Assembly (NCBI RefSeq): GCF_024298845.1 | Contig: NZ_CP101156.1 | Location: 2,666,001 to 2,730,000 of the forward strand | Direction: 5' to 3' | Source: Natronosalvus amylolyticus | GTDB lineage: Archaea; Halobacteriota; Halobacteria; Halobacteriales; Natrialbaceae | DNA: 64,000 bases | Part shown: one piece after another, positions 1 to 64,000 of the stretch | Numbering within the stretch: position 1 is the first letter of the stretch | How the letters are laid out: the number at the start of each line of letters is the position of its first letter | Notes under the pieces: model-generated | What the model was told of the DNA's origin: nothing | What the model saw: only the letters and a program-made list of their open reading frames with translations | Databases searched by the model: none | Program-made: the position numbers and the translations under genes

Positions 1-392
1 ATCCGTTCAGATTCGATCCCCGGGACGAACCCACCGTCTCGAGGCGCATACAGATGATAGGTGTAGGTCCGTCGAGTGGCGTGATGGGTCGCGTGGAAGC
101 CCTCGGGAACGTCGACACTGGCCCAGGCTCGCACGTCGGCGGGGAGTCGTGAGTTCAGGGCTCGAGGCGTGAGCCAGTCCGGGGCCTCGAAGGCTATCGT
201 CTGTGCCACGGCTGAGACGCCGGCGTCGGTCCGTCCGGCGGCGGCGTAGCCCGCCGGCTTTCGCTCGCCGGGTTCGAGGACCTCGAGCGCACGGAGCGCG
301 TCGAAGAGCGCGTCCTCGACGGTTTCGACGTCGGGTTGGCGCTGGAAGCCGGCGTAGTCGGTCCCATCGTAGGCCACTCGATAGGCTCGCAT
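1..392 (-). CDS. truA: tRNA pseudouridine synthase A, N-terminal part (cut by window edge)
   Basis: Isomerises uridine to pseudouridine in the anticodon arm of tRNAs (residues 38-40 in the family). The reverse strand from an ATG at 392 begins MRAYRVAYDGTDYAGFQRQP, the usual TruA N-terminus. About 55 residues in is GRTDAGVSA, the active-site loop whose Asp is the catalytic nucleophile. About 130 residues are visible; the C-terminal half lies beyond position 1. It is divergent from the sulfatase-like gene, with about 120 bp between the two starts. The assignment is firm; completeness cannot be judged. Confidence 0.93.
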   Translation of the reverse strand, partial: MRAYRVAYDGTDYAGFQRQPDVETVEDALFDALRALEVLEPGERKPAGYAAAGRTDAGVSAVAQTIAFEAPDWLTPRALNSRLPADVRAWASVDVPEGFHATHHATRRTYTYHLYAPRDGGFVPGIESER

Positions 393-515
393 TGGGGGAT
401 GATTCGAGGGCAAACAGATAAAACGTCCTTTCGGGGGTCATCCTCGAGTTCGACCCCATCTGCGCCTTGCATACGCCGGGCTGACGGCCTTACCGGTGTA
501 TGCTGCAGGTGGGGT

Positions 516-2012
516 ATGAGCGTCCCGCCGGGCGATTCGACGTCGCGTCCCGCTACCGGTTCACGACCACCGAACGTCGTCCTCGTCGTCCTCGACACGG
601 CTCGCAAGGCGAGTGTGACATCCGAAACGATGCCCATGCTGTGTCGGTTGGCAGATGCAGGTACGTCCTTCGAGCGCGCGTATGCGACCGCGCCGTGGAC
701 GGTTCCCTCGCACGCCTCGCTGTTCACGGGGACCGAAACCGCGACACACGGTACCCACGGCGGCAACCCGTTTCTCGACACGGGTCTTCGTACCCTCGCA
801 GAAGCGTTTCGTGACGCCGGCTACGACACGGTCGGCGTCTCGAACAACACCTGGATCACCGAGGAGTTCGGGTTCGACCGCGGCTTCGACACCCTTCGGC
901 GGGGCTGGCAGTATCTCCAGTCCGACGTGGACATGGGGACGGTCGTCCGCGGTGAGGACCGCCGGGAGAAACTCATCGCGACGCGGCACCGTCTGTTCGA
1001 AGGGAACCCGCTGGTGAACCTGGCGAACGTCTGTTACAGCGAGTTTCTGCAACCGGCGGGCGACGACGGCGCGGCCCGTACCACATCCTGGCTCAGTGAT
1101 TGGCTCGAGCACCAGGACGACCGGCCGTTCTTTCTGTTCTGTAACTACATCGAGCCACACATTCCGTACGACCCGCCGAGAGCGTTCGCGGAGGCGTTTC
1201 TCCCGGATGGCTGGACCGTCGATGAGGCACTGGCACTCCGCCAGGACCCACGAGCCTACGACTGCGAGGATTACCAGCTTTCACCGGCGGAGTTCGCGGC
1301 ACTCGAGGGACTGTACCGTGGGGAACTCGCCTACGTCGACAGACACCTGCGAGAACTGTGTCAGGCGCTGTCGGTCACCGGGCACTGGGACGACACCATC
1401 CTCGTCGTCTGTGGCGATCACGGCGAGAACATCGGCGATCACGGCTTCTTCGGCCACCAGTACACCCTGTACGGCACCGTCTTGCACGTTCCGCTGGTCT
1501 TCTACGGCGGCCCGTTTACCGGCGGCGTCCGTCGCAGAGACCTCGTCTCGTTGCTCGACCTGCCAACGACGCTGCTCGAGGTGGCCGGCATCGACGATCC
1601 AACGTTCGCCCGCCAACAGGAGGGGCAGTCGATGCTCGAGGTGGACGCCCGAACCAGTCGTGACGCCGTCTTCGCCGAGTACGTCTCCCCACAGCCCTCG
1701 ATCGAACGCCTCGAGGCTCGATTCGGCACGTTGCCCGAGCACGTCTACCGGTACGACCGTCGGTTACGGACCATTCGTACGGATCGATTCGCCTACGTCT
1801 GCGGCGACGACGGTTTCGAGCGATTGCACGACCTCGAAACCGACCCGGATGAACTGGTTGACGTGAGTGAGGACGAACCCGAACACGCGCGTCGCCTCCG
1901 ACGGCGACTCGAGTCACACTTCGGGCCGTTCGAGACGCTCGAGCGGGCAGCGCCAGAACGGGAAATGCGGCCGGGAACGAAAGATCGGTTGGCGAGTCTC
2001 GGGTATCTGTGA
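516..2012 (+). CDS. Sulfatase-like hydrolase with Thr at the nucleophile position
   Basis: A 498-residue member of the alkaline phosphatase/sulfatase superfamily. The start at 516 is preferred because the metal-site strand NVVLVVLDTAR follows about 20 residues later; the frame stays open upstream to 336 but without homology-like sequence. The canonical C/S-x-P-x-R signature is replaced by TVPSHASLFTG (about residues 62-72), so the usual formylglycine residue is Thr62 and the Arg is His66. The downstream metal block CGDHGENIGDHG (near residue 300) is intact. In this superfamily a Thr can itself act as nucleophile, so a phospho- or phosphonoesterase role is as plausible as a sulfatase role. The substrate is unknown. 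No signal peptide is seen. Confidence 0.85.
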   Translation: MSVPPGDSTSRPATGSRPPNVVLVVLDTARKASVTSETMPMLCRLADAGTSFERAYATAPWTVPSHASLFTGTETATHGTHGGNPFLDTGLRTLAEAFRDAGYDTVGVSNNTWITEEFGFDRGFDTLRRGWQYLQSDVDMGTVVRGEDRREKLIATRHRLFEGNPLVNLANVCYSEFLQPAGDDGAARTTSWLSDWLEHQDDRPFFLFCNYIEPHIPYDPPRAFAEAFLPDGWTVDEALALRQDPRAYDCEDYQLSPAEFAALEGLYRGELAYVDRHLRELCQALSVTGHWDDTILVVCGDHGENIGDHGFFGHQYTLYGTVLHVPLVFYGGPFTGGVRRRDLVSLLDLPTTLLEVAGIDDPTFARQQEGQSMLEVDARTSRDAVFAEYVSPQPSIERLEARFGTLPEHVYRYDRRLRTIRTDRFAYVCGDDGFERLHDLETDPDELVDVSEDEPEHARRLRRRLESHFGPFETLERAAPEREMRPGTKDRLASLGYL

Positions 2013-2061
2013 CGTCCTCGAGAGGGATCGCTGATCTCTGTCTTCGACACCGCTTTTCGCC

Positions 2062-3552
2062 TCAGACGAACGTATCCGGCACCCACTTTCGATTCGGGTC
2101 CTCGGTTCGGTGCATCCACTCGAGCAACCGCTCGGCCATCGATTCTCGGACGTCCTCGTAGCCGGGGTGGTCGGCAAGGTTCTGGAGTTCGTCGGGGTCG
2201 GCCTCGAGGTCGTATAACTCGTTGCGGTCGGGGCCGTTGTAGACGAACTTGTACGCGGGGGTGCGGACCATTCGCTGGGTGTAGAGACCGAACTCGTCGC
2301 CGTGATACTGGGCGAACACCGAATCCGGCCAATCGTCCGGTCGCTCGCCCTCGAGGAGCGGTACCAGACTGCGGGTTTGCATCGTGTCCGGAATCGGCTG
2401 GTCGCCCAACTCGAGGAAGGTTGGGGCCAGGTCGTGCAGGTGGACGGGCAGGTCACAGGTGGTGTCCGACTCGGTGACGCCGGGCCAGCGAACCTGCAGG
2501 GGGATGTGGTAGGTCTCGTCGTACATCAGCGGCCCCTTGTTGAACTGGCGGTGTGAGCCGGTGAAATCGCCGTGGTCGGATGCGTGAACGACGACGGTGT
2601 CTTCCTCGAGCCCCAGGTCCGCGAGGGCGTCGAGGATACGACCGAACTGATGGTCGAGCAGGGTGACGAACCCGAAGTACTTCGCGACGGCCGACGCCCA
2701 GGTGTCCCAGTCGAAGTCACCGACCCCGCGATAGGACAGGAACTCCTCGTGGGCTGCGGGTTTGCCGTCGAAGGTTTCGGCGTAGCTGTCCCAGGGGTCG
2801 ATGTCGCTGGGGTCGTACATCGAGGCGTACGGCTCCGGGACGACGTAGGGGTGGTGTGGTCCGTAGAAGTCCGCACGGTGGAAAAACGGACTGTTTGTCC
2901 CCCTGTCGTCACCACGTGCCTCGGCCCCGTCGTCCCTCTCACTCACGGCCCCGTTCGCGTGTGCCTCGAGGGCCTCGATAGTTCGCTCGGCGAGGAAGTA
3001 CGCCCGCGTATCCTCGACGTCGACCGGGGTTTTCGCGGCGACGAGCGTGCCGTCTTCTTGGTCGCCGTGGGTGTGTATTTCCTCCTCGAGTTCGGTTTCC
3101 TCGAGTGGGGTCCCTCTGGCGTTTCGATACTCGCGAAAGGCCGTATCCAGGTCATCGTGGTGGACGTCACTCCCGCCCAGATACCGAAACCCGAAGCCCT
3201 CCGGGGTACCGTCTCGGCCGACGTGCCACTTGCCCGTGTACGTCAGTTCGTAGCCACCGGCTCGAAGGCCTTCGGAAAATGTGGGCACGTCGGGGTCGAG
3301 ATTCGCCTGTATCGCATCGTCCTCGTGGCAGTTGTTCAACATCCCGTGAGCGTGGGGAAACTGTCCGGTGAGCAGCGAGGCTCGAGCGCTGGTACAGATA
3401 CTGATCGGCGTAAACGCCTGGGTGAAGTGGACGCCGGACGCTGACAGCCGGTCGAACGCGGGAGTGTCGACCGCGGGGCCATCCGGGGCCGTACAGTCGT
3501 AGCGTTCCTGGTCGGTCAGCACGAAGAGGACGTTCGGTCTGGTCTGTGCCAT
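2062..3552 (-). CDS. Type I sulfatase (formylglycine type)
   Basis: A 496-residue protein predicted to hydrolyse sulfate esters. It starts MAQTRPNVLFVLTDQE, with the metal-binding Asp at residue 14. ICTSARASLLTG at about 52-63 places Cys53 and Arg57 in the C-x-P/S-x-R signature, in which Cys is converted to formylglycine by a maturation enzyme. Further metal ligands appear in HASDHGDFTGSH. The C-terminus carries the typical ELYDLEADPDELQNL block. It converges on the Thr-type sulfatase-like gene with about 50 bp between the stops. No maturase gene (FGE or anSME) is seen in this window. No signal peptide is visible, so it is likely cytoplasmic. The family is clear; the substrate is not. Confidence 0.9.
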   Translation of the reverse strand: MAQTRPNVLFVLTDQERYDCTAPDGPAVDTPAFDRLSASGVHFTQAFTPISICTSARASLLTGQFPHAHGMLNNCHEDDAIQANLDPDVPTFSEGLRAGGYELTYTGKWHVGRDGTPEGFGFRYLGGSDVHHDDLDTAFREYRNARGTPLEETELEEEIHTHGDQEDGTLVAAKTPVDVEDTRAYFLAERTIEALEAHANGAVSERDDGAEARGDDRGTNSPFFHRADFYGPHHPYVVPEPYASMYDPSDIDPWDSYAETFDGKPAAHEEFLSYRGVGDFDWDTWASAVAKYFGFVTLLDHQFGRILDALADLGLEEDTVVVHASDHGDFTGSHRQFNKGPLMYDETYHIPLQVRWPGVTESDTTCDLPVHLHDLAPTFLELGDQPIPDTMQTRSLVPLLEGERPDDWPDSVFAQYHGDEFGLYTQRMVRTPAYKFVYNGPDRNELYDLEADPDELQNLADHPGYEDVRESMAERLLEWMHRTEDPNRKWVPDTFV

Positions 3553-3636
3553 CCCCGATAGCTACGCGAACCGGTGGCAAAAGGCTCTAGGCTCTCCTGG
3601 AGAGAGTTTTCCAGTCGCAGGGGCCGTTGTCGTCTC

Positions 3637-3984
3637 TCAATCGTCGGCCGCTACGTCACCCGGCTGTCGCCTAACCGTAACCCGTTCACCGTCGGTGACG
3701 GTGACCGCACACCCACTGTAGGCGAACGATACTTCGCCCTGTCTCCTCCCGTCGGTCCGATCACAAAACAGCGTCTCGAGTGCGTCCGGGTCGATCACGG
3801 TGTACAGCGGTTCGAGGTCAAGTATCGACTGGTCGGTAATCGTCGCGGTTGCCTCGACGATGCTGGTCGCGAGCCCCTCCGTTTCGGGACTCAACTCGAG
3901 CGATAGCGATTCGGCGACGTATGTCGAACTGATCGTTCCGTCTTCGGTATCGGTATCGTCGGATTCGTCACCGGGAAAAATCAC
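3637..3984 (-). CDS. HalOD1 output-domain protein
   Basis: A 115-residue protein with an acidic N-terminal tail of about 20 residues, then a single HalOD1 domain. The recognisable parts are the helix around TSIVEATATITDQSILDLEP, the LYTVIDPDALETLF strand-helix, and the C-terminal pattern GEVSFAYSGCAVTVTDGERV. HalOD1 is a haloarchaeal domain usually found alone or at the end of response-regulator chains; its biochemical role is unknown. It stands alone here, about 200 bp from the Bat-type regulator on the same strand. The start is the only ATG that keeps the acidic leader. Confidence 0.82.
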   Translation of the reverse strand: MIFPGDESDDTDTEDGTISSTYVAESLSLELSPETEGLATSIVEATATITDQSILDLEPLYTVIDPDALETLFCDRTDGRRQGEVSFAYSGCAVTVTDGERVTVRRQPGDVAADD

Positions 3985-4197
3985 GGCTCGGTCACCCGTT
4001 CCAGTACTACGGTCGCGATGGCTTCGTTCCCGTCCCCCCTATCGGACGGCGTCGACACTGCCAACAGACTTCGTTTTGGCATCTACCTGTTTCGATGCCA
4101 GCCGCATATGTGACCGTACCCAGTCTCAATAGAACCCGTTGAATAGGGGTCACACACTCTCGCCTCGGAACCGATACACCCTCGTCGGTACGACGTC

Positions 4198-4863
4198 TTA
4201 TTGCTCGCTCGAGTCGGCATCGATCGCAATCGTTTCGCCGATCAGTCGGGAGAGCCCTCGCTGGAGTCGTCTCGAGACTGCCCGTTGGCTGATGTCGAAG
4301 GAGTCGGCCAGCTCCGTCTGCGTTATCGCTCTGGGCTCGTCGAAGTAGCCCCGTTCGTACGCTAGCCGGAGAGTTTCTCGCTGTTCGTCGGTGAGCGAAT
4401 AGCGGTCACGGGCGGATGCTTCTTGAGGGGTGTAAAGGCGCGTCAGTTCGATTGGAACCGCCTGCTCCTGGCAGTACTCGAGAAACGTACGGACGCTCGA
4501 GCGCTCGTCGAACCGAAGCTCGAATCGCCACCCATCACGGGTGCCTGTGCCGTTGAGAAGTGTCGCCCCGAGTTCCGTCATTCCGGAGAGAAAGCCCTCG
4601 AGGTCGTCACCCCATCGAGCGCGATACAGCTGTCCGTCCTCGGCTTCGGCCAACACCGTCACCGACCGAACGGCGTCGGAATCGCGGACACGGCGTTCGA
4701 AGGCGTCGAAATCAGCGCAGTTCCAGACCCAAAAAAACGGGATGTTGCCGCCCTCGGTCGGGACGACTCGCTCGAGTTCCACGCTACTCGAGGGATCCCC
4801 GGCGATGCCGACACCGAGTGGAAACCCATTCCGTGGTAGCTGGAAGGCAGCGATTGTCGCCAT
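4198..4863 (-). CDS. Bacterio-opsin activator type (HTH_10) transcriptional regulator
   Basis: A 221-residue predicted DNA-binding regulator. Residues 1 to about 150 resemble the Bat-associated ligand-binding-like domain (ERVVPTEGGNIPFFWVW motif near residue 30, FERRVRDSDAVRSV after it). Residues about 155-210 are an HTH_10 domain: LTDEQRETLRLAYERGYFD, then TQTELADSFDISQRAVSRRL as the recognition unit. Ligand and targets cannot be inferred. The neighbouring HalOD1 gene could be co-regulated but is 213 bp downstream. There is no GAF or PAS sensor, so the signal must reach it through the N-terminal domain. Confidence 0.87.
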   Translation of the reverse strand: MATIAAFQLPRNGFPLGVGIAGDPSSSVELERVVPTEGGNIPFFWVWNCADFDAFERRVRDSDAVRSVTVLAEAEDGQLYRARWGDDLEGFLSGMTELGATLLNGTGTRDGWRFELRFDERSSVRTFLEYCQEQAVPIELTRLYTPQEASARDRYSLTDEQRETLRLAYERGYFDEPRAITQTELADSFDISQRAVSRRLQRGLSRLIGETIAIDADSSEQ

Positions 4864-4882
4864 ACCCGCTCTACGACTGACC

Positions 4883-4896
4883 TCACAAAAAAGTCA
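4883..4896 (-). terminator. T6 terminator after hisS
   Basis: Minus-strand run of six T (A at 4887-4892), about 100 nt after the hisS stop and before the Bat-type gene start. Archaeal transcription terminates at short T-runs; use of this one is inferred. Confidence 0.4.
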
Positions 4897-4993
4897 CAGC
4901 TTCGTTTCGCCCTCGAGGCCGGTCGTCTGGTAGCTGGTCGCGTGCAGGGTGGATGATCGAGTGTCCAAGCGTTGGTGCACGCGAGCGACGGCG

Positions 4994-6292
4994 TTACTCG
5001 AAATCGTCGACCGTCGGCCGCTCGAGGCCACCGGGGAACGCATCGACGGGTGCCTGGACTTCTTCGCCCGAATCCATCGCTTTGACTGTAATTTCGTCGT
5101 TCGCGAGGTCGCGCTCGCCGACGATAATCGTCGTTTCGGCGTTTATCGAGTCGGCGTAGCCCAACTGTGCACCGAACGAACGGCCGGCGACGTCGGTTTC
5201 GACGATGTGACCGTTGGCTCGCAGGTCGCGGGCAATCCGGGTTGCCTCGGTTCGGGTGTCGCCCACCGAAAGCACGTAGTAGTCGGTCGAAACCGTCTCC
5301 TCGGGCCAGACGCCCGCTCGTTGCATGAGCAAGGGGAGCGTCGCATAGCCTGGTGCAACGCCGACCGCTGGTGTCGGCTGGCCGCCGAAGGATTCGATCA
5401 GGTCGTCGTAGCGGCCGCCGCCGAAGACCGACCGTGAAACCGACCCCGTCGAGTCGAAACACTCGAAGACGACGCCCGTGTAATAATCCAGGCCGCGGGC
5501 GGTCTCGAGTGAAATTGTACAGTACTCGCGCGCGCCGAAATCGGCGGCGGCCGCCAGCACGTTCTGTAAGTTCTCGACGGCGTCGCTCACGCGTTCGGTG
5601 TCGGCAAACTCGACGACCGCCTCGAGGTCGCCGCTCGCGATCAGGTCGGCGAACTGGACGGCGTCGTCGTACGGGAGGCCGGCGTCGGCGAGCAGGCCGT
5701 GATACTCGCCGGCTTCGATCTTGTCGGACTTGTCGACGGCGCGAATCGCTGCGGTAACGTCGACGTCGGCGTCGTATGACTCGAGGACGCCGCCGAGGAT
5801 ATCACGGTGAGAGATGCGGAACTCGAAGTGATCGTCAGTGAGTCCAAGTCCGGTCAGGGCGTCGGCGGCCCAGGCGAGCACTTCGGCGTCAGCTTCGGGC
5901 GCGCTCGAGCCGAAGATGTCGACGTTTGTCTGGTAGAACTCGCGCTGGCGGCCCTGCTGGACCTGCTCGTAGCGCCAGAACGGCCGGGTCGAGAACCACT
6001 TGATGGGTTTCGAGAGCGCTTGCTGTTTGGCGACGACCATCCGCGCGACCGTCGGCGTCAGCTCCGGGGTGAGGGTGACGTGGCGGCCCCCCTGGTCTTC
6101 GAAGGCGTACAGTTCGTCGACGATGTCGTCGCCGCTTTTGTCCGTCCACATCTCGGCGCGCTCGAGCGCCGGCGTCCCGATCTCACGGAAGCCGTAGCGA
6201 CGCGCTGTCTCCTCGAGGGTGTCCATCGCGGCCCGACGCGCGGTCATCTCGCCGGGGTAGAAATCACGAAACCCCTTGATTCCATCGTACAT
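4994..6292 (-). CDS. hisS: Histidine-tRNA ligase
   Basis: Charges tRNA-His with histidine. A 432-residue class II synthetase starting MYDGIKGFRDFYPGEM. Class II motif 2 is FSTRPFWRYEQVQQGRQRE with the following NVDIFG. The histidine-specific block is TARGLDYYTGVVFE and motif 3 is FGGGRYDDLIE. The C-terminal anticodon-binding domain contains YYVLSVGDTRTEATRIARDL. The start at 6292 rather than an upstream in-frame ATG (6388) is supported by a TATA-like box at about 6320-6328, which sits inside the longer version. Transcription is probably monocistronic, diverging from the histidine kinase. Confidence 0.96.
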   Translation of the reverse strand: MYDGIKGFRDFYPGEMTARRAAMDTLEETARRYGFREIGTPALERAEMWTDKSGDDIVDELYAFEDQGGRHVTLTPELTPTVARMVVAKQQALSKPIKWFSTRPFWRYEQVQQGRQREFYQTNVDIFGSSAPEADAEVLAWAADALTGLGLTDDHFEFRISHRDILGGVLESYDADVDVTAAIRAVDKSDKIEAGEYHGLLADAGLPYDDAVQFADLIASGDLEAVVEFADTERVSDAVENLQNVLAAAADFGAREYCTISLETARGLDYYTGVVFECFDSTGSVSRSVFGGGRYDDLIESFGGQPTPAVGVAPGYATLPLLMQRAGVWPEETVSTDYYVLSVGDTRTEATRIARDLRANGHIVETDVAGRSFGAQLGYADSINAETTIIVGERDLANDEITVKAMDSGEEVQAPVDAFPGGLERPTVDDFE

Positions 6293-6318
6293 GGCATGGG
6301 GTTTGGTGAGGGCACACT

Positions 6319-6329
6319 TTTGTATATCG
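6319..6329 (-). promoter_or_regulatory. TATA-like box of hisS
   Basis: Minus-strand GATATACAAAAG, about 30 nt before the ATG at 6292, the spacing expected for a leaderless transcript. It fixes the hisS start. Confidence 0.55.
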
Positions 6330-6524
6330 TTCGCGGGACCGGACGTTGTGGTCGCGAGCGGGTATTCGACCCTCGAGGTGCTGGTCAATATCTCTGACTC
6401 GTGGCTACGTTACCGCTGGTGTGGACGCCTTGGCTTTGATTCACTCCTTATCTGGATTGATTCGAATATCGTCGCTGTGAGAACGTCCCGTAGATTGATA
6501 CCTGCTCAAATAGTCCGGGCACTC

Positions 6525-7574
6525 GTGACACGCGTTTCCGCCGACGACGACTGGGTCGGAAGCCTCGGTGAGCAACTGCCTGTTTCCCCGCTTTCGGTAC
6601 TCGGGCTCGTGCTCGCGGCAGTCATCGGCTTTCGGCTCGCCGTCGAGAACCTCTCGAATCAGGCGCTCCTCGAGAGTACGTTCCCGCTGGTCGCGGCGAC
6701 GGGCGTCGTCTTCGCCGATCGCTGGCTGGTCGCCCAGGATGTCGGAATCCGTGATCGGTTGACGGTGTTTTCGTACGGACTCGGCGGGTTTCTCGCCGCG
6801 GCGCTCGTGACTGCGCTCCACTTACACGTGCTTCGACTGCACGGTACCGGCGTCGCTACGCCGTTGTATCTCACCTTGATGAGCGGCACTGTCGGGGTCG
6901 CTGCCGGCACCGTCGCCGGAATTTACGACATCAAACAGCGGCAGGCCGCCCGAGAGGCCAGACGACAGAGCGAGCGCCTCGAGGCGTTCGCGAGCGTCGT
7001 CTCACACGACTTGCGTAATCCGCTCGCGGTTGCCCAGGGTCGCCTTCGAGAGACGTTCAGAACGGGCGACCCGAAACACCTGCAGGCCGTCGACGACTCC
7101 CTCGAGCGAATGGACGAACTGATCGAAGACTCGCTGTCTGTCGCCCGAAGCGGCTCACACGTCGAGGACCCGGAACCGACGCAACTGGTCGATCTGGTAT
7201 CCGGTGCGTGGTCGGTCGTCGAGACGCCCACCGCCAGCTACGAAGTCGTCGACAACCGAACGCTGCAGGTCGACCCTGGCCGTGCTCGGACGCTCTTCGA
7301 GAACCTGTTTCGGAACGCGATCGAACACGGTGGCGAGGACGTCCACATCCGAATCGGCTCGCTTTCGGACGGCTTTTACGTCGAAGACGACGGCCCGGGA
7401 ATCTCGCCGGAACGTCGGGAGGCCGTCCTCGAGCAGGGCGTCTCCTTCGAGGAGGACGGTTCCGGCCTCGGGCTGGCAATCGTCCGGGCTGTCGCGGACG
7501 CCCACGGTTGGGACGTTCGCGTTACCGAAAGCAAGAGCGGCGGTGCGCGCTTCGAGTTCGTCCGCGCGACGTGA
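6525..7574 (+). CDS. Membrane sensor histidine kinase (HisKA/HATPase)
   Basis: About 350 residues. Four hydrophobic segments lie near the N-terminus (LSVLGLVLAAVIGFRLAVE, FPLVAATGVVFADRWL, LGGFLAAALVTALHLHVL, TLMSGTVGVAAGTVAGI). A cytoplasmic kinase follows: H-box FASVVSHDLRNPLAVAQGRL with the phosphoacceptor His, N-box LFENLFRNAIEHG, G1 VEDDGPGIS and G2 GSGLGLAIVR. The signal and any partner regulator are unknown; no receiver gene is adjacent. The start is uncertain. The frame is open back to 6276, overlapping hisS, which is unlikely. GTG at 6525 or 6477 are reasonable; I chose 6525 because the membrane region begins shortly after. Confidence 0.82.
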   Translation: MTRVSADDDWVGSLGEQLPVSPLSVLGLVLAAVIGFRLAVENLSNQALLESTFPLVAATGVVFADRWLVAQDVGIRDRLTVFSYGLGGFLAAALVTALHLHVLRLHGTGVATPLYLTLMSGTVGVAAGTVAGIYDIKQRQAAREARRQSERLEAFASVVSHDLRNPLAVAQGRLRETFRTGDPKHLQAVDDSLERMDELIEDSLSVARSGSHVEDPEPTQLVDLVSGAWSVVETPTASYEVVDNRTLQVDPGRARTLFENLFRNAIEHGGEDVHIRIGSLSDGFYVEDDGPGISPERREAVLEQGVSFEEDGSGLGLAIVRAVADAHGWDVRVTESKSGGARFEFVRAT

Positions 7575-7705
7575 GTACTGGTTCCTTTCCGATCCCCGTC
7601 ATCACTCGAGGGGGCACAGCATCGGTGCTGCTCGATGTGGGTACTGACGATATCACTCGAGGAGGCCGAAAATCTCGGTACGTCGACTGACGAGTGCGTC
7701 CGTCG

Positions 7706-8164
7706 CTATTGCGGGTTCTTTCGAGCCAGGCCGGAGCCACAGATCGGACACCGGTCTTTGTTCTCGTCGTACTCGCGCCCACAGCCCTGGCACTGATAGC
7801 GCCAGTCACGTTCTTCTTCGATGCCGTCTCGAGCGATGGGTTCGACGGTGACGGTGAGGCGTTCGGCGACGTTTTGCATCGCGTAATCGTCGGTGACGAG
7901 GACGCCGTCGAGTTCGAACGCGGCTGCGATGAGCCGAATGTCGGTCTCAGAGAGGACGTCGAGGTCACCGGACTCTTTGGCGGACCGTTTGACCTTCTCG
8001 GTCGTATCGGTGTTCGGGATGTGGATGTGCATCCCCGAGCCCTCCTCGGCGTCGTATCGATAGACGCTCTCGCCCTCGAGTTCTTCGCGGACGAGTGGAA
8101 TCGTTGCCTTCTGCTCGGTCGTGTGAAAATCGTGGATAAAAGCCGACGAGTCGAGAATATACAT
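7706..8164 (-). CDS. nob1: rRNA maturation endonuclease Nob1
   Basis: A 152-residue PIN-domain nuclease with a zinc ribbon, expected to process the 3' end of 16S rRNA. The PIN acidic residues are visible in MYILDSSAFIH (N-terminus), LSETDIRLIAAAF (about residue 75) and VLVTDDYAMQNVAE (about 90). The ribbon is CQGCGREYDENKDRCPICGS near the C-terminus, with two CxxC knuckles. The start is the ATG immediately before the PIN strand. The PRC-barrel gene lies 9 bp upstream on the same strand, so the two are probably co-transcribed. Confidence 0.92.
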   Translation of the reverse strand: MYILDSSAFIHDFHTTEQKATIPLVREELEGESVYRYDAEEGSGMHIHIPNTDTTEKVKRSAKESGDLDVLSETDIRLIAAAFELDGVLVTDDYAMQNVAERLTVTVEPIARDGIEEERDWRYQCQGCGREYDENKDRCPICGSGLARKNPQ

Positions 8165-8173
8165 GCAGGACGG

Positions 8174-8419
8174 TTAGCGTTGGACGACGATGTAGTCTTT
8201 CACTGCCTGCACACGGCTCACGGGGACGAGAAACTGCCCGGCGTCGTTCGAGTCGAACTCGACTGTGTGGGCGGGCAGTTGTTCGTCGGGGTCGATTACG
8301 AGGTCCCGGAGTTTACCGGAACTGAGGTCCATGGTGATGTTGTAGAGCATTCCCAGTTCCGTTCCGTCGGATCCCATGACGGACTTTCCCGAGAGGTTTT
8401 CTGCGAGTATGTCGCTCAT
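8174..8419 (-). CDS. PRC-barrel domain protein
   Basis: An 81-residue stand-alone PRC-barrel: LAENLSGKSVMGSDGTELGM, LYNITMDLSSGKLRDLVIDP and FLVPVSRVQAVKDYIVV. PRC-barrels occur in RNA-maturation proteins such as RimM and in photosynthetic reaction centres. In archaea they are common next to RNA-processing genes and have been linked to other roles. Here the gene precedes nob1 by 9 bp, consistent with an rRNA-processing connection (inference). Confidence 0.88.
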   Translation of the reverse strand: MSDILAENLSGKSVMGSDGTELGMLYNITMDLSSGKLRDLVIDPDEQLPAHTVEFDSNDAGQFLVPVSRVQAVKDYIVVQR

Positions 8420-8510
8420 ACCCGAGTGTACTGACTAGTGGCTATTAAATACACTGGGGCTGTCAGACGAGCGTCTGTCACGCGGCCTCGAGCGCAAAAC
8501 TCGAGTGTTG

Positions 8511-8550
8511 GTCTGTTCGGTATCCTTGAATCTCCGTCTGTTCGGTGTCC
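8511..8550. repeat. Direct repeat pair, 15 bp, period 25
   Basis: GTCTGTTCGGTATCC at 8511-8525 and GTCTGTTCGGTGTCC at 8536-8550, one mismatch. The pair lies in the 166-bp gap between the DUF393 gene and the PRC-barrel gene. Confidence 0.8.
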
Positions 8551-8585
8551 GTTGCATGTCTCTCTGGTCACACGGACGAACGGGC

Positions 8586-8969
8586 TCAGGAGTCCCCGCT
8601 TCGGGCTGGCGGCTCTTTTCTGACGACCTTGCCCGCCAGCACACGATTATCGGCGACCAGTCGGTACCCCTGTTCGCGCAGCGTCTCGTGATTTGGTAGC
8701 TGGCGAAACGCTCTCGCAGCCAGGCGTTCGGGCGTCTCGAGGCGCACTCCGACTTCCTCGAGTGCGTGCCCACAGGAGTACACCCGTTCCTGGGTGAGCA
8801 GGTGGAAACACGACTCGTACTCGTCGGGTAGCCGGGCTAGCTGGTCCGGCGACAGGTCGCTAAAGCCAACGAGTTCGAACTCGCCTCGAGCGGCGGCGTA
8901 CTCGGCACACCAGGTACAAAAGCCACAGTCGTCGTCGAACACGAGCCGTGGCGGGAACGGGGAGTTCAT
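8586..8969 (-). CDS. DUF393 (DCC family) thiol-disulfide oxidoreductase-like protein
   Basis: A 127-residue protein with the DCC-family signature at its start: LVFDDDCGFCTWCAEYAA, containing the CxxC pair in a thioredoxin-like setting. It continues FELVGFSDLSPDQLARLPDE and ends with a basic tail. The family is predicted to have a thioredoxin-like fold; its physiological role is undefined. The ATG at 8969 is chosen because it puts the DDDCGFC motif near residue 12, as in relatives; the frame is open to 9170 over the end of ftsY. It lies 55 bp after ftsY, with a T-run between. Confidence 0.82.
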   Translation of the reverse strand: MNSPFPPRLVFDDDCGFCTWCAEYAAARGEFELVGFSDLSPDQLARLPDEYESCFHLLTQERVYSCGHALEEVGVRLETPERLAARAFRQLPNHETLREQGYRLVADNRVLAGKVVRKEPPARSGDS

Positions 8970-8989
8970 ACTGTATGGGTACGGACGCT

Positions 8990-9001
8990 GACGAAAAAAG
9001 C
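8990..9001 (-). terminator. T6 terminator after ftsY
   Basis: Minus-strand TTTTTT (A at 8994-8999), 25-30 nt after the ftsY stop, before the DUF393 gene. Confidence 0.5.
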
Positions 9002-9024
9002 TCTCTGTCAGTCGCCCAGAACCG

Positions 9025-10290
9025 TTACTCGTCCTCGAGCAATCGATCGACCATCGCCTCGGGATCGAATCGCTCGAGGTCGTCGTAGCCCTGGCCGACG
9101 CCGAGGAACAGGATCGGTTTGCCGGTGACGTGGGCGACCGAGATGGCCGCACCGCCGTTCGAATCCGCATCGGCTTTCGTCAGGATTGCGCCGTCGATTT
9201 CGGCGGCCTCGTTGAACTCGCGGGCGCGGTTGACGGCGTCCTGGCCGGCGACGGCTTCGTCGACGAACAGGGTCATGTCGGGGTCGACCACGCGACCGAT
9301 CTTCTCGAGTTGGTCCATCAACCCCTCGTTCGTGTGGAGTCGCCCTGCGGTATCGCCCAGCACGACGTCGATGTCGTTGGCCTCGGCGTACTCGACGGCG
9401 TCGTAGAGGACGGCGGCGGGATCGCCACCCTGTTCGTGTGCGATGAGTTTCGTGTCCCGCGAACGGGCGTGCTCGGCGATCTGCTCGTTCGCCCCCGCGC
9501 GGTAGGTGTCGCCGTTGGCCATCACGGTCGAGTAGCCACGGTCCTCGAAGTACTTGTCCAGTTTGGCGATAGAAGTCGTTTTGCCGACGCCGTTGACGCC
9601 GGTAAAGACGATGACGAGCGGCTTGTCCTCGATCGCGACGCGCTCGTCGAAGTCGAACTGACCGACGCTGATGACGTCGTAGATCGCCTCTTTGAGCGCT
9701 TCTTCGACGACCGCACCCGTCGAGGTGGTGAACGTCCGCGTCTCTCCGATCAGTTCGTCGCGAATGTTATCGAGGATCGTCTCCGCGACCTCCATCTCGA
9801 CGTCACTCGAGAGCAAGGCCAACTCGAGTTCGTGAAGCGGCCCCTCGAGGTCGTCTTCTTCGATGACGAACTTTCCGCGGACGAGTGATTTCGCCTTTCG
9901 ACCGAATCCGACGCCGTTATCGTCACTTTCGGCGTCGTCGCTTCCCTCGCTTTTAGCTTCGTTCGTTGGCTCACTTTTGACGTCTTCGGCTTCGGACGCT
10001 CCAGCGTCAACTGCTTGATCTCCTTCGCGTCCGTCCGCGTCTGCACTGTCGCCCTCGCGGTCGGTTTCCGGGATCGACGCATCCTCGAGTGCGTCGCCAG
10101 TCGGCGCGGTGGCTTCGGCGTCGCTCGGTTCACCCGCAGCGGGTGCTGTGTCGGCTTCCGCAACGTCGGCTTCGTCGGCGTCGACCGGCGCTTCGAGTTC
10201 GTCCTCTTCGACGTCCTCGACGTTCGCTTCGGCGGCTGCTTCGGCGTCACTGCGGAAGCTCCCGAGTTTCTTCTTCAGGTTGTCGAACAT
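9025..10290 (-). CDS. ftsY: Signal recognition particle receptor FtsY
   Basis: A 421-residue SRP GTPase that docks SRP-ribosome complexes at the membrane. Residues 1 to about 130 form a very acidic, Ala/Glu/Asp-rich A domain. The NG domain follows: G1 GVNGVGKTTSIAKL, the insertion-box region TVMANGDTYRAGANEQI, G3 DTAGRLHTNEG, G4 TKADADSNGG and the C-terminal helix GYDDLERFDPEAMVDRLL. It is downstream of pfdA with a 10-bp gap, the conserved haloarchaeal pairing. SRP54, often nearby in relatives, is not in the window. Confidence 0.96.
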   Translation of the reverse strand: MFDNLKKKLGSFRSDAEAAAEANVEDVEEDELEAPVDADEADVAEADTAPAAGEPSDAEATAPTGDALEDASIPETDREGDSADADGREGDQAVDAGASEAEDVKSEPTNEAKSEGSDDAESDDNGVGFGRKAKSLVRGKFVIEEDDLEGPLHELELALLSSDVEMEVAETILDNIRDELIGETRTFTTSTGAVVEEALKEAIYDVISVGQFDFDERVAIEDKPLVIVFTGVNGVGKTTSIAKLDKYFEDRGYSTVMANGDTYRAGANEQIAEHARSRDTKLIAHEQGGDPAAVLYDAVEYAEANDIDVVLGDTAGRLHTNEGLMDQLEKIGRVVDPDMTLFVDEAVAGQDAVNRAREFNEAAEIDGAILTKADADSNGGAAISVAHVTGKPILFLGVGQGYDDLERFDPEAMVDRLLEDE

Positions 10291-10300
10291 GGCCGGTCAG

Positions 10301-10759
10301 TTACTCGTCGGGTTCTTGCTGGCCCTGTCCCATCTGCTGCATCTGCTGTTGCATGGCCTGCTGTTGGATCTGCTGGGCCTGCTGTTCGAGCTGCGCGCTC
10401 TCGTTTTCGAGTTCGTCGATGTCGCCCTCGAGCTCCTCGATTCGATCATCGAGTCGATCTTTCTTGTTCTCGAGGGTGTCGATGGCTCCCTCCTGGTCGC
10501 GCTCGAGGGCGTAGTCGGCACCGAGCTCGACGATGATCTCGTCGATGTCTTCGATGGTTGCGCGGACGTACGCGCCACCGCCAAGTGGGACCTGGACGGT
10601 CGAACCGCTCTCGAGTTGGTCGATGGCGTCGGTCGCCTCGTCGACGGCGTCCTGTTCGTCGCGGACGGCCTCGACGTCTTCTTTCAGCACGTCGATCTGC
10701 TCGTCGATCTCCTGAAGCTGCTGGGAGAGCTCTTGCAACTGCTGTTGGCTGGCTCCCAT
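10301..10759 (-). CDS. pfdA: Prefoldin subunit alpha
   Basis: A 152-residue chaperone subunit that forms a hexamer with beta subunits and hands unfolded proteins to the thermosome. An N-terminal coiled coil (LQELSQQLQEIDEQIDVLKE) leads to the beta-hairpin VQVPLGGGAYVRATIEDIDE. A second coil follows, and a Gln/Met-rich tail (QQQAMQQQMQQMGQGQQ). Its ATG overlaps the stop codon of a 23-codon upstream ORF (TAATG), which would permit translational coupling. It is 10 bp upstream of ftsY. Confidence 0.95.
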   Translation of the reverse strand: MGASQQQLQELSQQLQEIDEQIDVLKEDVEAVRDEQDAVDEATDAIDQLESGSTVQVPLGGGAYVRATIEDIDEIIVELGADYALERDQEGAIDTLENKKDRLDDRIEELEGDIDELENESAQLEQQAQQIQQQAMQQQMQQMGQGQQEPDE

Positions 10760-10830
10760 TAGTAAGCCACCTCGGTTGCGGCGACGGCCGTTTTCGCTCG
10801 AGTCACGTCACGGGTACTGGTTGATTGCAT
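10759..10830 (-). CDS. Possible 23-codon leader ORF before pfdA
   Basis: From an ATG at 10830 the minus strand encodes a 23-residue peptide, MQSTSTRDVTRAKTAVAATE plus three residues. Its TAA shares a base with the pfdA ATG. In other haloarchaea the gene before pfdA is often ribosomal protein L18Ae (LX); this peptide does not resemble LX. It could be a leader peptide, a remnant, or chance. Confidence 0.25.
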   Translation of the reverse strand: MQSTSTRDVTRAKTAVAATEVAY

Positions 10831-11010
10831 ACCCAAGGGTCCGGCAGGCAGTCGGAAGAATGTTCCCTTCTGTGGCCCACACGCTTCTCGAGTGGGGCTA
10901 CCAGGCGGGGCGTCGGAGAAACACTGTGAACGTGATTTCGAGTGGCGTGGCACGTACAGTGTGAGACCCAAGAATCGACCGACGATTCGGACTCCGGTGT
11001 TCCCGAAATC

Positions 11011-11019
11011 TATATTTAT
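11011..11019 (+). promoter_or_regulatory. TATA-like box of the Usp gene
   Basis: TATATTTAT about 30-37 nt before the ATG at 11048 in a locally AT-rich stretch. It implies a transcript with a very short or no leader. Confidence 0.6.
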
Positions 11020-11047
11020 CGAGCTGCTGACTTGCTACATGATACCG

Positions 11048-11494
11048 ATGTACAACCGTATACTCGTTCCGACGGATGGGAGTCAACCGGCAACGGCTGC
11101 GATCGAGGAGGGCGTTACGCTGGCGGCGCAAAACGACGCGGAGCTACACGCGCTGTACGTCGTCGAACCGATTCCGCTCGGCGGGTTTTCCGCAGGCCCA
11201 GGTCCCGCTTCTGCGGAATGGGATGGCGTCGTCGACAAACAACGGGCCGAGGGTGAGGCGGCAACCGCTGCGGTCGCCCAACGCGGCCAGGAACAGGATG
11301 TCGACGTGGTGGAGGCAATCGAACACGGGAAGCCAAATCAGGAAATCCTCGAGTACGCTGCGGATCACGATATCGACGCCATCGTCATGGGGACCCACGG
11401 TCGGTCTGGAGCTGACCGCCTCGTCGTCGGCAGCGTGACGGAGAAAGTCGTCCGAAAGAGCGATGTACCGGTTCTCACCGTCCGAATGAGTTGA
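11048..11494 (+). CDS. UspA-family universal stress protein
   Basis: A 148-residue single Usp domain. It begins MYNRILVPTDGSQPA, the first strand and loop. The ATP-binding loop GTHGRSGADRLVVGSVTEKV (G-2x-G-9x-GS) lies near the C-terminus, so it is of the nucleotide-binding type. An upstream in-frame ATG at 11039 would add three residues; 11048 is favoured by the conserved start and TATA spacing. Probably monocistronic. Function is general stress response by family; no specific condition can be read from the DNA. Confidence 0.9.
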   Translation: MYNRILVPTDGSQPATAAIEEGVTLAAQNDAELHALYVVEPIPLGGFSAGPGPASAEWDGVVDKQRAEGEAATAAVAQRGQEQDVDVVEAIEHGKPNQEILEYAADHDIDAIVMGTHGRSGADRLVVGSVTEKVVRKSDVPVLTVRMS

Positions 11495-11601
11495 TAACTG
11501 ACTGCAACGATTTCTCCCAGTACCTTCCCAACCGTCGGCCCCTGCGTGAAAGCGGCCACCCGAAATCGATTTATTTCAACCGCTCGGGCTTGCAATACCT
11601 C

Positions 11602-12576
11602 TCAGGCGTACGTCGGCGTCTCGACGGCCGTTTCGACATCGAGTTCGGCCGCAACCTCCTCGAGCAGCGTCCCTTTGACCTCCGAAACGCGCCACCCGAT
11701 TTCGGCGATCAGTGGTGGCTCGAACGCCGTACGGACCTGCTCGAGGTGTGCCTGTTCGGTCTCGATCCGTTCACGGAGATATCGTGCGCCACGCCCGTTC
11801 TCATCGGGATCTGGGGACGGGGTGAGCTTGTTCACGACGAGTCCGCGGACGCTGAGGTTTTTGTCCTGGAGGTCGGCGATCGAGCGTTCGGTCTCGTTGA
11901 GCGATAGTTCGTCCGGATTCAACACGAGAAAGAACGCGGCGTCCTCTCGCAACGCCTTGCCAGCAAACTCGAAGAACTCCTTTCGGTTCTGGAGGCGCGC
12001 AAGAACGGGATCGCCTTCCATGATCCGTCGTGGCTCGTTGCTCCCGACTGCGGCTTTTTCGAAGAGGTCGATGCTCTTTCGGCGTTTGTACATGAGTCGG
12101 TCGATCCAGCCCTCGAGCAGTTCCGGCAACCCGAGGAGTCGAAGCGTACTCCCCGAGGGTGCGGTATCGAAGACGACCCTGTCGTACGGATCCGAATTTC
12201 GTATCACGTCGACGAACCGATCGAACAACGCTGATTCGTACGCTCCAGGGGTACCGTGGGCCATCTCGAGCTGGCGATTGATCTCGTTGACCATCGCCGC
12301 CGACACCTGTTCGGAGAGGTCCTGGCGAATCTCATCCAAGTGGCGGATGACTTCCTCCTCGGGATCGAGTTGCATCGCGTCGAGACCGTCGACGCCTTCG
12401 ACCGGCGTCGGGGAGTCGTCGAACGTCTGGTCGAACACGTCGGTGACGGAGTGGGCCGGATCCGTCGAGACGACCAGCGTCCGAACTCCCTCGCGGGCAC
12501 AGCGCACGGCGTACGCACAGGAGACGGTCGTCTTGCCGACACCACCCTTGCCGCCGAAGAACACGAATGGCTCCAT
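11602..12576 (-). CDS. ArsA/GET3-type P-loop ATPase
   Basis: A 324-residue SIMIBI ATPase. It has the deviant P-loop FFGGKGGVGKTTVSCAYAVR at residues 5-24, switch I VVSTDPAHSVTDVFDQTFDD, switch II FDTAPSGSTLRLLGLPELL, and the ArsA-type central region. One ATPase domain is present, unlike the duplicated bacterial ArsA. Archaeal single-domain members resemble Get3, which targets tail-anchored membrane proteins; no arsenite efflux or ArsR gene is nearby, so arsenic resistance is not supported. ATG 12576 is one base after the stop of the upstream 98-residue gene, indicating an operon. Confidence 0.87.
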   Translation of the reverse strand: MEPFVFFGGKGGVGKTTVSCAYAVRCAREGVRTLVVSTDPAHSVTDVFDQTFDDSPTPVEGVDGLDAMQLDPEEEVIRHLDEIRQDLSEQVSAAMVNEINRQLEMAHGTPGAYESALFDRFVDVIRNSDPYDRVVFDTAPSGSTLRLLGLPELLEGWIDRLMYKRRKSIDLFEKAAVGSNEPRRIMEGDPVLARLQNRKEFFEFAGKALREDAAFFLVLNPDELSLNETERSIADLQDKNLSVRGLVVNKLTPSPDPDENGRGARYLRERIETEQAHLEQVRTAFEPPLIAEIGWRVSEVKGTLLEEVAAELDVETAVETPTYA

Positions 12577-12577
12577 G

Positions 12578-12874
12578 TCAGAAGTGATACTGTTGTCCCT
12601 TCCGTTCGATGAGTGAGCCGCGATCCCACAGTCGCCGCTCCCAGGCTTCGAACTCGGCCTCGAGGTAGGGCAACAGTTCGGAAGTATAGTACGAGACCGG
12701 TGAGGGAATGCCAAACGCGTCAGGGAAACACGCGAGCAAGAACGCGTCTTCGGTGTCCTCCGCTTCCTTCTCGATCTTCTCGTAGGCCGGGTGTGTGATC
12801 ATCCCGTGGTACAGTCCACGGAGCCACTCGTCCAGCGTTTGCCGGAAACGCTCGATCCGTTCTGCCAGGTCCAT
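12578..12874 (-). CDS. Conserved-looking 98-residue protein coupled to the ArsA-type ATPase
   Basis: A 98-residue acidic, mostly helical protein: MDLAERIERFRQTLDEWLRG at the N-terminus, an aromatic middle (FGIPSPVSYYTSELLPYLEA) and a charged C-terminus (WERRLWDRGSLIERKGQQYH). Its stop is separated from the ArsA-type ATG by one base, so the two are almost certainly co-translated. I do not recognise the family. It is divergent from the CobW gene across 75 bp, a shared regulatory interval. A role as partner or substrate adaptor of the ATPase is inferred only from position. Confidence 0.75.
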   Translation of the reverse strand: MDLAERIERFRQTLDEWLRGLYHGMITHPAYEKIEKEAEDTEDAFLLACFPDAFGIPSPVSYYTSELLPYLEAEFEAWERRLWDRGSLIERKGQQYHF

Positions 12875-12949
12875 ATCAGACCCACCATCTCTGTGAGGTA
12901 AAAACTGTCGAGGGGGTCCTTTCAAGGGACTTCGACACCAGTTTCTGGC

Positions 12950-14161
12950 ATGGACGATCACATTCCGGTCACGATTCTTTCTGGGAGTCTGGGGGCCGGC
13001 AAGACGACGCTACTCAATCATCTGCTGTCGAACGCCGAGGACCGAACGCTAGCGGTTCTGGTCAACGATATGGGTGCGGTAAACGTCGACGCCGAACTGG
13101 TCGCCGAGGGCTCCGAACTGGAACTTGACGACGGTGTTGCGGAGCTCTCGAACGGCTGTATCTGCTGTGAGTTACAGGATGACCTCGAGACGGCGGTGGT
13201 ACGTCTGGCGCAGGATCGATCCTTCGATCACCTGGTCGTGGAATCGTCAGGCATCTCCGAACCCGCGCCCGTCGCGCGACTGTTCACGACCGAGTCTCGC
13301 GTCGCCGCCCGCTATACGGTCGACACGCTGGTTACGGTCGTCGATACGCCCGCCTTTCTCGATTCGTTTGCCGGTGAGGCGGTCCCAGAGCGCCGTGGGC
13401 AAGAAGATGACCGGCCGTTGTCTGACCTGCTGGTCGAGCAGATCGAGGTTTCGAACGTCGTGCTCCTGAACAAAGTCGATCTGTGTAGCGAAAGCGAGCT
13501 AACGGAAGCCACCGAACTCGTCCGCGCCCTCCAACCGGACGCCGAGACGATTCCCACGGAGTTCGCCGCAGTCGATCCCGACCGTCTTCTCGAAAGGGGG
13601 CTGTTCGAAGCTGATCGGGTGGCCGATCTTCCGGGGTGGAAACGGGCGCTAGATGTCGCCGAAGATGGACACAGTCACGAGGATCACCACCACGAACACT
13701 TCCATCCCGACGAGGTCTACAACGTCTCCTCGTTCGTCTATCGCCGTCGGCGGCCGTTCCACCCCCAGCGCATCGCCGCATTCCTCCGCTCTCTCCCGGC
13801 GGAGGTCGTTCGCTCGAAAGGAACCGCGTGGCTCGCCGACAACGAGATGCGGGTCGCGATCGCGCAGGCCGGTCCATCGATCAGAGCCACCGCACAGGGA
13901 CCGTGGATCGCGAGCCTTCCCGAGATCGAGCGCGACATGTATCGATCGAATCGCCCCGACCTCGAGTGGCACGACGACCACGGTGATCGACGAACCGAAC
14001 TCGTGTTCATCGGGACCGACTACGACGAGGCGGCGATACGAGACGCGCTCGAGGAGGCGCTCGTCACCGACGACGAGTGGAACACAGATGGGACAACCCG
14101 TTCAACAGACGGTCCGTTCCCGTCCGAACAGGGTGAGGAGACCGTTATTCGATCACCGTGA
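12950..14161 (+). CDS. CobW/COG0523 family GTP-dependent metallochaperone
   Basis: A 403-residue G3E GTPase. Walker A is GSLGAGKTTLLNHLL at about residues 12-26. The metal-binding CxCC-type motif is NGCICCELQDDL at about 68-79. Walker B/switch is HLVVESSGISEPAPV and the G4-type motif is LLNKVDL. A His/Asp/Glu-rich loop, GHSHEDHHHEHFHPDE at about 242-257, is a likely zinc buffer. A CobW_C domain from about 263 (VYNVSSFVYRRRRPFHPQRI) follows. The family delivers metals, often zinc, to client enzymes; the client here is unknown. It diverges from the 98-residue/ArsA operon. Confidence 0.9.
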   Translation: MDDHIPVTILSGSLGAGKTTLLNHLLSNAEDRTLAVLVNDMGAVNVDAELVAEGSELELDDGVAELSNGCICCELQDDLETAVVRLAQDRSFDHLVVESSGISEPAPVARLFTTESRVAARYTVDTLVTVVDTPAFLDSFAGEAVPERRGQEDDRPLSDLLVEQIEVSNVVLLNKVDLCSESELTEATELVRALQPDAETIPTEFAAVDPDRLLERGLFEADRVADLPGWKRALDVAEDGHSHEDHHHEHFHPDEVYNVSSFVYRRRRPFHPQRIAAFLRSLPAEVVRSKGTAWLADNEMRVAIAQAGPSIRATAQGPWIASLPEIERDMYRSNRPDLEWHDDHGDRRTELVFIGTDYDEAAIRDALEEALVTDDEWNTDGTTRSTDGPFPSEQGEETVIRSP

Positions 14162-14327
14162 TCGGACGAGGGCTCGCGCATTCTGGCAAGCGTATTCGTC
14201 CCAACAGCAACACGCGCAACCGCTCTAGCTGGATTGTTCGAATCGCTTTTCCTCGCCACAGCCCGGGCATTCGACGCGATCGACAGGTCATCAATCCGAT
14301 GGCACAACCCTCCGGTCTACCGAGGGC

Positions 14328-14648
14328 TCATCGCAGAAAGGGAAGCGCGAGAACGACACCGAGTGCTGCAAGGACCGCCATCAGATAGAACAGTCGCACG
14401 CCACGGACACTGGCCGGAGCGGAGACATCTGCGGGCCGTGCGGTCCACACCTGCCAGTAGTAGGCGGCGACACTCAAAACGAGAAAGAGGCCAAACGAGA
14501 CGCCGATTGCAATCTCGAGGGCGACGCCCAGTGCCTGGCCGTACAGTGGGCCAAACGATAGCAAGATCATGAACGCCAGTCCAGTAACCACGAGAAATGG
14601 GACGGGGTCGACGGAGCGTCCCTCGCGGTTTCGCGGCTGCAGCCCCAT
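14328..14648 (-). CDS. Small integral membrane protein
   Basis: A 106-residue protein with three predicted membrane helices: about 17-36 (PFLVVTGLAFMILLSFGPLY), 42-62 (ALEIAIGVSFGLFLVLSVAA) and 85-105 (LFYLMAVLAALGVVLALPFL), the last reaching the C-terminus. The ATG at 14648 precedes a short basic, charged leader. No catalytic motif is seen and I do not recognise the family. It diverges from the 74-residue membrane protein starting at 14708, so the 59 bp between them must hold both promoters. Confidence 0.7.
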   Translation of the reverse strand: MGLQPRNREGRSVDPVPFLVVTGLAFMILLSFGPLYGQALGVALEIAIGVSFGLFLVLSVAAYYWQVWTARPADVSAPASVRGVRLFYLMAVLAALGVVLALPFLR

Positions 14649-14707
14649 ACTGGAACGCACAGTCTCGAGCGGCAAAGAGCTAAGTGGTGCTCGAACCGTT
14701 TTCAAAT

Positions 14708-14932
14708 ATGAGCGATTCGGATTACGACGGCAAGGGATTCAGTGAGGGGATCGAGTCCTCTCAGGGGGATCCTCGCGTGCTCCTCGTGATGAACGCGGTG
14801 CTATCGATCCTGTTCGCCTGGACGGTCGTCTGGGGATTGTCCTTTCTGGGCGTGGTCCAGTTTGGGTTCATCAACGTCGCGACGGCGGCGATACTGCTGT
14901 TTACCATCACCTACGTCGTCACGATGACATGA
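14708..14932 (+). CDS. Small two-helix membrane protein
   Basis: A 74-residue protein. A soluble acidic N-terminus, MSDSDYDGKGFSEGIESSQG, is followed by two membrane helices: about 25-45 (LLVMNAVLSILFAWTVVWGL) and 50-72 (QFGFINVATAAILLFTITYV). It looks like a conserved haloarchaeal protein with no assigned function. The start is taken at the ATG before the acidic leader; a GTG slightly upstream (14684) would add eight residues. Confidence 0.7.
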   Translation: MSDSDYDGKGFSEGIESSQGDPRVLLVMNAVLSILFAWTVVWGLSFLGVVQFGFINVATAAILLFTITYVVTMT

Positions 14933-14981
14933 TCGAGATTCCTTAGATTGGCGCGCCGGATGTGACTGGCTCGAGGGGGAT

Positions 14982-15206
14982 CTATTGACGGTGAATAAAT
15001 CGCTGTACTGCGTTGTCGAGGCGACGAGTGACGCCTTCCACCCACGCGGCTGGCGACACCCGGCGGATGGTCTCCTCGTCGATTTCGATCGCTTCGTCAC
15101 CGAAGGGATCCCGCCGAGCGTTTTCTGCGTCGTCGTTGGACTCGACGGCGTCGACCACTGTCGACATGGCGCAGCGCCCGCAGGACTCGGTTTTCTTCCC
15201 TCCCAT
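14982..15206 (-). CDS. Small CxxC protein, function unknown
   Basis: A 74-residue acidic protein. A CGRC pair near the N-terminus (TESCGRCAMSTVVDAVES) could bind metal or form a thiol switch, although a second pair is missing. The C-terminal half is helical and more basic (VEGVTRRLDNAVQRFIHRQ), which would suit an amphipathic helix. It is not recognised. It converges on the two-helix membrane protein gene about 50 bp away. Acidic codon use matches its neighbours, supporting a real gene. Confidence 0.6.
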   Translation of the reverse strand: MGGKKTESCGRCAMSTVVDAVESNDDAENARRDPFGDEAIEIDEETIRRVSPAAWVEGVTRRLDNAVQRFIHRQ

Positions 15207-15419
15207 GGTGCTCTAACACGATACTGCACTTCCAGTGGCTAAAACATACCGGCGGAATTTGCAATCGGCACTATCACAATCTACTGTGGTGGCTCTCATC
15301 GACGCCTATTTGCTATCCCGGTCGGTACGCTGTGGTATGCGTTTCCGAGGCACTGACACGAACCGATATAGGGCAGCGATTTGTCGGACTGGCATCCTTC
15401 GTTCCTCCTACCTCGAGCA

Positions 15420-16034
15420 ATGACCGACAAGGCCCCACGGAAACCCGAGGAGCTGCCCCACGAACTTCGTGAGGCCGTCCCCGAATGGGAAGACGGGTAC
15501 ATCGACCGCGTTGCCCATCGACTCGTCTATAGCTACGACCTCGAGAAGGAGTATCGGGCGGGTGGCTACCGATGGGACCTCTACGGCGAGATGCGTGTGG
15601 TAACCCAGAAGCAGTTTTTCCATCCCGCGTTGAGCTACGCCGACCACGAGGCAGAGGAGTACCTGTTCGCCCGTCGTGAGCCGCGACCGACCGTTGCGGA
15701 CCTCGAACGGCTCGTCGAGTTCGGCCACGACGTCGCCGACGAGCGAATCGTACCGGATGAGGAACACTTCGGCACCGACGTGAGTATCGTCCTCATCGCG
15801 GACGACCTGTCGGCGGCGGTTCGCGAGTACGTCAGTGGGTTTCGTGATCGGACATTACTGAAATTCGGCTACTACGGCCACTACGACGTCAACCTCGTCG
15901 TGGTCGTTCCCGAAGACGAAACGCACGTTGCCAGCGAGGTGGCAGACGTCGCCGAGGCGTTCGTCCTCTGGGAGAACGTGAGCAAACCCGATGAAGGCGT
16001 CCTCTCGCGATTCGCGAAACGATTCTGGCGGTAA
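15420..16034 (+). CDS. Conserved haloarchaeal hypothetical protein
   Basis: A 204-residue soluble acidic protein starting MTDKAPRKPEELPHELREAV. It contains several aromatic-rich blocks (VYSYDLEKEYRAGGYRWDLY, FFHPALSYADHEAEEYLFAR). A strand-rich C-terminal half follows (VSIVLIADDLSAAVREYVSG, YDVNLVVVVPEDETHVASEV) and a basic end, SRFAKRFWR. No signal peptide, membrane helix or catalytic motif is visible. The start at 15420 gives a typical charged N-terminus; the frame extends 13 codons further upstream. I do not recognise a named family. Confidence 0.7.
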   Translation: MTDKAPRKPEELPHELREAVPEWEDGYIDRVAHRLVYSYDLEKEYRAGGYRWDLYGEMRVVTQKQFFHPALSYADHEAEEYLFARREPRPTVADLERLVEFGHDVADERIVPDEEHFGTDVSIVLIADDLSAAVREYVSGFRDRTLLKFGYYGHYDVNLVVVVPEDETHVASEVADVAEAFVLWENVSKPDEGVLSRFAKRFWR

Positions 16035-16085
16035 CTCGAGGTTCGTCCCGGCAACCGACTCGTTCTCTTCACGGCGGAGAGAGTC

Positions 16086-16165
16086 GTACGGTTTACTGTC
16101 GTCTCTTACCGGTGAGTGCCCATACCGGGTCGACAATCACCAGTAAACAGTTACAGTAGACCGTA
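16086..16165. repeat. Inverted repeat in a convergent intergenic region
   Basis: GTACGGTTTACTGT at 16086-16099 and ACAGTAGACCGTA at 16153-16165 are inverted copies (12 of 13 positions pair, the odd one a possible G-U) around a 53-nt interval. The pair lies between two converging genes and could form a stem in either transcript or be a repeated element. Confidence 0.6.
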
Positions 16166-16257
16166 TCAATGGCTGTGCAGATTGGATTCCGTCGACAACG
16201 TGCATCCGTGTTAGTGGCGGGTCACCAACTCGAGAACCGGTGGCTCGACGATGTGTC

Positions 16258-16268
16258 CCGAAAAAAGC
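16258..16268 (-). terminator. T6 terminator after cstA
   Basis: Minus-strand TTTTTT (A at 16261-16266), about 40 nt beyond the cstA stop. Confidence 0.5.
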
Positions 16269-16303
16269 AGCGAGTGTCTGTGTAGTCCGTCGGCAGGCGA
16301 CCG

Positions 16304-18151
16304 TTAGTCGTCGCCTGGCGCGGTGGGCGTCTCCGGCTCCCCGCGTACGTCACTGATGTTCTTGTAGCCAAGTCTGACGAGGGCGAGTGCCAGTATCATG
16401 AGTACGAGGCCAAGAACCATCTGGACGATCGACGACACCGTCGCTTCGGTCGTCTCAGCGCCGCCCTGAATCAGATTCAGGTAGAGGTTCTCGTAGAACA
16501 CCAGGACCGAGAGGCCCATGATGGTGATCACGACCATGATTGCCATCGGGACGCCAGTCGAGACGAGCTGTTTGCTATCGTCCCAGTTGGCGAGCCAGAC
16601 GGTCGCCGTCAACAACGCAAGCGCTGCGAGCAGTTGGTTTGCACCGCCAAACAGTTGCCAGAGGACGACCCACTGACCGGAGATGACGAGCAAATAAGCG
16701 GGAACAACCTGAATGAGCGGGTTCGTATACCGGCCGCGTACGAACGAGGCGGGGTCAACCGAGAGTCCTTTGGTGGTCATTCCAGCGGGCGTTCCGACGA
16801 TTTCTTCCATCATGTATCGGCCCAGACGGACCGCCGTGTCTGTCGATGTCAGCAGGAAACTCACCAGTACGAGTGCCATGAACACGGCACCGACCGACTC
16901 GGGAATGCCGAGACTCGTGAAAATGACGCCTCCACCCGAGGCGAAGTTCGGGAGTGCTGCACCGATACCGCCAGCCGGGTCGGCGAAGCCCCACACTACG
17001 AACGTCGAAAGTGCAACGGCCGCGAGCAGCCCCTCACCAAGCATACCCCCGTAGCCAATCAGCCGCGCGTCACTCTCTTTATCCAGCTGTTTGGCGGTCG
17101 TTCCAGAAGATACCAGGGAGTGGAACCCGCTGATCGTCCCGCAGGCAATGGTAATGAAAAGGAGCGGGAACAACGGGGCCAGTCCGGCTGCTTCGACTCC
17201 CCAGAATCCTTCGAACGCTCCAATACTTTCGTCGACGACGAGCGGTTCGGACGACGTCGCGAAGATGGTACCGACGATGATCGCGATGATCGCACCGCCG
17301 ACCCCCGTATACAGCAAGAATGACGAGAGGTAGTCGCGGGGCTGGAGCAAGACCCACACCGGAAGCGCGCTCGCAACGGCACCGTAGATCATGATGATCG
17401 GAATCCAGGCTGCGGTGTTACCGCCACCGATACCTTCCAATTCGGCCGCACCGGGGACCCACGCTCCTTCGCCGCCGATCAGCACTATCGTTCCGGCCGG
17501 ATAATCGCCGGCGAACAGCGCGACGGGGTACTGAATGCCGACCCATACGGCCCCGAAGACGCCTGCGACGAACAGGATGGTCCCGAGAATGAACGGGCCG
17601 TTGAGCTGGTACAGGTAGACTCCGAAAACCAGCGCCAACATGATGTAGATGAACGAAGCGGTCACCACCTGTGGGAACGCGTGGAACACGATTGCAACGA
17701 CGAGTGCGAAAACGGCCACGACCAGTATGATCGTCAGGAACGCGAACCACAGGAGCATATTTTTGCCGCTTTCGCCGACGTACTCACCGATGATGTACCC
17801 GATCGACTTCCCCTCGTGTCGAAGACTCCCCGACAACGAGACGAAGTCGTGGACGGCCCCCATCAACGGATTCCCGATGGCGATCCAGAGCAACGCCGGG
17901 ACCCATCCCCAGATGGCCCCCGCCGTGATCGGACCGACGATCGGTGCACCGCCCGCAATGCTGGAGTAGTGATGGCCCAGTAACACGGGTTTTTTTGAGG
18001 GGACGTACTCCTGACCGTCCTCGTATTTATGTGCCGGTGTCTCTCGGTCGTCGTCTAGTTCGACGAACTGTGTGAGGTATCTCGAATAGCCAACATATCC
18101 GACAGTGAACGTCACCAGGACGGCGACGATGATCCATATTACCTGTGTCAT
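16304..18151 (-). CDS. cstA: CstA-family carbon starvation transporter
   Basis: A 615-residue polytopic membrane protein with about 16 hydrophobic segments. It carries the CstA N-terminal signature YEDGQEYVPSKKPVLLGHHY, followed by SIAGGAPIVGPITAGAIWGW. The C-terminal CstA domain is visible around PLFPLLFITIACGTISGFHS and STDTAVRLGRYMMEEIVGTP. The family takes up peptides or pyruvate during carbon limitation. I start at 18151; an ATG five codons upstream (18166) is also possible. A T6 terminator follows and an AT-rich promoter region precedes. Confidence 0.92.
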   Translation of the reverse strand: MTQVIWIIVAVLVTFTVGYVGYSRYLTQFVELDDDRETPAHKYEDGQEYVPSKKPVLLGHHYSSIAGGAPIVGPITAGAIWGWVPALLWIAIGNPLMGAVHDFVSLSGSLRHEGKSIGYIIGEYVGESGKNMLLWFAFLTIILVVAVFALVVAIVFHAFPQVVTASFIYIMLALVFGVYLYQLNGPFILGTILFVAGVFGAVWVGIQYPVALFAGDYPAGTIVLIGGEGAWVPGAAELEGIGGGNTAAWIPIIMIYGAVASALPVWVLLQPRDYLSSFLLYTGVGGAIIAIIVGTIFATSSEPLVVDESIGAFEGFWGVEAAGLAPLFPLLFITIACGTISGFHSLVSSGTTAKQLDKESDARLIGYGGMLGEGLLAAVALSTFVVWGFADPAGGIGAALPNFASGGGVIFTSLGIPESVGAVFMALVLVSFLLTSTDTAVRLGRYMMEEIVGTPAGMTTKGLSVDPASFVRGRYTNPLIQVVPAYLLVISGQWVVLWQLFGGANQLLAALALLTATVWLANWDDSKQLVSTGVPMAIMVVITIMGLSVLVFYENLYLNLIQGGAETTEATVSSIVQMVLGLVLMILALALVRLGYKNISDVRGEPETPTAPGDD

Positions 18152-18182
18152 GGCAAGACTATACATACCAACCTATCTGAAC

Positions 18183-18193
18183 AATATTAATAG
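18183..18193 (-). promoter_or_regulatory. TATA-like box of cstA
   Basis: AATATTAATAG on the plus strand reads CTATTAATATT on the minus strand, about 32-42 nt before the ATG at 18151. Confidence 0.5.
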
Positions 18194-18502
18194 TTATTCA
18201 TTTTGGACTCCTTCAACCCACGTTCTTAACTGATCGTTTTATCCAAAACCGAGTACCCTGTCTTATTCCTCAATTAACTTATCTAACAGTTGGCCGCACT
18301 TCCAATTGGAGCTGTTATCTAGAAATAATAAATGGATCGTCAATCACTTTTCGACACCATTTGTCGCCAAACATCAATAAATCTGACATACCTCACTCTC
18401 CATCTGATGGTTCAATTTTGGAAGAGCGACCCTTGATGACCGGTCGGAGGCGACCACCGGATACCATTCAGGTACTCATCGTGTGTGGAATGTAGGCTCA
18501 AT
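18194..18502. other. AT-rich intergenic island, no gene seen
   Basis: About 310 bp, distinctly richer in A and T than anything around it, with many short A/T runs (for example AGAAATAATAAATGG). No ORF of sensible composition, no tRNA and no repeat ends were found. It separates divergent cstA and the ASCH gene and may hold cstA control sites. Confidence 0.6.
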
Positions 18503-18509
18503 CGTTTTT
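18503..18509 (+). promoter_or_regulatory. TATA-like box of the ASCH gene
   Basis: TTTTTAC about 27 nt before the ATG at 18534; it supports that start over a longer open frame. Confidence 0.5.
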
Positions 18510-18533
18510 ACCCACCGGCAAGACGTTTCTCGT

Positions 18534-18848
18534 ATGGCTGAAATCGAACCAGACACACTACTTCCCACACCACGAATGCGCCAGCAGGCACTCGAGGGAA
18601 CCGTCACACAGATCCACCGCGGGCACGCCTACGCTGAGGAGGGTGATACGTTTCGTGTCGAGGATACCACGTTCGAGATTGTCGAGATAACCGAGCGGAC
18701 GCTGGGCGACCTCACCGACGAGGACGCAAAGAAAGAGGGCGTCGACGACCTCGAGGCGTACAGACAGTTGCTCGAGCGTGCACACGATCACTTCGAGTGG
18801 GACGACGACAGCGAGGTCGTGTTACACCGGTTCGAGCGGCAGTCGTAG
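18534..18848 (+). CDS. ASCH (PUA-like) domain protein
   Basis: A 104-residue protein. After a short leader, MAEIEPDTLLPTPRMRQQ, comes an ASCH-type beta-barrel: LEGTVTQIHRGHAYAEEGDT, FRVEDTTFEIVEITERTLG, and the helix DEDAKKEGVDDLEAYRQLLE with a final EVVLHRFE strand. ASCH domains are predicted RNA-binding, PUA-related folds implicated in coactivation or RNA processing, and some act on modified nucleosides. No specific substrate can be assigned. It converges with the DUF4870 gene, 27 bp away. Confidence 0.8.
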   Translation: MAEIEPDTLLPTPRMRQQALEGTVTQIHRGHAYAEEGDTFRVEDTTFEIVEITERTLGDLTDEDAKKEGVDDLEAYRQLLERAHDHFEWDDDSEVVLHRFERQS

Positions 18849-18875
18849 GCAGTATTCGAAAACGGTGTGAACTGA

Positions 18876-19322
18876 TCAGAGGATATCGGGTGTCGCGGGA
18901 TACGTCCACGCCTCTCCCTCGCTCGCCTTGATCGCGGCGATGATACAAAACACCAGGTCGAGCAGCGGGAGGATCAGGATGAGGACGAAACCGATCAGGA
19001 CCAGGAGCAATACCGCCGAGACAGTCATATAAATAGTAAACATGATCTGCCAGTTCAGGGCGTTGCGCGCGTTCTCTTTGACGAACTGGTCTTCGGTCAC
19101 CAGATACACGATTAGCGGCCCGATCACCCACGTGAGCAACGCGAGGATGTGCGTAATCGCGGCGAACGTCGTATCGCCATCGGTTTTCGTTCCACCCCCG
19201 GCGTTCGAGGGTTTCCCCGTGGGCGTCTGGGTCACTTCCGTGATCCGTTCGCCGCATGACGAACAGTATCGGTTGCCGGTGTCAACCGACGCACCACAGT
19301 CCGGGCAGTATTGTTCGCTCAT
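18876..19322 (-). CDS. Zinc-ribbon DUF4870-like membrane protein
   Basis: A 148-residue protein with an N-terminal zinc ribbon of two CxxC knuckles (YCPDCGASVDTGNRYCSSCG). A Gly/Thr linker follows, then a DUF4870-like domain of three to four membrane helices: ITHILALLTWVIGPLIVYLV, the family motif KENARNALNWQIMFTIYMTV, and VLLLVLIGFVLILILPLLDL. The function of the family is unknown. It lies 84 bp before aIF6 in the minus-strand direction (downstream of it) but probably has its own promoter. Confidence 0.87.
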   Translation of the reverse strand: MSEQYCPDCGASVDTGNRYCSSCGERITEVTQTPTGKPSNAGGGTKTDGDTTFAAITHILALLTWVIGPLIVYLVTEDQFVKENARNALNWQIMFTIYMTVSAVLLLVLIGFVLILILPLLDLVFCIIAAIKASEGEAWTYPATPDIL

Positions 19323-19406
19323 AGGCCCGCTTCAGCAACCAGCGTGAAAAGCAGTTCGAATAGTAACATTATCTCGAGCAGCCAGCTCTCGAGGCACAGA
19401 AAGCCG

Positions 19407-20072
19407 CTAGTCGATGTAGCCCAGCGCGTCCTCGATGCGGCCCAGCTCCGGCCCCGTCGTGTCGCGACCGACGACGTAGCCGTGTTCGTTTGCGAGTAGG
19501 CCCGAGCCCACGAGCGGGGCGCCGTAATTGATGGTTCCGACGTCGGCTCGAACGTCGAGGACGTCCTCGAGGTGGTCGAGTTCGGCGTCAGTCGCTTTGG
19601 GGTGACAGAGCACGCCCTCGTTATTTGCGACGGCGGCGGTCCCGACTGTGCGGACGCCCGCGAGGTCACCCCGTTCGACGGGGACACCGAGGGTGTCTTT
19701 GACGACCTGGACGGCCTCTCGAGAGAGGTCGGCGTGGACGAACGCGCCGTAGTCGTTCGCGAGGACGACGTTGCCGGCGGCGTTGATACTGCCCGGCAAC
19801 TCGGTGACGGGCACATCGAGGGTTTCCTCGAGGCGGTCGCGTTCGTACTCGAGCACGCGGGCGCTGACGAGGAGGCCGTTTTCGTTACCCGTGGCTAACG
19901 CACCGACCGTCGAGGAGCCGGCGATGGTCGTCTGGACGGGTTCGACGGCGAGTTCGTCGGCAAGATCAGCGACGAGGTCGTCGTCGGCGTCGGGGCGGAC
20001 GAACAGATGGGTATCTGTCGTTCGGGCGAAGACGCCGATGTACGACGACCCGCCAAACGCGGCGCGGAGCAA
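19407..20072 (-). CDS. tif6: Translation initiation factor aIF6
   Basis: A 221-residue anti-association factor that binds the large ribosomal subunit. It begins [19 protein letters not shown] after the initiator, and shows the five-fold pseudo-repeat seen in IF6: [56 protein letters not shown]. No ATG is available at this point. The likely start is TTG at 20072, one base after the L31e stop; a longer frame back to 20213 would overlap L31e and is unlikely. Third gene of the L39e-L31e-aIF6 operon. Confidence 0.93.
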
Positions 20073-20073
20073 G

Positions 20074-20352
20074 TTACTCGGCGACCTCGGCTTCGACGAT
20101 TGCCTCGCCGGCGTCGTCGAATCGAGCGGCGCGAACGCGGAGTTTTCGCGGCGGGTTCGAGCGGCCGTCCGCCCAGATCGTCTCGTTGATCGAGGGATCG
20201 AGTCGGATGGCATCTTCGTCGACGGCGAAGTGTTTGGCGAGGTGTTCGCGGACGATTTTCATCGCGTAGTTCGCGGCCTCGTGGTTCGGTCCTTTCTTGA
20301 CGTCACGGAGCGGGATGGTGACGACCCGTTCCTCGAAATCACTGGCACTCAT
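20074..20352 (-). CDS. rpl31e: Ribosomal protein eL31
   Basis: A 92-residue large-subunit protein located near the polypeptide exit tunnel. Recognisable parts are [60 protein letters not shown] and [12 protein letters not shown]. It lies 2 bp after rpl39e and 1 bp before tif6. The acidic C-terminus ([10 protein letters not shown]) is typical of haloarchaeal versions. Confidence 0.96.
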
Positions 20353-20354
20353 GG

Positions 20355-20507
20355 TTATTCGTCAGTGTCGTTTCGACGCCAGTTGCGCCGTTTGGGGTTT
20401 CGCTGGACGTTCATGTCGGTCTTGAGCATGACCCACGCTGGAACGCGACTGTTCTGGTTCTCGAGTTTGGCAAGCCGCTTTTTCTTGCCCTTCGATTTTT
20501 TGCCCAT
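20355..20507 (-). CDS. rpl39e: Ribosomal protein eL39
   Basis: A 50-residue basic large-subunit protein lining the exit tunnel: [40 protein letters not shown] and [10 protein letters not shown]. First gene of the operon with rpl31e and tif6. The ATG at 20507 is fixed by family length; the frame is open upstream to 20582 but without similarity. Confidence 0.97.
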
Positions 20508-20532
20508 AGTGCCCGCACGTAGCCTACGCTGG

Positions 20533-20540
20533 CTTAAAAT
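20533..20540 (-). promoter_or_regulatory. TATA-like box of the L39e-L31e-aIF6 operon
   Basis: Plus-strand CTTAAAAT (minus ATTTTAAG), about 26-33 nt before the L39e ATG. It indicates a leaderless operon mRNA. Confidence 0.5.
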
Positions 20541-20682
20541 CTTGTCCATCTGCGGGCACCACGGCCTGTGAACCGACACCACGACACAGCCGCGGTGGGA
20601 TCATACGGACCGGTGTCTCGGTTAACCGGTACGCGTTGGCTCCGTTCGAACGCTCACCGGTACACGGTTACACCGATCCGTC

Positions 20683-21702
20683 TCACTCGAGCGTGGCCTC
20701 GAGATACCGGGTCATTCCCTCGAGCGTCGTCTGGCTCAGCGTCGTGGTGTATCGAAAGCGCTTGATGCCGTCGAAGCCATCGTGGTGGGCGAACGAACCG
20801 TGGTCGTGGCAACCGGTGCCGTGAAATCGAGTGCCTGCCCCCATCTCTTCCGGGCCGGCGTAGGCCGTCGCGATCGGTGAGACCTCGAGGGTTCGGTCGT
20901 CGGTTCGGATAGCCGTCCCGAGGTCGTGGTCGCAGGCCGACCCCACCACCTCGTTCGCGATTCGCGAACTGAGGTAGGTGTGGAGCATCTCGTGAATGGC
21001 GATATTCCGGGTCACGGCGCGGGAGTCCCAGAGTTCTGTCGCGCCGATATTGGCGACGGTCTGGGCACCTTCGCCGTCGATTTTGGCGACGTGACTGTTC
21101 GGCGAGCGAGTGCCGCCGTAGCCGACGTCGTGATGCAGCGGTCCCCACCACAACAGCAGGTGACAACACGATCCGGTAATTGCCCCGCGGTCGTGGAGGA
21201 CGGTCCGAAATGCATCGAGCACCTGCTGTTGAGTCGGTGAAACCAGTTCTCGTGGCGAAGAAATCGCGTGCCTCGTGAGGTCGATGCGGCCACCGCGTTC
21301 GACGGTGATATCGACGTCCTCGAGTCGGCCGCGTGCCGTTCGGTACCGTTCGAACTGCTCGAGGGCGGATTCGACCGCGCTGTAGGCTGCCTCGTGTGGC
21401 GGGGCCCAACCGCTTCGAGCGCCTCGCCAGCCGTACCGGGCCCAGGCGTAGGTTGGGAGCCGACCCGGATACACCCGGACGTGGACGTCGCTCTCGCCGA
21501 GGTCCGTCGTCGATTCCGCGGGCGAAGCGAGGATAGAGGCACCGCCGAGGGCAGCCAACATCTCCCGGCGCGTGACGACGTTCGAAGCACCCACACTCGA
21601 GGCAGTTCCGAACTGGCTCTCCGTGACGGTGTCCTGGCTCTCCGCGGCGGTGTCCACGTCTGTCGCGCCCGCGGCTGTGTCATCCGACTCCGTTGGTGTC
21701 AT
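20683..21702 (-). CDS. Tat-exported HExxH zinc-metallopeptidase-like protein
   Basis: A 339-residue protein. A low-complexity Thr/Asp/Ala-rich N-terminus precedes the twin-arginine segment VVTRREMLAALGGASILASP (about residues 42-61), so export by Tat is likely although the n-region is long. The mature part contains IAIHEMLHTYLSSRIANEVV (about 235), an HExxH zinc motif, and further His-rich loops (GTGCHDHGSFAHHDGFDG). It therefore looks like a secreted metallopeptidase, but the third ligand and specificity cannot be fixed. No partner gene is adjacent. A later start closer to the RR pair is possible. Confidence 0.65.
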   Translation of the reverse strand: MTPTESDDTAAGATDVDTAAESQDTVTESQFGTASSVGASNVVTRREMLAALGGASILASPAESTTDLGESDVHVRVYPGRLPTYAWARYGWRGARSGWAPPHEAAYSAVESALEQFERYRTARGRLEDVDITVERGGRIDLTRHAISSPRELVSPTQQQVLDAFRTVLHDRGAITGSCCHLLLWWGPLHHDVGYGGTRSPNSHVAKIDGEGAQTVANIGATELWDSRAVTRNIAIHEMLHTYLSSRIANEVVGSACDHDLGTAIRTDDRTLEVSPIATAYAGPEEMGAGTRFHGTGCHDHGSFAHHDGFDGIKRFRYTTTLSQTTLEGMTRYLEATLE

Positions 21703-22033
21703 CCCACCGCTCGCGTCAGCAGCCTCCGGCTGTCATCTCGCTTCGCTCGCTCGTCAGCGGCCGTCTTCCAGCCGACCACTGCCGGGCTCAATTCGTTCGG
21801 TTGTGTCCCCATCATACCTGGGAAGTTACAACAAATGCCGATATTACTGTTTTCGCTGTATGTGTCGAATACTGTTGTTTCGGGCGGCATACGGCGAGTT
21901 AACGACGCTAAAACATGCCCCGGTTCGTGACTTTCATCGAATATATGACTGGTCTCGAGAGGACACTCGAGGATCGAACGGAAGGCGACGAATGGGCTTC
22001 GAAAACCGATCTTCGGACACTCCTGACGTTGCC
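21703..22033. other. 331-bp intergenic region, nothing firm
   Basis: Promoter region of the Tat metallopeptidase gene plus the tail region of the ribonuclease gene. A short plus-strand ORF (21915-22115) runs antisense into the ribonuclease gene and has no recognisable content. An AT-richer patch is at about 21826-21870. Confidence 0.5.
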
Positions 22034-23281
22034 CTACTCGATCGTCACCGGTTCCCCAAGTTCGGGTGCACTGGCGTCGAAGCCATCCTCGCGGAGTTCG
22101 TCGGCGAAGGCGTGACAGCGGTCGCCGTGATTGACGAGAACCCGCGTGTCGGTACCGCGATAGGGCTCGAGGAACGACTCGAGGCCGCGTCGGTCGGCGT
22201 GCGCGGAGAAATCGAACTGCTCGACCCGGGCGCTGACGGGCATCACTCGTCCGTCGATTTCGGCGCTTCCAGTCTCGAGCAAGTCTCTGCCGGGTGTACC
22301 ATCGACCTGGTAGCCGGTCAGCGCGATGGTGTTCGTGGGGTGTCGTCTGATTGCGGGCACGTAGGTCATGGCGGGACCGCCGTGGAGCATCCCGCTCGTG
22401 GTGATGATGACGGTGTTCCCCTCGGCGATGCGTTTCCGTTGCCCGTCCCGGCCGTCCACGAACCTGGCGTGCCCTTTCGCTCGACGAAACGCTTCCGGAT
22501 CACGGAGGTACTCGATGTTCCGAGGCTGTGTGAACAACTCGGCCACGCGCGTTCCCATCCCGTCGACGTAACACTCGAGGTCGTGCTCGGCACAGATGGA
22601 CATCACCTCCTGGGTGCGGCCGATGGCGAACGCGGGGACGACGACGGTCCCACCCTCCCAGAGCGTCGACTCGAGCAGGTCGGCGAACGACGCCTCGATG
22701 TCGCCTCGCGGCGGGCGTGTCGTGTCGGCGTAGGTACTCTCACAGACGACGATATCGGCGTCCGGTCGGGCGGTCGTCCCGGCGACGAGACGCTGGGTTT
22801 CGGTGTGAAAATCGCCGGTATAATACAGGCGCGTATCCCCGTCGTCGATCAGGACGTGGGCGCTGCCGGGAATGTGCCCCGCATGGAAAAACGTGATTTC
22901 GTAGCCGGCGGCCTCGAACGGTTCCTCGTAGCCGTGAGTGTGTGACACCTGGGTCATCCGGGCCAGTTCGGCCTCGGTAAACGGGCAGTCGTAGGTTCCG
23001 CCGTGGAGTTTGAGCGTGTCTCGAGCGAGCAACGTTGCCAGGTCCGCGGTGGGTGGCGTCCAGTGAATCGGCGGTCGAGCGTCGCCGGACAACAGCGACG
23101 GGAGCGAGCCGACGTGGTCGAGATGACCGTGGGAGACGACGACGGCCTCGGGGTCAGGGTCGCGAATCGGGAACGCAGGCGGGTTGCCCGAATCCATGCC
23201 GAAATCGACCAGCAGGCTGTCGTCGATCAACAGCGCGCTCCGGCCGATTTCGCCGGCCCCGCCGAGAAACTCGAGATCCAT
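22034..23281 (-). CDS. Beta-CASP metallo-beta-lactamase ribonuclease (aCPSF2-like)
   Basis: A 415-residue protein. The metallo-beta-lactamase core carries the HxHxDH signature VVSHGHLDHVGSLPSLL (about residues 48-64), a further zinc His in FFHAGHIPGSAHVLI, and the Asp in LYYTGDFH. A beta-CASP insert holds IVVCESTYADTTRP and VVVPAFAIGRTQEVM. The C-terminal RMMBL-type motifs are EQFDFSAHADRRGL and VLVNHGDRCHAFADEL. Without the N-terminal KH domains of aCPSF1, it best fits the aCPSF2 group of endo/exoribonucleases. SAMP2 lies 40 bp upstream on the same strand. Confidence 0.9.
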   Translation of the reverse strand: MDLEFLGGAGEIGRSALLIDDSLLVDFGMDSGNPPAFPIRDPDPEAVVVSHGHLDHVGSLPSLLSGDARPPIHWTPPTADLATLLARDTLKLHGGTYDCPFTEAELARMTQVSHTHGYEEPFEAAGYEITFFHAGHIPGSAHVLIDDGDTRLYYTGDFHTETQRLVAGTTARPDADIVVCESTYADTTRPPRGDIEASFADLLESTLWEGGTVVVPAFAIGRTQEVMSICAEHDLECYVDGMGTRVAELFTQPRNIEYLRDPEAFRRAKGHARFVDGRDGQRKRIAEGNTVIITTSGMLHGGPAMTYVPAIRRHPTNTIALTGYQVDGTPGRDLLETGSAEIDGRVMPVSARVEQFDFSAHADRRGLESFLEPYRGTDTRVLVNHGDRCHAFADELREDGFDASAPELGEPVTIE

Positions 23282-23321
23282 TGACTCTCACTTCGCCTCC
23301 AGGGCTTTGGGTGCAGCGGTT

Positions 23322-23543
23322 TTACCCGCCCTTAATGAGTCGCAACACCGTCATCTCGGCGGCCTCGAGTGGCTGATCTTCGGGAACTGGCCGTCCGTCG
23401 ACCAGGACGCTCACCTCGTGGGGGCTGAGGTCGACGGCGGCGAGCGCGTCGGCGTAGGTCGGGTCGGGGCCGAGTGCCTCGCGCTCGAGTTCCCGAACCT
23501 CTTCACCTTTGATATCGACGGTGATGGGCGGGTCCGTTGACAT
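23322..23543 (-). CDS. samp2: Ubiquitin-like small archaeal modifier protein SAMP2
   Basis: A 73-residue beta-grasp protein ending in Gly-Gly, the form needed for isopeptide linkage to target lysines and for sulfur transfer in tRNA thiolation. The diagnostic core is YADALAAVDLSPHEVSVLVD, then GRPVPEDQPLEAAEMTVLRL and IKGG. A slightly longer N-terminus (MSTDPPITVDIKGEEVRELE) than the classical SAMP2 (about 66 residues) is seen. It precedes the beta-CASP ribonuclease on the same strand; co-transcription is plausible. Activating enzyme UbaA is not in the window. Confidence 0.93.
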   Translation of the reverse strand: MSTDPPITVDIKGEEVRELEREALGPDPTYADALAAVDLSPHEVSVLVDGRPVPEDQPLEAAEMTVLRLIKGG

Positions 23544-23580
23544 ACGTCCCCTTGTTCGGCCCGACCCTTAGGGGCGTCGT

Positions 23581-24744
23581 TCAGGACTCGCTCGAGGGTT
23601 TAGCGGACCCACCATCTGTTTCGGCGGCACCGATTCCAGGGTCACCATCCCCGCCCGAAGGTCGTTCGGCACTCGGAGGGGTGTCGCCGACGTTTCGGCG
23701 CTGTGCAACCAGTCCGCTGGCGAGCGCACCGAGGCCGAGCAGGGTAATCACCAGATTCAGGAACCAGCCGAAGATGGGGATGAGGCCCAGTATCGCGCCG
23801 GCGACCAGCCCGACGACGAGTGCGACCCAGCGGTTCGTGACGCCGACGCTCGAGAGCGCCCAGGCGGCGACGGCAAAGCGGCCGTAGACGACCCCGACCC
23901 AGACGAGTAAGCCGAACAGGACCGCTCCGAGTAACGACAGGGGAATGCCGACGATGGTGAACAGAAGCCCCAGCAAGAGCAGGGGAACCCCGCCGAGGAC
24001 GACCAGGCCGATGGCACCGGTTCGCAGCGGTTCGGTCGCGACCCGGTCGGCGACGCCAGCCGAAAATCGGGGGAACAGGAGTAACAACAGCGCACCCAGG
24101 ATGAGGTTCGCCGCGAGCGCGTACATCGCGAACACCCAGGCGGCAAGCGGCTGAATCACGGGCGCGAGGTCGACGCCGAGTGTCGAATCTCGGGTAATCT
24201 CGCCGGCAACCGCGTTCCGGTCGCCCTCGAGGCTGCCGTCGTAGCGCAAATCGCCGGCAATCGCCGCCGTCTCGCCGAGGGTGATCGTATCCGCACCGAT
24301 GGTCACGTCGCCGTCGATGACGCCGTCGATGGTGGCGGTGCCGACGCCTGCCTCGATGGAGCCGGCGACCGCTCCGTTTTCTCCGATCTCGAGGGAACCG
24401 CTGGCGACGGCCACGCTGCCGTCGACCTGCCCGTAGATTTCGACGGAGCCGGCAACGCCGTTGATGTCGCCACCGACCGTTCCGCCTTCCTCGATGACGA
24501 CCGTGCCCGAAACGGCGTTGACGTCACCGGTGACGGTGCCTTCGACGACGACGGTGCCGCCGAATGCGGTGAGTTCGTCGACGGTTTCGCCCGGACCGAC
24601 GACGATCGTGCCGCCAGCCTGGCCACCGGTCTGGGCTTGGTGTGTACCCGAGTAGGCCAGCACACCCGCTGGCACGGTGGCGAGGACGACTAACCCGACG
24701 ACGGCCAGCACCAGAAGCGCACGGCTCGAGTCTGTTTGCAGCAT
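23581..24744 (-). CDS. Bactofilin-like polymer-forming membrane protein
   Basis: A 387-residue protein. An N-terminal signal or anchor helix (LLVLAVVGLVVLATVPAGVL) is followed at about 45-185 by a beta-helix of repeated short strands with Gly-x-Val turns (GTVVVEGTVTGDVNAVSGTV, GSVEIYGQVDGSVAVASGSL, ADTITLGETAAIAGDLRYDG), as in bactofilin/DUF583 proteins. About five membrane helices follow from 200 onward. A Ser/Gly/Glu-rich cytoplasmic tail ends the protein. The beta-helix would lie on the outside if the first segment is cleaved or anchored. The role is unknown; a surface scaffold is an inference. Confidence 0.8.
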   Translation of the reverse strand: MLQTDSSRALLVLAVVGLVVLATVPAGVLAYSGTHQAQTGGQAGGTIVVGPGETVDELTAFGGTVVVEGTVTGDVNAVSGTVVIEEGGTVGGDINGVAGSVEIYGQVDGSVAVASGSLEIGENGAVAGSIEAGVGTATIDGVIDGDVTIGADTITLGETAAIAGDLRYDGSLEGDRNAVAGEITRDSTLGVDLAPVIQPLAAWVFAMYALAANLILGALLLLLFPRFSAGVADRVATEPLRTGAIGLVVLGGVPLLLLGLLFTIVGIPLSLLGAVLFGLLVWVGVVYGRFAVAAWALSSVGVTNRWVALVVGLVAGAILGLIPIFGWFLNLVITLLGLGALASGLVAQRRNVGDTPPSAERPSGGDGDPGIGAAETDGGSAKPSSES

Positions 24745-24831
24745 TATAGCGGTTCCACGTCACGAAACGACATAGTACTAACACCTATGTTTCCGGTGTT
24801 GGGAACGTTCACACGTGTGGGCTTAAGAGAA

Positions 24832-24864
24832 GGTTCGCTGTCGTGTGAGAGGGTTCGCTGTCGT
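24832..24864. repeat. Direct repeat pair, 13 bp, period 20
   Basis: GGTTCGCTGTCGT occurs at 24832-24844 and again at 24852-24864, both followed by T/G-rich sequence. It lies in the 246-bp gap between the bactofilin-like gene and rfcS. Confidence 0.8.
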
Positions 24865-24960
24865 CTCTCCCCAGTCCGACGCTGATCGGTAGACCGTGAC
24901 AACCACCCCTACGAAAAGAGGCGGACAGGTTCTCGACACTCGAGTCAGCAGTTCGGTCGT

Positions 24961-24967
24961 TTTATTG
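24961..24967 (+). promoter_or_regulatory. TATA-like box of rfcS
   Basis: TTTTATT about 25-30 nt before the ATG at 24991, consistent with a leaderless transcript. Confidence 0.5.
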
Positions 24968-24990
24968 CCGACGCTCCCCACCTCGAGGGT

Positions 24991-26001
24991 ATGAGCGCAG
25001 ACGAGCCCGAGTCGGCGGCCACGACCGAGTCGGCAGGCGAAGAGTCGGTCGCCGGCCGCACCGAAGTCTGGATCGAGAAGTATCGACCACAGACGCTATC
25101 GGAGATCAAGGGCCACGAAAATATCGTCCCGCGGCTGGTCAGCTACGTCGAACAGAACGACCTGCCGAACCTGATGTTTTCCGGACCGGCCGGAACCGGG
25201 AAGACGACCGCTGCACAGGCCGTCGCACGCGAACTGTACGACGACGACTGGCGGGATAACTTCCTCGAGCTCAACGCTTCCGACGAGCGGGGCATCGACG
25301 TCGTCCGTGACCGAATCAAGAACTTCGCGCGCTCGAGTTTCGGCGGCTACAACTATCGAATCATCTTCCTCGACGAGGCCGACGCGCTGACGAGTGACGC
25401 CCAATCGGCCCTGCGCCGGACGATGGAGCAGTTCTCACACAACACCCGGTTTATCCTCTCGTGTAACTACTCGAGTCAGATCATCGACCCGATCCAGTCT
25501 CGATGTGCGGTGTTTCGCTTCACCGAACTCTCAGAGGCGGCCATCGAATCACAGGTGCGAGAGATCGCCGATACCGAAGGTATCGAGGTCACCGACGACG
25601 GTGTCGACGCCCTCGTCTACGCCGCAGCAGGTGACATGCGAAAGGCCATCAACGGACTGCAGGCCGCAGCTGTGATGGGCGAAACCGTCGACGAGGAAGG
25701 CGTCTTTGCCATCACCGCGACGGCCCGGCCCGAGGAGGTCGAGGAGATGGTCGAGAAGGCCATCGCCGGCGATTTTACGGCCGCCAGAGCCACCCTCGAG
25801 TCGCTGTTGACCGACCGCGGGCTGGCCGGCGGGGACGTCATCGACCAGCTCCATCGCTCAGCCTGGGAGTTCGACCTCGATGACATGGCGACGGTTCGAC
25901 TGCTCGAGCGCCTGGGTGAAGTCGAGTTCCGGATCACCGAGGGCGCGAACGAACGGCTCCAGCTCGAGGCGATGTTGGCGTCGCTGGCGCTCGAAGAGTA
26001 G
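24991..26001 (+). CDS. rfcS: Replication factor C small subunit
   Basis: A 336-residue AAA+ clamp-loader subunit that opens PCNA at primer-template junctions. After an acidic, poorly conserved leader of about 22 residues come [20 protein letters not shown], Walker [15 protein letters not shown], the [18 protein letters not shown] box, Walker [21 protein letters not shown], sensor 1 [19 protein letters not shown] (containing the SRC arginine finger) and sensor 2 around [15 protein letters not shown]. No intein is present. The stop codon sits between the two copies of a 17-18-bp tandem duplication. Confidence 0.97.
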
Positions 26002-26018
26002 TCGCTGGCGCTCGAGAG
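25981..26018. repeat. Tandem duplication around the rfcS stop codon
   Basis: TCGCTGGCGCTCGAAGAG (25981-25998, the last six sense codons of rfcS) is followed by TAG and then TCGCTGGCGCTCGAGAG (26002-26018), period 21 bp. Confidence 0.85.
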
Positions 26019-26025
26019 CCAGGTT

Positions 26026-28812
26026 TCACTCGAGGCCCAGGTCTTCACCGCGGTCGGGTTCGGTCTCTTCCTCGAGTGTCTGCTCGAGGTGGTCGATGGA
26101 CTGGTCCCCCGCTTCGTCACTGTGGTCGTTGTCTCCCGATATAGATTCGCTTTCTGTAGTGTATGGTTGTGCTTCGATAGTATTTGCTCCCAATTGCGAA
26201 CCCTTCACTTCACCTTCGATAGCATCTCGTGAGGCTATCCTCGCTTCGGTGTCCTGAGTGTCGACCTCACGGGAATCGAGATCGTCACCCTCGAGTGTGG
26301 CCACGTCATCGTGCCCGGGTGTCGCCGAATCACCGTCAGCCCCGTCCTCGAGTGATCCCGTGTTCTCGTCACCCTGGATGACGATTTCGACGGCAGCGCC
26401 GATAAACTCGAATCTGGCACCACCGCTTTCACTCTCGGTGATGTGCACCGTCCACTCGTGGGCGTCGGCAATCTGCTCGACGATTGAGAGTCCAAAACCG
26501 GTGCCGTCGTCGGCCGTGGTGTATCCCGATTCGAACACCGTTTCTCGGTTTTCGGGCGCAATTCCAACCCCGTCGTCCTCGACGTAAAACCCGCTTTCGA
26601 ACGCGCCGACGCTGATGGTCAGTTCGTCGGGCGAGCCATCGGGGTTGCCGTGGAGGACGGCGTTTCGCAACAGGTTCTCGAGGAGTTCCTCGAACCGCGA
26701 GCGGTCGGCCTCGAGGATGCCGTCTCGCTCGAGTGTGAGCGTCGCCTCGCCGGTGTTGACGACCGACCAGGCTCGACGGGCCGTATCGTGGATGGCGACG
26801 GGTTCGGTCTCGTCGATGACGTCGCCCTGTTTGGCCAGCGAGAGCAGTTTCTCGATGAGTTCACCCATACGTGCGAGGGCGTCGTCGACCTCCTCGAAGT
26901 GTTCGCGGTCGCCGGTTTCTTCGTACAACTCCAGGTAGCCTCGAGCGACGTTGAGCGGATTTCGCAGGTCGTGACTGACGATGCTGGCGAACTCGTCGAG
27001 TCGTTCGTTCTGGGCTTTTAGCGCCCGCTCTCGGCGCTTCTGATCGGTAATATCAGTATAAATGGCGTAGCCTTCGACGCCGCGTTCGCCCAGCGTCAGC
27101 GGGACGACGTTCACCAGGAAATCCCTGACTTCTGTTTTGGTTCGTCGGCGAGTGATCGCCCGGAGCGTCTCTCCTTCGCGCAAGGCCTCGTTCAACTGTT
27201 CGGCCTCGTCTTCGAGCCCCTCAGGAATGATGAACTCGTCGATGTCTTCGTCCAGTATCGTTTCCTCGTCGAAGCCGAACACCGCTTCGAACCGGTCGTT
27301 GACCGCCTTCACGGTTGGCGTATCGCCGGATAGCTCGTACTGGACGGCGGCGTCGGGGACGTTTTCGAACAGCGCCGAAAGTCGGTCGCGTTCGTCGACG
27401 AGGTCCATCTCTGCTCGGGCTCGAGCGATGGCCTCGGCGATGTGGGCACACAGCAACTCGAGCAGTTCCTGGTCGTCGTCGTCGAACGCGTTCGTCTCCT
27501 CGGAAACCGCCTGAAACACGCCGTATTCGCCGATCGGAACGGTGAGTGCCGAGCGATAGCCACGGTCGTCTTCGACCGTCTCGTCCGTCCGTACGTCGTC
27601 GATTCGGCTCGCGTTTCCGGACTGATAGGCGTCGCCGACGATTCCATAATCGCTGGGGACGCGAATTGCAAACGCCTCGTCCATCGTCTCGGAGTAGGCT
27701 CTGGGAACGAGTTCGTCGGTCGTCGTATCGGCCGACAGCAGTACACAGATATCCAGTTCGATCACCGTCTCTGCAGTCTCGAGTGCGTGCTCGAACACAC
27801 CAGTTTCGTCCGTCGCAGCGGCAATTTCGGTCGCTCCCTCGTGTAACTGTGCGAGTCGTTCACGATGCCGGCGCAACGCCGACTCGAGGCGGATTCGTCC
27901 GAGCGTCTCCTCGACGTGTGCAACCAGCAACTTCGCCAGTTCGAGGTCGGTTTCGTCGTAGGCGTTGCACTCGGTCGAAATCGCCTGGAAGACGCCGACG
28001 TTCCCGACCGGGACGCTGATCGCCGAGCGATAGGCGTCGTCGTAGGGTTTCGAGTCCGGCTCCGTCGTCGCGTCTTCGATGAGAAACGACCGCCCCTCGC
28101 GGTAGGTTCGGCCGAGAATTCCCGGTATCCCCTCGGCTTCGGTATCGGCTTTCTCGCCCTCGAGCGTCCCGCTCTCGAGGCTGCTTGAGGATGCAACGAC
28201 CGTGAGTCGACTGTCATCGTCGTCGGTTTCGATGGCGAACGAACAGGTGTCGAAGCCGAGGACGGCTTCTGCGGTCTCGATAGCTAACTCGAACAGCCGG
28301 TCTTCCGTCCGGCAGGCGACGATTTCGGTCGCCATTTCGTGAAGGGCGGTAATGGTTTTTCGAGGATGTCGGCCTCCGCTCTGGCTCTTCGGGATGGCGC
28401 TCGTGGCGTCTCGTTCGGCCTCACGTCGTCGACAGACCCATTCGATTTCATCAGCGAGATGAGCGAACGATCTCTCACCATGCTGGCGAACGTAGCCGTC
28501 GATGCCGTCGGTCGACTGGGCGGCACCCGGTCCGTAGCTCGCACTCGAGTACAGGACGACCGGCGTTCGGTCGCTGTAGGCGAGCAGGTCGAACAGGTCG
28601 GCTCCCTCCGCGGTCGTCGGCGTCTCTGCAAAGACGAGGCAGTCGGCGCCCTCGAGTGCGTCCTGGATGGCCGGCGGAAGGGCCCCGTCTCCGAACGGGG
28701 ACTGGAGGGGTTCGACTGACAGCCCCTCCGCGGCTTCCTCGAGAGCGGTTGCTCCCGAGTGGGCCGCAGCGGTAGTAGCTGCTATGTAGCAGACGGATCT
28801 GGTGTCAGTCAT
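26026..28812 (-). CDS. Multi-domain GAF/PAS sensor histidine kinase
   Basis: A 928-residue soluble kinase. Residues 1 to about 130 look like a degenerate receiver-type domain (LEGADCLVFAETPTTAEGAD, RTPVVLYSSASYGPGA). Two GAF domains follow at about 150-310 (AVLGFDTCSFAIETDDDDSR, SAISVPVGNVGVFQAIST) and 320-480 (SALTVPIGEYGVFQAVSEE). A PAS domain spans about 485-605. The kinase core has H-box FASIVSHDLRNPLNVARGYL, N-box LLENLLRNAVLHGN, G1 VEDDGVGIAPENRE and G2 DGTGFGLSIVEQ. The last 110 residues or so are an Asp/Glu/Ser-rich tail without domain features. No transmembrane helix; no adjacent regulator. Confidence 0.88.
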   Translation of the reverse strand: MTDTRSVCYIAATTAAAHSGATALEEAAEGLSVEPLQSPFGDGALPPAIQDALEGADCLVFAETPTTAEGADLFDLLAYSDRTPVVLYSSASYGPGAAQSTDGIDGYVRQHGERSFAHLADEIEWVCRRREAERDATSAIPKSQSGGRHPRKTITALHEMATEIVACRTEDRLFELAIETAEAVLGFDTCSFAIETDDDDSRLTVVASSSSLESGTLEGEKADTEAEGIPGILGRTYREGRSFLIEDATTEPDSKPYDDAYRSAISVPVGNVGVFQAISTECNAYDETDLELAKLLVAHVEETLGRIRLESALRRHRERLAQLHEGATEIAAATDETGVFEHALETAETVIELDICVLLSADTTTDELVPRAYSETMDEAFAIRVPSDYGIVGDAYQSGNASRIDDVRTDETVEDDRGYRSALTVPIGEYGVFQAVSEETNAFDDDDQELLELLCAHIAEAIARARAEMDLVDERDRLSALFENVPDAAVQYELSGDTPTVKAVNDRFEAVFGFDEETILDEDIDEFIIPEGLEDEAEQLNEALREGETLRAITRRRTKTEVRDFLVNVVPLTLGERGVEGYAIYTDITDQKRRERALKAQNERLDEFASIVSHDLRNPLNVARGYLELYEETGDREHFEEVDDALARMGELIEKLLSLAKQGDVIDETEPVAIHDTARRAWSVVNTGEATLTLERDGILEADRSRFEELLENLLRNAVLHGNPDGSPDELTISVGAFESGFYVEDDGVGIAPENRETVFESGYTTADDGTGFGLSIVEQIADAHEWTVHITESESGGARFEFIGAAVEIVIQGDENTGSLEDGADGDSATPGHDDVATLEGDDLDSREVDTQDTEARIASRDAIEGEVKGSQLGANTIEAQPYTTESESISGDNDHSDEAGDQSIDHLEQTLEEETEPDRGEDLGLE

Positions 28813-28936
28813 TCCTTCGAGGTGCCATAGGTGTGTGGCGTAGTCACGCACCACACGTTTCGTACGAGAGTAAGGGGTAACGGTGATTAATAATCTGTTG
28901 GTTAACTCACCACTCGAGTCCTCGGCTTTTGGGTGA

Positions 28937-29695
28937 TTAAGACTGAACGCTCGAGGACTCCGCCGTTCGCCCGTGGGTTCGTACTCGAGCGACCCAGTAT
29001 CGGGTCACGAGCGTCATCGGGACCAGCCAGAGAAGGGCAAACGGAAGGTAGGCCGTCGGCAGCGTTTCGGGGGCGGCGAGGACGAACCGTCCGACGGCGA
29101 TCGCTCCGACCAGTGTGAACACGGTCAGTGCGAGCAATCGGTCGGGTGTGTCCGTCGACACGTCCCAGGGACGAAGGGAGCCCGCTTCGCGGACGTCGAG
29201 GACGTACACGGCGAAGACGCCACCAGCCACACTGGTTGTCAGCGCAATCGCCCAGTCGAGTCCGAACGCGTATCGGCCCGTCACGAGTTCGCCGAGGGCG
29301 ACCGGCACGAGAGGAATCGCTGCCGCTAACGTTGGCCCGCCGTTCCACGCTGCGTACAGGAACGGTCCGGCGACGATGAGCGCGGTGGCAATGGCGATCA
29401 CCCACGCACTCAGGCTGTCGAACAGCCCGGTCGTCGTATCGAGCGGTTGTCCGTCCACGGTAACCGCGCCGCCCAGTGCGCTCATGGTAAACAGGAGGGT
29501 GAAGATACCCAGAATCAGAGCCGTTACCGCCGTTCTGCGAGGGACGAGGCCGACGAGTGGATGTTGCCAGAGTGGCGTCTCGAGCTCGTTGTCGGTCGTC
29601 CGTTCGCGATGACCTTCACCCGTCTGCTCGAGGTTCGTGTTCGAGGAAGTATTGCCCGCTAGCGGCTGGTCGGTGGCGTCGGTATCACCGCTCAC
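28937..29695 (-). CDS. Multi-pass membrane protein of unknown function
   Basis: A 252-residue protein. A hydrophilic N-terminus of about 50 residues is followed by about six helices: TAVTALILGIFTLLFTMSAL, SAWVIAIATALIVAGPFLYA, TLAAAIPLVPVALGELVTG, WAIALTTSVAGGVFAVYVLD, LLALTVFTLVGAIAVGRFVL, and LPFALLWLVPMTLVTRYWVA. It overlaps the upstream Tat protein gene by 4 bp (ATGA), so the two are translated together. I do not recognise the family; no transporter motif is visible. Confidence 0.75.
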   Translation of the reverse strand: MSGDTDATDQPLAGNTSSNTNLEQTGEGHRERTTDNELETPLWQHPLVGLVPRRTAVTALILGIFTLLFTMSALGGAVTVDGQPLDTTTGLFDSLSAWVIAIATALIVAGPFLYAAWNGGPTLAAAIPLVPVALGELVTGRYAFGLDWAIALTTSVAGGVFAVYVLDVREAGSLRPWDVSTDTPDRLLALTVFTLVGAIAVGRFVLAAPETLPTAYLPFALLWLVPMTLVTRYWVARVRTHGRTAESSSVQS

Positions 29696-30336
29696 GGCTC
29701 CACCTCGTGGATGACGGTGGCGTAGCCGTCGTGATCCGGATCCTGTGCATTCTCGAGAGTCAGTGCTCGCGGCGAGACGTCCCAGCCCTCGCCAGCGTAC
29801 AGTCGAGAGAGATACTCGCGGGCGTCGGTGTAGGACTCGATGCCGTGTTTCGGCCGTGCGCCGGTGTCGACGTGGGCCTGCATCGAGACGACGCTACCGA
29901 ACTGCCAGCATCGAACGTGACGGCGGCCGCTCGTTCCGTAATAGGTCTCGGCGGCCGTCGCCTGCTGTCGGACGTACACGTCGCGGTCGGCGTCGTAGGC
30001 GTATCGGGTGTACTCTTCGAGCCGTCGCACCCAGCCAGCGTCCTCGAGTGGGGCCATCACCCGTTCGAGGCCGCCGGGTGCTCGCTCGAGGTCGAACACG
30101 ACGTTGATCGGCGAGGTTGGCTCGAATCCGTCGTCCGTCCGTTTGTAGTGGTATCTCGCCACGGGGGAGTCGCGCTCGTCTCGAATCGTTCCCTCGGCGT
30201 CGACGCCGTCGATCTGGAGGCGGCCGTCAGCCGACTGGACGCGACCTAGCTGTGGCTGACTGGGCGGGGCTGGGACCAACGCCACCCCCACCCCTGTCGC
30301 CAGCGCTGCCAGGACGCCACGACGGCCGAAGCCCAT
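29692..30336 (-). CDS. Tat-signal protein of unknown function
   Basis: A 214-residue protein with an N-terminal twin-arginine-like signal: MGFGRRGVLAALATGVGVAL, then VPAPPSQPQ. There is no lipobox Cys. The mature part is a mixed alpha/beta protein, with SADGRLQIDGVDAEGTIRDE early and TVIHEVEP at the end. I do not recognise the family. It shares an ATGA overlap with the downstream membrane gene, indicating an operon in which an exported protein and a membrane protein are made together. Confidence 0.7.
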   Translation of the reverse strand: MGFGRRGVLAALATGVGVALVPAPPSQPQLGRVQSADGRLQIDGVDAEGTIRDERDSPVARYHYKRTDDGFEPTSPINVVFDLERAPGGLERVMAPLEDAGWVRRLEEYTRYAYDADRDVYVRQQATAAETYYGTSGRRHVRCWQFGSVVSMQAHVDTGARPKHGIESYTDAREYLSRLYAGEGWDVSPRALTLENAQDPDHDGYATVIHEVEP

Positions 30337-30567
30337 TCACGAAAACGTCGAACGCTCTGAAAAATAGGTTTTTTGATGTGATTTCGACACAGCTCTCGAA
30401 ACGGGCTCAGGGATAGCGGTCTCGAGCGGCTATTTTTTGCTATAGGGTGTCCAATGACTTTCACCGGCTACTGTAATTCGACGTGTGGATGCTCGAGGGG
30501 TATCCACGCCGGGGTCCAGTCCTCGAGTGCCGTCGTCAAAACCGGCGTGTGGGACCGTTCGGAACTG

Positions 30568-30573
30568 TTTTAC
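30568..30573 (+). promoter_or_regulatory. TATA-like box of alaS
   Basis: TTTTAC about 28-33 nt before the ATG at 30601; it supports that start over an in-frame ATG at 30454. Confidence 0.5.
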
Positions 30574-30600
30574 CGCCTGCACGGCCAACACAGCATACGA

Positions 30601-33375
30601 ATGAGCGAGCTGGCTGCGGAATATCAACTCGAGTATTTCGAGGCGGAGGGATTCGCTCGCAAGGAGTGTCCCTCGTGTGGCGCGCATTTCTGGACGCGCG
30701 ACCACGACCGAGAGACCTGTGGCGAACCGCCATGTGAACAGTACGACTTCATCGACAGTCCGGGCTTCGCCGAGGAGTACACCTTAGAGGAGATGCGCGA
30801 GGCGTTCCTCTCCTTTTTCGAGGACCACGACCACGAGCGTATCGACCCCTACCCCGTGGCGGCAAACCGCTGGCGTGACGACGTCCTCCTGACCCAGGCG
30901 TCGATCTACGACTTCCAGCCGCTGGTGACCTCCGGGCAGACGCCGCCGCCGGCGAACCCGCTGACGGTGAGCCAGCCCTGTATCCGGATGCAGGACATCG
31001 ACAACGTGGGCAAGACGGGCCGACACACGATGGCCTTCGAGATGATGGCCCACCACGCGTTCAACGTGCGCGAGGACGCCGAAGACGAGTATGCGTACGA
31101 AGGCGAGGTCTACTGGAAGGACCGCACCGTCGAACTCTGTGATGCGTTGCTCGATTCGCTGGGCGCGGACATCACCGACGTCACCTACATCGAGGACCCG
31201 TGGGTCGGCGGCGGTAACGCCGGGCCGGCCATCGAAGTCATCTACAAGGGCCTCGAGCTGGCGACGCTCGTTTTCATGTGCATGGAGCAAGACCCCGACG
31301 GCGAGTACGAACTCAAAGACGGGAACACCTACTCGTTCATGGACACCTACATCGTCGACACCGGCTACGGCCTCGAGCGCTGGACCTGGATGAGCCAGGG
31401 AACCCCGACGGTGTACGAAGCGATCTATCCCGAGATGATCGACTTCCTGAAGGACAACGCCGGCCTCGAGTACACCGACGAGGAATCCGAAGTGGTGGCT
31501 CGCGCGGCTCGGCTCTCGGGCCAGCTCGACATCGACGACGTCGACGACGTCGAAGCCGCCCGCGGCGAGATCGCCGACGAACTCGGCGTCGACGTCGAGG
31601 AACTTCGAACGCTGGTCGAGCCCCTCGAGCGGATCTACGCCATCGCCGACCACTGTCGGACGCTCGCGTACATGTTTGGGGACGGTATCGTCCCATCGAA
31701 CGTCGGGACGGGATATCTCGCCCGAATGGTGTTGCGCCGGACGAAACGGCTCTGTGACACCGTCGGCGTCGACGCACCCCTCGACGAACTCGTGGACATG
31801 CAAGCGGACCGACTGGCGTACGACAATCGCGATACGATCCGCGACATCGTCCGTACCGAAGTCGAGAAGTATCGGGAGACGCTCGAGCGTGGCGGCCGTC
31901 GCGTCGAACAGCTCGCCGAGGAGTACGCAGAGCGCGGCGAGGCGATTCCGGTCGACGAACTGATCGAACTGTACGACAGCCACGGCATTCAGCCCGATAT
32001 GGTCGAAGAGATCGCGGCCGAGGCGGGGACTGACGTTGATGTCCCCGACGACTTCTACAGCCTGGTCGCCGACCGCCACGACAGAGCGGCCGCCGACGAA
32101 GCGGCGGCCTCGAGCGACGACGAACGCTTTGGCGACCTTCCAGAGACGGAGAAACTGTACTACGACGACCAGGGCCGTACCCAGTTCGAGGCGGTCGTGC
32201 TGGACGTGTTCGAACGCGAGGAGGGATACGACGTCGTCCTCGACCAGACGATGTTCTATCCCGAGGGCGGTGGCCAGCCGGCCGACCACGGGACGCTCTC
32301 GACCGACGAAACGACCGTCGACGTGACGGACGTCCAGATCGAAAACGGCGTCATTCGTCACCGGACCGACGAGGACCCCGGAAAGGGCGGCTTCGTCAAC
32401 GGACAGGTCGACGCGACTCGCCGTCGGCGGCTCATGCGACACCACACGGCGACGCACATCGTCATGCACGCTGCACGGCAGGTGCTAGGCGAGCACGTCC
32501 GTCAGGCCGGTGCCCAGAAGGGCGTCGACTCATCGCGGATCGATCTTCGCCACTACGCGCGCGTCAGTCGAAATGACGTCAAGCGTATCGAACGCGTCGC
32601 GAACGACCTCGTCATGGAGAACGTCTCGGTGACCCAGGAGTGGCCCCACCGCCACGAGGCCGAGGCCGAACACGGCTTCGACCTCTACCAGGGCGGTATC
32701 CCGCCGGGAACCAATATCAGACTCATCCACGTCGCCGAGGACGTCCAGGCCTGCGGTGGCACACACGTTTCCCGCACCGGCGACATCGGCGTGATCAAAA
32801 TCCTGAACGCCGAACGGGTTCAGGACGGCGTCGAACGCCTGGTCTTCGCCGCCGGCGACGCCGCCATCGAGGCCACCCAGCGAACCGAAGACGCACTGTA
32901 CGAGGCGGCCGACGCCCTCGACGTCTCGCCCGAGGACGTCCCCGACACTGCCGAACGCTTCTTCGAGGAGTGGAAAGCTCGCGGCAAAGAAATCGAGGCG
33001 TTGAAAGAACAACTCGCGTCCGCTCGAGCCAGCGGCGGGGCGGGCGGGGAGGAGGTCGAGGTCGGCGAGACGACGGCGATCATCCAGCGCATCGACGCGG
33101 ACATGGACGAACTCCGGGCGACGGCCAACGCGCTCGCCGACGAGGGCCAGATCGCCGTCATCGGCTCCGGGGCGAGTGGCGCGCAGTTCGTCGTTGCCGT
33201 ACCGGATGGTGCCGAGGTGAACGCCGGCGAGGTCGTCGGCGAACTCGCCTCGAGAGTGGGCGGCGGCGGCGGCGGCCCACCGGACTTCGCCCAGGGCGGT
33301 GGGCCAGATGTGGACCAACTCGACGACGCGCTCGAGGCAGCACCTGACATCTTGCGACAGGTCCTCGACGCCTAA
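30601..33375 (+). CDS. alaS: Alanine-tRNA ligase, archaeal type
   Basis: A 924-residue class II synthetase. The archaeal N-terminal zinc-like extension is visible (residues about 20-50, [19 protein letters not shown] then EPPCEQYD). The catalytic core follows: [43 protein letters not shown] and [20 protein letters not shown]. The editing domain has [18 protein letters not shown] and [13 protein letters not shown] (zinc-binding HxxxH and CxxxH). The C-terminal DHHA1-type region contains [20 protein letters not shown] and the Gly-rich [14 protein letters not shown]. The start at 30601 rests on family length and TATA spacing. Confidence 0.96.
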
Positions 33376-33600
33376 CGTTCGACGCCGGACCGCCTTCGTC
33401 ACCGTTTCTCAGATATTTGCGTCACTCGAGAGACGCCGATAGCATCATATATCATGTTATGGTATGACATGGTGCCTGTCACTGGGTAGGGGTACCTGCG
33501 ACGGGCCACCCGGGCGACGTCACACCGTCCGGACCGCGAATCTCGGTTTCGACCTCCCCGCTTTTTCGGTGTTCCCTCCGCTTCGATACTCCGCCCTCCT

Positions 33601-33631
33601 TCACTCGAGTCCAGACACTCACTCGAGTCCA
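33601..33631. repeat. Tandem duplication at the 3' end of the HD gene
   Basis: TCACTCGAGTCCA at 33601-33613 and again at 33619-33631 (period 18). The second copy contains the stop codon (TGA on the minus strand, 33621-33619) and the first lies just beyond it. Confidence 0.85.
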
Positions 33632-34779
33632 AGCACTCGTTTCGTCGCCCGCTCGACTCCCTCGAGGTCGGCCTCCGGGGCGTAGACGCCGAGTCGCCAC
33701 TGGGCCCGCTGGGCGGCTTGCAACCCCTGTACGAGGGGCGATTGCTCGTGGAGGCGGCGAACCGTCCCCGAAACGACCACTCGCGTATCGGTTTCGGGCA
33801 TGCTCGGTCGACCCGGACAGTCGACGATGACCGACCGGGCGGGGACGTCGGCAGCCTCGGCGATTTCTCCTTCGAACGCCCGAATCGCCTCGTCGTCGGC
33901 CTCGAGGACGGCATCGGGAACGGCCTCGATCTCCGCCCAGACGGCGCGTTTGTACAGGCGTCGTTCGGCGAGTCGCGTAGCCGTTTCGCTCGTTTGCTCA
34001 CACGCCTGCAGGGACGTGAGCAACTCGGCGTCGGTCATCCGGGCGAATCGCTCAGGCGTGATGTCGGTCGAATCGAGCAATCGCTCGGCGCTACGCTCGA
34101 GCATCGACCCCGCGATACGGGAGACGTGGTGGCGATACACCGTCGCGTTCATCAGGGCTCGAGCCACGAGCAGGCTCTCGGCCGTCGCGACGTTGCCCTC
34201 CTCGAGTGCGAGGGTGCCGTCGACGAACTTGAGCACCCGAAGCAGGCGACCGGGGTCGACCGTGCCGTAGGGGACGCCAGTGTGGTGAGCGTCCCGCAGC
34301 AGGTAATCCATGCGGTCGACGTCGAGGTCGCCCGAGACGAGCTGGCCGAGTTTTCCTCGTCCGGCGATCAGGTCCGCGACCACGTCCGGGGCCAGGCCGT
34401 GGGACTCGAGGACGCCCGCGATGTCGGTCGTCTCGAGCAACTCGTGCACGTCGTCGTGGTGACGATCGAGCCGGCGCTCGATGATCCGTTCGGTCTGGTG
34501 GCCGTAGGGGCCGTGGCCGACGTCGTGGAGGAGGGCTGCGGCCCGAACGGCGTCGGCGCGTGCGCCGTCGATTCCCAGCTGGGTGAGTGCCTCTCGAGCC
34601 AGGTGATAGACGCCGAGGCTGTGTTCGAATCGGGTGTGACTCGCCGACGGATAGACCAGCCGCACCGTCGAGAGCTGTTTGACGTGTCTGAGCCGTTGCA
34701 TCGCCGCGGTGTCGAGGAGGTCCCGGGCGACGCCGTCGACTTCGACGTAGTCGTGAACGGCGTCTTTGATCGCGTGCAT
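33619..34779 (-). CDS. HD-domain phosphohydrolase (SAMHD1/YdhJ-like)
   Basis: A 386-residue protein of the COG1078 type. The HD metal site is complete: SASHTRFEHSLGVYHLAREA (H with the distal R/H pair), ALLHDVGHGPYGHQTE (the HD dyad) and VSGDLDVDRMDYLLRD (last Asp). The N-terminus MHAIKDAVHDYVEVDGVARD is typical of the family. Homologues hydrolyse dNTPs or other nucleotides; the substrate here is unknown. The C-terminal third (about 300-386) is less conserved. The stop codon lies inside a short tandem duplication. Confidence 0.87.
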   Translation of the reverse strand: MHAIKDAVHDYVEVDGVARDLLDTAAMQRLRHVKQLSTVRLVYPSASHTRFEHSLGVYHLAREALTQLGIDGARADAVRAAALLHDVGHGPYGHQTERIIERRLDRHHDDVHELLETTDIAGVLESHGLAPDVVADLIAGRGKLGQLVSGDLDVDRMDYLLRDAHHTGVPYGTVDPGRLLRVLKFVDGTLALEEGNVATAESLLVARALMNATVYRHHVSRIAGSMLERSAERLLDSTDITPERFARMTDAELLTSLQACEQTSETATRLAERRLYKRAVWAEIEAVPDAVLEADDEAIRAFEGEIAEAADVPARSVIVDCPGRPSMPETDTRVVVSGTVRRLHEQSPLVQGLQAAQRAQWRLGVYAPEADLEGVERATKRVLGLE

Positions 34780-35006
34780 AGCTCCTCTCGTGGCGGCGGT
34801 GACAAAATCCCAGCGAATGGGTAGTCAGGGGAGAGTGCTGGCCGCTCGAGCGTGGCTGACTGCCCCGCTCGAGGACCCGATAAAAATCCGCTTGCGGAAC
34901 CGCGACGACTTTCGGCCCGACACCGGGCTGTGTCCGGGAATCTCTCTCGCCATGGAATCAGTGGTTCCACGGAAGCGAAATTAGCGAACGAGATAACGCA
35001 ACTGAG

Positions 35007-35017
35007 TATTTATTTAT
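35007..35017 (+). promoter_or_regulatory. TATA-like box of the ABC operon
   Basis: TATTTATTTAT about 23-33 nt before the ATG at 35040, in a locally AT-rich patch. Confidence 0.6.
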
Positions 35018-35039
35018 CGAGGGCTGAAATCTCGCCCCA

Positions 35040-35981
35040 ATGAGTGTCATCCAAACACGCAATCTCAGCCGTCGGTTCGGCGAGGTCGCCGCCGTCGACG
35101 GCCTCGACCTCGAGGTACAACGGGGTGAAGTCTACGGCTTTCTCGGCCCGAACGGCGCGGGCAAATCGACGACGATCAACATGCTGCTCGGGTTCGTTCC
35201 ACCGACTGCTGGTTCGGGGACCATCCTCGACGCCGATATGGAAACGGAGTCACTGCAGATTCGCCAGCGAACGGGTGTTCTGCCGGAAGACTTCGGCGTC
35301 TACGACCGGCTCACGGCCCGAAAGCACGTCGAGTTCGCCGTCGACACGAAACAGGCGGCCGACGACCCCGAGGCCCTGCTCGAGCGAGTGGGCCTCGGCG
35401 ACGCTATCGACCGCAAAGCGGGGGGCTTTTCGACCGGAATGACCCAGCGACTGGCGCTCGCGATGGCACTCGCGGGCGAGCCCGAACTGCTCATCCTGGA
35501 CGAGCCCTCGAGTGGCCTCGACCCGAACGGGGCCAGAGAGATGCGTCAGATCGTAACCGAGGAAGTCGACCGCGGCGCGACGGTCTTTTTCTCGAGTCAC
35601 AGCATGGAGCAGGTCGAGGCTATCTGCGACCGGGTCGGCATCATGCGCGAGGGCCGACTCGTCGCCGAGGACACTATCGATGGCCTGAAATCGGGCTTCA
35701 GCTCACCCTCCAAGCTGCGTGTCGGCGTAGACTCGGTGCCGGACGGCGTGCTCGAACGCCTCCGTGGACTCGAGTCGGTCATCGACGCCCGGACGGATAG
35801 TCGGTTTATCTACCTCGAACTCGAGGAGGAGGCACCGAAAGCGCCGGTGTTCTCGACCATCGAGGACCAGGGCGTGACCATCGGCGAAATCGGGACGAAG
35901 ACGGCCTCGCTCGAGGACCTGTTCGCGTCGATTACGACCGGCGACCGCAGTGCTGGGAATCCCGTGGAGGTACGCCAATGA
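35040..35981 (+). CDS. ABC transporter ATP-binding protein (exporter type)
   Basis: A 313-residue ABC ATPase. Walker A is FLGPNGAGKSTTINMLLGF, the Q-loop region is TGVLPEDFGVYDRLTARKHV, the signature is the deviant FSTGMTQRLALAMALAG in place of LSGGQ, Walker B is LLILDEPSSGLDPNGAREMR and the H-loop is FFSSHSMEQVEAICDR. A C-terminal regulatory extension ends KTASLEDLFASITTGDRS. It overlaps the downstream permease gene by 4 bp (ATGA). Such NosF/CcmA-type pairs move lipids, drugs or cofactors outward; the cargo is unknown. Confidence 0.92.
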   Translation: MSVIQTRNLSRRFGEVAAVDGLDLEVQRGEVYGFLGPNGAGKSTTINMLLGFVPPTAGSGTILDADMETESLQIRQRTGVLPEDFGVYDRLTARKHVEFAVDTKQAADDPEALLERVGLGDAIDRKAGGFSTGMTQRLALAMALAGEPELLILDEPSSGLDPNGAREMRQIVTEEVDRGATVFFSSHSMEQVEAICDRVGIMREGRLVAEDTIDGLKSGFSSPSKLRVGVDSVPDGVLERLRGLESVIDARTDSRFIYLELEEEAPKAPVFSTIEDQGVTIGEIGTKTASLEDLFASITTGDRSAGNPVEVRQ

Positions 35982-36826
35982 CCTGGCTCCACGTCGCCCG
36001 GAAGGACTTCCAGGATGCCGGGCGTTCGCGGTTGCTATGGGTGTTGACCGGACTGTTAGTCCTGTTGATCGCGGGCCTGTCGGCGATTCCCTACGTCCTC
36101 GCGAGTGATGGCCGCCCCGCGTTCGAAAGCGGCCTCCTCTTTTTGTACTCACCGATCGGGTTTCTGATCCCGATCGTCGGTCTCATCGTGGGCTATCGGG
36201 CAATCGTCGGCGAGCGAGAATCTGGTACCATCCGTTTCCTGCTCGGCCTCCCGAACACTCGGCGTGACGTCATGCTGGGAAAACTCGTGGGGAGGACGGC
36301 AGTCGTGGCGGTCCCGACCGTGATCGGCTTCGCGGTCGGCGGCGTCGTCCTCGCACTCTTATACGAGGGGTTCGCGGCCGGTGCGTATCTCGGCCTCTTC
36401 GCGTTCACCGTGGTGATGGGGCTGGTGTACGTCGCCATCGCCCTCGGCATCTCCGCCAGCGTCGATAGCCGAGCCAAAGCACTGGCCGTGGTCGCCACCC
36501 TCTACGTCGTCGTCGATATCGCCTGGAGTTTCGTCCCCATGTCGATCTACTGGGTGCTCGAGCGCAGTTTCCCCGGGTTCGAGAACCTCCCGGCCTGGTA
36601 CCTGTTTCTCGAGCGACTCAGTCCCGGCCAGGCGCTGTCGGCGATTTCGCTCACGCTCGTCGATTTCGTGGGCGCAGAGGACATCGACGTGACGGCGGCC
36701 GGCCGGGTCGCCGGCGAGGTGCCTTTTTACCTCGAGAACTGGTTCGCCTGGGTGATCGTGCTGGCCTGGATTATCGTGCCCCTTGGTGTGGGCTACCTTC
36801 GGTTCCGGGACGCGACGCTCAACTGA
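35978..36826 (+). CDS. ABC transporter permease (ABC-2 type)
   Basis: A 282-residue integral membrane protein with about six helices, starting MTWLHVARKDFQDAGRSRLL. Helix examples are VLTGLLVLLIAGLSAIPYVL, LIPIVGLIVGYRAIVG and WVIVLAWIIVPLGVGYLRF. The block IVGERESGTIRFLLGLPNTR is characteristic of ABC-2 permeases in archaea. It works with the preceding ATPase, with which it shares an ATGA overlap. Confidence 0.9.
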   Translation: MTWLHVARKDFQDAGRSRLLWVLTGLLVLLIAGLSAIPYVLASDGRPAFESGLLFLYSPIGFLIPIVGLIVGYRAIVGERESGTIRFLLGLPNTRRDVMLGKLVGRTAVVAVPTVIGFAVGGVVLALLYEGFAAGAYLGLFAFTVVMGLVYVAIALGISASVDSRAKALAVVATLYVVVDIAWSFVPMSIYWVLERSFPGFENLPAWYLFLERLSPGQALSAISLTLVDFVGAEDIDVTAAGRVAGEVPFYLENWFAWVIVLAWIIVPLGVGYLRFRDATLN

Positions 36827-36913
36827 GCAGGGGGAGTCCAGGCCACAGCAACTCCCACCGAGGCCAGACTCGAGATCGAAATACCCGTCACTCAGCACGT
36901 GCTATCGCTCTCT

Positions 36914-37711
36914 ATGCCAACCGTCTCCAATCGCGGGGCCTCGATCTACTATGCGACCGATGGCGACGCCGAAGGTCCGCCCGTCGTATTCGTTGCCGAT
37001 GCCGGGCTAGGTGGCTGGTCCTGGGGGTGGCAACACGCCGCGCTCGCCGGCCCGTTCGAAACCGTCGTCTGGGACCTGCGGGGAACCGGTCGGTCCACCG
37101 CTCCAGCGGGCCCATACGACCTCGAGACACTGGTTTCGGACCTCGAGGCAGTCTGTCGGGCGGCGGGGTACCGACGCGTTCACCTCGTGGGGCTCGGACT
37201 GGGCGGGGCAATCGCCCTCGAGGCAGCCCATCGGACCGGACGCGTCGAAACGCTCTCCCTGGTGGGGACGGCCGCCCACGGCGACGCGTTCGACCTCGAC
37301 TCGCTGCTCGTGCCGGTCGATGACGATGGCGACGACGAGACGACGGCCGCACTCGCGGACTCCCTCGAGTACGGTCTCTCGGAACCGTTCCGTACCGACC
37401 ATCCCGACGTGGTCGAGGGCATCGTTGACTGGCGACTCGAGGGTGATGCCGGTAAAACGGGCCTGCAGGGCCAACTCGGCGCGCTCGAGACGTTCGACGT
37501 TCGCGACAGGCTGTTCGAGATCACCCAGCCCGCGCTCGTGTTTCACGGCACGGCAGACGAACTGGTGTCGCCAGCGGCCGGGAAAACCCTCGCCGGTGGC
37601 TTGCCACGCGGGGAGTTCGTTCCCCTCGAGGGGGCCGGCCACCTCGCAACCATCGAACGGTCGCGTGTGGTCAACGACCGACTGTTCGATTTCCTCGAGT
37701 ACGAGGAATAA
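36914..37711 (+). CDS. Alpha/beta-hydrolase-fold protein lacking the nucleophile serine
   Basis: A 265-residue alpha/beta-hydrolase. The oxyanion region VVFVADAGLGGWSWGWQ and the strand ETVVWDLRGTGRSTAP are typical. The nucleophile elbow, normally G-x-S-x-G, reads HLVGLGLGGAIALE, with Gly95 where Ser is expected. The acid (FHGTADELVSP) and the His (EGAGHLATIE) remain. It may therefore be a non-hydrolytic binding protein or use another mechanism. It follows the ABC operon by 87 bp on the same strand but probably has its own promoter. Substrate unknown. Confidence 0.83.
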   Translation: MPTVSNRGASIYYATDGDAEGPPVVFVADAGLGGWSWGWQHAALAGPFETVVWDLRGTGRSTAPAGPYDLETLVSDLEAVCRAAGYRRVHLVGLGLGGAIALEAAHRTGRVETLSLVGTAAHGDAFDLDSLLVPVDDDGDDETTAALADSLEYGLSEPFRTDHPDVVEGIVDWRLEGDAGKTGLQGQLGALETFDVRDRLFEITQPALVFHGTADELVSPAAGKTLAGGLPRGEFVPLEGAGHLATIERSRVVNDRLFDFLEYEE

Positions 37712-38044
37712 TGTGTCAGTACGCTCGAGGGAAGGCCCACCATATTGATGTTCTCTGCGCCCCTGTACCACGGTACGCGGGGGATGGGGGGCGTCTGTCG
37801 TTGCCATATGATAGACGGCCGTCACTGCGATACCACCACCAACCACCACATATCGTATCCCCGCGTGCATTCAACTCCCGTGAGCGATGGCTCGAGCGAC
37901 CCGTCGGTCCTCGACTGTCGTTTCAGTACCCCGCCACACGTTCTGGCGTGACGAACCACTCCGTACCCTTCCAACCGTCGACGGACGCGTGAAACCGGAC
38001 AACAGCAATCGGTTTCACGCATTCGTTCAGGTTTGGGAAGCCAC
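37712..38044. other. 333-bp intergenic region, nothing recognised
   Basis: Lies between the 3' ends of a plus-strand and a minus-strand gene. Short ORFs here have Arg/Pro/Ser-rich frame-shadow composition. No tRNA, repeat or T-run was noticed. Confidence 0.5.
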
Positions 38045-38500
38045 TCAGATCGTCCAGCGGTCGGAGTACGCCGTCCCACAGCGACACTGGGCGTAGGCGT
38101 GGATGACGTCGCCGTCGGCGTAAATCCCGCCCACCTCCTCGTTTTGTGCTTCGGCGAACGCGAAAATGAACTGGACGCCGTGTTCGTCGTCTTCTTCGGT
38201 CACTTCATCGTCTGCCGGCGGTTCCTCCGGGCAGGTGCCACCCGTCAGATCGCCGTCGATGATACCCTCGTGTTCCATCGCAGAGCGAGCGAATCCCATC
38301 GCGTCGGTGCCCGTCGCGGCTTTGAACGCGTTGCGCCCACGCTCGCCATCGACGACGATCACGACGCCATCGTCGACGGCCTCGCCGTACCCTGCGAGGC
38401 GGTCGTCGTCCACGTAGTCGGTTGCCAGAAAGAGCGCGACGTCCTCGAGTCGCTCGCCGGCGAGAAACGCCTCGCGGGCTGGGGTGGTCGTCTCGGTCAT
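38045..38500 (-). CDS. Conserved haloarchaeal protein (resembles DUF5807)
   Basis: A 151-residue acidic protein starting MTETTTPAREAFLAGERLED. It continues ALFLATDYVDDDRLAGYGEA and the strand VVIVVDGERGRNAFKAATGT. It ends in a segment with several acids and the pair of cysteines in AYAQCRCGTAYSDRW. The family name is from memory and should be checked. Function unknown. The ATG at 38500 gives the natural N-terminus; the frame is open further upstream into the region of the PIN toxin terminator. Confidence 0.72.
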   Translation of the reverse strand: MTETTTPAREAFLAGERLEDVALFLATDYVDDDRLAGYGEAVDDGVVIVVDGERGRNAFKAATGTDAMGFARSAMEHEGIIDGDLTGGTCPEEPPADDEVTEEDDEHGVQFIFAFAEAQNEEVGGIYADGDVIHAYAQCRCGTAYSDRWTI

Positions 38501-38521
38501 ACCCCGGATTCGGTGGCGCGA

Positions 38522-38531
38522 AGGAAAAAAG
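38522..38531 (-). terminator. T6 terminator after the PIN gene
   Basis: Minus-strand TTTTTT (A at 38525-38530), about 30 nt past the stop of the PIN toxin gene. Confidence 0.5.
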
Positions 38532-38561
38532 ACGCGAACTTGGTGCTTGGCACGATGAATT

Positions 38562-39074
38562 TCACTGGTCGAACGCCTCGAGTTTCCGAACGAGTTTCGT
38601 GTACAGATCCGGCGCACAGTACCAGCCAGCCTCGATCATCGAATCGATCGTATCTCGTGCTTCGGAGACGGTGATGTGGCCCCGTTTGGCACACAGGAGG
38701 ACGATGTAGGCTGTTCCTCGAGTCTCGATACCCTCGACCGTTGCGGTCGTTCGGCCATAGGCTTCGTCCATCACCGCAATCGCATCGCGTGAGCCAGCAC
38801 ATTCGAGGACTGCCACATCGGCGTCGCTCAGGTTTGGGTTCTGTTGTAACCGGCTCTCCAACGGCGAATTATCAGCTGTGATGACCTCGAAAAGCCCGGA
38901 CTCGATGCACTGCTGGATGCGGCGTGCATCGGTATATCCTGCTTCGAGACCGGTGGTGACGACCTCCGTGTGAATTTCCTGGGGAACGTAGCACTGCCCC
39001 TCGAGATTCGCGACCAGATGGAGTTGTGCAGCCTTCGCCAGATAAACCAGCGGCGTCGCGTCGAAAACCCACAT
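38562..39074 (-). CDS. PIN-domain toxin (DUF3368-like)
   Basis: A 170-residue PIN-domain protein, predicted ribonuclease toxin. The first catalytic Asp is in MWVFDATPLVYLAKAAQLHL, the Glu in PQEIHTEVVTTGLEAGYTDA, and further acids in NLSDADVAVLECAGSRDAIA and MDEAYGRTTA. The pattern LSDADxxVLECA matches stand-alone PIN toxins of the DUF3368 type. It starts immediately after the antitoxin stop (TGA then ATG, no spacer), as in toxin-antitoxin operons. A T6 terminator follows. Target RNA unknown. Confidence 0.85.
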   Translation of the reverse strand: MWVFDATPLVYLAKAAQLHLVANLEGQCYVPQEIHTEVVTTGLEAGYTDARRIQQCIESGLFEVITADNSPLESRLQQNPNLSDADVAVLECAGSRDAIAVMDEAYGRTTATVEGIETRGTAYIVLLCAKRGHITVSEARDTIDSMIEAGWYCAPDLYTKLVRKLEAFDQ

Positions 39075-39365
39075 TCACAGTTCCTCGAGATCGGCTTCGA
39101 GATGGTCGCCGGACACCCACGTACTGTCGTGATCGGCGACGAGTTGAGCAAACTCCCAGACCGACACCCCCGCGAGTTGAGCGGCCTTCGTGAACGTAAT
39201 CTCCCCTGCAGCGAGGCGTTCGAGGGCGTGCTCGCGACGCCACTCTTCGAGGCCTTCCGCGAGCAGCTTGCGGACGCCAGTACTTCGATCTAACCGTTCT
39301 TCCTCGAGGTAGGCCTCGAGTTCCCGCTCGAGTTCGTCCGGCACTCGCGTCGATATCGTTCCCAT
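39075..39365 (-). CDS. Antitoxin, UPF0175/ribbon-helix-helix-like
   Basis: A 96-residue protein. The N-terminus MGTISTRVPDELERELEAYL is a short strand followed by a helix, as in RHH DNA-binding antitoxins. The rest (SGVRKLLAEGLEEWRREHAL-like region, then EITFTKAAQLAGVSVWEFAQ) matches UPF0175 proteins, which pair with DUF3368 PIN toxins. The start at 39365 is preferred over upstream codons because the palindromic promoter lies immediately before it. The toxin follows without a gap. Confidence 0.8.
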   Translation of the reverse strand: MGTISTRVPDELERELEAYLEEERLDRSTGVRKLLAEGLEEWRREHALERLAAGEITFTKAAQLAGVSVWEFAQLVADHDSTWVSGDHLEADLEEL

Positions 39366-39394
39366 ACTGTATACTATGTGTACAACGTATACAA
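39366..39394 (-). promoter_or_regulatory. Palindromic operator/promoter of the toxin-antitoxin operon
   Basis: Directly upstream of the antitoxin ATG are self-complementary hexamers: GTATAC at 39369-39374, TGTACA at 39379-39384 and GTATAC at 39387-39392. They are spaced about one helical turn apart. The outer hexamer also forms the best TATA-like element (25 nt before the ATG). This fits autorepression by a dimeric RHH antitoxin. Confidence 0.55.
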
Positions 39395-39513
39395 TCGTTT
39401 CGCTCGTTCCGGTTGTCCGTAGTTTGATCACTCGAGGTACGGCTATCGCTCACCAAAACTATCATTGACCGAAGCTGTCGCTCATAGTTGTAGAATGCGT
39501 GAATTCGACGGCG

Positions 39514-40014
39514 TTAGCGACTCGGCGTCGCCTGCTCGAGGTCCGTAGTCGCCAGCAGCACTTGCAGTGCATCAGTCGGCGACATATCGTCGTCGAGCTG
39601 GCTGGCGTACCAGGTGAGCATCTCGGCGAACACCTCGCGGACGTCGTTGGAATCGGTCCGGAAGTGTGCGAGTTCGCCGTCGGTTTTCAGCGTGATATCG
39701 ACCCCGTGGGCCTCGGACGCAGCGGCGAGTTCTGCCGTCCCACCGGCAGCCGCCGCTGGGTCGTCATCGACTGTCTCGAGCGGACCGTCTGCGTTGGAAC
39801 TCGACTCGGTGGGCGGCTGACGTGTGCGTTCGTCATCGTCCACCGCGTCGAACTGGTCCGGCATCGGAATCCGGAGCTTTTCGAGGTCCGTGCTCGAGTC
39901 CGACCGCACGACGTAGCGATTCTCATCCAACTGCGTGACGGTTTCGTTGTCTGGGGTGACCTCGAGGTCGTCAGGCGTGAGGATGCTGTCGTCGTGTGTT
40001 GGATCGGGGGTCAT
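39514..40014 (-). CDS. Acidic accessory protein downstream of the archaellins
   Basis: A 166-residue strongly acidic protein (MTPDPTHDDSILTPDDLEVT at the start). A strand-rich stretch follows (ENRYVVRSDSSTDLEKLRIP) and an Asp/Ala-rich linker. The C-terminal half, LKTDGELAHFRTDSNDVREV then FAEMLTWYASQLDDDMSPTD, may be a small folded domain. No signal peptide. It lies 31 bp after the third archaellin stop on the same strand, which suggests an archaellum-related or co-transcribed function. I have no firm family assignment. Confidence 0.65.
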   Translation of the reverse strand: MTPDPTHDDSILTPDDLEVTPDNETVTQLDENRYVVRSDSSTDLEKLRIPMPDQFDAVDDDERTRQPPTESSSNADGPLETVDDDPAAAAGGTAELAAASEAHGVDITLKTDGELAHFRTDSNDVREVFAEMLTWYASQLDDDMSPTDALQVLLATTDLEQATPSR

Positions 40015-40045
40015 TACAAGACTCGAATTGGATGGTCTATTGGGG

Positions 40046-40678
40046 TTAGACCTCAGCGATCGTTTGTTCGTCGTCGTTGATTGTCTGGGGCATGGTCACA
40101 CCGTAACTGAACTTCGCACCAGACTGATCCACGATTTCGACGAATGAACTGTCTCCGGGTTCAAGAGGTTCATCAAGGTCATTATCATCGCTGAGATCGA
40201 TAATAAGTGCAACACGGTCGCCAGTCTCAGTTAAGGAATCCTGAGTGGTAGGTGTATCCCCATATCCGTCGTATTCACCTGCATCGTACGTTATGAATGT
40301 GGGTGCATCAACGGATTGGTCTGCTTCTTCGTGAACTATCGTCGTACTAGTGTTATCGCTAGTGTACTGGACTGTGACGGAGGTCATATCAATGACATCT
40401 GACCCAGCAGACTTTTTCACGATGAGTCGAAGTTCATCAAAGTCGGGTTCTGTGTCGGTATTCTGTCTCTCTGCAACAGCATGGACAACTTCGATTTGGT
40501 TCGCTACCGCCTGTTGGGTTTCTGTGCCGGTGTCGGACGCCTGACTCTGCAAGGATCCAGCCGTGTTGATCAGGACACCGGCTGCAATCGCTGCAACCAG
40601 TACCATCGCTATGAATACGATGAGGGTACCGATACCCACCTGACCGCGTTTGTCTTCATCTGTTATTGTTTCGAACAT
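40046..40678 (-). CDS. arlA3: Archaellin (third copy)
   Basis: A 210-residue archaellum filament protein with a class III signal: [20 protein letters not shown]. The prepilin-peptidase cut is expected after the Gly of QVG. The hydrophobic stem helix is [20 protein letters not shown], followed by [20 protein letters not shown]. The exposed variable domain has one obvious N-glycosylation sequon (NTS in SDNTSTT) and ends [15 protein letters not shown]. This is the third archaellin gene in transcription order, 3 bp after the second. The N-terminal 60 codons are nearly identical among the three copies; the remainder has lower GC than the window average. Confidence 0.96.
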
Positions 40679-40681
40679 GGT

Positions 40682-41266
40682 TTACACCTCCACAACTTCT
40701 CTTTCTCCGAATGTTGCTGGTGAAGTTACTCCGTAAGTAAATTTAGCACCAGATTGATCGATTAGTTCGACGGTAGCACTGTCACCCTCCCCGAGCGAGT
40801 AGTCGGAGGTGAATCGGGCGTTGCCATCAGTTAGGTCAACAGAGATATTTACTCGGTCACCGGTACTTGTTAGCGACTCACCATCTTCATCACCAATGAT
40901 CTGGCTAGTGGTAAATCCATTATCATGCTCAAGTCCAACCGAGATGTCAGTACTCGTGTACTGAACAGTTAGCTCAGTCAGATCGATCACATCAGAACCG
41001 GCTGATTTTTTAACAACAAAATTGAGTTGCTCAATCGATTCTCCATCGTCACTTACATCTCCTGAGGCACTCACAATTTCGATTTGGTTCGCCACCGCCT
41101 GTTGGGTCTCTGTACCTGTATCGGATGCCTGGCTCTGCAAGGAGCCAGCCGTATTGATAAGGACACCGGCTGCAATCGCTGCAACCAGCACCATCGCGAT
41201 AAACACGATGAGGGTACCGATACCAACCTGACCACGTTCGTCTTCGTCTGTTATTGTTTCAAACAT
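40682..41266 (-). CDS. arlA2: Archaellin (second copy)
   Basis: A 194-residue archaellin. The signal and stem, [20 protein letters not shown] and [20 protein letters not shown], are identical to copy one. The variable part ([20 protein letters not shown] onward) is shorter than in the other two. It ends [20 protein letters not shown]. It lies 3 bp after copy one and 3 bp before copy three, so all three form one operon. Lower GC and a broader codon mix than the neighbouring motor genes are evident in the 3' two thirds. Confidence 0.95.
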
Positions 41267-41269
41267 ATT

Positions 41270-41911
41270 TCACACCTCCACAACATCGGTGTTGTCGGTA
41301 TCCCACGTAGCTGGAATTGTAACTCCGTACGTGTACTGTGCACCAGATTGATCAACGAAGTTTATTGTCGCACTAGACCCTTGATCCAGTCCGTCATCGC
41401 CTTCGATTGCAGCGACATCAATGCGGACAACGATACGATCACTAGTTTCAGTTAGTGATTCTGCCTCATCGAGTCCGGTATCATCTGTGTCGCCAGATAT
41501 AACCTCAGATGCATCTGCAGTGGCAAACGAATCTGAACCACTAAAGGCATCAAGATTGGCACTTTCATATTCCAGAGTACGATCAGCTGTTGTACTCGTG
41601 TATTGTACGGTGAGTGCAGTAATGTCTATGACATCAGACCCGGCTGACTTTTTTATAGTGAGATCTATCTCGCTAACATTATCTGTTTGAGAAGGATTTA
41701 CAATCCCGACTGCATTTGTAACCTCTATTTGATTCGCCACCGCCTGTTGGGTCTCTGTACCAGTATCAGACGCCTGGCTCTGCAAGGAGCCAGCCGTATT
41801 GATAAGGACACCGGCTGCAATCGCTGCAACCAGCACCATCGCAATGAACACGATGAGGGTACCGATACCCACCTGACCGCGTTCGTCTTCGTCTGTTATT
41901 GTTTCGAACAT
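41270..41911 (-). CDS. arlA1: Archaellin (first copy)
   Basis: A 213-residue archaellin, first of three. The ATG at 41911 starts [20 protein letters not shown]; the open frame upstream to 42139 lacks the signal logic and is rejected. The N-terminal region of about 62 residues equals copy two. The variable part includes a glycosylation sequon (NVS) and the terminal motif [20 protein letters not shown]. The promoter must lie in the 361-bp divergent region shared with the motor operon. Which copy dominates the filament cannot be told from sequence. Confidence 0.95.
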
Positions 41912-42241
41912 AATTGCGTACACCCTGTGCGTCGTCTCGAGCCGCACCCTTCCAACCATGAGACTGGAAACTCGGTCGCTCGCCGGTGAGCAACGGCCGC
42001 CGATTCGACGGGCACAGCCCGTCGCTTCCTGGGGGGACGTGGCGACGGGACCGTGCGTACACGGGTGTACGATGAGTCCCGTCGAATATCGGCGTGCGGC
42101 GATTTGGTCGACATCACAGTATCTGGGGATGTACCCCAAGCGAGAAATGGTCTAGTTAGGCTATTAACCTCCGTACAGTTTCAGGACTCGACTCACGTCT
42201 CGATACGCGGGCCGAATCGCCGTCCGAACTCGAGCGCACTA
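41912..42241. other. Divergent archaellin/motor intergenic region
   Basis: About 330 bp between the archaellin operon and the motor operon. I see a motor-side TATA box (separate entry). On the archaellin side there is only a weak GGTTAATAG-like element near 42158-42168 on the minus strand, which would give a long leader. A short palindrome-like GTACACCCGTGTAC (minus strand) lies near 42056-42069. No convincing gene. Confidence 0.5.
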
Positions 42242-42248
42242 CTATACG
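42242..42248 (+). promoter_or_regulatory. TATA-like box of the motor operon
   Basis: CTATACG about 25-31 nt before the ATG at 42273, predicting a leaderless mRNA. Confidence 0.5.
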
Positions 42249-42272
42249 GACAGTGTGCCTACTCGAGAGTGA

Positions 42273-43325
42273 ATGAACCTCGGGCTCGGTAACCTCCGTG
42301 ACGCCCTCGAGCGGTTTCTCGGGAATACGGGTGGCCGCCGCGGACGCGAACGCGAGCAACAACGGCAAGCCGCTGGTGCGGACGACGACGGCGAGGAGCC
42401 AGCCGAGGCGGAAGCCGACGAGGAGCCCGAACCTAAAACTGAAGATCGACCCGACCCGGAGGAACTCGACGACGAGGAAGTGATCGACGACCTGTATCAC
42501 CGGATCGACTCCCTCGAGGAGAACCTGAATCAGAAGGACGCCCAGCTTGGCTCGATCGAGGATTCGACCCAGCACGTCTCCTCGCAGGTCGAGGAAGTCA
42601 ACGATACGATTCGCCAACTGCTCGGGATTTACGACCGGCTGACTGACGACGTCAACCCGTTTACGGGCGCTGGCGAGGAAAAACACGGTTTCGGCGTCTT
42701 CGATGAAGACGAAGAACCGGAGGGATTCGGGCTGGGACAGCCAGCGTCCTCGAGCGAGGACCGATCGAATCCGTTCGAAACCGAACCCGAGGAGGAGACC
42801 GTCTCGTTCGACGACCTCAAACACATGATCGAGGACGCGGCGGCCGCGAGCGGGGTGGGCGTCGAGGAACCCGACCGCGGGCAGACCATCACCTTCGACG
42901 AGGACGACGTCGAAGACACCCACGTCGAGGTGCAGGCCACCGAGAGCGTGGACGAGCCGGACGACGTGGACGAACCGGACGAAACCGCCGACGAAGCGGA
43001 TGATGAGGACGAAGGCGTCACCCTGGCCCGTCTCTCGAGCACCTACGCGAGCGATATCGTGGTCTTCGAGTGGCTGACCGAACTCGTGCGAACCGGTGGT
43101 CCCGCAGCGACCTTGCGGGCGATTTCGTACTACCACGAGATCGGCTGGATCAGCGAGGACGTCAAAGCCCACCTCGAGAGCGTGCTGAGCGGCCCGGACC
43201 TGGATATGCACGTCGAGCCCGAATCGACGCCCGACGAACTGACCGCCGAGGATCACGCTGACAGTTACACCTACATCATGAAACTGCAGGAGATCCACGA
43301 GACCAAACAGGAAGTGGCCCCCTGA
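42273..43325 (+). CDS. arlCE: Archaellum stator/adaptor protein ArlCE or ArlD type
   Basis: A 350-residue protein connecting the motor to the chemotaxis adaptor and stator ring. Residues about 65-130 are an ArlC-like coiled coil (YHRIDSLEENLNQKDAQLGS, QVEEVNDTIRQLLGIYDRLT). An acidic linker (about 130-250) follows. The C-terminal ArlD/E domain is clear: SSTYASDIVVFEWLTELVRT, GGPAATLRAISYYHEIGWIS and EDVKAHLESVLSGPDLDMHV. The very acidic linker may be flexible. It opens the motor operon, 9 bp before arlF. No second ArlD/E gene is in the window. Confidence 0.88.
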   Translation: MNLGLGNLRDALERFLGNTGGRRGREREQQRQAAGADDDGEEPAEAEADEEPEPKTEDRPDPEELDDEEVIDDLYHRIDSLEENLNQKDAQLGSIEDSTQHVSSQVEEVNDTIRQLLGIYDRLTDDVNPFTGAGEEKHGFGVFDEDEEPEGFGLGQPASSSEDRSNPFETEPEEETVSFDDLKHMIEDAAAASGVGVEEPDRGQTITFDEDDVEDTHVEVQATESVDEPDDVDEPDETADEADDEDEGVTLARLSSTYASDIVVFEWLTELVRTGGPAATLRAISYYHEIGWISEDVKAHLESVLSGPDLDMHVEPESTPDELTAEDHADSYTYIMKLQEIHETKQEVAP

Positions 43326-43334
43326 GGTGGACAG

Positions 43335-43787
43335 ATGGGATTCAGCACCAGTGGCGCCGTCGCAATCCTGTTCATCGGCCTGCTCGTGGCCGTCGGCATC
43401 GTCTATCCGACCCTCGAGACGGCCCACGACCGACGCGCAGGGGCGATCGACGAACGCGATGAGCGTGCCCTCGAGTTGCGAAACGCGGCGTTCGACCTCG
43501 AGACGAGTTACGACGCCGGTTCGGAGACGGTGTCGGTGAACGTCACCAACACGGGGACGACGACGCTTTCGGTCACTGAAACCGACCTGCTGCTCGATGG
43601 GGTGTTACAGACGGAGACAGCGACGGCTGTGAACGACGATGGGACCCGGGAACGACTGCACTCGGGCGAGGTCCTCGAGATTACCGTCGAGAACGTGGCG
43701 GAGGAACCGAATCGTGCGAAAGTCGTAACCGAACACGGGCTGGCACGGGTCAGTACCGATCTGTCGGGTGATGGCGATGGCGAGTGA
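43335..43787 (+). CDS. arlF: Archaellum stator protein ArlF
   Basis: A 150-residue protein with an N-terminal anchor helix (MGFSTSGAVAILFIGLLVAV GIVYP in two parts) and a periplasmic beta-sandwich domain (GSETVSVNVTNTGTTTLSVT, DLLLDGVLQTETATAV). ArlF and ArlG form a stator complex that grips the S-layer. The S-layer-facing domain carries two NVT/NTG-like segments, and one is a possible glycosylation sequon. Its 3' end overlaps the arlG start, a common arrangement. Confidence 0.93.
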   Translation: MGFSTSGAVAILFIGLLVAVGIVYPTLETAHDRRAGAIDERDERALELRNAAFDLETSYDAGSETVSVNVTNTGTTTLSVTETDLLLDGVLQTETATAVNDDGTRERLHSGEVLEITVENVAEEPNRAKVVTEHGLARVSTDLSGDGDGE

Positions 43788-44232
43788 ATCCGTCTCGAGT
43801 CTGATCCTGTTCATCGCGGCGATGTTGCTTGCGGCCGCCATCGCGGGGACACTCGTCACGAATGTCAACGACATCAGCAACTCGATTGACACCCAGAGCA
43901 GTAACGTCCAACAGCAACTCGATACCGACATCGAGATCATCAGCGACGCGGGGAGCGACGCGGTGTACGATGACGATACCGGAAACATCACCGTACTGGT
44001 CAAGAACACGGGCCAGGAGACGCTTGCCGACGACGGAACCGGCATCGACGTGCTGGTCGATGGCTCGTTCATCTCGAGTGAGAACGTCGACATCGAGGTC
44101 GTGACCGGTGAGGTCTGGCGTCGCGGCGAGGTTGCCGAGTTCACCATCGACGAACCGCTCGAGTCGGGCGAACATCGCGTCGTCGTCGACGTCGGCGGCG
44201 ACAGGGAGGTGTTCGAATTCTACGTGCCATGA
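43777..44232 (+). CDS. arlG: Archaellum stator protein ArlG
   Basis: A 151-residue protein starting MASESVSSLILFIAAMLLAA, an anchor helix, with an extracellular domain (DTGNITVLVKNTGQETLADD, GIDVLVDGSFISSENVDIEV) ending EVFEFYVP. With ArlF it forms the stator. ATG 43777 is chosen because it leads directly into the helix; ATG at 43771 or GTG at 43768 would add two or three residues. It overlaps arlF by 11 bp and arlH by 4 bp (ATGA). Confidence 0.92.
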   Translation: MASESVSSLILFIAAMLLAAAIAGTLVTNVNDISNSIDTQSSNVQQQLDTDIEIISDAGSDAVYDDDTGNITVLVKNTGQETLADDGTGIDVLVDGSFISSENVDIEVVTGEVWRRGEVAEFTIDEPLESGEHRVVVDVGGDREVFEFYVP

Positions 44233-44954
44233 CTGACCACTACTCACTCGGTTTGACGGAGACTGATCGCGTCAACAACGCCTTCGGTGGCGGGCTTCCG
44301 GAGGGAAGCGTCGTTGTCATCGAAGGCGAAGACGGCGCGGGGAAGAGTGCGCTGAGCCAACGGTTTTCCTACGGGATGGCGACCGAGGGGACCTACGTCA
44401 CCTACATCTCGACGGAACTCGAGTCCTGGGAGTTCGTCCAGCAGATGCACTCGCTATCGTACGACGTGGTCGACCTGTTGCTCGACGAACAGCTGTTGTT
44501 CTTACACGCGAACGTCGACACTCACTCCAGAGGGTCAGAACGGCAGTTGCTGGCGCGGTTGGCCGATGCACAGACGCTCTGGCGAGCGGACGTCGTGTTC
44601 GTCGATACGCTGTCGGCACTGTTGCGAAACGACCCGAACTTCGAGGCGGCCGACCCGGAAGACGCCGACCACGTCCTCCAGCGGTTGGTCACGTTCTTGC
44701 GCCAGGTCACCTTACAGGAGAAGACGGTCGTGTTGACTATCGACCCGACGAGCGTCGCCGACGATGCACTGCGCCCGCTGCGGAACGTCGCCGACATCTA
44801 CCTGGACATCGAGACGGCAGCGGTCGGTCAGGAGATCAGACGCCAGATTCGGGTGCGTCGTTTCCAGAATATGAAAAACCCGGTCGACGACTCCATCGGC
44901 TTCAACGTCCAGCAGGGCCGTGGCCTGTCGATCGTGAGCCGGACGGTGGCCTAA
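44229..44954 (+). CDS. arlH: Archaellum regulatory ATPase ArlH
   Basis: A 241-residue RecA/KaiC-like ATPase that binds the motor ATPase ArlI and acts as its regulator. Walker A is VVVIEGEDGAGKSALSQRFS (about residues 28-47) and Walker B is RADVVFVDTLSALLRND. The C-terminal ring-like segment RQIRVRRFQNMKNPVDDSIG is characteristic. The start overlaps arlG; 1 bp separates its stop from the arlI ATG. All key ATP-site residues appear intact, in contrast with the unrelated KaiC-like gene at 60 kb. Confidence 0.95.
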   Translation: MTDHYSLGLTETDRVNNAFGGGLPEGSVVVIEGEDGAGKSALSQRFSYGMATEGTYVTYISTELESWEFVQQMHSLSYDVVDLLLDEQLLFLHANVDTHSRGSERQLLARLADAQTLWRADVVFVDTLSALLRNDPNFEAADPEDADHVLQRLVTFLRQVTLQEKTVVLTIDPTSVADDALRPLRNVADIYLDIETAAVGQEIRRQIRVRRFQNMKNPVDDSIGFNVQQGRGLSIVSRTVA

Positions 44955-44955
44955 C

Positions 44956-46635
44956 ATGGCGGATTTCAGCACGGCGCGACTGACGAACGAACTCGACGCC
45001 CTGGCGAGTGAACACCCACACCTGCGCGAGCACCTCGAGTGGTTCAACGAGGAGTACGGCGAGTATCCGTCGCTCATCGAGGAGCCATCCGGCGAGTGGG
45101 AATCGGACCGGCCGAACGTCCTCTATGAGGCTGAAGCGCCGATTTTCGTCCACGTTCACGGTGACGTCGGGATCGATACCACGTACTACTGCGTTGAGCC
45201 CACGCTCGAGGCAGCTGACAAAGCCCTGTACAACCGTATTCGCGGACTCATTTTGGACAAAAGCGTCACTCGGCCGGCCCCCACCGACAACGAGGAGTTC
45301 GAAGAACATCTCGACGAACTCCTGGGCGAGGTCGCCGAAGTCACGACGGGGCTAACGGGGCAATCGATTGGCAGACTGAAAGCGCTCGGTGGTGGCAAGG
45401 TGAGTCTGTCGCGCGAACAGTACGACAAACTCAGATACCAGCTGCAACGAGATATCGTCGGTCTCGGTCCCCTCGAGCCGGTGATGGTCGACACGGCAAA
45501 CGAGGACATTCACGTCATCGGGCCCCACCAGTGTTACATCGACCACGGCACCTACGGAATGCTCCAGGCGACGGTCGATTTCGGTTCCTCGGAGGAGTTC
45601 GAACAGTGGCTCCGGAACATGGGTGAGCGGATGAATCACCCGGTATCCGACTCCGATCCGGTGATCGACGCCACGCTACCGGATGGCTCGCGTATCAACA
45701 TCATTTACTCCGACGACGTCTCCGTACAGGGGCCGTCGCTCACGATCCGACAGGGGGAGGAAGTGCCGCTGACCATCCTCCAGATTACGAAGTGGGGGAC
45801 GCTCTCGCCGGAGCTGTCGGCGTACCTCTGGCTTTGTATGGAGAACGAACAGACGGTGTTCGTCGTCGGCGAGACGGCCTCGGGGAAGACGACGACGCTC
45901 AACGCGATGCTATCGTTCATCCCGCGGGATGCCAAAATCTACACCGCAGAGGACACGGCGGAGGTCGTCCCGCCGCACAACACCTGGCAGCAGTTGTTGA
46001 CGCGAGAGGGAACCGGCGACGACAACGCGGACGTGGATATGTTCGATCTGGTCGCGGCCGCGTTGCGTTCGCGGCCCGACTACATCATCGTGGGTGAGGT
46101 CCGTGGTGCGGAAGGACAGATGGCGTTTCAGGCCGCTCAGACGGGCCACCCCGTCATCCTGACGTTCCACGCGAGCGACATCGTGTCGATGATTCAGCGA
46201 TTCACCGGAAACCCGATCAACGTCCCCGAGACGTTCATGGACAACTGCGATGTCGCGTTGTTCCAGAACCGGGTCAAACAGGGTGACGACATCTTACGTC
46301 GGGTGACGAGCGTCCAGGAAATCGAGGGCTACTCCGACTACGAAGGCGGTGTGGTCACCCGCGAGGCCTTTAGCTGGGATCCACGGGACGACGAGGTCGC
46401 CTTCACCGGGCGGAACAACTCCTACGTCCTCGAAGAACAGATTGCAACGCTACTGGGCTACCGAGATACCCGGGACATCTACAACGAACTGGACCGGCGC
46501 GCCGAGATCATCCGTCAGCTCATCGACGCCGACGTGCTCGGATACGCCGAGACCAACGATGCCATCTCGAGTTTCCAGCGCGATGGCGTCCAGGGACTCC
46601 CGATTCAGGTACGGGGCCTCGAGCAGTTCGCCTGA
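44956..46635 (+). CDS. arlI: Archaellum motor ATPase ArlI
   Basis: A 559-residue type II/IV secretion-superfamily ATPase that drives both assembly and rotation. The N-terminal regulatory domain of about 250 residues begins MADFSTARLTNELDALASEH. The motor domain has Walker A VVGETASGKTTTLNAMLSFI (about residue 305), Asp box IYTAEDTAEVVPPHNTW, Walker B RPDYIIVGEVRGAEGQMAFQ and His box GHPVILTFHASDIVSMIQRF. It lies between arlH and arlJ; the product ring docks on ArlJ. No truncation or missing residue noted. Confidence 0.97.
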   Translation: MADFSTARLTNELDALASEHPHLREHLEWFNEEYGEYPSLIEEPSGEWESDRPNVLYEAEAPIFVHVHGDVGIDTTYYCVEPTLEAADKALYNRIRGLILDKSVTRPAPTDNEEFEEHLDELLGEVAEVTTGLTGQSIGRLKALGGGKVSLSREQYDKLRYQLQRDIVGLGPLEPVMVDTANEDIHVIGPHQCYIDHGTYGMLQATVDFGSSEEFEQWLRNMGERMNHPVSDSDPVIDATLPDGSRINIIYSDDVSVQGPSLTIRQGEEVPLTILQITKWGTLSPELSAYLWLCMENEQTVFVVGETASGKTTTLNAMLSFIPRDAKIYTAEDTAEVVPPHNTWQQLLTREGTGDDNADVDMFDLVAAALRSRPDYIIVGEVRGAEGQMAFQAAQTGHPVILTFHASDIVSMIQRFTGNPINVPETFMDNCDVALFQNRVKQGDDILRRVTSVQEIEGYSDYEGGVVTREAFSWDPRDDEVAFTGRNNSYVLEEQIATLLGYRDTRDIYNELDRRAEIIRQLIDADVLGYAETNDAISSFQRDGVQGLPIQVRGLEQFA

Positions 46636-46661
46636 ATCGATACCGACACACCACTACGAAC

Positions 46662-48380
46662 ATGTCCACGAATACCCAGGGGCCGGAAATCACGACGCGG
46701 TCGGCGCTCGCGTCGCTCAACACGGCCTACGAGTCGATGGAGATGCCCCTCGAGCGGTATCTTCTGCTCGTCATCGCGCCGGCGTTCGGCCTGTTCATCG
46801 GGGCGACGGTCATTCCGGTTATGCTCGGGATGTCGCTGCTGGTGATCGTGCCGTCGGTCCTGTTCGGGTTGTTGGCCATCGTGGTCGCAGTCATCTACCC
46901 GAAAATCGCACAGGACCGCAAACGAAAGCAGGTTCGCCAGCGCTTTCATCTGTTTTTGACACACATTACGATCCTCTCGATGACGAACGTCAACCGGGTC
47001 GAGGTGTTTCGTATCCTCGCCGAGGAAGACGAGTACGAAGCCATCGCCGAGGAGATGGGGCACCTGGTCGCACTCGTCGACACCTGGAATCTGAGCCTCG
47101 ACGACGCCTGTCGCATTCGGGCGAAACAGAGCGGGAGTCCGTTGCTTTCGGATTTCCTCGAGCGACTGGCCTACACCGTCGGTGGTGGGCAGGAAATCAG
47201 CGACTTCCTGATGGACGAACAGGACACCATCATCCAGCAGTTCGTCACTCGGTACGAATCGGACCTGACCAAACTCGATCTGATGAAGGAGCTGTACCTG
47301 TCGATGATGCTCTCGGTCGCGTTCGTTCTCGTCTTCGCTATTGTACTGCCGATTCTGATCGGTACCAGTCCGACGTTGCTCATCGCCGGAACCATCGTCA
47401 TGTTCGCGTTCGTACAGGTCGCGTTCGTCTATACGATGCACGTCATCTCGCCGTACGACCCGCTGTGGTACTTAGAGGAGACGGCCGGTGAGGGCCCGCT
47501 TGCAAAGATTCCGCGAGCGCTGGCGATCGGTTCGGTCGGGAGTCTGGTACTCGCTGCGGTCGTCCTCGTCGTGTTGCTCGGCTATACACCGATGGCCCCC
47601 GACCGCATCCCGCTACCGATTATGGCTGCGATTCCGGTGACGCCGCTGTTGGTGCCCGGCTGGCGGATGCGCCAGGAGGAAAACCGGGTTCGAAACCGCG
47701 ACAGCGAGTTTCCCAGCTTTATTCGGGCACTCGGTGCCGTCGAAAGCGTCAAACAGGCATCGACGGGGAGCGTCCTCGAGAGTCTACGACACAAGGATTT
47801 CGGCTCGCTTACGAAAAACGTCGACTCGCTGTACAAGCGACTCAACATGCGAATCGACGACGTTCGATCCTGGCGGCTGTTTGCTGCCGAAACCGGTTCG
47901 TACCTGATTCAGAAGTTCGGCGATATGTACGTCGTCGGCCGGCAGATGGGTGGTGATCCGAAGCTGCTGGGGCAGGTCATCAGCAAAAACCAGAACCAGG
48001 TGCTGAAGGTTCGAGAAAAGCGCCAGCAGGCGACGACGACCCTCATCGGCGTGCTGTACGGGATCACGGCCTCGAGCGTCTTCGCTTTTTTCATCGGTCT
48101 CGAGGTCGTCGAGATCATGATGGACATCACCGCCGAGATGGATCTGGAACAAGAGATCGTGGGCGACCTTTTGAGCACCGAACAGTACAACCTCGCGATG
48201 ATCGAGTACCTGTTGATCATGACGATTTTCATCAACGCGATGCTGTCGGCGATCATGATTCGGCTGACCGACCGCGGCCACCTCGTGAGCGGACTGGTTC
48301 ATTTCGTGTTCATGACGTGGCTGGGTGCGATCGTCGCCGCGACGACGACGTACGTGGTCAATGCGGTCGTCTCGGTCTGA
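46662..48380 (+). CDS. arlJ: Archaellum membrane platform ArlJ
   Basis: A 572-residue polytopic membrane protein on which the filament is assembled. About nine hydrophobic segments are visible, for example [60 protein letters not shown] and [20 protein letters not shown]. The two conserved cytoplasmic basic loops ([20 protein letters not shown] and [20 protein letters not shown]) are duplicates of the T2SF domain. It lies 26 bp after arlI and ends the motor operon. Confidence 0.95.
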
Positions 48381-48471
48381 TCGTCTGGAGTGTCGGTCAC
48401 CGTCGCTATTTTCACAGCCGATCGTCGTCTCCTCCAAAAGACCCATAGCCCTCTCGGTCTTTCGTCCACGC

Positions 48472-48840
48472 ATGACCGACGGTATCGACGTGGATTTCGG
48501 TGATGATGGCCTCGTTCCGGCCGTCGCACAGGACGCCGACTCGGGCGAGGTGTTGATGCTCGCGTACGTGTCGCCGGCGGCCCTCGAGGCGACGCTCGAG
48601 ACCGGCGTCGCACATTACTACTCCAGAAGTCGGGACGAACTCTGGCAGAAAGGCAAGACGAGCGGTCACACCCAGTCGATTCAGGAGGTTCGCGTCGACT
48701 GTGACGCCGACACCCTGTTGTATCTCGTCGATCAGGAAGGCGGGGCCTGCCACACGGGTCACCGGTCGTGTTTCTATCGGACGGTCGACGGTGAAAACGT
48801 CGGCGAACAGGTGTTCGATCCGGAGGCCGTTTACGAGTAG
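48472..48840 (+). CDS. hisI: Phosphoribosyl-AMP cyclohydrolase
   Basis: A 122-residue histidine-pathway enzyme that opens the adenine ring of phosphoribosyl-AMP. The metal/catalytic motifs are [20 protein letters not shown] and [15 protein letters not shown], with the conserved Asp and Cys residues present. [16 protein letters not shown] is also typical. It has the HisI domain only, without the HisE pyrophosphohydrolase fusion found in some bacteria. ATG 48472 follows an AT-richer upstream patch. Two base pairs separate its stop from the next gene. Confidence 0.95.
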
Positions 48841-48842
48841 TC

Positions 48843-50024
48843 ATGGGTGACACTGGTCAGCCCTCGGGGGGTGGGGAAACGGTTGAGTCGGCGGCTGGCG
48901 ACGGAACGGACCCGGCGAGGCGACTCGAGCACGCTCGCGACCGACTCGAGCGGGCGGAACGAGCCCTCGAGGAGGCTGGGGGTCGCGACCGGGTCGAAAC
49001 CGGGGCTGACGCCTATCGGAACGCGATGAAACTCCTCGAGACGTACGTCGACCGTGCGTCGGGATCTGGCCGGGAGACGTTCAAGGCCTACGTCGAACTC
49101 GAGGGGAAGTTTTCGACGTTGATCGAGTCACTGCCCGAGGAGTTGCCACACCGAGAGGCGTTCGATGCATCGCTCGAGGCGATCGACAAACGCCGGCTCA
49201 CCGAATCTGACTTCGAACGAGCCGAGCAGGCACTCGAGCCGGCGAGTGAGGCTGCCGACCTGCTCGAGGAGTACGAGGCCGCCCGCGAGGAGCAAAAAGC
49301 GGCGCTGACGGCCGCTCGGACGCGACTCGAGACGGTCGAAGCCGAAATCGAGGACCGAAAACGCTTGCTGGAACTCGGTGACGCCGACCTCGAGGCACCC
49401 GTCGAACGGCTCCAGGAGCCGATCGAGACCTACAACGAGGCACTTCGGGAGGCGTTCGAAACGTATCTCTCCGAGGCGTCCACTCGGACGGTGTTTACCT
49501 TACTCGAGCGGAGTCGCCATCACCCGTTCGTTCCTTTCGAACAACCGCCGGAGGAGCTTCGCGAGTACGTCGAGAGGACCGATGCCGGCGAGTACTCGAT
49601 TCCAAAACTGCTCGAGTACGCCCAGTACTCCCGGTCGAAGCTGAGCCATTACGTCGACGACGCCGGCGAACTCAAACGTCGGATTGCAACCAGACAGACC
49701 TACCTCGAGCGACTGGATTCGACCCCGCTCGAACTCGAGTGGCCGCCCACCGAGGCCGGCGTCCTCCGACACGCGATCCGGGACAAACGCCCGCTGGTCG
49801 AGCGCGTCGGTGGGCAGGAACTTGTTGACCGACTGCTCGCAGTCCGAAAGTTAACGCTCGAGACCGACGTCGATTTCGACCGCCTGCAGACGGCGGCAAC
49901 GGCCATCGAACAGCTCTCGGCTGACGAGCGAGAGCGTCTCGCCGATGGCCGCGTCGAGACCGAACTCGAAGACCTGCGTGCCGAACGTGAACGTCTCGAG
50001 ACGGTACTGTCAGCTGATTCGTGA
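48843..50024 (+). CDS. Coiled-coil protein (resembles DUF7118)
   Basis: A 393-residue predominantly helical, acidic protein. A low-complexity Gly/Thr leader is followed by long coiled coils: HARDRLERAERALEEAGGRD, LEEYEAAREEQKAALTAART, ETVEAEIEDRKRLLELGDAD, and the final ELEDLRAERERLETVLSADS. A middle region (about 200-310) has a different pattern with SIPKLLEYAQYSRSKLSHYV. No known catalytic motif. It follows hisI by 2 bp. The 3' end carries a three-copy tandem duplication that includes the stop codon. The family name is from memory. Confidence 0.72.
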   Translation: MGDTGQPSGGGETVESAAGDGTDPARRLEHARDRLERAERALEEAGGRDRVETGADAYRNAMKLLETYVDRASGSGRETFKAYVELEGKFSTLIESLPEELPHREAFDASLEAIDKRRLTESDFERAEQALEPASEAADLLEEYEAAREEQKAALTAARTRLETVEAEIEDRKRLLELGDADLEAPVERLQEPIETYNEALREAFETYLSEASTRTVFTLLERSRHHPFVPFEQPPEELREYVERTDAGEYSIPKLLEYAQYSRSKLSHYVDDAGELKRRIATRQTYLERLDSTPLELEWPPTEAGVLRHAIRDKRPLVERVGGQELVDRLLAVRKLTLETDVDFDRLQTAATAIEQLSADERERLADGRVETELEDLRAERERLETVLSADS

Positions 50025-50086
50025 ACCTCGAGACAGTGCTGTCGGCTAATTCGTGAACGTCTCGAGACGGTACTGTCAGCTGATTC
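49987..50086. repeat. Triplicated 3' end of the coiled-coil gene
   Basis: Three consecutive units: 49987-50020 and 50053-50086 are identical (34 bp, starting GTGAACGTCTCGAGACGG and ending CAGCTGATTC). The middle one, 50021-50052 (32 bp), is a diverged version with GTGAACCTCGAGACAGTG. The TGA stop (50022-50024) lies at the start of the second unit. Confidence 0.92.
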
Positions 50087-50195
50087 GTGAATTGACGTTC
50101 CGAGTCGGGTTCTCCATCTGCGACATCCGCCACATCGGGCTCGCGGTCAGACCGATGGCGGCACTTCTTTTGCCGCGTGCCCCCTATCATCGCTC

Positions 50196-50594
50196 ATGAC
50201 CCGCCAGTTGCTCGTCGCCATGGACGACTCGCCGCCCGCTCGAGCCGCGCTCGACCACGCGCTCGAGACGTTTCCCGAGGCCGACATCACCGTGTTGAAC
50301 GTCGTCGACAGTCTCGAGGCGGCGTATGCTGGGACGGCGGTCGACGAAGAGCCGCCCGAACCGGAGTTTTTCGAGGACATCGGGACGGAGACGGCCAAGC
50401 ACGCGGGCCAACTCGAAGCACTCGTTATCGAGGGAAAGCCCGCGGAGACGGTCGTCTCCTACGCGGAAGAAAACGAATTCGACGGGATCATCATCGGGAG
50501 CAAAGGTCGTTCCGGTGTTTCACGGATGATTCTCGGTAGCGTGGCGGAAGCGGTCGCCCGTGAGGCGACGATGCCGGTGACGATCGTTTCCTAG
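50196..50594 (+). CDS. UspA-family universal stress protein
   Basis: A 132-residue single Usp domain starting MTRQLLVAMDDSPPARAALD. The nucleotide-binding loop IIIGSKGRSGVSRMILGSVA has the G-2x-G-9x-G(S) spacing, followed by EAVAREATMPVTIV. It is shorter and only moderately similar to the Usp at 11 kb, so the two are paralogues, not recent duplicates. It converges with the glmM-type gene; stops are 16 bp apart. A weak TTTTG-type TATA element lies about 25 nt before the ATG. Confidence 0.9.
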   Translation: MTRQLLVAMDDSPPARAALDHALETFPEADITVLNVVDSLEAAYAGTAVDEEPPEPEFFEDIGTETAKHAGQLEALVIEGKPAETVVSYAEENEFDGIIIGSKGRSGVSRMILGSVAEAVAREATMPVTIVS

Positions 50595-50610
50595 TTTCCC
50601 TTCTGATCGT

Positions 50611-51975
50611 CTATACGCTCGTTTTCGCCGTCTCGAGTGCCTCGTACATCTCGTGAACGAGTGCGTTCGCTCGGGTCTCGTCCCGGGCTTCGGCGTAAAT
50701 GCGGACCAGCGGTTCGGTACCCGAGGGTCGTGCGAGCACCCAGGCATCGCCGTAATCGAGGCGGTAGCCGTCGCGGGTGTTGAGTTCGGCGTCGGCGGCC
50801 TGGGCCTGGTTGGCCGCGGCATCGAGCATCGCATCACGCTCGGCCGTCGACTCGTACTCGATGTTTCGGCGCACGTTCGCGTAGCCGTCGTAGGGGGCGA
50901 CGATATCGCTGACGGGTCGGTCGGCGACCAACTCGAGGAAGCGGGCGGCCGTGTAGGCACCGTCTCGAGCCAGGCGGAACGACGGGAAGAAGATACCGCC
51001 GTTGCCCTCGCCCGCGATGGGGACGTGTCTCTCGTTGGCCTGCAGTTCCTCGATGCGGGTGATGATGTTGGTCGAGCCGATTGGAGTCAACTCGAGGTCT
51101 GCTCCGACGTCGGTGGCGACATCGACCAGTCGCTGGGAAACGTTGACCGCAGAGACCGTGACGTCGCCGGCCTCGAGTTCGGCTTCGGCCAGTGCGGCGA
51201 AGGTAGCGTCACCCTCGATGTAGGTGCCGTTCTCGTCGAAAAAGATGGCCCGATCGGCGTCCCCGTCGTGGGCGATGCCGATATCGGCGTCGGTCGTCTC
51301 GACGAGGCGGCCAAGGTCGGTGAGATTGTCGCTGACGGGTTCGGGGTCTCGACCCGGGAAGTGGCCGTCAGCCTGACCGTTGACGGTGATGACGCGACAG
51401 CCGAGTTCGCGGAAGAACTCCGGGCTGGTGAGCGAGCCAGCGCCGTGGCCGGGGTCAAGTGCGACGGTCAACTCGGCGTCGGCAATCCGTTCGCGGTCGA
51501 CGTGAGCGAGGAGTTCAGCGACGAAATCGTCGCGGACACCGTCGACGGTGCGCACGCGGCCGGTTTCGTGCCACGGGGCGACGGTAAACGTCTCGCCGAG
51601 CAGCGTCTGCTCGATCTCCTCGAGGTCGGTGACCGCGAGTTCGACGCCGTCAGCGCCGACGAGCTTGACGCCGTTGTACTGTGGCGGGTTGTGCGAGGCC
51701 GTGATGACGATGGTCGGGACACCCTCTCGCTCGGCGTAAAACTGTGCGCCAGGCGTGGGAACGATACCCAGGCGATCGATATCGGTGCCTGTGCTCGCCA
51801 GGCCGCTGGCGGCCGCATCGGCGAGCATCCGGCCCGTGTGACGGGTGTCTCTGGCGAGGGCGACGCGGTCGGCCCCCCAGGCGGTCCCGGCGGCTTTGGC
51901 GACGCGCAGGACGAACGACGGTGTCAGTTCTTCGTTTGCAACCCCACGCGTCCCACTCGAACCGAACACTTTCAT
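50611..51975 (-). CDS. glmM: Phosphohexosamine/phosphohexose mutase (GlmM type)
   Basis: A 454-residue alpha-D-phosphohexomutase that interconverts sugar 1- and 6-phosphates, probably glucosamine phosphate for UDP-GlcNAc or mannose/glucose phosphates. Catalytic phosphoserine loop: VITASHNPPQYNGVK (about residue 95). Metal-binding loop: IGIAHDGDADRAIFFDENG. Sugar-binding loop: GNGGIFFPSFRLARDG. Phosphate-binding loop: LARPSGTEPLVRIYAEA. Exact sugar specificity cannot be set from sequence. It lies next to the small zinc-ribbon gene on the same strand. Confidence 0.9.
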   Translation of the reverse strand: MKVFGSSGTRGVANEELTPSFVLRVAKAAGTAWGADRVALARDTRHTGRMLADAAASGLASTGTDIDRLGIVPTPGAQFYAEREGVPTIVITASHNPPQYNGVKLVGADGVELAVTDLEEIEQTLLGETFTVAPWHETGRVRTVDGVRDDFVAELLAHVDRERIADAELTVALDPGHGAGSLTSPEFFRELGCRVITVNGQADGHFPGRDPEPVSDNLTDLGRLVETTDADIGIAHDGDADRAIFFDENGTYIEGDATFAALAEAELEAGDVTVSAVNVSQRLVDVATDVGADLELTPIGSTNIITRIEELQANERHVPIAGEGNGGIFFPSFRLARDGAYTAARFLELVADRPVSDIVAPYDGYANVRRNIEYESTAERDAMLDAAANQAQAADAELNTRDGYRLDYGDAWVLARPSGTEPLVRIYAEARDETRANALVHEMYEALETAKTSV

Positions 51976-52076
51976 TGGTGGATACTCCGTCGGGCGGCCT
52001 CAAAGTGGTTCCGAACGTATTGTGCAGTTTGGCCTCACTCGAGGCGATCAGCGGTACGTGACGACAACTACCGCTG

Positions 52077-52277
52077 TCAGAACGTGAACGTGACTGCCAC
52101 TGGATGGCCGTTCGGACAGGTGATCGTCCGGCGTTTTTCTCGGCCGCCGGAATCGGTCTGTTCGGCCAGCGAACCATCGATATTTTCGGCGACGGTTTGG
52201 ACCGTCGCTTCGAACGGAACACCGATGGCGAGTCCCTGGTCACACACGGGGCAGGCGACGTTCGGCCACTCTCTCAT
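52077..52277 (-). CDS. Small zinc-ribbon protein
   Basis: A 66-residue protein with two putative zinc knuckles: CPVCDQGLAIGVPF near the N-terminus and RTITCPNGHPVAVTFTF at the C-terminus. In the second, one cysteine is a His (CPNGH), which can still ligate zinc. The middle part is acidic (AENIDGSLAEQTDSGGREKR). Such haloarchaeal small zinc-finger proteins have mostly unknown roles. It is 101 bp upstream of glmM; a shared transcript is possible. Codon use is that of a real gene; the start ATG is straightforward. Confidence 0.7.
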   Translation of the reverse strand: MREWPNVACPVCDQGLAIGVPFEATVQTVAENIDGSLAEQTDSGGREKRRTITCPNGHPVAVTFTF

Positions 52278-52472
52278 CGAATCGCGGTTAGGAGGGGGTG
52301 TGTTTCCATGTTGTGGACGGGGAAGGTTGTGCCGCTTTCACTGACAGACTACACGGGGATGTTTCCGTGATGAGCGTCCCTTTCGAGGCAGTCTGTGAAC
52401 CGTCCCTCGAGTGGACGCCGAGGGCCTCGAGGGAGAGACAGGGTTTTGACCGACCGGACTCGAGACCTCGAT

Positions 52473-53405
52473 ATGCTCTCGATCGACGAAAAGCGCGTCT
52501 ACGGCGACCGAAAGGGGGCGATCACCGTCTACGTCGCCAGCGAGGTTGGAGTGCTCGAGGTCGCCGTCTCCGGCGATACCGTCGGGGAGTTCGGCCTGTG
52601 CCAGCGGTGTGTCGCCCGCGACGTCGCTAGCGAGTCCGGGACGGTCGTGGTCGGAACCGATGACGACGTGCTGGTCGCGACTCGAAACTCAGGCGATGAT
52701 CCGGATACAGAGGACGGAATCGGCGCGTTCGAACCCACGGGTCACGGCGAAGCAGTCGCCGTGGGAATCGACGATGGAACCGTGCTCGCGGCCGGCCCTG
52801 ACGGCACGGTTTCGCGACTGTCGCTCGAGAATCCGTCTGCGGAGACAGACGCTGCGGATGGGTCCGACTCCGTTTCGATGGTGAGCGAGTGGCACCCCCT
52901 CGCACACGACGCTGACCGTCCGACGCCGTCGACCGTCAACGCCATCGACGGCCCGCTCGTTGGGACCGAACGGGGCGTTTACCGTCGAGTGGGCGACCGA
53001 CTCACCTACGCGGGCCTCGAGGCCGTTCGGGACGTGTCGGCGGCGGTGACGCCGCTGGCGGCGACGGCCGACGGCCTCTACGTACTCGGCAACGGCTGGA
53101 TGCGCTGTCTCGAAGGGGAGTGTACGGTCGTCAGCGCTGCCCACACTCGAGCGCACGCCGTCGGCGAAGACGCCCTCTACGGCTGTCGATTCGAGGACGG
53201 TCGACCGACGGCCACGGACTGGTCGCTCGTGACCGACGAACCCGTTCCGGGCGTCTCGAGCGACTCGATTCGAGATATCGGGTACGGTGAGGGGACGTAT
53301 GCGGTGACCGAAGACGGCACCGTGCTCGTCGGGACAGACTCGGGGTGGCGCTCACAGGCTCTCGGCGTACCCGGCGTCTCGAGTCTGGCGGTCGTCTGGG
53401 GATAA
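52473..53405 (+). CDS. Beta-propeller protein (HVO_0234-family-like)
   Basis: A 310-residue protein built of repeated four-strand blades: GAITVYVASEVGVLEVAVSG, TVVVGTDDDVLVATRNSG, AVAVGIDDGTVLAAGPDGTV, GPLVGTERGVYRRVGD, LAATADGLYVLGNGWMRCLE and GTYAVTEDGTVLVGTDSGWR. The N-terminus MLSIDEKRVYGDRKG matches my memory of the HVO_0234 family, to be checked. No signal peptide, so it is likely a cytoplasmic scaffold. The ATG at 52473 is chosen over an upstream in-frame codon (52395) that starts in Arg/Gly-rich sequence. Confidence 0.75.
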   Translation: MLSIDEKRVYGDRKGAITVYVASEVGVLEVAVSGDTVGEFGLCQRCVARDVASESGTVVVGTDDDVLVATRNSGDDPDTEDGIGAFEPTGHGEAVAVGIDDGTVLAAGPDGTVSRLSLENPSAETDAADGSDSVSMVSEWHPLAHDADRPTPSTVNAIDGPLVGTERGVYRRVGDRLTYAGLEAVRDVSAAVTPLAATADGLYVLGNGWMRCLEGECTVVSAAHTRAHAVGEDALYGCRFEDGRPTATDWSLVTDEPVPGVSSDSIRDIGYGEGTYAVTEDGTVLVGTDSGWRSQALGVPGVSSLAVVWG

Positions 53406-53465
53406 CCGGGCCGAACTGGCGGTCACTCTGGGGGTTTGAGAGACGGCTACGGTAGACACAGCTGG

Positions 53466-53927
53466 CTATTCCGTCTTTTTTGTCGCTGTTTGACTGAAGG
53501 GGTGTTCAGCCTCGATTCGAACCGGAACTCCCTCGTCGAACTCGACGACGAAGCGGTAGCTGTCTGCAGCGAGGTCGTCACCACAGATGTCGTCCTCGTC
53601 CGGTTCCTCTCGTCCAGTTCCGACCTCGAGTGACAGTTCGGCGTGTTCGCGGTCGTACGACGGCGGGCGGTCAGTGAGGTAGCCACAGGAAGACGAGCCA
53701 TACTCACCGACGCCTTCGACCGTGACCATCGCGGCCTCGTCGTCGGTCTCGATTTTCGGGTCGTCACCTACCGACGCCTCGGTCTCGACACCGGTTTCGA
53801 AGTCGGTCGCGACGATTTCGCTCGGACGGACCGTGTCCTCTCCACCCAGCCGATCGACAGAGCCGAGACAGCCAGCGATGCCGGCCACACCTACCAGCCC
53901 ACTGGCGAGCAGTCTTCGCCGCTTCAT
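53466..53927 (-). CDS. Tat-lipoprotein of unknown function
   Basis: A 153-residue predicted surface lipoprotein. The signal MKRRRLLASGLVGVAGIAGC combines a twin-arginine motif with a lipobox ending at Cys20. The mature part is acidic with a Cys pair (SSSCGYLTDRP and EDDICGDDLA) that could form a disulfide. The C-terminus, FVVEFDEGVPVRIEAEHPFS, is strand-rich. No relatives are recognised. It converges with the beta-propeller gene 60 bp away. Confidence 0.75.
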   Translation of the reverse strand: MKRRRLLASGLVGVAGIAGCLGSVDRLGGEDTVRPSEIVATDFETGVETEASVGDDPKIETDDEAAMVTVEGVGEYGSSSCGYLTDRPPSYDREHAELSLEVGTGREEPDEDDICGDDLAADSYRFVVEFDEGVPVRIEAEHPFSQTATKKTE

Positions 53928-54031
53928 GTCCGATACTCTGTACGTTTTTGTAAAAACTTTGTGTGCACTCCGGAGATGTAACCCGTTTTCGCGATTCGTC
54001 TTTCAATCGCTTCGAGTGGTGCGCCTTGCCT

Positions 54032-55060
54032 TCACCGCGGCGTCAACCCCACCGCGTCGGCCAACAACTCGTGTGAGCGCAGGCCGTGTTCGTGCTCTCC
54101 GACGGCGTGTTGGATCATCACTTCGTCGACGCCCACGCGGTCGGCCAGTTGCTCGAGCAGGCCTGAGAGCGTCTCCGGACTCCCCGAAATCGCCCGTGGC
54201 CACGCTTCGTCGTCCAGCCTCTCGGGCGTCGGCTCCGGAACGCCGCCGAGTTCGTCGATGGCCTCCTCCACGGTGGGTCTCGACCCGACCTCGCCACGCT
54301 GGAGTCGCTGGAACGTCGCTTCCGCCACCGCCCGCCTGCGTGCGGCTTTCTGGTCCGTTTCGGCACAGAGCGCATTGACGGCGACCATTCCCTGGGGTTC
54401 CTCGAGGCCGCCGGGGAGTGACGACGCCGTGAACGTTTCGCGGTACCGTTCGAACGAGTGGGTGGCGAACTGCGGCCGGATAAACGCCGCAAAACAGTAG
54501 CGAAGCCCGAGCTTGCCAGCGATTTCGGCGCTCGAGGGGCTCGAGCCGAGCACCCACGGGACTGGCGGGTCGTCGCCCGAGCGGGGAACCTCGAGGTCGG
54601 CGTAGGCGTGGCCCTCTGGATAGGTACCATAGAGGTGGTTCACCACGGCTTCGATCTTCTCGGCGTGGTCGCGGTCGGGGTTCTGGATGTGCCGGGGCGT
54701 CTCGAGGGCACGGTCGGCGGCAGGGGAGCCGTTCGCTCGTCCCAGACCGGCGTCGATGCGGCCGGGTGCGAGGCCGTCGAGTGCGCCGAAGAGTTCGGCG
54801 ACCTTGAACGGACTGTAGTGGTTGAGCAACACGGCCCCGGAACCGAGTCGAATCGTCTCGGTTTCGGCGGCGAGATGGCCGAGCAGGACCTCCGGTGTCG
54901 TTCCCGCGAGTCTGTTTCCCATCCCGTGATGTTCTGCTACCCAGAAACGAGTATAGCCGAGGGCTTCGGCTTGTCGGGCGCTCTCGACGGTGTTCGCGTA
55001 CGCGTCGGTCGCTGTCCCGTTCTCGGGCACCGGTGAGAGGTCGACGGCGGAGAGTTGCAT
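54032..55060 (-). CDS. LLM-class flavin-dependent oxidoreductase
   Basis: A 342-residue luciferase-like monooxygenase, FMN- or F420-dependent by family. The N-terminal block is MQLSAVDLSPVPENGTATDA. The conserved region is AEALGYTRFWVAEHHGMGNR, and further motifs are RLGSGAVLLNHYSPFKVAEL and DGLAPGRIDAGLGRANG. A substrate loop follows (PPVPWVLGSSPSSAEIAGKL). The start at 55060 is typical for the family (MQLSxxDLSPV). An AT-rich region of about 85 bp lies upstream. The substrate is unknown; no partner reductase is adjacent. Confidence 0.9.
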   Translation of the reverse strand: MQLSAVDLSPVPENGTATDAYANTVESARQAEALGYTRFWVAEHHGMGNRLAGTTPEVLLGHLAAETETIRLGSGAVLLNHYSPFKVAELFGALDGLAPGRIDAGLGRANGSPAADRALETPRHIQNPDRDHAEKIEAVVNHLYGTYPEGHAYADLEVPRSGDDPPVPWVLGSSPSSAEIAGKLGLRYCFAAFIRPQFATHSFERYRETFTASSLPGGLEEPQGMVAVNALCAETDQKAARRRAVAEATFQRLQRGEVGSRPTVEEAIDELGGVPEPTPERLDDEAWPRAISGSPETLSGLLEQLADRVGVDEVMIQHAVGEHEHGLRSHELLADAVGLTPR

Positions 55061-55374
55061 ACTGGCGTTCGGGTAGACGGGGAAATAACGGTTGGCCTCG
55101 AGGCCGTGCCATCGGGTTTCTCGCCTCGAGATAGATTGATATTGAAACAAAACTAAATCGCTATAACCATACTACTTGATTGTATATTACTAATAAGTTG
55201 GTAGTTTCACAAAAGTATAGTGGCTGGCGCCGTCCCTCGAGTGTGGCCCGAGTCCGACCCTCTCCACCCGGAGTGATAACTGCGGTCGAGTCTGGTCTCG
55301 AGCGGTCCCGATTCGGACGTGTCTGACGGGCGTCTGACGGGGAGTTATCTATCGTGGCTTCCATTCGCCCGATT
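55061..55374. other. 314-bp intergenic region with AT-rich core
   Basis: Divergent region between the LLM gene and the lipoprotein gene. About 55135-55225 is unusually AT-rich with several TATA-like strings; it is probably promoter DNA. A TTATCTATC element about 25-31 nt before 55375 can serve the lipoprotein gene. No ORF or RNA recognised. Confidence 0.55.
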
Positions 55375-55863
55375 ATGACGGATATCACGCGCCGACAGGC
55401 CCTCGCGGCAACGGGGCTGACTGGTGCAGTGGCACTGGCGGGGTGTGCTGGGGCGACCGACGACGATGGTGGTTCGTCGGAATCGAATCCCGAGGGGACG
55501 ATTCTCGGCGAGATCACGGTCGAAAACCTCGCGGATACGGACCACACGGTGGACGTGCTCGTCGAGTTCGACGGCGAAATCGAACACTGGTCGACCCACG
55601 AGTTCGACGAGACGAGCGAAGGCGTCACTCTCGAGGGTGACTGGCCAGACGACCACGGTTCGTTCCGCGTGACCGCACGCCTCGACGAAGGCGAGTTCAC
55701 GAACGTGACGCCGGGTGGATTGAGCAACCCCTCGTGTGTGAACCTCTTTATTCTCGTTCAGCGGGAAGGGTCGATTCGAATCGCCGGCGTCACCGACGGT
55801 GGCCCATGTGGCTCGGGTGATGCCGCTCTCGAGGATGCTGAAGACGCTGATACGAACGACTGA
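55375..55863 (+). CDS. Tat-lipoprotein of unknown function
   Basis: A 162-residue predicted exported lipoprotein. The signal is MTDITRRQALAATGLTGAVA followed by LAGCAGA with the lipobox Cys at about 26. An acidic Ser/Gly linker follows, then a beta-rich domain: GTILGEITVENLADTDHTVD, VLVEFDGEIEHWSTHEF and SFRVTARLDEGEFTNVTPG. Two Cys residues (PSCVNLF and GGPCGSG) may pair. The mature domain looks like an Ig-like or beta-sandwich fold. Role unknown. Confidence 0.8.
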   Translation: MTDITRRQALAATGLTGAVALAGCAGATDDDGGSSESNPEGTILGEITVENLADTDHTVDVLVEFDGEIEHWSTHEFDETSEGVTLEGDWPDDHGSFRVTARLDEGEFTNVTPGGLSNPSCVNLFILVQREGSIRIAGVTDGGPCGSGDAALEDAEDADTND

Positions 55864-56065
55864 CCTCACTCGAGCGATTTCCGTTCGCCGGTTGGTGGCA
55901 GGCTGGGCCGTCGAACGGTTGAAAGCCATTTCTCGCCTGTTCGTCGAATGGCCGGTGTGACACGTTTGACAGCGTGAGCCGGTGGTCTCGAAGCCGTCCA
56001 GTGGGTTATCGACTCCTCGAGTACGAACGAAAACGGGTTGTACCCGGGGGACGCTTGCATCGAAT

Positions 56066-56941
56066 ATGACCACCATCGTGAGCGCTTCGGCATCCCAGGC
56101 ACTGGCCGGTGCGCTCGCTCGTGAACTCGAGGCACCGCTCGCTGGCGTCGACTACGACCGGTTTCCGGATGGCGAACTGTTCGTCTCGCTCACCGATCCG
56201 GAGGTCGTTCGCGACGAACGGGTTGTTCTCGTCGGTTCGACAGCCTCGAGCGATGCCCATATCGAACTGTTGTTGCTCCAGGACGCCCTTCGCGAGGCCG
56301 GTGCCGAGCACGTCGTAACCGTCATCCCGTACATGGGATACGGCCGTCAGGACAAGGCTTTCGAGGCGGGCCAGCCGGTTTCCGCTCGAGCGGTTGCCCG
56401 GGCGATTTCGACGGGGACCGACGACGTCGTGGTCGTCAATCCCCACGAGGACGCAGTCTGTGACTTTTTCGAGCCACGGGCGACGCCGGTCGATGCTGCC
56501 GGCGTCCTCGCGGGGGCGTTGCCGGCCGACCTCACCGACCCGGTCTTTCTCTCGCCGGATTCGGGAGCCATCGAACTCGCCGAGACGGTCCGAAGCGCCT
56601 ACGGCGACGGTGAAACCGACTACTTCCAGAAGATTCGACGGTCGGGGACTGACGTCGAGATTACGCCGAGTGACGTCGAAGTGGCCGGCCGGGACGTCGT
56701 CGTCACCGACGACATTATCGCCACCGGTGGGACGATGAGCGAGGCGGTTTCGGTCTTGCACGAACGGGAGGTCGGCCGCGTTTTCGTCACCTGTGTCCAT
56801 CCGCTGTTGGTTCGGAGCGCGCATAGTCGACTCTCGCGTGCTGGCGTCGAAGCCATCTACGGGACGGACACGCTCGAGCGCCCCGTGAGCCGGGTTTCGG
56901 TCGCACCCGCCCTCGCGGACGTGCTTGGAACTGGTCAGTGA
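56066..56941 (+). CDS. prs: Ribose-phosphate pyrophosphokinase
   Basis: A 291-residue enzyme that makes PRPP from ribose 5-phosphate and ATP, feeding purine, histidine and other pathways. Motifs: DYDRFPDGELFVSL, VVTVIPYMGYGRQDKAFEAG (the ATP-binding flexible loop) and VVVTDDIIATGGTMSEAVSV (PRPP/R5P-binding loop). The N-terminal ATG at 56066 gives MTTIVSASASQALAGALARE as expected; the longer frame (from 55982) does not. Its stop codon is the start of a 29-bp unit duplicated downstream. Confidence 0.95.
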   Translation: MTTIVSASASQALAGALARELEAPLAGVDYDRFPDGELFVSLTDPEVVRDERVVLVGSTASSDAHIELLLLQDALREAGAEHVVTVIPYMGYGRQDKAFEAGQPVSARAVARAISTGTDDVVVVNPHEDAVCDFFEPRATPVDAAGVLAGALPADLTDPVFLSPDSGAIELAETVRSAYGDGETDYFQKIRRSGTDVEITPSDVEVAGRDVVVTDDIIATGGTMSEAVSVLHEREVGRVFVTCVHPLLVRSAHSRLSRAGVEAIYGTDTLERPVSRVSVAPALADVLGTGQ

Positions 56942-57008
56942 CTCGAGGATGAATCTGCGCTCGAGGCCGAAACTCACCGGTGACTCGAGGATGAATCTGC
57001 GCTCGAGG
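56938..57008. repeat. Duplicated 29-bp unit spanning the prs stop codon
   Basis: GTGACTCGAGGATGAATCTG followed by CGCTCGAGG occurs at 56938-56966 and, unchanged, at 56980-57008 (period 42). The TGA of prs (56939-56941) is in the first copy. Confidence 0.92.
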
Positions 57009-57150
57009 GCCATGCCCCTTCGACCGCTTTCGTTCACCTTGATTGATAGGTTAACACAACAGTCGACACGCCCGAGAACCATCGATACTCTCTATAGCGA
57101 CCCGGCCAAAGGCGATGACGTACCCCGAGCCACGCAACTGCACCCCCCAG

Positions 57151-57696
57151 ATGCACGGACTCATCTTCCAGACGTGCAAAACGTACGTCATCGAGCGGAC
57201 TGACGAAGCGAGTTGGGCGAAAGTGCTCGAGCACGCGGGCATCGAGCCTCGTCTGTACCTGCCGGTCTCGCACTATCCCGAGGACGAACTGGTCGCTATC
57301 CTCGAGTCCGTCGCGGCCCTTTCCGGACACGACCGTATGGCGGTCGAACGCGATTTCGGACGAACGCTCGCACCCGAACTCTTACAGACGTTTCGAGCCC
57401 ACTGGCGCGACGATTGGGAACTGGTCCATCTCCTCGAGAATCTCGAGGGAATCGCCGAAGAACTGCGGACGAAGACCGCCGAGAACGACCCGCCACTGGT
57501 GACGTGCACGAGGACTGACACCGGATTACAGGTGACCTACCGCTCACACCGCGACCATCCGGCCCTCGCTCACGGCGTTCTCGAGGGTGTTGCGGCCGTG
57601 TTCGACGATGACCGGCGCGTCCGCCGACTCGAGACGACTCGTGACGCTGGCGAGACGCGATGTGTGTTCGTTCTCGAAGAGTCGACTGAGTCCTGA
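57151..57696 (+). CDS. Heme-NO-binding (H-NOX)-like protein lacking the proximal His
   Basis: A 181-residue stand-alone H-NOX-fold protein. The N-terminus MHGLIFQTCKTYVIERTDEA, the core FGRTLAPELLQTFRAHW and the C-terminal strands are typical. The propionate-binding YxSxR motif is intact (VTYRSHRD; Y130, S132, R134). In family members the proximal heme ligand is a His about residue 102-105; here the aligned segment reads LLENLEGIAEELR and has Ala102. Heme binding is thus doubtful. ATG 57151 (family-like start) is chosen over 57115, which would add twelve residues. The downstream neighbour is mscS, about 190 bp away. Confidence 0.8.
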   Translation: MHGLIFQTCKTYVIERTDEASWAKVLEHAGIEPRLYLPVSHYPEDELVAILESVAALSGHDRMAVERDFGRTLAPELLQTFRAHWRDDWELVHLLENLEGIAEELRTKTAENDPPLVTCTRTDTGLQVTYRSHRDHPALAHGVLEGVAAVFDDDRRVRRLETTRDAGETRCVFVLEESTES

Positions 57697-57704
57697 TTGG
57701 GCCC

Positions 57705-57787
57705 CTAGTAGCCAGTGACAGTCAGTGCACACGTATCGCAAGACGGCATCGTGATTGGTGTGTACATCGTTTCAATGGCTACTCTAG
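57705..57787. repeat. Palindromic MITE-like element, copy 1
   Basis: Begins CTAGTAGCCAGTGAC and ends CAATGGCTACTCTAG, imperfect inverted ends. Inside is a second inverted pair, GTGCACAC and GTGTGTAC, that could close a stem. About 80 percent identical to 59956-60033, same orientation (by eye). No coding content. It lies between the H-NOX-like gene and mscS. Confidence 0.75.
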
Positions 57788-57848
57788 TCACGCTCACGTA
57801 CTGGTGGGTGTCACGTTCAGCAATTCGTGAACGAACCAGAGCTGAAGA

Positions 57849-57857
57849 GTTATAATC
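57849..57857 (+). promoter_or_regulatory. TATA-like box of mscS
   Basis: GTTATAATC about 33-41 nt before the ATG at 57890. It supports that start over an in-frame ATG at 57827. Confidence 0.5.
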
Positions 57858-57889
57858 ACCCGTTGATTACGGCTAATCCGTGTTTACCG

Positions 57890-59236
57890 ATGAGCGTTGA
57901 GACACTCCTGGCGACGCTAGCTACCCTCACGGCCGTCGCTACCCTCGAAGGAGTCGCTTTCCTCGTCAACAGTCTCTCGCTCACTTCCTTCACCCCACTC
58001 GAGACTATCGCGTTTCTCGAGGGGCTGTTCGGCGCCGAAAGTGGCATGATTCGCTCGAGCATCGATGACCTGCTCGAGGTCATGGAGACCGACCGCTTGC
58101 TCTGGGTGCCGTTGATTCTCGCCGGCGCGTTCGTCCTCGCTCGGGCCGTAACCTGGTGGAGTCAGCGACAGGTCGCGGCGTCCGAACGGCTCGAGACGAG
58201 TTCGTTCTCCCGGGCCGTCATGGCCGAAATTTATGCCCCGTTGTCGCTCTCGATCGGGCTCGCCGGTATCTACGTTAGCGTCGAACTGGTCCAGTTGAGC
58301 GAGGCCTATCCCGTCGTCTCGAAGATCCTCGCGACGGTTTTCGTGCTGGTGTGGGCCCGGGCTGCCGTCCGAATCGGGGCTCGCTGGATCGAGTACCTCA
58401 ACCAGACCGGTGTCGAGTACGAGTTCGCGCCGATGTTCAAAAACCTCTGGACTATCGGCGTCGTCGTCGGCAGCCTCCTCGTGTTGCTCTCGATCTGGGA
58501 ACTCGAGTTGACGCCGTTTCTGGCCTCGGCGGGCGTCCTCGGGATCATCATCGGCTTTGCGGCACAGGACGCAATCAGCAACTTGATCGGCGGGGTCGCA
58601 TTGTACTTCGACAACACCTACAAAATCGGGGACGTCATCCACGTCGACGGCGATATGCGCGGGACGGTGACGGACGTGGGGATTCGGTCGACGACCGTGC
58701 TCACGCCGGACAACGTGCTGGTGACGGTCCCCAACTCGGTGTTGAACTCGACCCAGGTCGTCAACGAGACCTCGCCACAGCGTCATATCCGCCTCCGGAT
58801 TCCGCTCTCGGCCGCCTACGGCTCCGATTACGCCGAGGTCGAACGACTCGTGCTCGAGGCCTGTGAAGACGCACCCCTGATTCGGGAAAAACCGCGTCCT
58901 CGAGTGTTGTTCGACCAGTTCGGCGACTCTGCGCTGCTGTTCGAACTTCAGGCGTTTATCTCTCACCCGTTGACGAAAAAGCGGGCCATCGACCAGGTCA
59001 ACCGCCGGGTGTACGACGCGTTCGACGAGGCCGGGATCAAAATCCCGTTCCCACAGCGCGAACTCTCGTATCTGGACGACCAGGACGACGCCGAACATCA
59101 CTTCGACGAACGGACCGGCCTGGAGGCTGATTCGGAGCCGGTGGGGCCCGACTCGCTCGAGCAAGCGACCACGGAGTCTGATTCCCTCGAGCGGGATGTG
59201 TCCGAGCGGGACTCGAGCAGTGACGGGGATCGGTGA
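57890..59236 (+). CDS. mscS: MscS-family mechanosensitive channel
   Basis: About 448 residues. Several N-terminal membrane helices (VPLILAGAFVLARAVTWW, VVSKILATVFVLVWARAAVR, GVVVGSLLVLLSIWELEL) precede the pore helix, ASAGVLGIIIGFAAQDAISN LIGG, typical of the MscS TM3. The cytoplasmic beta and alpha/beta domains follow: YKIGDVIHVDGDMRGTVTDV, GIRSTTVLTPDNVLVTVPNS, LFDQFGDSALLFELQAFISH. The last 60 residues are a hydrophilic, Glu/Ser-rich tail. The channel relieves hypo-osmotic stress. I take ATG 57890 rather than 57827. Confidence 0.93.
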   Translation: MSVETLLATLATLTAVATLEGVAFLVNSLSLTSFTPLETIAFLEGLFGAESGMIRSSIDDLLEVMETDRLLWVPLILAGAFVLARAVTWWSQRQVAASERLETSSFSRAVMAEIYAPLSLSIGLAGIYVSVELVQLSEAYPVVSKILATVFVLVWARAAVRIGARWIEYLNQTGVEYEFAPMFKNLWTIGVVVGSLLVLLSIWELELTPFLASAGVLGIIIGFAAQDAISNLIGGVALYFDNTYKIGDVIHVDGDMRGTVTDVGIRSTTVLTPDNVLVTVPNSVLNSTQVVNETSPQRHIRLRIPLSAAYGSDYAEVERLVLEACEDAPLIREKPRPRVLFDQFGDSALLFELQAFISHPLTKKRAIDQVNRRVYDAFDEAGIKIPFPQRELSYLDDQDDAEHHFDERTGLEADSEPVGPDSLEQATTESDSLERDVSERDSSSDGDR

Positions 59237-59375
59237 CTCCCGTCTGGGTGGATAACTACAACAATATTTTACGAATTTCCCTCTGTAATATCGACTCGAG
59301 TCGCTCGAGACCGACAGGTATCCTTCGTAATGAATCGGAGATATGCACTGGCGTTCAGCGCTACGGCCTGCTTTC

Positions 59376-59822
59376 TCAGGGCTCGAGTCGGAACCGGACT
59401 GTCTTCGCGCCGTCGAATCGCGGGCCGAAGCCCTTCTCGCCGAAGCCGAGTGACGCGGCGGCGTCCTCGACGGCCTGGTGCCCGATCGGCACGAGCACTT
59501 CGACGGCCATGTTCTCACACTCGGCGAATCTGACGGGTTCGGCGAGCAGGCGCTCACAGGCCTCCTGTGTGCCATCGATCTGTGTCACGTGCACCGTCTC
59601 GCCCTGAGCGTCGAAGCTAACGAACCCCAGCAGGTCTTCGGGATTGGACTCGCCGTACTGTGAGTGCTCCGAACTCGAGACGTCCGCGTTGGGGTCGTGC
59701 GTCCCGTCCTCGGCAACCCTGACCGTTCGGTCGTGGACGAGATTTCGCATCACGTCCGTCGGCGAGTCCGCAATCGACGCAAGTGCGTCGGCGTCGGCCT
59801 CGAGTGCGTCCCGTACGTTCAT
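59376..59822 (-). CDS. GNAT-like N-acetyltransferase, haloarchaeal type
   Basis: A 148-residue acidic protein. MNVRDALEADADALASIADS resembles the beta1-alpha1 start of GNAT folds, then VMRNLVHDRTVRVAEDG, an acidic insertion (SSSEHSQYGESNPEDLLG), LGFVSFDAQGETVHVTQIDG, and the C-terminal AVEDAAASLGFGEKGFGPRF. The acetyl-CoA-binding motif (Q/R-x-x-G-x-G/A) is not obvious, so activity is uncertain and a degraded or specialised GNAT is possible. It lies between mscS and the second palindromic element. Confidence 0.65.
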   Translation of the reverse strand: MNVRDALEADADALASIADSPTDVMRNLVHDRTVRVAEDGTHDPNADVSSSEHSQYGESNPEDLLGFVSFDAQGETVHVTQIDGTQEACERLLAEPVRFAECENMAVEVLVPIGHQAVEDAAASLGFGEKGFGPRFDGAKTVRFRLEP

Positions 59823-59955
59823 TAGTGAGAGGTAATGACACGCACGAACATAAATCCGACCGACGACTCCCGCTCGACAGTACTCTCTCAGGTGTCGACA
59901 GAGAGCGAGGCCGTAACCGCTATCGGTTCGATCCCCACGGAGTGTAGTGGGTTTC

Positions 59956-60033
59956 GTAGCCAGTGAACGTCAGTGCACACCCTATTGGAAGACGCCATCG
60001 CGATAGGTGTGTACATCGTTTCACTGGCCACTA
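59956..60033. repeat. Palindromic MITE-like element, copy 2
   Basis: Starts GTAGCCAGTGAACGTCAGTG and ends TTTCACTGGCCACT. Inside, GTGCACACCCTAT and ATAGGTGTGTAC are nearly perfect inverted copies around about 15 nt. Same orientation as the copy at 57705-57787. It lies 46 bp before the KaiC-like gene and could influence its transcription. Confidence 0.78.
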
Positions 60034-60078
60034 TAGCTGGGCAACACGTTCATGTGGGTTGCCCACACCTGTCACTGT

Positions 60079-61176
60079 ATGACGCCTGACACCGAGACAG
60101 AACGCCCTCGCTGTGGGTTCTGTCGCCAGCCCTGTCCGCTCGAGCGCGTCGACGACGTCGAGTGTGTCGAAGCCGCAGCCGAAGGCGAGACGGACGGCGA
60201 CCCGTTCTGTTCGAAAGCGTGTCGCACGGCATACGAGGAGGCGGGGGAGGGAATAGCTGAGGCCAACGGGCACCGCAAACTCACGCCGGGTGTGGCCGGG
60301 CTGGACGCGTCCCTCCCGCAGGGATTTCCGCGAAACTCCTTCGTCTTGCTCGTCGGCAATTCGGGAACGCGCGAGGAAGCGATTCAGGCCGAACTGGTCT
60401 GGCGCGCGCTCCAGCGGGGTGAACCGGCGGTGCTCGTCGCGTTCACCGAGCCACCGACGTCGCTGATCACGAACTTCCTCGCGATGGAGTGGAACGTTCT
60501 GCCGTATCTCGAGAGGGGTCAGTTACGGATCGTCGACTGTTTCACCTCGCGGATGGACAACCCCGAGCGCCTCTACGACCGGATGACGGCGTGGAACACC
60601 CATCTACGACAGATCGTCGAACCGCGGACGACCACCGTCCGGGACCCGAGCGACGGGAACGCCGTCCAGAACGCCCTGGACAACTGTCTCGAGGCCATCG
60701 AGATGGTCGAGACCGGCCTCGTGGTCGTCGACTCTATCGCGGAGTTCGGCTCGCTCGTCCAGCCCGTACAGGCCTACGACTTCGTCAAGGACGTGCGAGC
60801 GGAGGTGTGCAAAGGCCGGTACGTGCCGATCATCGCGGGTGCGACGGTCGCCGGGGAGCGCGATACGTTCCCGCGGGACCTCGATTACGTCGTCGACGGG
60901 GTCGTCGACCTGGCCCTCGACGGATCGGTGCTCGAGGACACGCTCTTTCGTCGGCTTCGTGTTCGCAAACTGCGGGGCGTGCTCGCCATTTCGGAGTGGC
61001 ACACCTACGAATACACGAGTGGGCTCGGGATGGTCACGTTCGATCCGCGGGCGGAACTCGAGGCCAGCGCCGCCGAAGCGGACTCGGCTCCGGACGATGG
61101 TGTCTCTGGATCGGCAACGGGCGAGGATGTCCCCGGTCCAGGGGCCCATAAAGTCGATGACGGCGGGAATGGGTAA
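60079..61176 (+). CDS. KaiC/RecA-like protein with zinc-finger N-terminus and degenerate P-loop
   Basis: A 365-residue protein. Residues about 10-52 form a Cys-rich FCS-like finger (RCGFCRQPCPLERVDDVECV, then DPFCSKACRTAYEEA). A KaiC/RAD55-type core follows, but Walker A, expected GxxGxGKT, reads LLVGNSGTREEAIQAE (Glu99 and Glu100 replace Lys-Thr). The Walker B-like strand GLVVVDSIAEFGSLV and the rest of the core (VPIIAGATVAGERDTFPRDL, DGVVDLALDGSVLEDTLFRR) are kept. A Ser/Ala/Asp-rich tail of about 40 residues ends the protein. It may bind nucleotide weakly or act as a regulator. ATG 60079 gives the finger at the N-terminus. Confidence 0.82.
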   Translation: MTPDTETERPRCGFCRQPCPLERVDDVECVEAAAEGETDGDPFCSKACRTAYEEAGEGIAEANGHRKLTPGVAGLDASLPQGFPRNSFVLLVGNSGTREEAIQAELVWRALQRGEPAVLVAFTEPPTSLITNFLAMEWNVLPYLERGQLRIVDCFTSRMDNPERLYDRMTAWNTHLRQIVEPRTTTVRDPSDGNAVQNALDNCLEAIEMVETGLVVVDSIAEFGSLVQPVQAYDFVKDVRAEVCKGRYVPIIAGATVAGERDTFPRDLDYVVDGVVDLALDGSVLEDTLFRRLRVRKLRGVLAISEWHTYEYTSGLGMVTFDPRAELEASAAEADSAPDDGVSGSATGEDVPGPGAHKVDDGGNG

Positions 61177-61272
61177 TAATCCGATGGAGGGACACAGTTA
61201 TTTGCCCGCTCTGGTAACGGAGTGGCACATGAGAAACGCCATTTACAGCCACGAACTCTCACCGGTGATTCG

Positions 61273-62451
61273 ATGCGCGTCGTAGCCAAATTCGGCGGCA
61301 CGAGTCTCGGGAGCGGGGACCGAATCAATCGCGCCGCAGATTCTATCGCCGCCGCGGTCGCCGACGGACACGAAATCGCCGTCGTCGCAAGCGCCATGGG
61401 ATCGACCACCGACGACTTACTCGATGAGATCACGTTCGACGCCGACGAAGCCGACCGCGCACAGATCGTCAGTATGGGTGAACGAACCTCCGTCCGGATG
61501 CTCAAAGCTGCCCTCTCCGCACGCGGCGTCGATGCGGCGTTCTACGAACCAGGAAGCGAGGGCTGGCCAATCGTTACCGACGAGTTCGGGGAGGTCGACG
61601 TCGAGGAGACCAAACGCCGTGCTACAGCGCTCTCAGAGACCCTCGAGGACGCGGTTCCGGTCATCACCGGCTTCCTCGCCGAGGGCCCCGAAGGGTCGGT
61701 GACGACGCTCGGACGCGGTGGCTCTGACACGTCCGCCGTCATGCTCGGCAACTACATGGACGCCGACGAGGTCGTCATCGTTACCGACGTCGAGGGCGTC
61801 ATGACCGGCGACCCACGCGTCGTCGAAGGCGCTCGCAACGTCGGCGAAATCTCGGTCGACGAACTCAGAAACCTCTCGTTCCGCGGGGCCGAAGTCGTCG
61901 CTCCGTCGGCGCTGTCGTACAAAGACGGGCAACTCGGCGTTCGCGTCGTCCACTACCAGCACGGCGATCTGCTGTCGGGCGGCACGAACATCGAAGGCGA
62001 GTTCCAGAGCCTCGTCGATATGCGCGAACAGCCACTGGCCTGTCTCACCGTCGCCGGTCGCGCAATCCGTAATCAGCCGGGCGTCTTCCAGTCGCTGTCT
62101 GCCGCTCTCGGAGAGAGCAATATCAACATCGACGCCGTCGCCAGCGGCCTCGATTCGGTCACCTTCTACGTCGACGAAGACGAAGCCGAGCGGGCCGAGA
62201 ACATCCTCCACCGGGAGGTCATCGCCCGCGACGAACTCTCGAGTGTCACCGTCGACTCCCCGCTTGCGGTCGTGCGCGTTACCGGCGGCGAACTGCCAAA
62301 CCAGCCGGGCGTCATCCAGGGTATCGTCGGACCCCTCGCAGACGCGCGAATCAACGTCCACGACATCATCACCTCGGCGACGAGCGTCGCCCTCTTCGTC
62401 GGCTGGGACGACAGAGAACAGACGCTCGAGATCACCCAGGATCTGTTCTAG
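61273..62451 (+). CDS. lysC: Aspartate kinase
   Basis: A 392-residue enzyme of the aspartate family pathway (threonine, methionine, lysine). The amino acid kinase domain has MRVVAKFGGTSLGSGDRINR, SMGERTSVRMLKAALSARG and TLGRGGSDTSAVMLGNYMDA. Two C-terminal ACT domains follow: LTVAGRAIRNQPGVFQSLSA and VVRVTGGELPNQPGVIQGIV, the likely feedback site. The ATG at 61273 is family-typical; the longer frame (61222) overlaps upstream sequence without homology. T5 at 62456-62460 may terminate it. Confidence 0.94.
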   Translation: MRVVAKFGGTSLGSGDRINRAADSIAAAVADGHEIAVVASAMGSTTDDLLDEITFDADEADRAQIVSMGERTSVRMLKAALSARGVDAAFYEPGSEGWPIVTDEFGEVDVEETKRRATALSETLEDAVPVITGFLAEGPEGSVTTLGRGGSDTSAVMLGNYMDADEVVIVTDVEGVMTGDPRVVEGARNVGEISVDELRNLSFRGAEVVAPSALSYKDGQLGVRVVHYQHGDLLSGGTNIEGEFQSLVDMREQPLACLTVAGRAIRNQPGVFQSLSAALGESNINIDAVASGLDSVTFYVDEDEAERAENILHREVIARDELSSVTVDSPLAVVRVTGGELPNQPGVIQGIVGPLADARINVHDIITSATSVALFVGWDDREQTLEITQDLF

Positions 62452-62454
62452 ACG

Positions 62455-62461
62455 GTTTTTA
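62455..62461 (+). terminator. T5 terminator after lysC
   Basis: Plus-strand TTTTT at 62456-62460, 5 nt past the stop codon. Confidence 0.4.
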
Positions 62462-62512
62462 CTCACTCGAAGTTCATACCCAAGCGTACTGCTACACGTC
62501 ACCCGAGGTGGC

Positions 62513-64000
62513 TCATCGCCACTCGAGGCGTCGGTACGACCCGCGGCTCCCCACGACAACGAGCGCCAGCAACGCGACGATGGTTGCGCCCGCGGTGAAG
62601 CCGGGGATCGAATCGGTGGCACCGCTCGCTTGTGAAGTGAGGCTTCGTTCGACGGCCACCGTTACCCGGCGGTCGCCGACGGCGATTTCGTGGTGGGCTT
62701 CCCGTTCGAAGGTAATCGTCGTCTCGACGGTCGTCATCTCACCCGGCGCCAGCGTCACCTGCTGTTCGTCCGCAACGCCGCTACTGGTCCGGAACTGGAT
62801 GGTCGTCTGTCCCGCACGAGCGGCGTCGTTTTCGACGGTTGCCCGAACGGTCACGGGTTCGCCGGGTTCGACGGACTCGGGTGACACCTCGAGGGCGGTC
62901 ACCGTCAGGTCGGCTGGCTCGAGGACGTCGACCGTCGCGGGTTCGTCGCCGAGTTTCAGCGCGTACCGACCGGGTGCCTCGGGGGTCCAGGTGAGGTGTT
63001 CGACGGTCGAACCGCCCGACTCGAGCGTGCCGTCGGCGTCGGCGACGACGCTGCCGTCGACCTGCAGGGTCGCCCGGTAGGTCCCCGCACGATCGCCGCG
63101 GTTGTCGACGGCGATCGGGACGGTCATCGTCTCGCCGACCACGAGCGGTCTGGGTTCGGTGCGTGTGCTCCGCTCGAGCAAGCCCTCGAACGCCAGCGGT
63201 TCGCCGGCCGCGAGTGAGTACTCGAACGCCGGCGTCGGCTGACCGAACGCCAACTCGTGTGCAGCTTCGTCCCAGCTTTCCGGTGTCGAATCGGTGTGCG
63301 TGTAGGTCATCGCGTACTCCCTGACTGGAGAGCCACCCCTTTGCTCGAGCGCCTCGAGCCAGTCTTGTTCGGTCACCGGCTTCTCGGCTCGGTTGAGCGC
63401 CCGAAACGCGTCCTCGATGGTGTACTCGCCATTGCTCTCGAGACGGAGCTGTCGATCGACCGCCCCGTAGACGAGCGGGCCTTTGACGTAGTCGGTGAGC
63501 GGGTCCTGCCAGGTTCCGGGATCGGCGAGCACGCCGTCTGCGTACGGTGACTCCTGGCCTTCCTCGAGGAATCGTCGGAACTCGCGGTGGTCGATGTGCC
63601 CCTGTTCGTAGGTCAGCGTCGCCGCGTAGTACTCGGCTTGTCCTTCGATGAGCCAGGCGACGGTCGGGTCGATGTCGCTGCTGGCGAACGCCTGTCGCGT
63701 GTGGACGTACTCGTGGAGCCAGACGTTGCCGGGGACGTCCAGTCGGGCGTCGTCTCTCACCCAGGCGTCGCTGTCGCCGTACTGGATCCCGTTTGCTCCC
63801 CACTCGACGGTGCCGGTTGGGGCGGCGACGACGAGCACGTTCGTACTTCGGGCCCCGACGCGCAGTTCGTCGCTGGCCGCAGCGAGGGAGGCGAGCACGT
63901 CTGTTGGCGACTCCTCGAGGTCGGCTGCGTCGGGGACGACCAGCGTGATGGTCTCCCCGCGAACCGTCTCCGTGTAGGTCGTCGATTCGCCGAAGTAAAC
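62513..64000 (-). CDS. Surface HExxH metalloprotease with PGF-CTERM anchor (N-terminus cut)
   Basis: About 495 residues are visible; the N-terminus lies beyond the window, as shown by continuous frame to 64000. Near the visible N-terminus WLHEYVHTRQAFASSDIDP carries an HExxH zinc site, followed by AWLIEGQAEYYAATLTYEQG with the likely third-ligand Glu, as in M1/M61-like enzymes. Two CARDB-type repeats follow (PIAVDNRGDRAGTYRATLQV, SPESVEPGEPVTVRATVEND). The end, SIPGFTAGATIVALLALVVV plus Arg residues, is a PGF-CTERM sorting signal processed by archaeosortase A. A secreted, cell-surface protease is inferred. Confidence 0.8.
   Translation of the reverse strand, partial: VYFGESTTYTETVRGETITLVVPDAADLEESPTDVLASLAAASDELRVGARSTNVLVVAAPTGTVEWGANGIQYGDSDAWVRDDARLDVPGNVWLHEYVHTRQAFASSDIDPTVAWLIEGQAEYYAATLTYEQGHIDHREFRRFLEEGQESPYADGVLADPGTWQDPLTDYVKGPLVYGAVDRQLRLESNGEYTIEDAFRALNRAEKPVTEQDWLEALEQRGGSPVREYAMTYTHTDSTPESWDEAAHELAFGQPTPAFEYSLAAGEPLAFEGLLERSTRTEPRPLVVGETMTVPIAVDNRGDRAGTYRATLQVDGSVVADADGTLESGGSTVEHLTWTPEAPGRYALKLGDEPATVDVLEPADLTVTALEVSPESVEPGEPVTVRATVENDAARAGQTTIQFRTSSGVADEQQVTLAPGEMTTVETTITFEREAHHEIAVGDRRVTVAVERSLTSQASGATDSIPGFTAGATIVALLALVVVGSRGSYRRLEWR

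Follow-up and report, generated by a model that had tools for sequence, protein, structure and literature searches.

The window, that is the whole 64,000-nucleotide stretch of Natronosalvus amylolyticus DNA that was analysed, contains an open reading frame of 181 residues, ended by a stop codon, whose product belongs to clade B, one of two groups of haloarchaeal HNOB proteins described below (Table 1). An in-frame ATG further upstream, at 57115, would give a protein of 193 residues, but the start MHG at 57151 is preferred because it is conserved in 71/71 clade B relatives. When searched against Pfam-A up to E = 10, the protein gave a single match, to HNOB (PF07700), at 77.6 bits (E = 1.4e-21; curated cut-off 25.5 bits), with residues 2 to 155 covering positions 1 to 159 of the 163 in the profile; the V4R profile gave no match at E values up to 10, and a search of NCBIfam with the protein gave none. 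The best PDB sequence matches were solved H-NOX structures, and a profile built from the query's clade found 2kii with E = 3.3e-23 and also detected sGC beta. The sequence-only reading of this DNA had proposed an H-NOX fold with an intact YxSxR motif in a stand-alone domain. All of this was borne out, by the Pfam match, by the motif YRSHR and by the finding that neither a kinase nor a cyclase is fused to the domain. There is only one HNOB gene in the genome.

Table 1 Features of the locus (positions in the window; So, S. oneidensis H-NOX)
Feature	Position	Strand	Basis
prs, ribose-phosphate diphosphokinase (PRPP synthase)	56066..56941	+	Pfam PF13793/PF00156; synteny
HNOB/H-NOX-fold protein, clade B, 181 aa	57151..57696	+	Pfam, alignment, tree
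Codon of Ala102, proximal heme-ligand position (So His103)	57454..57456	+	Alignment
Pro115, counterpart of the proline that distorts heme; kept in 69/71 of clade B	57493..57495	+	Alignment
YRSHR, the YxSxR propionate motif, residues 130-134	57538..57552	+	ORF translation, alignment
Pro137, zinc-site cysteine position (So Cys139); Cys in 62/71 clade B, Pro in 6/6 of query genus	57559..57561	+	
Thr162, zinc-site cysteine position (So Cys164)	57634..57636	+	Alignment
Cys171, sole remaining zinc-site cysteine of the query (So Cys172)	57661..57663	+	Alignment

An AlphaFold2 model, generated from a two-sequence alignment, had a pLDDT of 56, which is too weak for the placement of side chains. The order of its elements fits H-NOX, with Ala102 within a long helix (residues 86 to 108), and a Foldseek search with this poor model gave H-NOX or sGC structures as the top 33 matches (best E = 2e-7, to H-NOX with a TM-score of 0.37; TM-scores 0.3-0.4 overall). 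The model appears to support the fold class and nothing finer.

The conserved neighbour of the gene is prs: 68/71 clade B loci have it just upstream of HNOB and in the same orientation, and one of the three exceptions is a contig end. Where it was measured, the gap between prs and HNOB is 69-231 bp, with AT-rich boxes in some lineages only. Before prs in the window is a lipoprotein-like gene (55354-55863, + strand) with a twin Arg signal, an AGC lipobox-like end and no Pfam match; a lipoprotein-like gene is found in this place, on the same strand, in 38/71 clade B loci. Farther out a phosphohexomutase gene is commonly seen near clade B and, on the far side, a CARDB-domain gene and an isoleucyl-tRNA synthetase-like gene, the last identified by eye from its sequence. 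The sequence-only reading gave mscS as the downstream neighbour, which is correct for the window, but the arrangement is not conserved: mscS lies beside HNOB only here and in locus L001, and it was rejected as a functional partner. Among the recurrent neighbours of clade B within about 5 kb there was no kinase, cyclase, c-di-GMP enzyme or methyl-accepting chemotaxis protein (MCP). In one genus (g2; e.g. L055, L065, L067) a partly palindromic sequence, GTTAGCGCGTGGCACGAG...CTCGGCCACACGAG, is conserved about 75-30 bases before the start of the clade B HNOB gene.

Ala102 of the query aligns with His103 of S. oneidensis H-NOX, both with MAFFT (118-122 sequences) and, profile against profile, with hhalign, and it falls in the column that is always His in haloarchaeal clade A. 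The position of the S. oneidensis His103 was verified by counting; one reference row in the alignments is chain 6ocv, the S. woodyi H-NOX. The query DWELVHLLENLEGIAEEL and the clade A form EWDGLELIANIQQFHTSL run free of gaps through this column, and as the query HLLENLEGIAEEL is also gap-free against haloarchaeal H-NOX ELIANIQQFHTSL, the assignment of residue 102 is independent of gap placement. This confirms the earlier claim of an Ala at the proximal-His site. A heme-binding H-NOX gas sensor has its proximal His on helix alpha-F, where the query has Ala102.

The earlier reading had named H84 or H93 as residues that might occupy the proximal site instead. From the alignments neither is convincing as a substitute heme ligand: H84 also occurs in 34/45 members of clade A, all of which have His102, and H93 is unconserved, being absent from all five other sequences of the query genus. 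H136 was rejected too, as it is missing in L033 and L044, which have also lost the Cys, yet is found in the Tyr-type L076.

A search for HNOB in 391 haloarchaeal genomes, a sample of a larger class, gave matches in 85, and the 116 usable proteins fell into two groups. In clade A residue 102 is His in 45/45 members; in clade B, which includes the query, it is something other than His in 71/71 (40 Tyr, 10 Ala, 8 Val, 8 Thr, 2 Arg and one each of Ile, Ser and Leu). Loss of His in all 71 orthologues excludes chance or an error in a single genome, and the scatter of residues speaks against any one conserved ligand having taken the place of His at this site. The sequence-only reading had suggested a survey of homologues for Ala: Ala does recur, but as one replacement among several in a clade better described as never His. 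A FastTree phylogeny with bootstraps, from which column 102 was taken out, separated the two clades with a support of 1.0 and, in a thinned set, in 100/100 bootstraps; clade B is monophyletic. Parsimony reconstructs Tyr as the state at the root of clade B and counts 18 changes at site 102 over the whole tree; Tyr was probably the ancestral residue of the clade.

By genome, 45 carry clade B only, 26 both clades and 12 clade A only. A sample drawn from the wider phylum gave no clade B member of full strength outside the class, the best other matches scoring about 60 bits. Searching the genome contigs with DNA patterns recovered only L001, which is 94% identical, and a search of viral contigs for relatives found none. 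Two adjacent clade A copies form tandem HNOB pairs in L003, L005 and L028 (genomes G276, G383 and G373). An MCP gene adjoins the clade A HNOB gene in L104 (3060-4763, - strand) and six clade A loci have a similar gene on the same strand, which suggests that chemotaxis still receives input from clade A.

Pro115, Tyr131, Arg135 and the distal residues are named here by their numbers and roles in S. oneidensis and T. tengcongensis H-NOX. Pro115 and Tyr131 are each retained in 69/71 members and Arg135 in 66/71; in those whose residue 102 is something other than His or Tyr, the query genus included, all three are present in 31/31. The hinge residues Gly70 and Gly142 are found in 71/71, and Gly146, Trp22, Tyr42 and others are also invariant. 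Further residues are specific to clade B and absent from clade A: His6 (68/71; Leu or Phe in clade A, and Phe in the query itself), Ala74 (67/71) and Leu35, Leu37, Leu73 and Phe81 (each 71/71). Such fixed residues indicate new constraint and not decay, and the overall pattern of residues kept and lost points to a re-purposing of clade B. The query gene is itself under constraint, with a dN/dS of 0.075 against L001 and of 0.16-0.37 for other pairs in the genus; the open reading frame is intact in all six sequences of the genus and the pocket-lip residues are kept in 6/6.

A feature that the earlier reading missed is the set of zinc-site cysteines, mostly kept in clade B and lost in the query genus. 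The triad is complete in 44/45 clade A members, the remaining one being truncated, and in 60/71 of clade B, where the position of the fourth zinc ligand is Lys in 26 members. A Zn-thiol redox H-NOX has three zinc cysteines and a fourth ligand; at these positions the query has Pro137, Arg159, Thr162 and Cys171, and its genus has Pro137 in 6/6, Arg159 in 6/6, Thr or Ser162 in 6/6 and Cys171 in half. With Ala102 as well as these changes, the query has lost both the heme ligand and the zinc site. In the H-NOX proteins of V. cholerae and Caulobacter a zinc site of the S. oneidensis type carries heme-independent oxidant sensing and signalling (PMC7108781, PMC12329717).

As the loss of His is common to the whole group, the clade B proteins are very probably not sensors of NO or O2 by means of a His-held heme. 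The fuller reading that we favour, to which we give about half a chance, is that the query would be a stand-alone haloarchaeal pseudo-H-NOX that does no gas sensing through His-bound heme, takes a non-gas ligand where YxSxR borders the pocket, and gives its output by hinge motion. It is supported by the absence of His throughout clade B against its presence throughout clade A, and by the 26 genomes in which both paralogues are kept. As a paralogue of the haloarchaeal H-NOX that carries the His, the protein would have abandoned sensing by His-ligated heme early in the group, leaving a pocket presumably free of such heme, in which YxSxR would grip a non-gas ligand, most likely one with an acidic group; iron-free porphyrin or another small molecule is a candidate. 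The state of the ligand would then be relayed to a partner protein by way of the Gly70/Gly142 hinge and the surface of alpha-F, as in other H-NOX proteins. For most of clade B the zinc-thiol redox site may provide a second, heme-independent input, gone in the query genus. Signalling of this kind has a parallel in V. cholerae H-NOX, which still signals when free of heme (PMC7108781). YxSxR might also have been retained for structural reasons.

The alternative that survives best, possible though on balance unlikely, is that the protein still binds heme and that heme is itself what is sensed or carried. The propionate motif would hold it, with Tyr as the ancestral axial ligand and, in the query, water, some other residue or nothing from the protein in that place; the protein would then be a heme sensor, a heme carrier or an H-NOX that is constitutively 'activated-like', the natural equivalent of the laboratory mutant H103G. 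Tyrosinate is a known heme ligand, and Tyr stands at 102 in 40/71 clade B members. The retained Pro115, Tyr131 and Arg135 could equally mean that heme is bound without His, and His6, so specific to clade B, would also fit. PDB entry 2kil, by its title the Fe(II)CO form of S. oneidensis H-NOX H103G, is a protein that folds and takes heme, so an H-NOX without the His is able to hold it. On the other hand, the drift at residue 102 through eight residue types is unexpected for a functional ligand, the query has neither His6 nor Tyr102, and human sGC beta H105C is without heme (PMC8196705).

It is improbable that an NO/O2 heme sensor became, in haloarchaea, a gas-blind regulator tied to PRPP synthesis, a free-standing pseudo-H-NOX whose former heme pocket would take a carboxylated metabolite or a porphyrin and which would work with Prs or a nearby system. 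The constant place beside prs argues for vertical inheritance; prs is a positional neighbour of clade B HNOB, and a functional link between them is putative.

It is quite improbable that the query lineage is heading for loss of function, the heme ligand having gone first and the zinc site second. Both functional sites are indeed gone in the query genus, one draft genome of the same genus is without HNOB, and in the related genome G051 the HNOB copy (L116) is split over two reading frames and probably frameshifted. Against this, the dN/dS values argue against decay of the gene, as do the six intact reading frames with their pocket-lip residues, and decay is disfavoured when judged on rates. A zinc-thiol redox switch, in which oxidation of the zinc-bound triad to disulfides would alter the activity of a partner without heme, may be valid for most of clade B, given its cysteines, its likeness to the bacterial switches and the near-identical spacing of C206, C232 and C240 in the archaeal V4R regulator MsvR (PMC3729527), a model of which weakly matches one clade A and one clade B member, but the frequent Lys at the fourth position speaks against it and for the query it is very improbable, being refuted by the substitutions that make the site impossible in its genus.

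The proximal His is usually held to define prokaryotic H-NOX, and clade B keeps the edge of the pocket and never the His. The haloarchaeal proteins thus offer a natural series, from His to Tyr to Ala, Thr or Val and on to loss of the zinc site, bearing on which parts of H-NOX signalling depend on the bond between His and iron. Annotations of haloarchaeal proteins as 'heme NO-binding' may mislead for most copies. In the open-licence literature no paper on haloarchaeal H-NOX was found, which is weak as evidence of absence.

Among known systems, the bacterial H-NOX proteins of S. oneidensis, V. cholerae and T. tengcongensis (PF07700) are like the query in fold, as judged from sequence, in length, and in YxSxR, Pro115 and the hinge glycines, whereas the query has no proximal His and no neighbouring kinase or MCP; in a published set of 598 relatives of V. 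cholerae H-NOX that His was reported to occur without exception (PMC7108781). The closest paralogues, haloarchaeal clade A as defined here, are at most 36% identical to the query and differ from it in their invariant His, their nearly constant Cys triad and, for some, an adjoining MCP gene. The V4R sensors (DmpR/MopR and the archaeal MsvR) belong to a related fold class with a heme-free ligand pocket, and the spacing of their Cys3-Glu zinc site matches that of clade A and of many clade B members (PMC7264223, PMC10715001, PMC3729527), but the query is without a V4R match in Pfam, a DNA-binding domain, an ATPase domain and the zinc cysteines. In sGC, the H105C form of the beta subunit resembles the activated state, and the pseudo-H-NOX of the alpha subunit is likewise an H-NOX domain without heme, the human protein having no ligating His (PMC8196705). 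The alpha subunit is eukaryotic, part of a cyclase heterodimer, and has an N-terminal extension that blocks the pocket, whereas the query is a free-standing archaeal protein with no such extension and with YxSxR intact. Pseudo-H-NOX domains that lack the His are thereby already known from eukaryotes.
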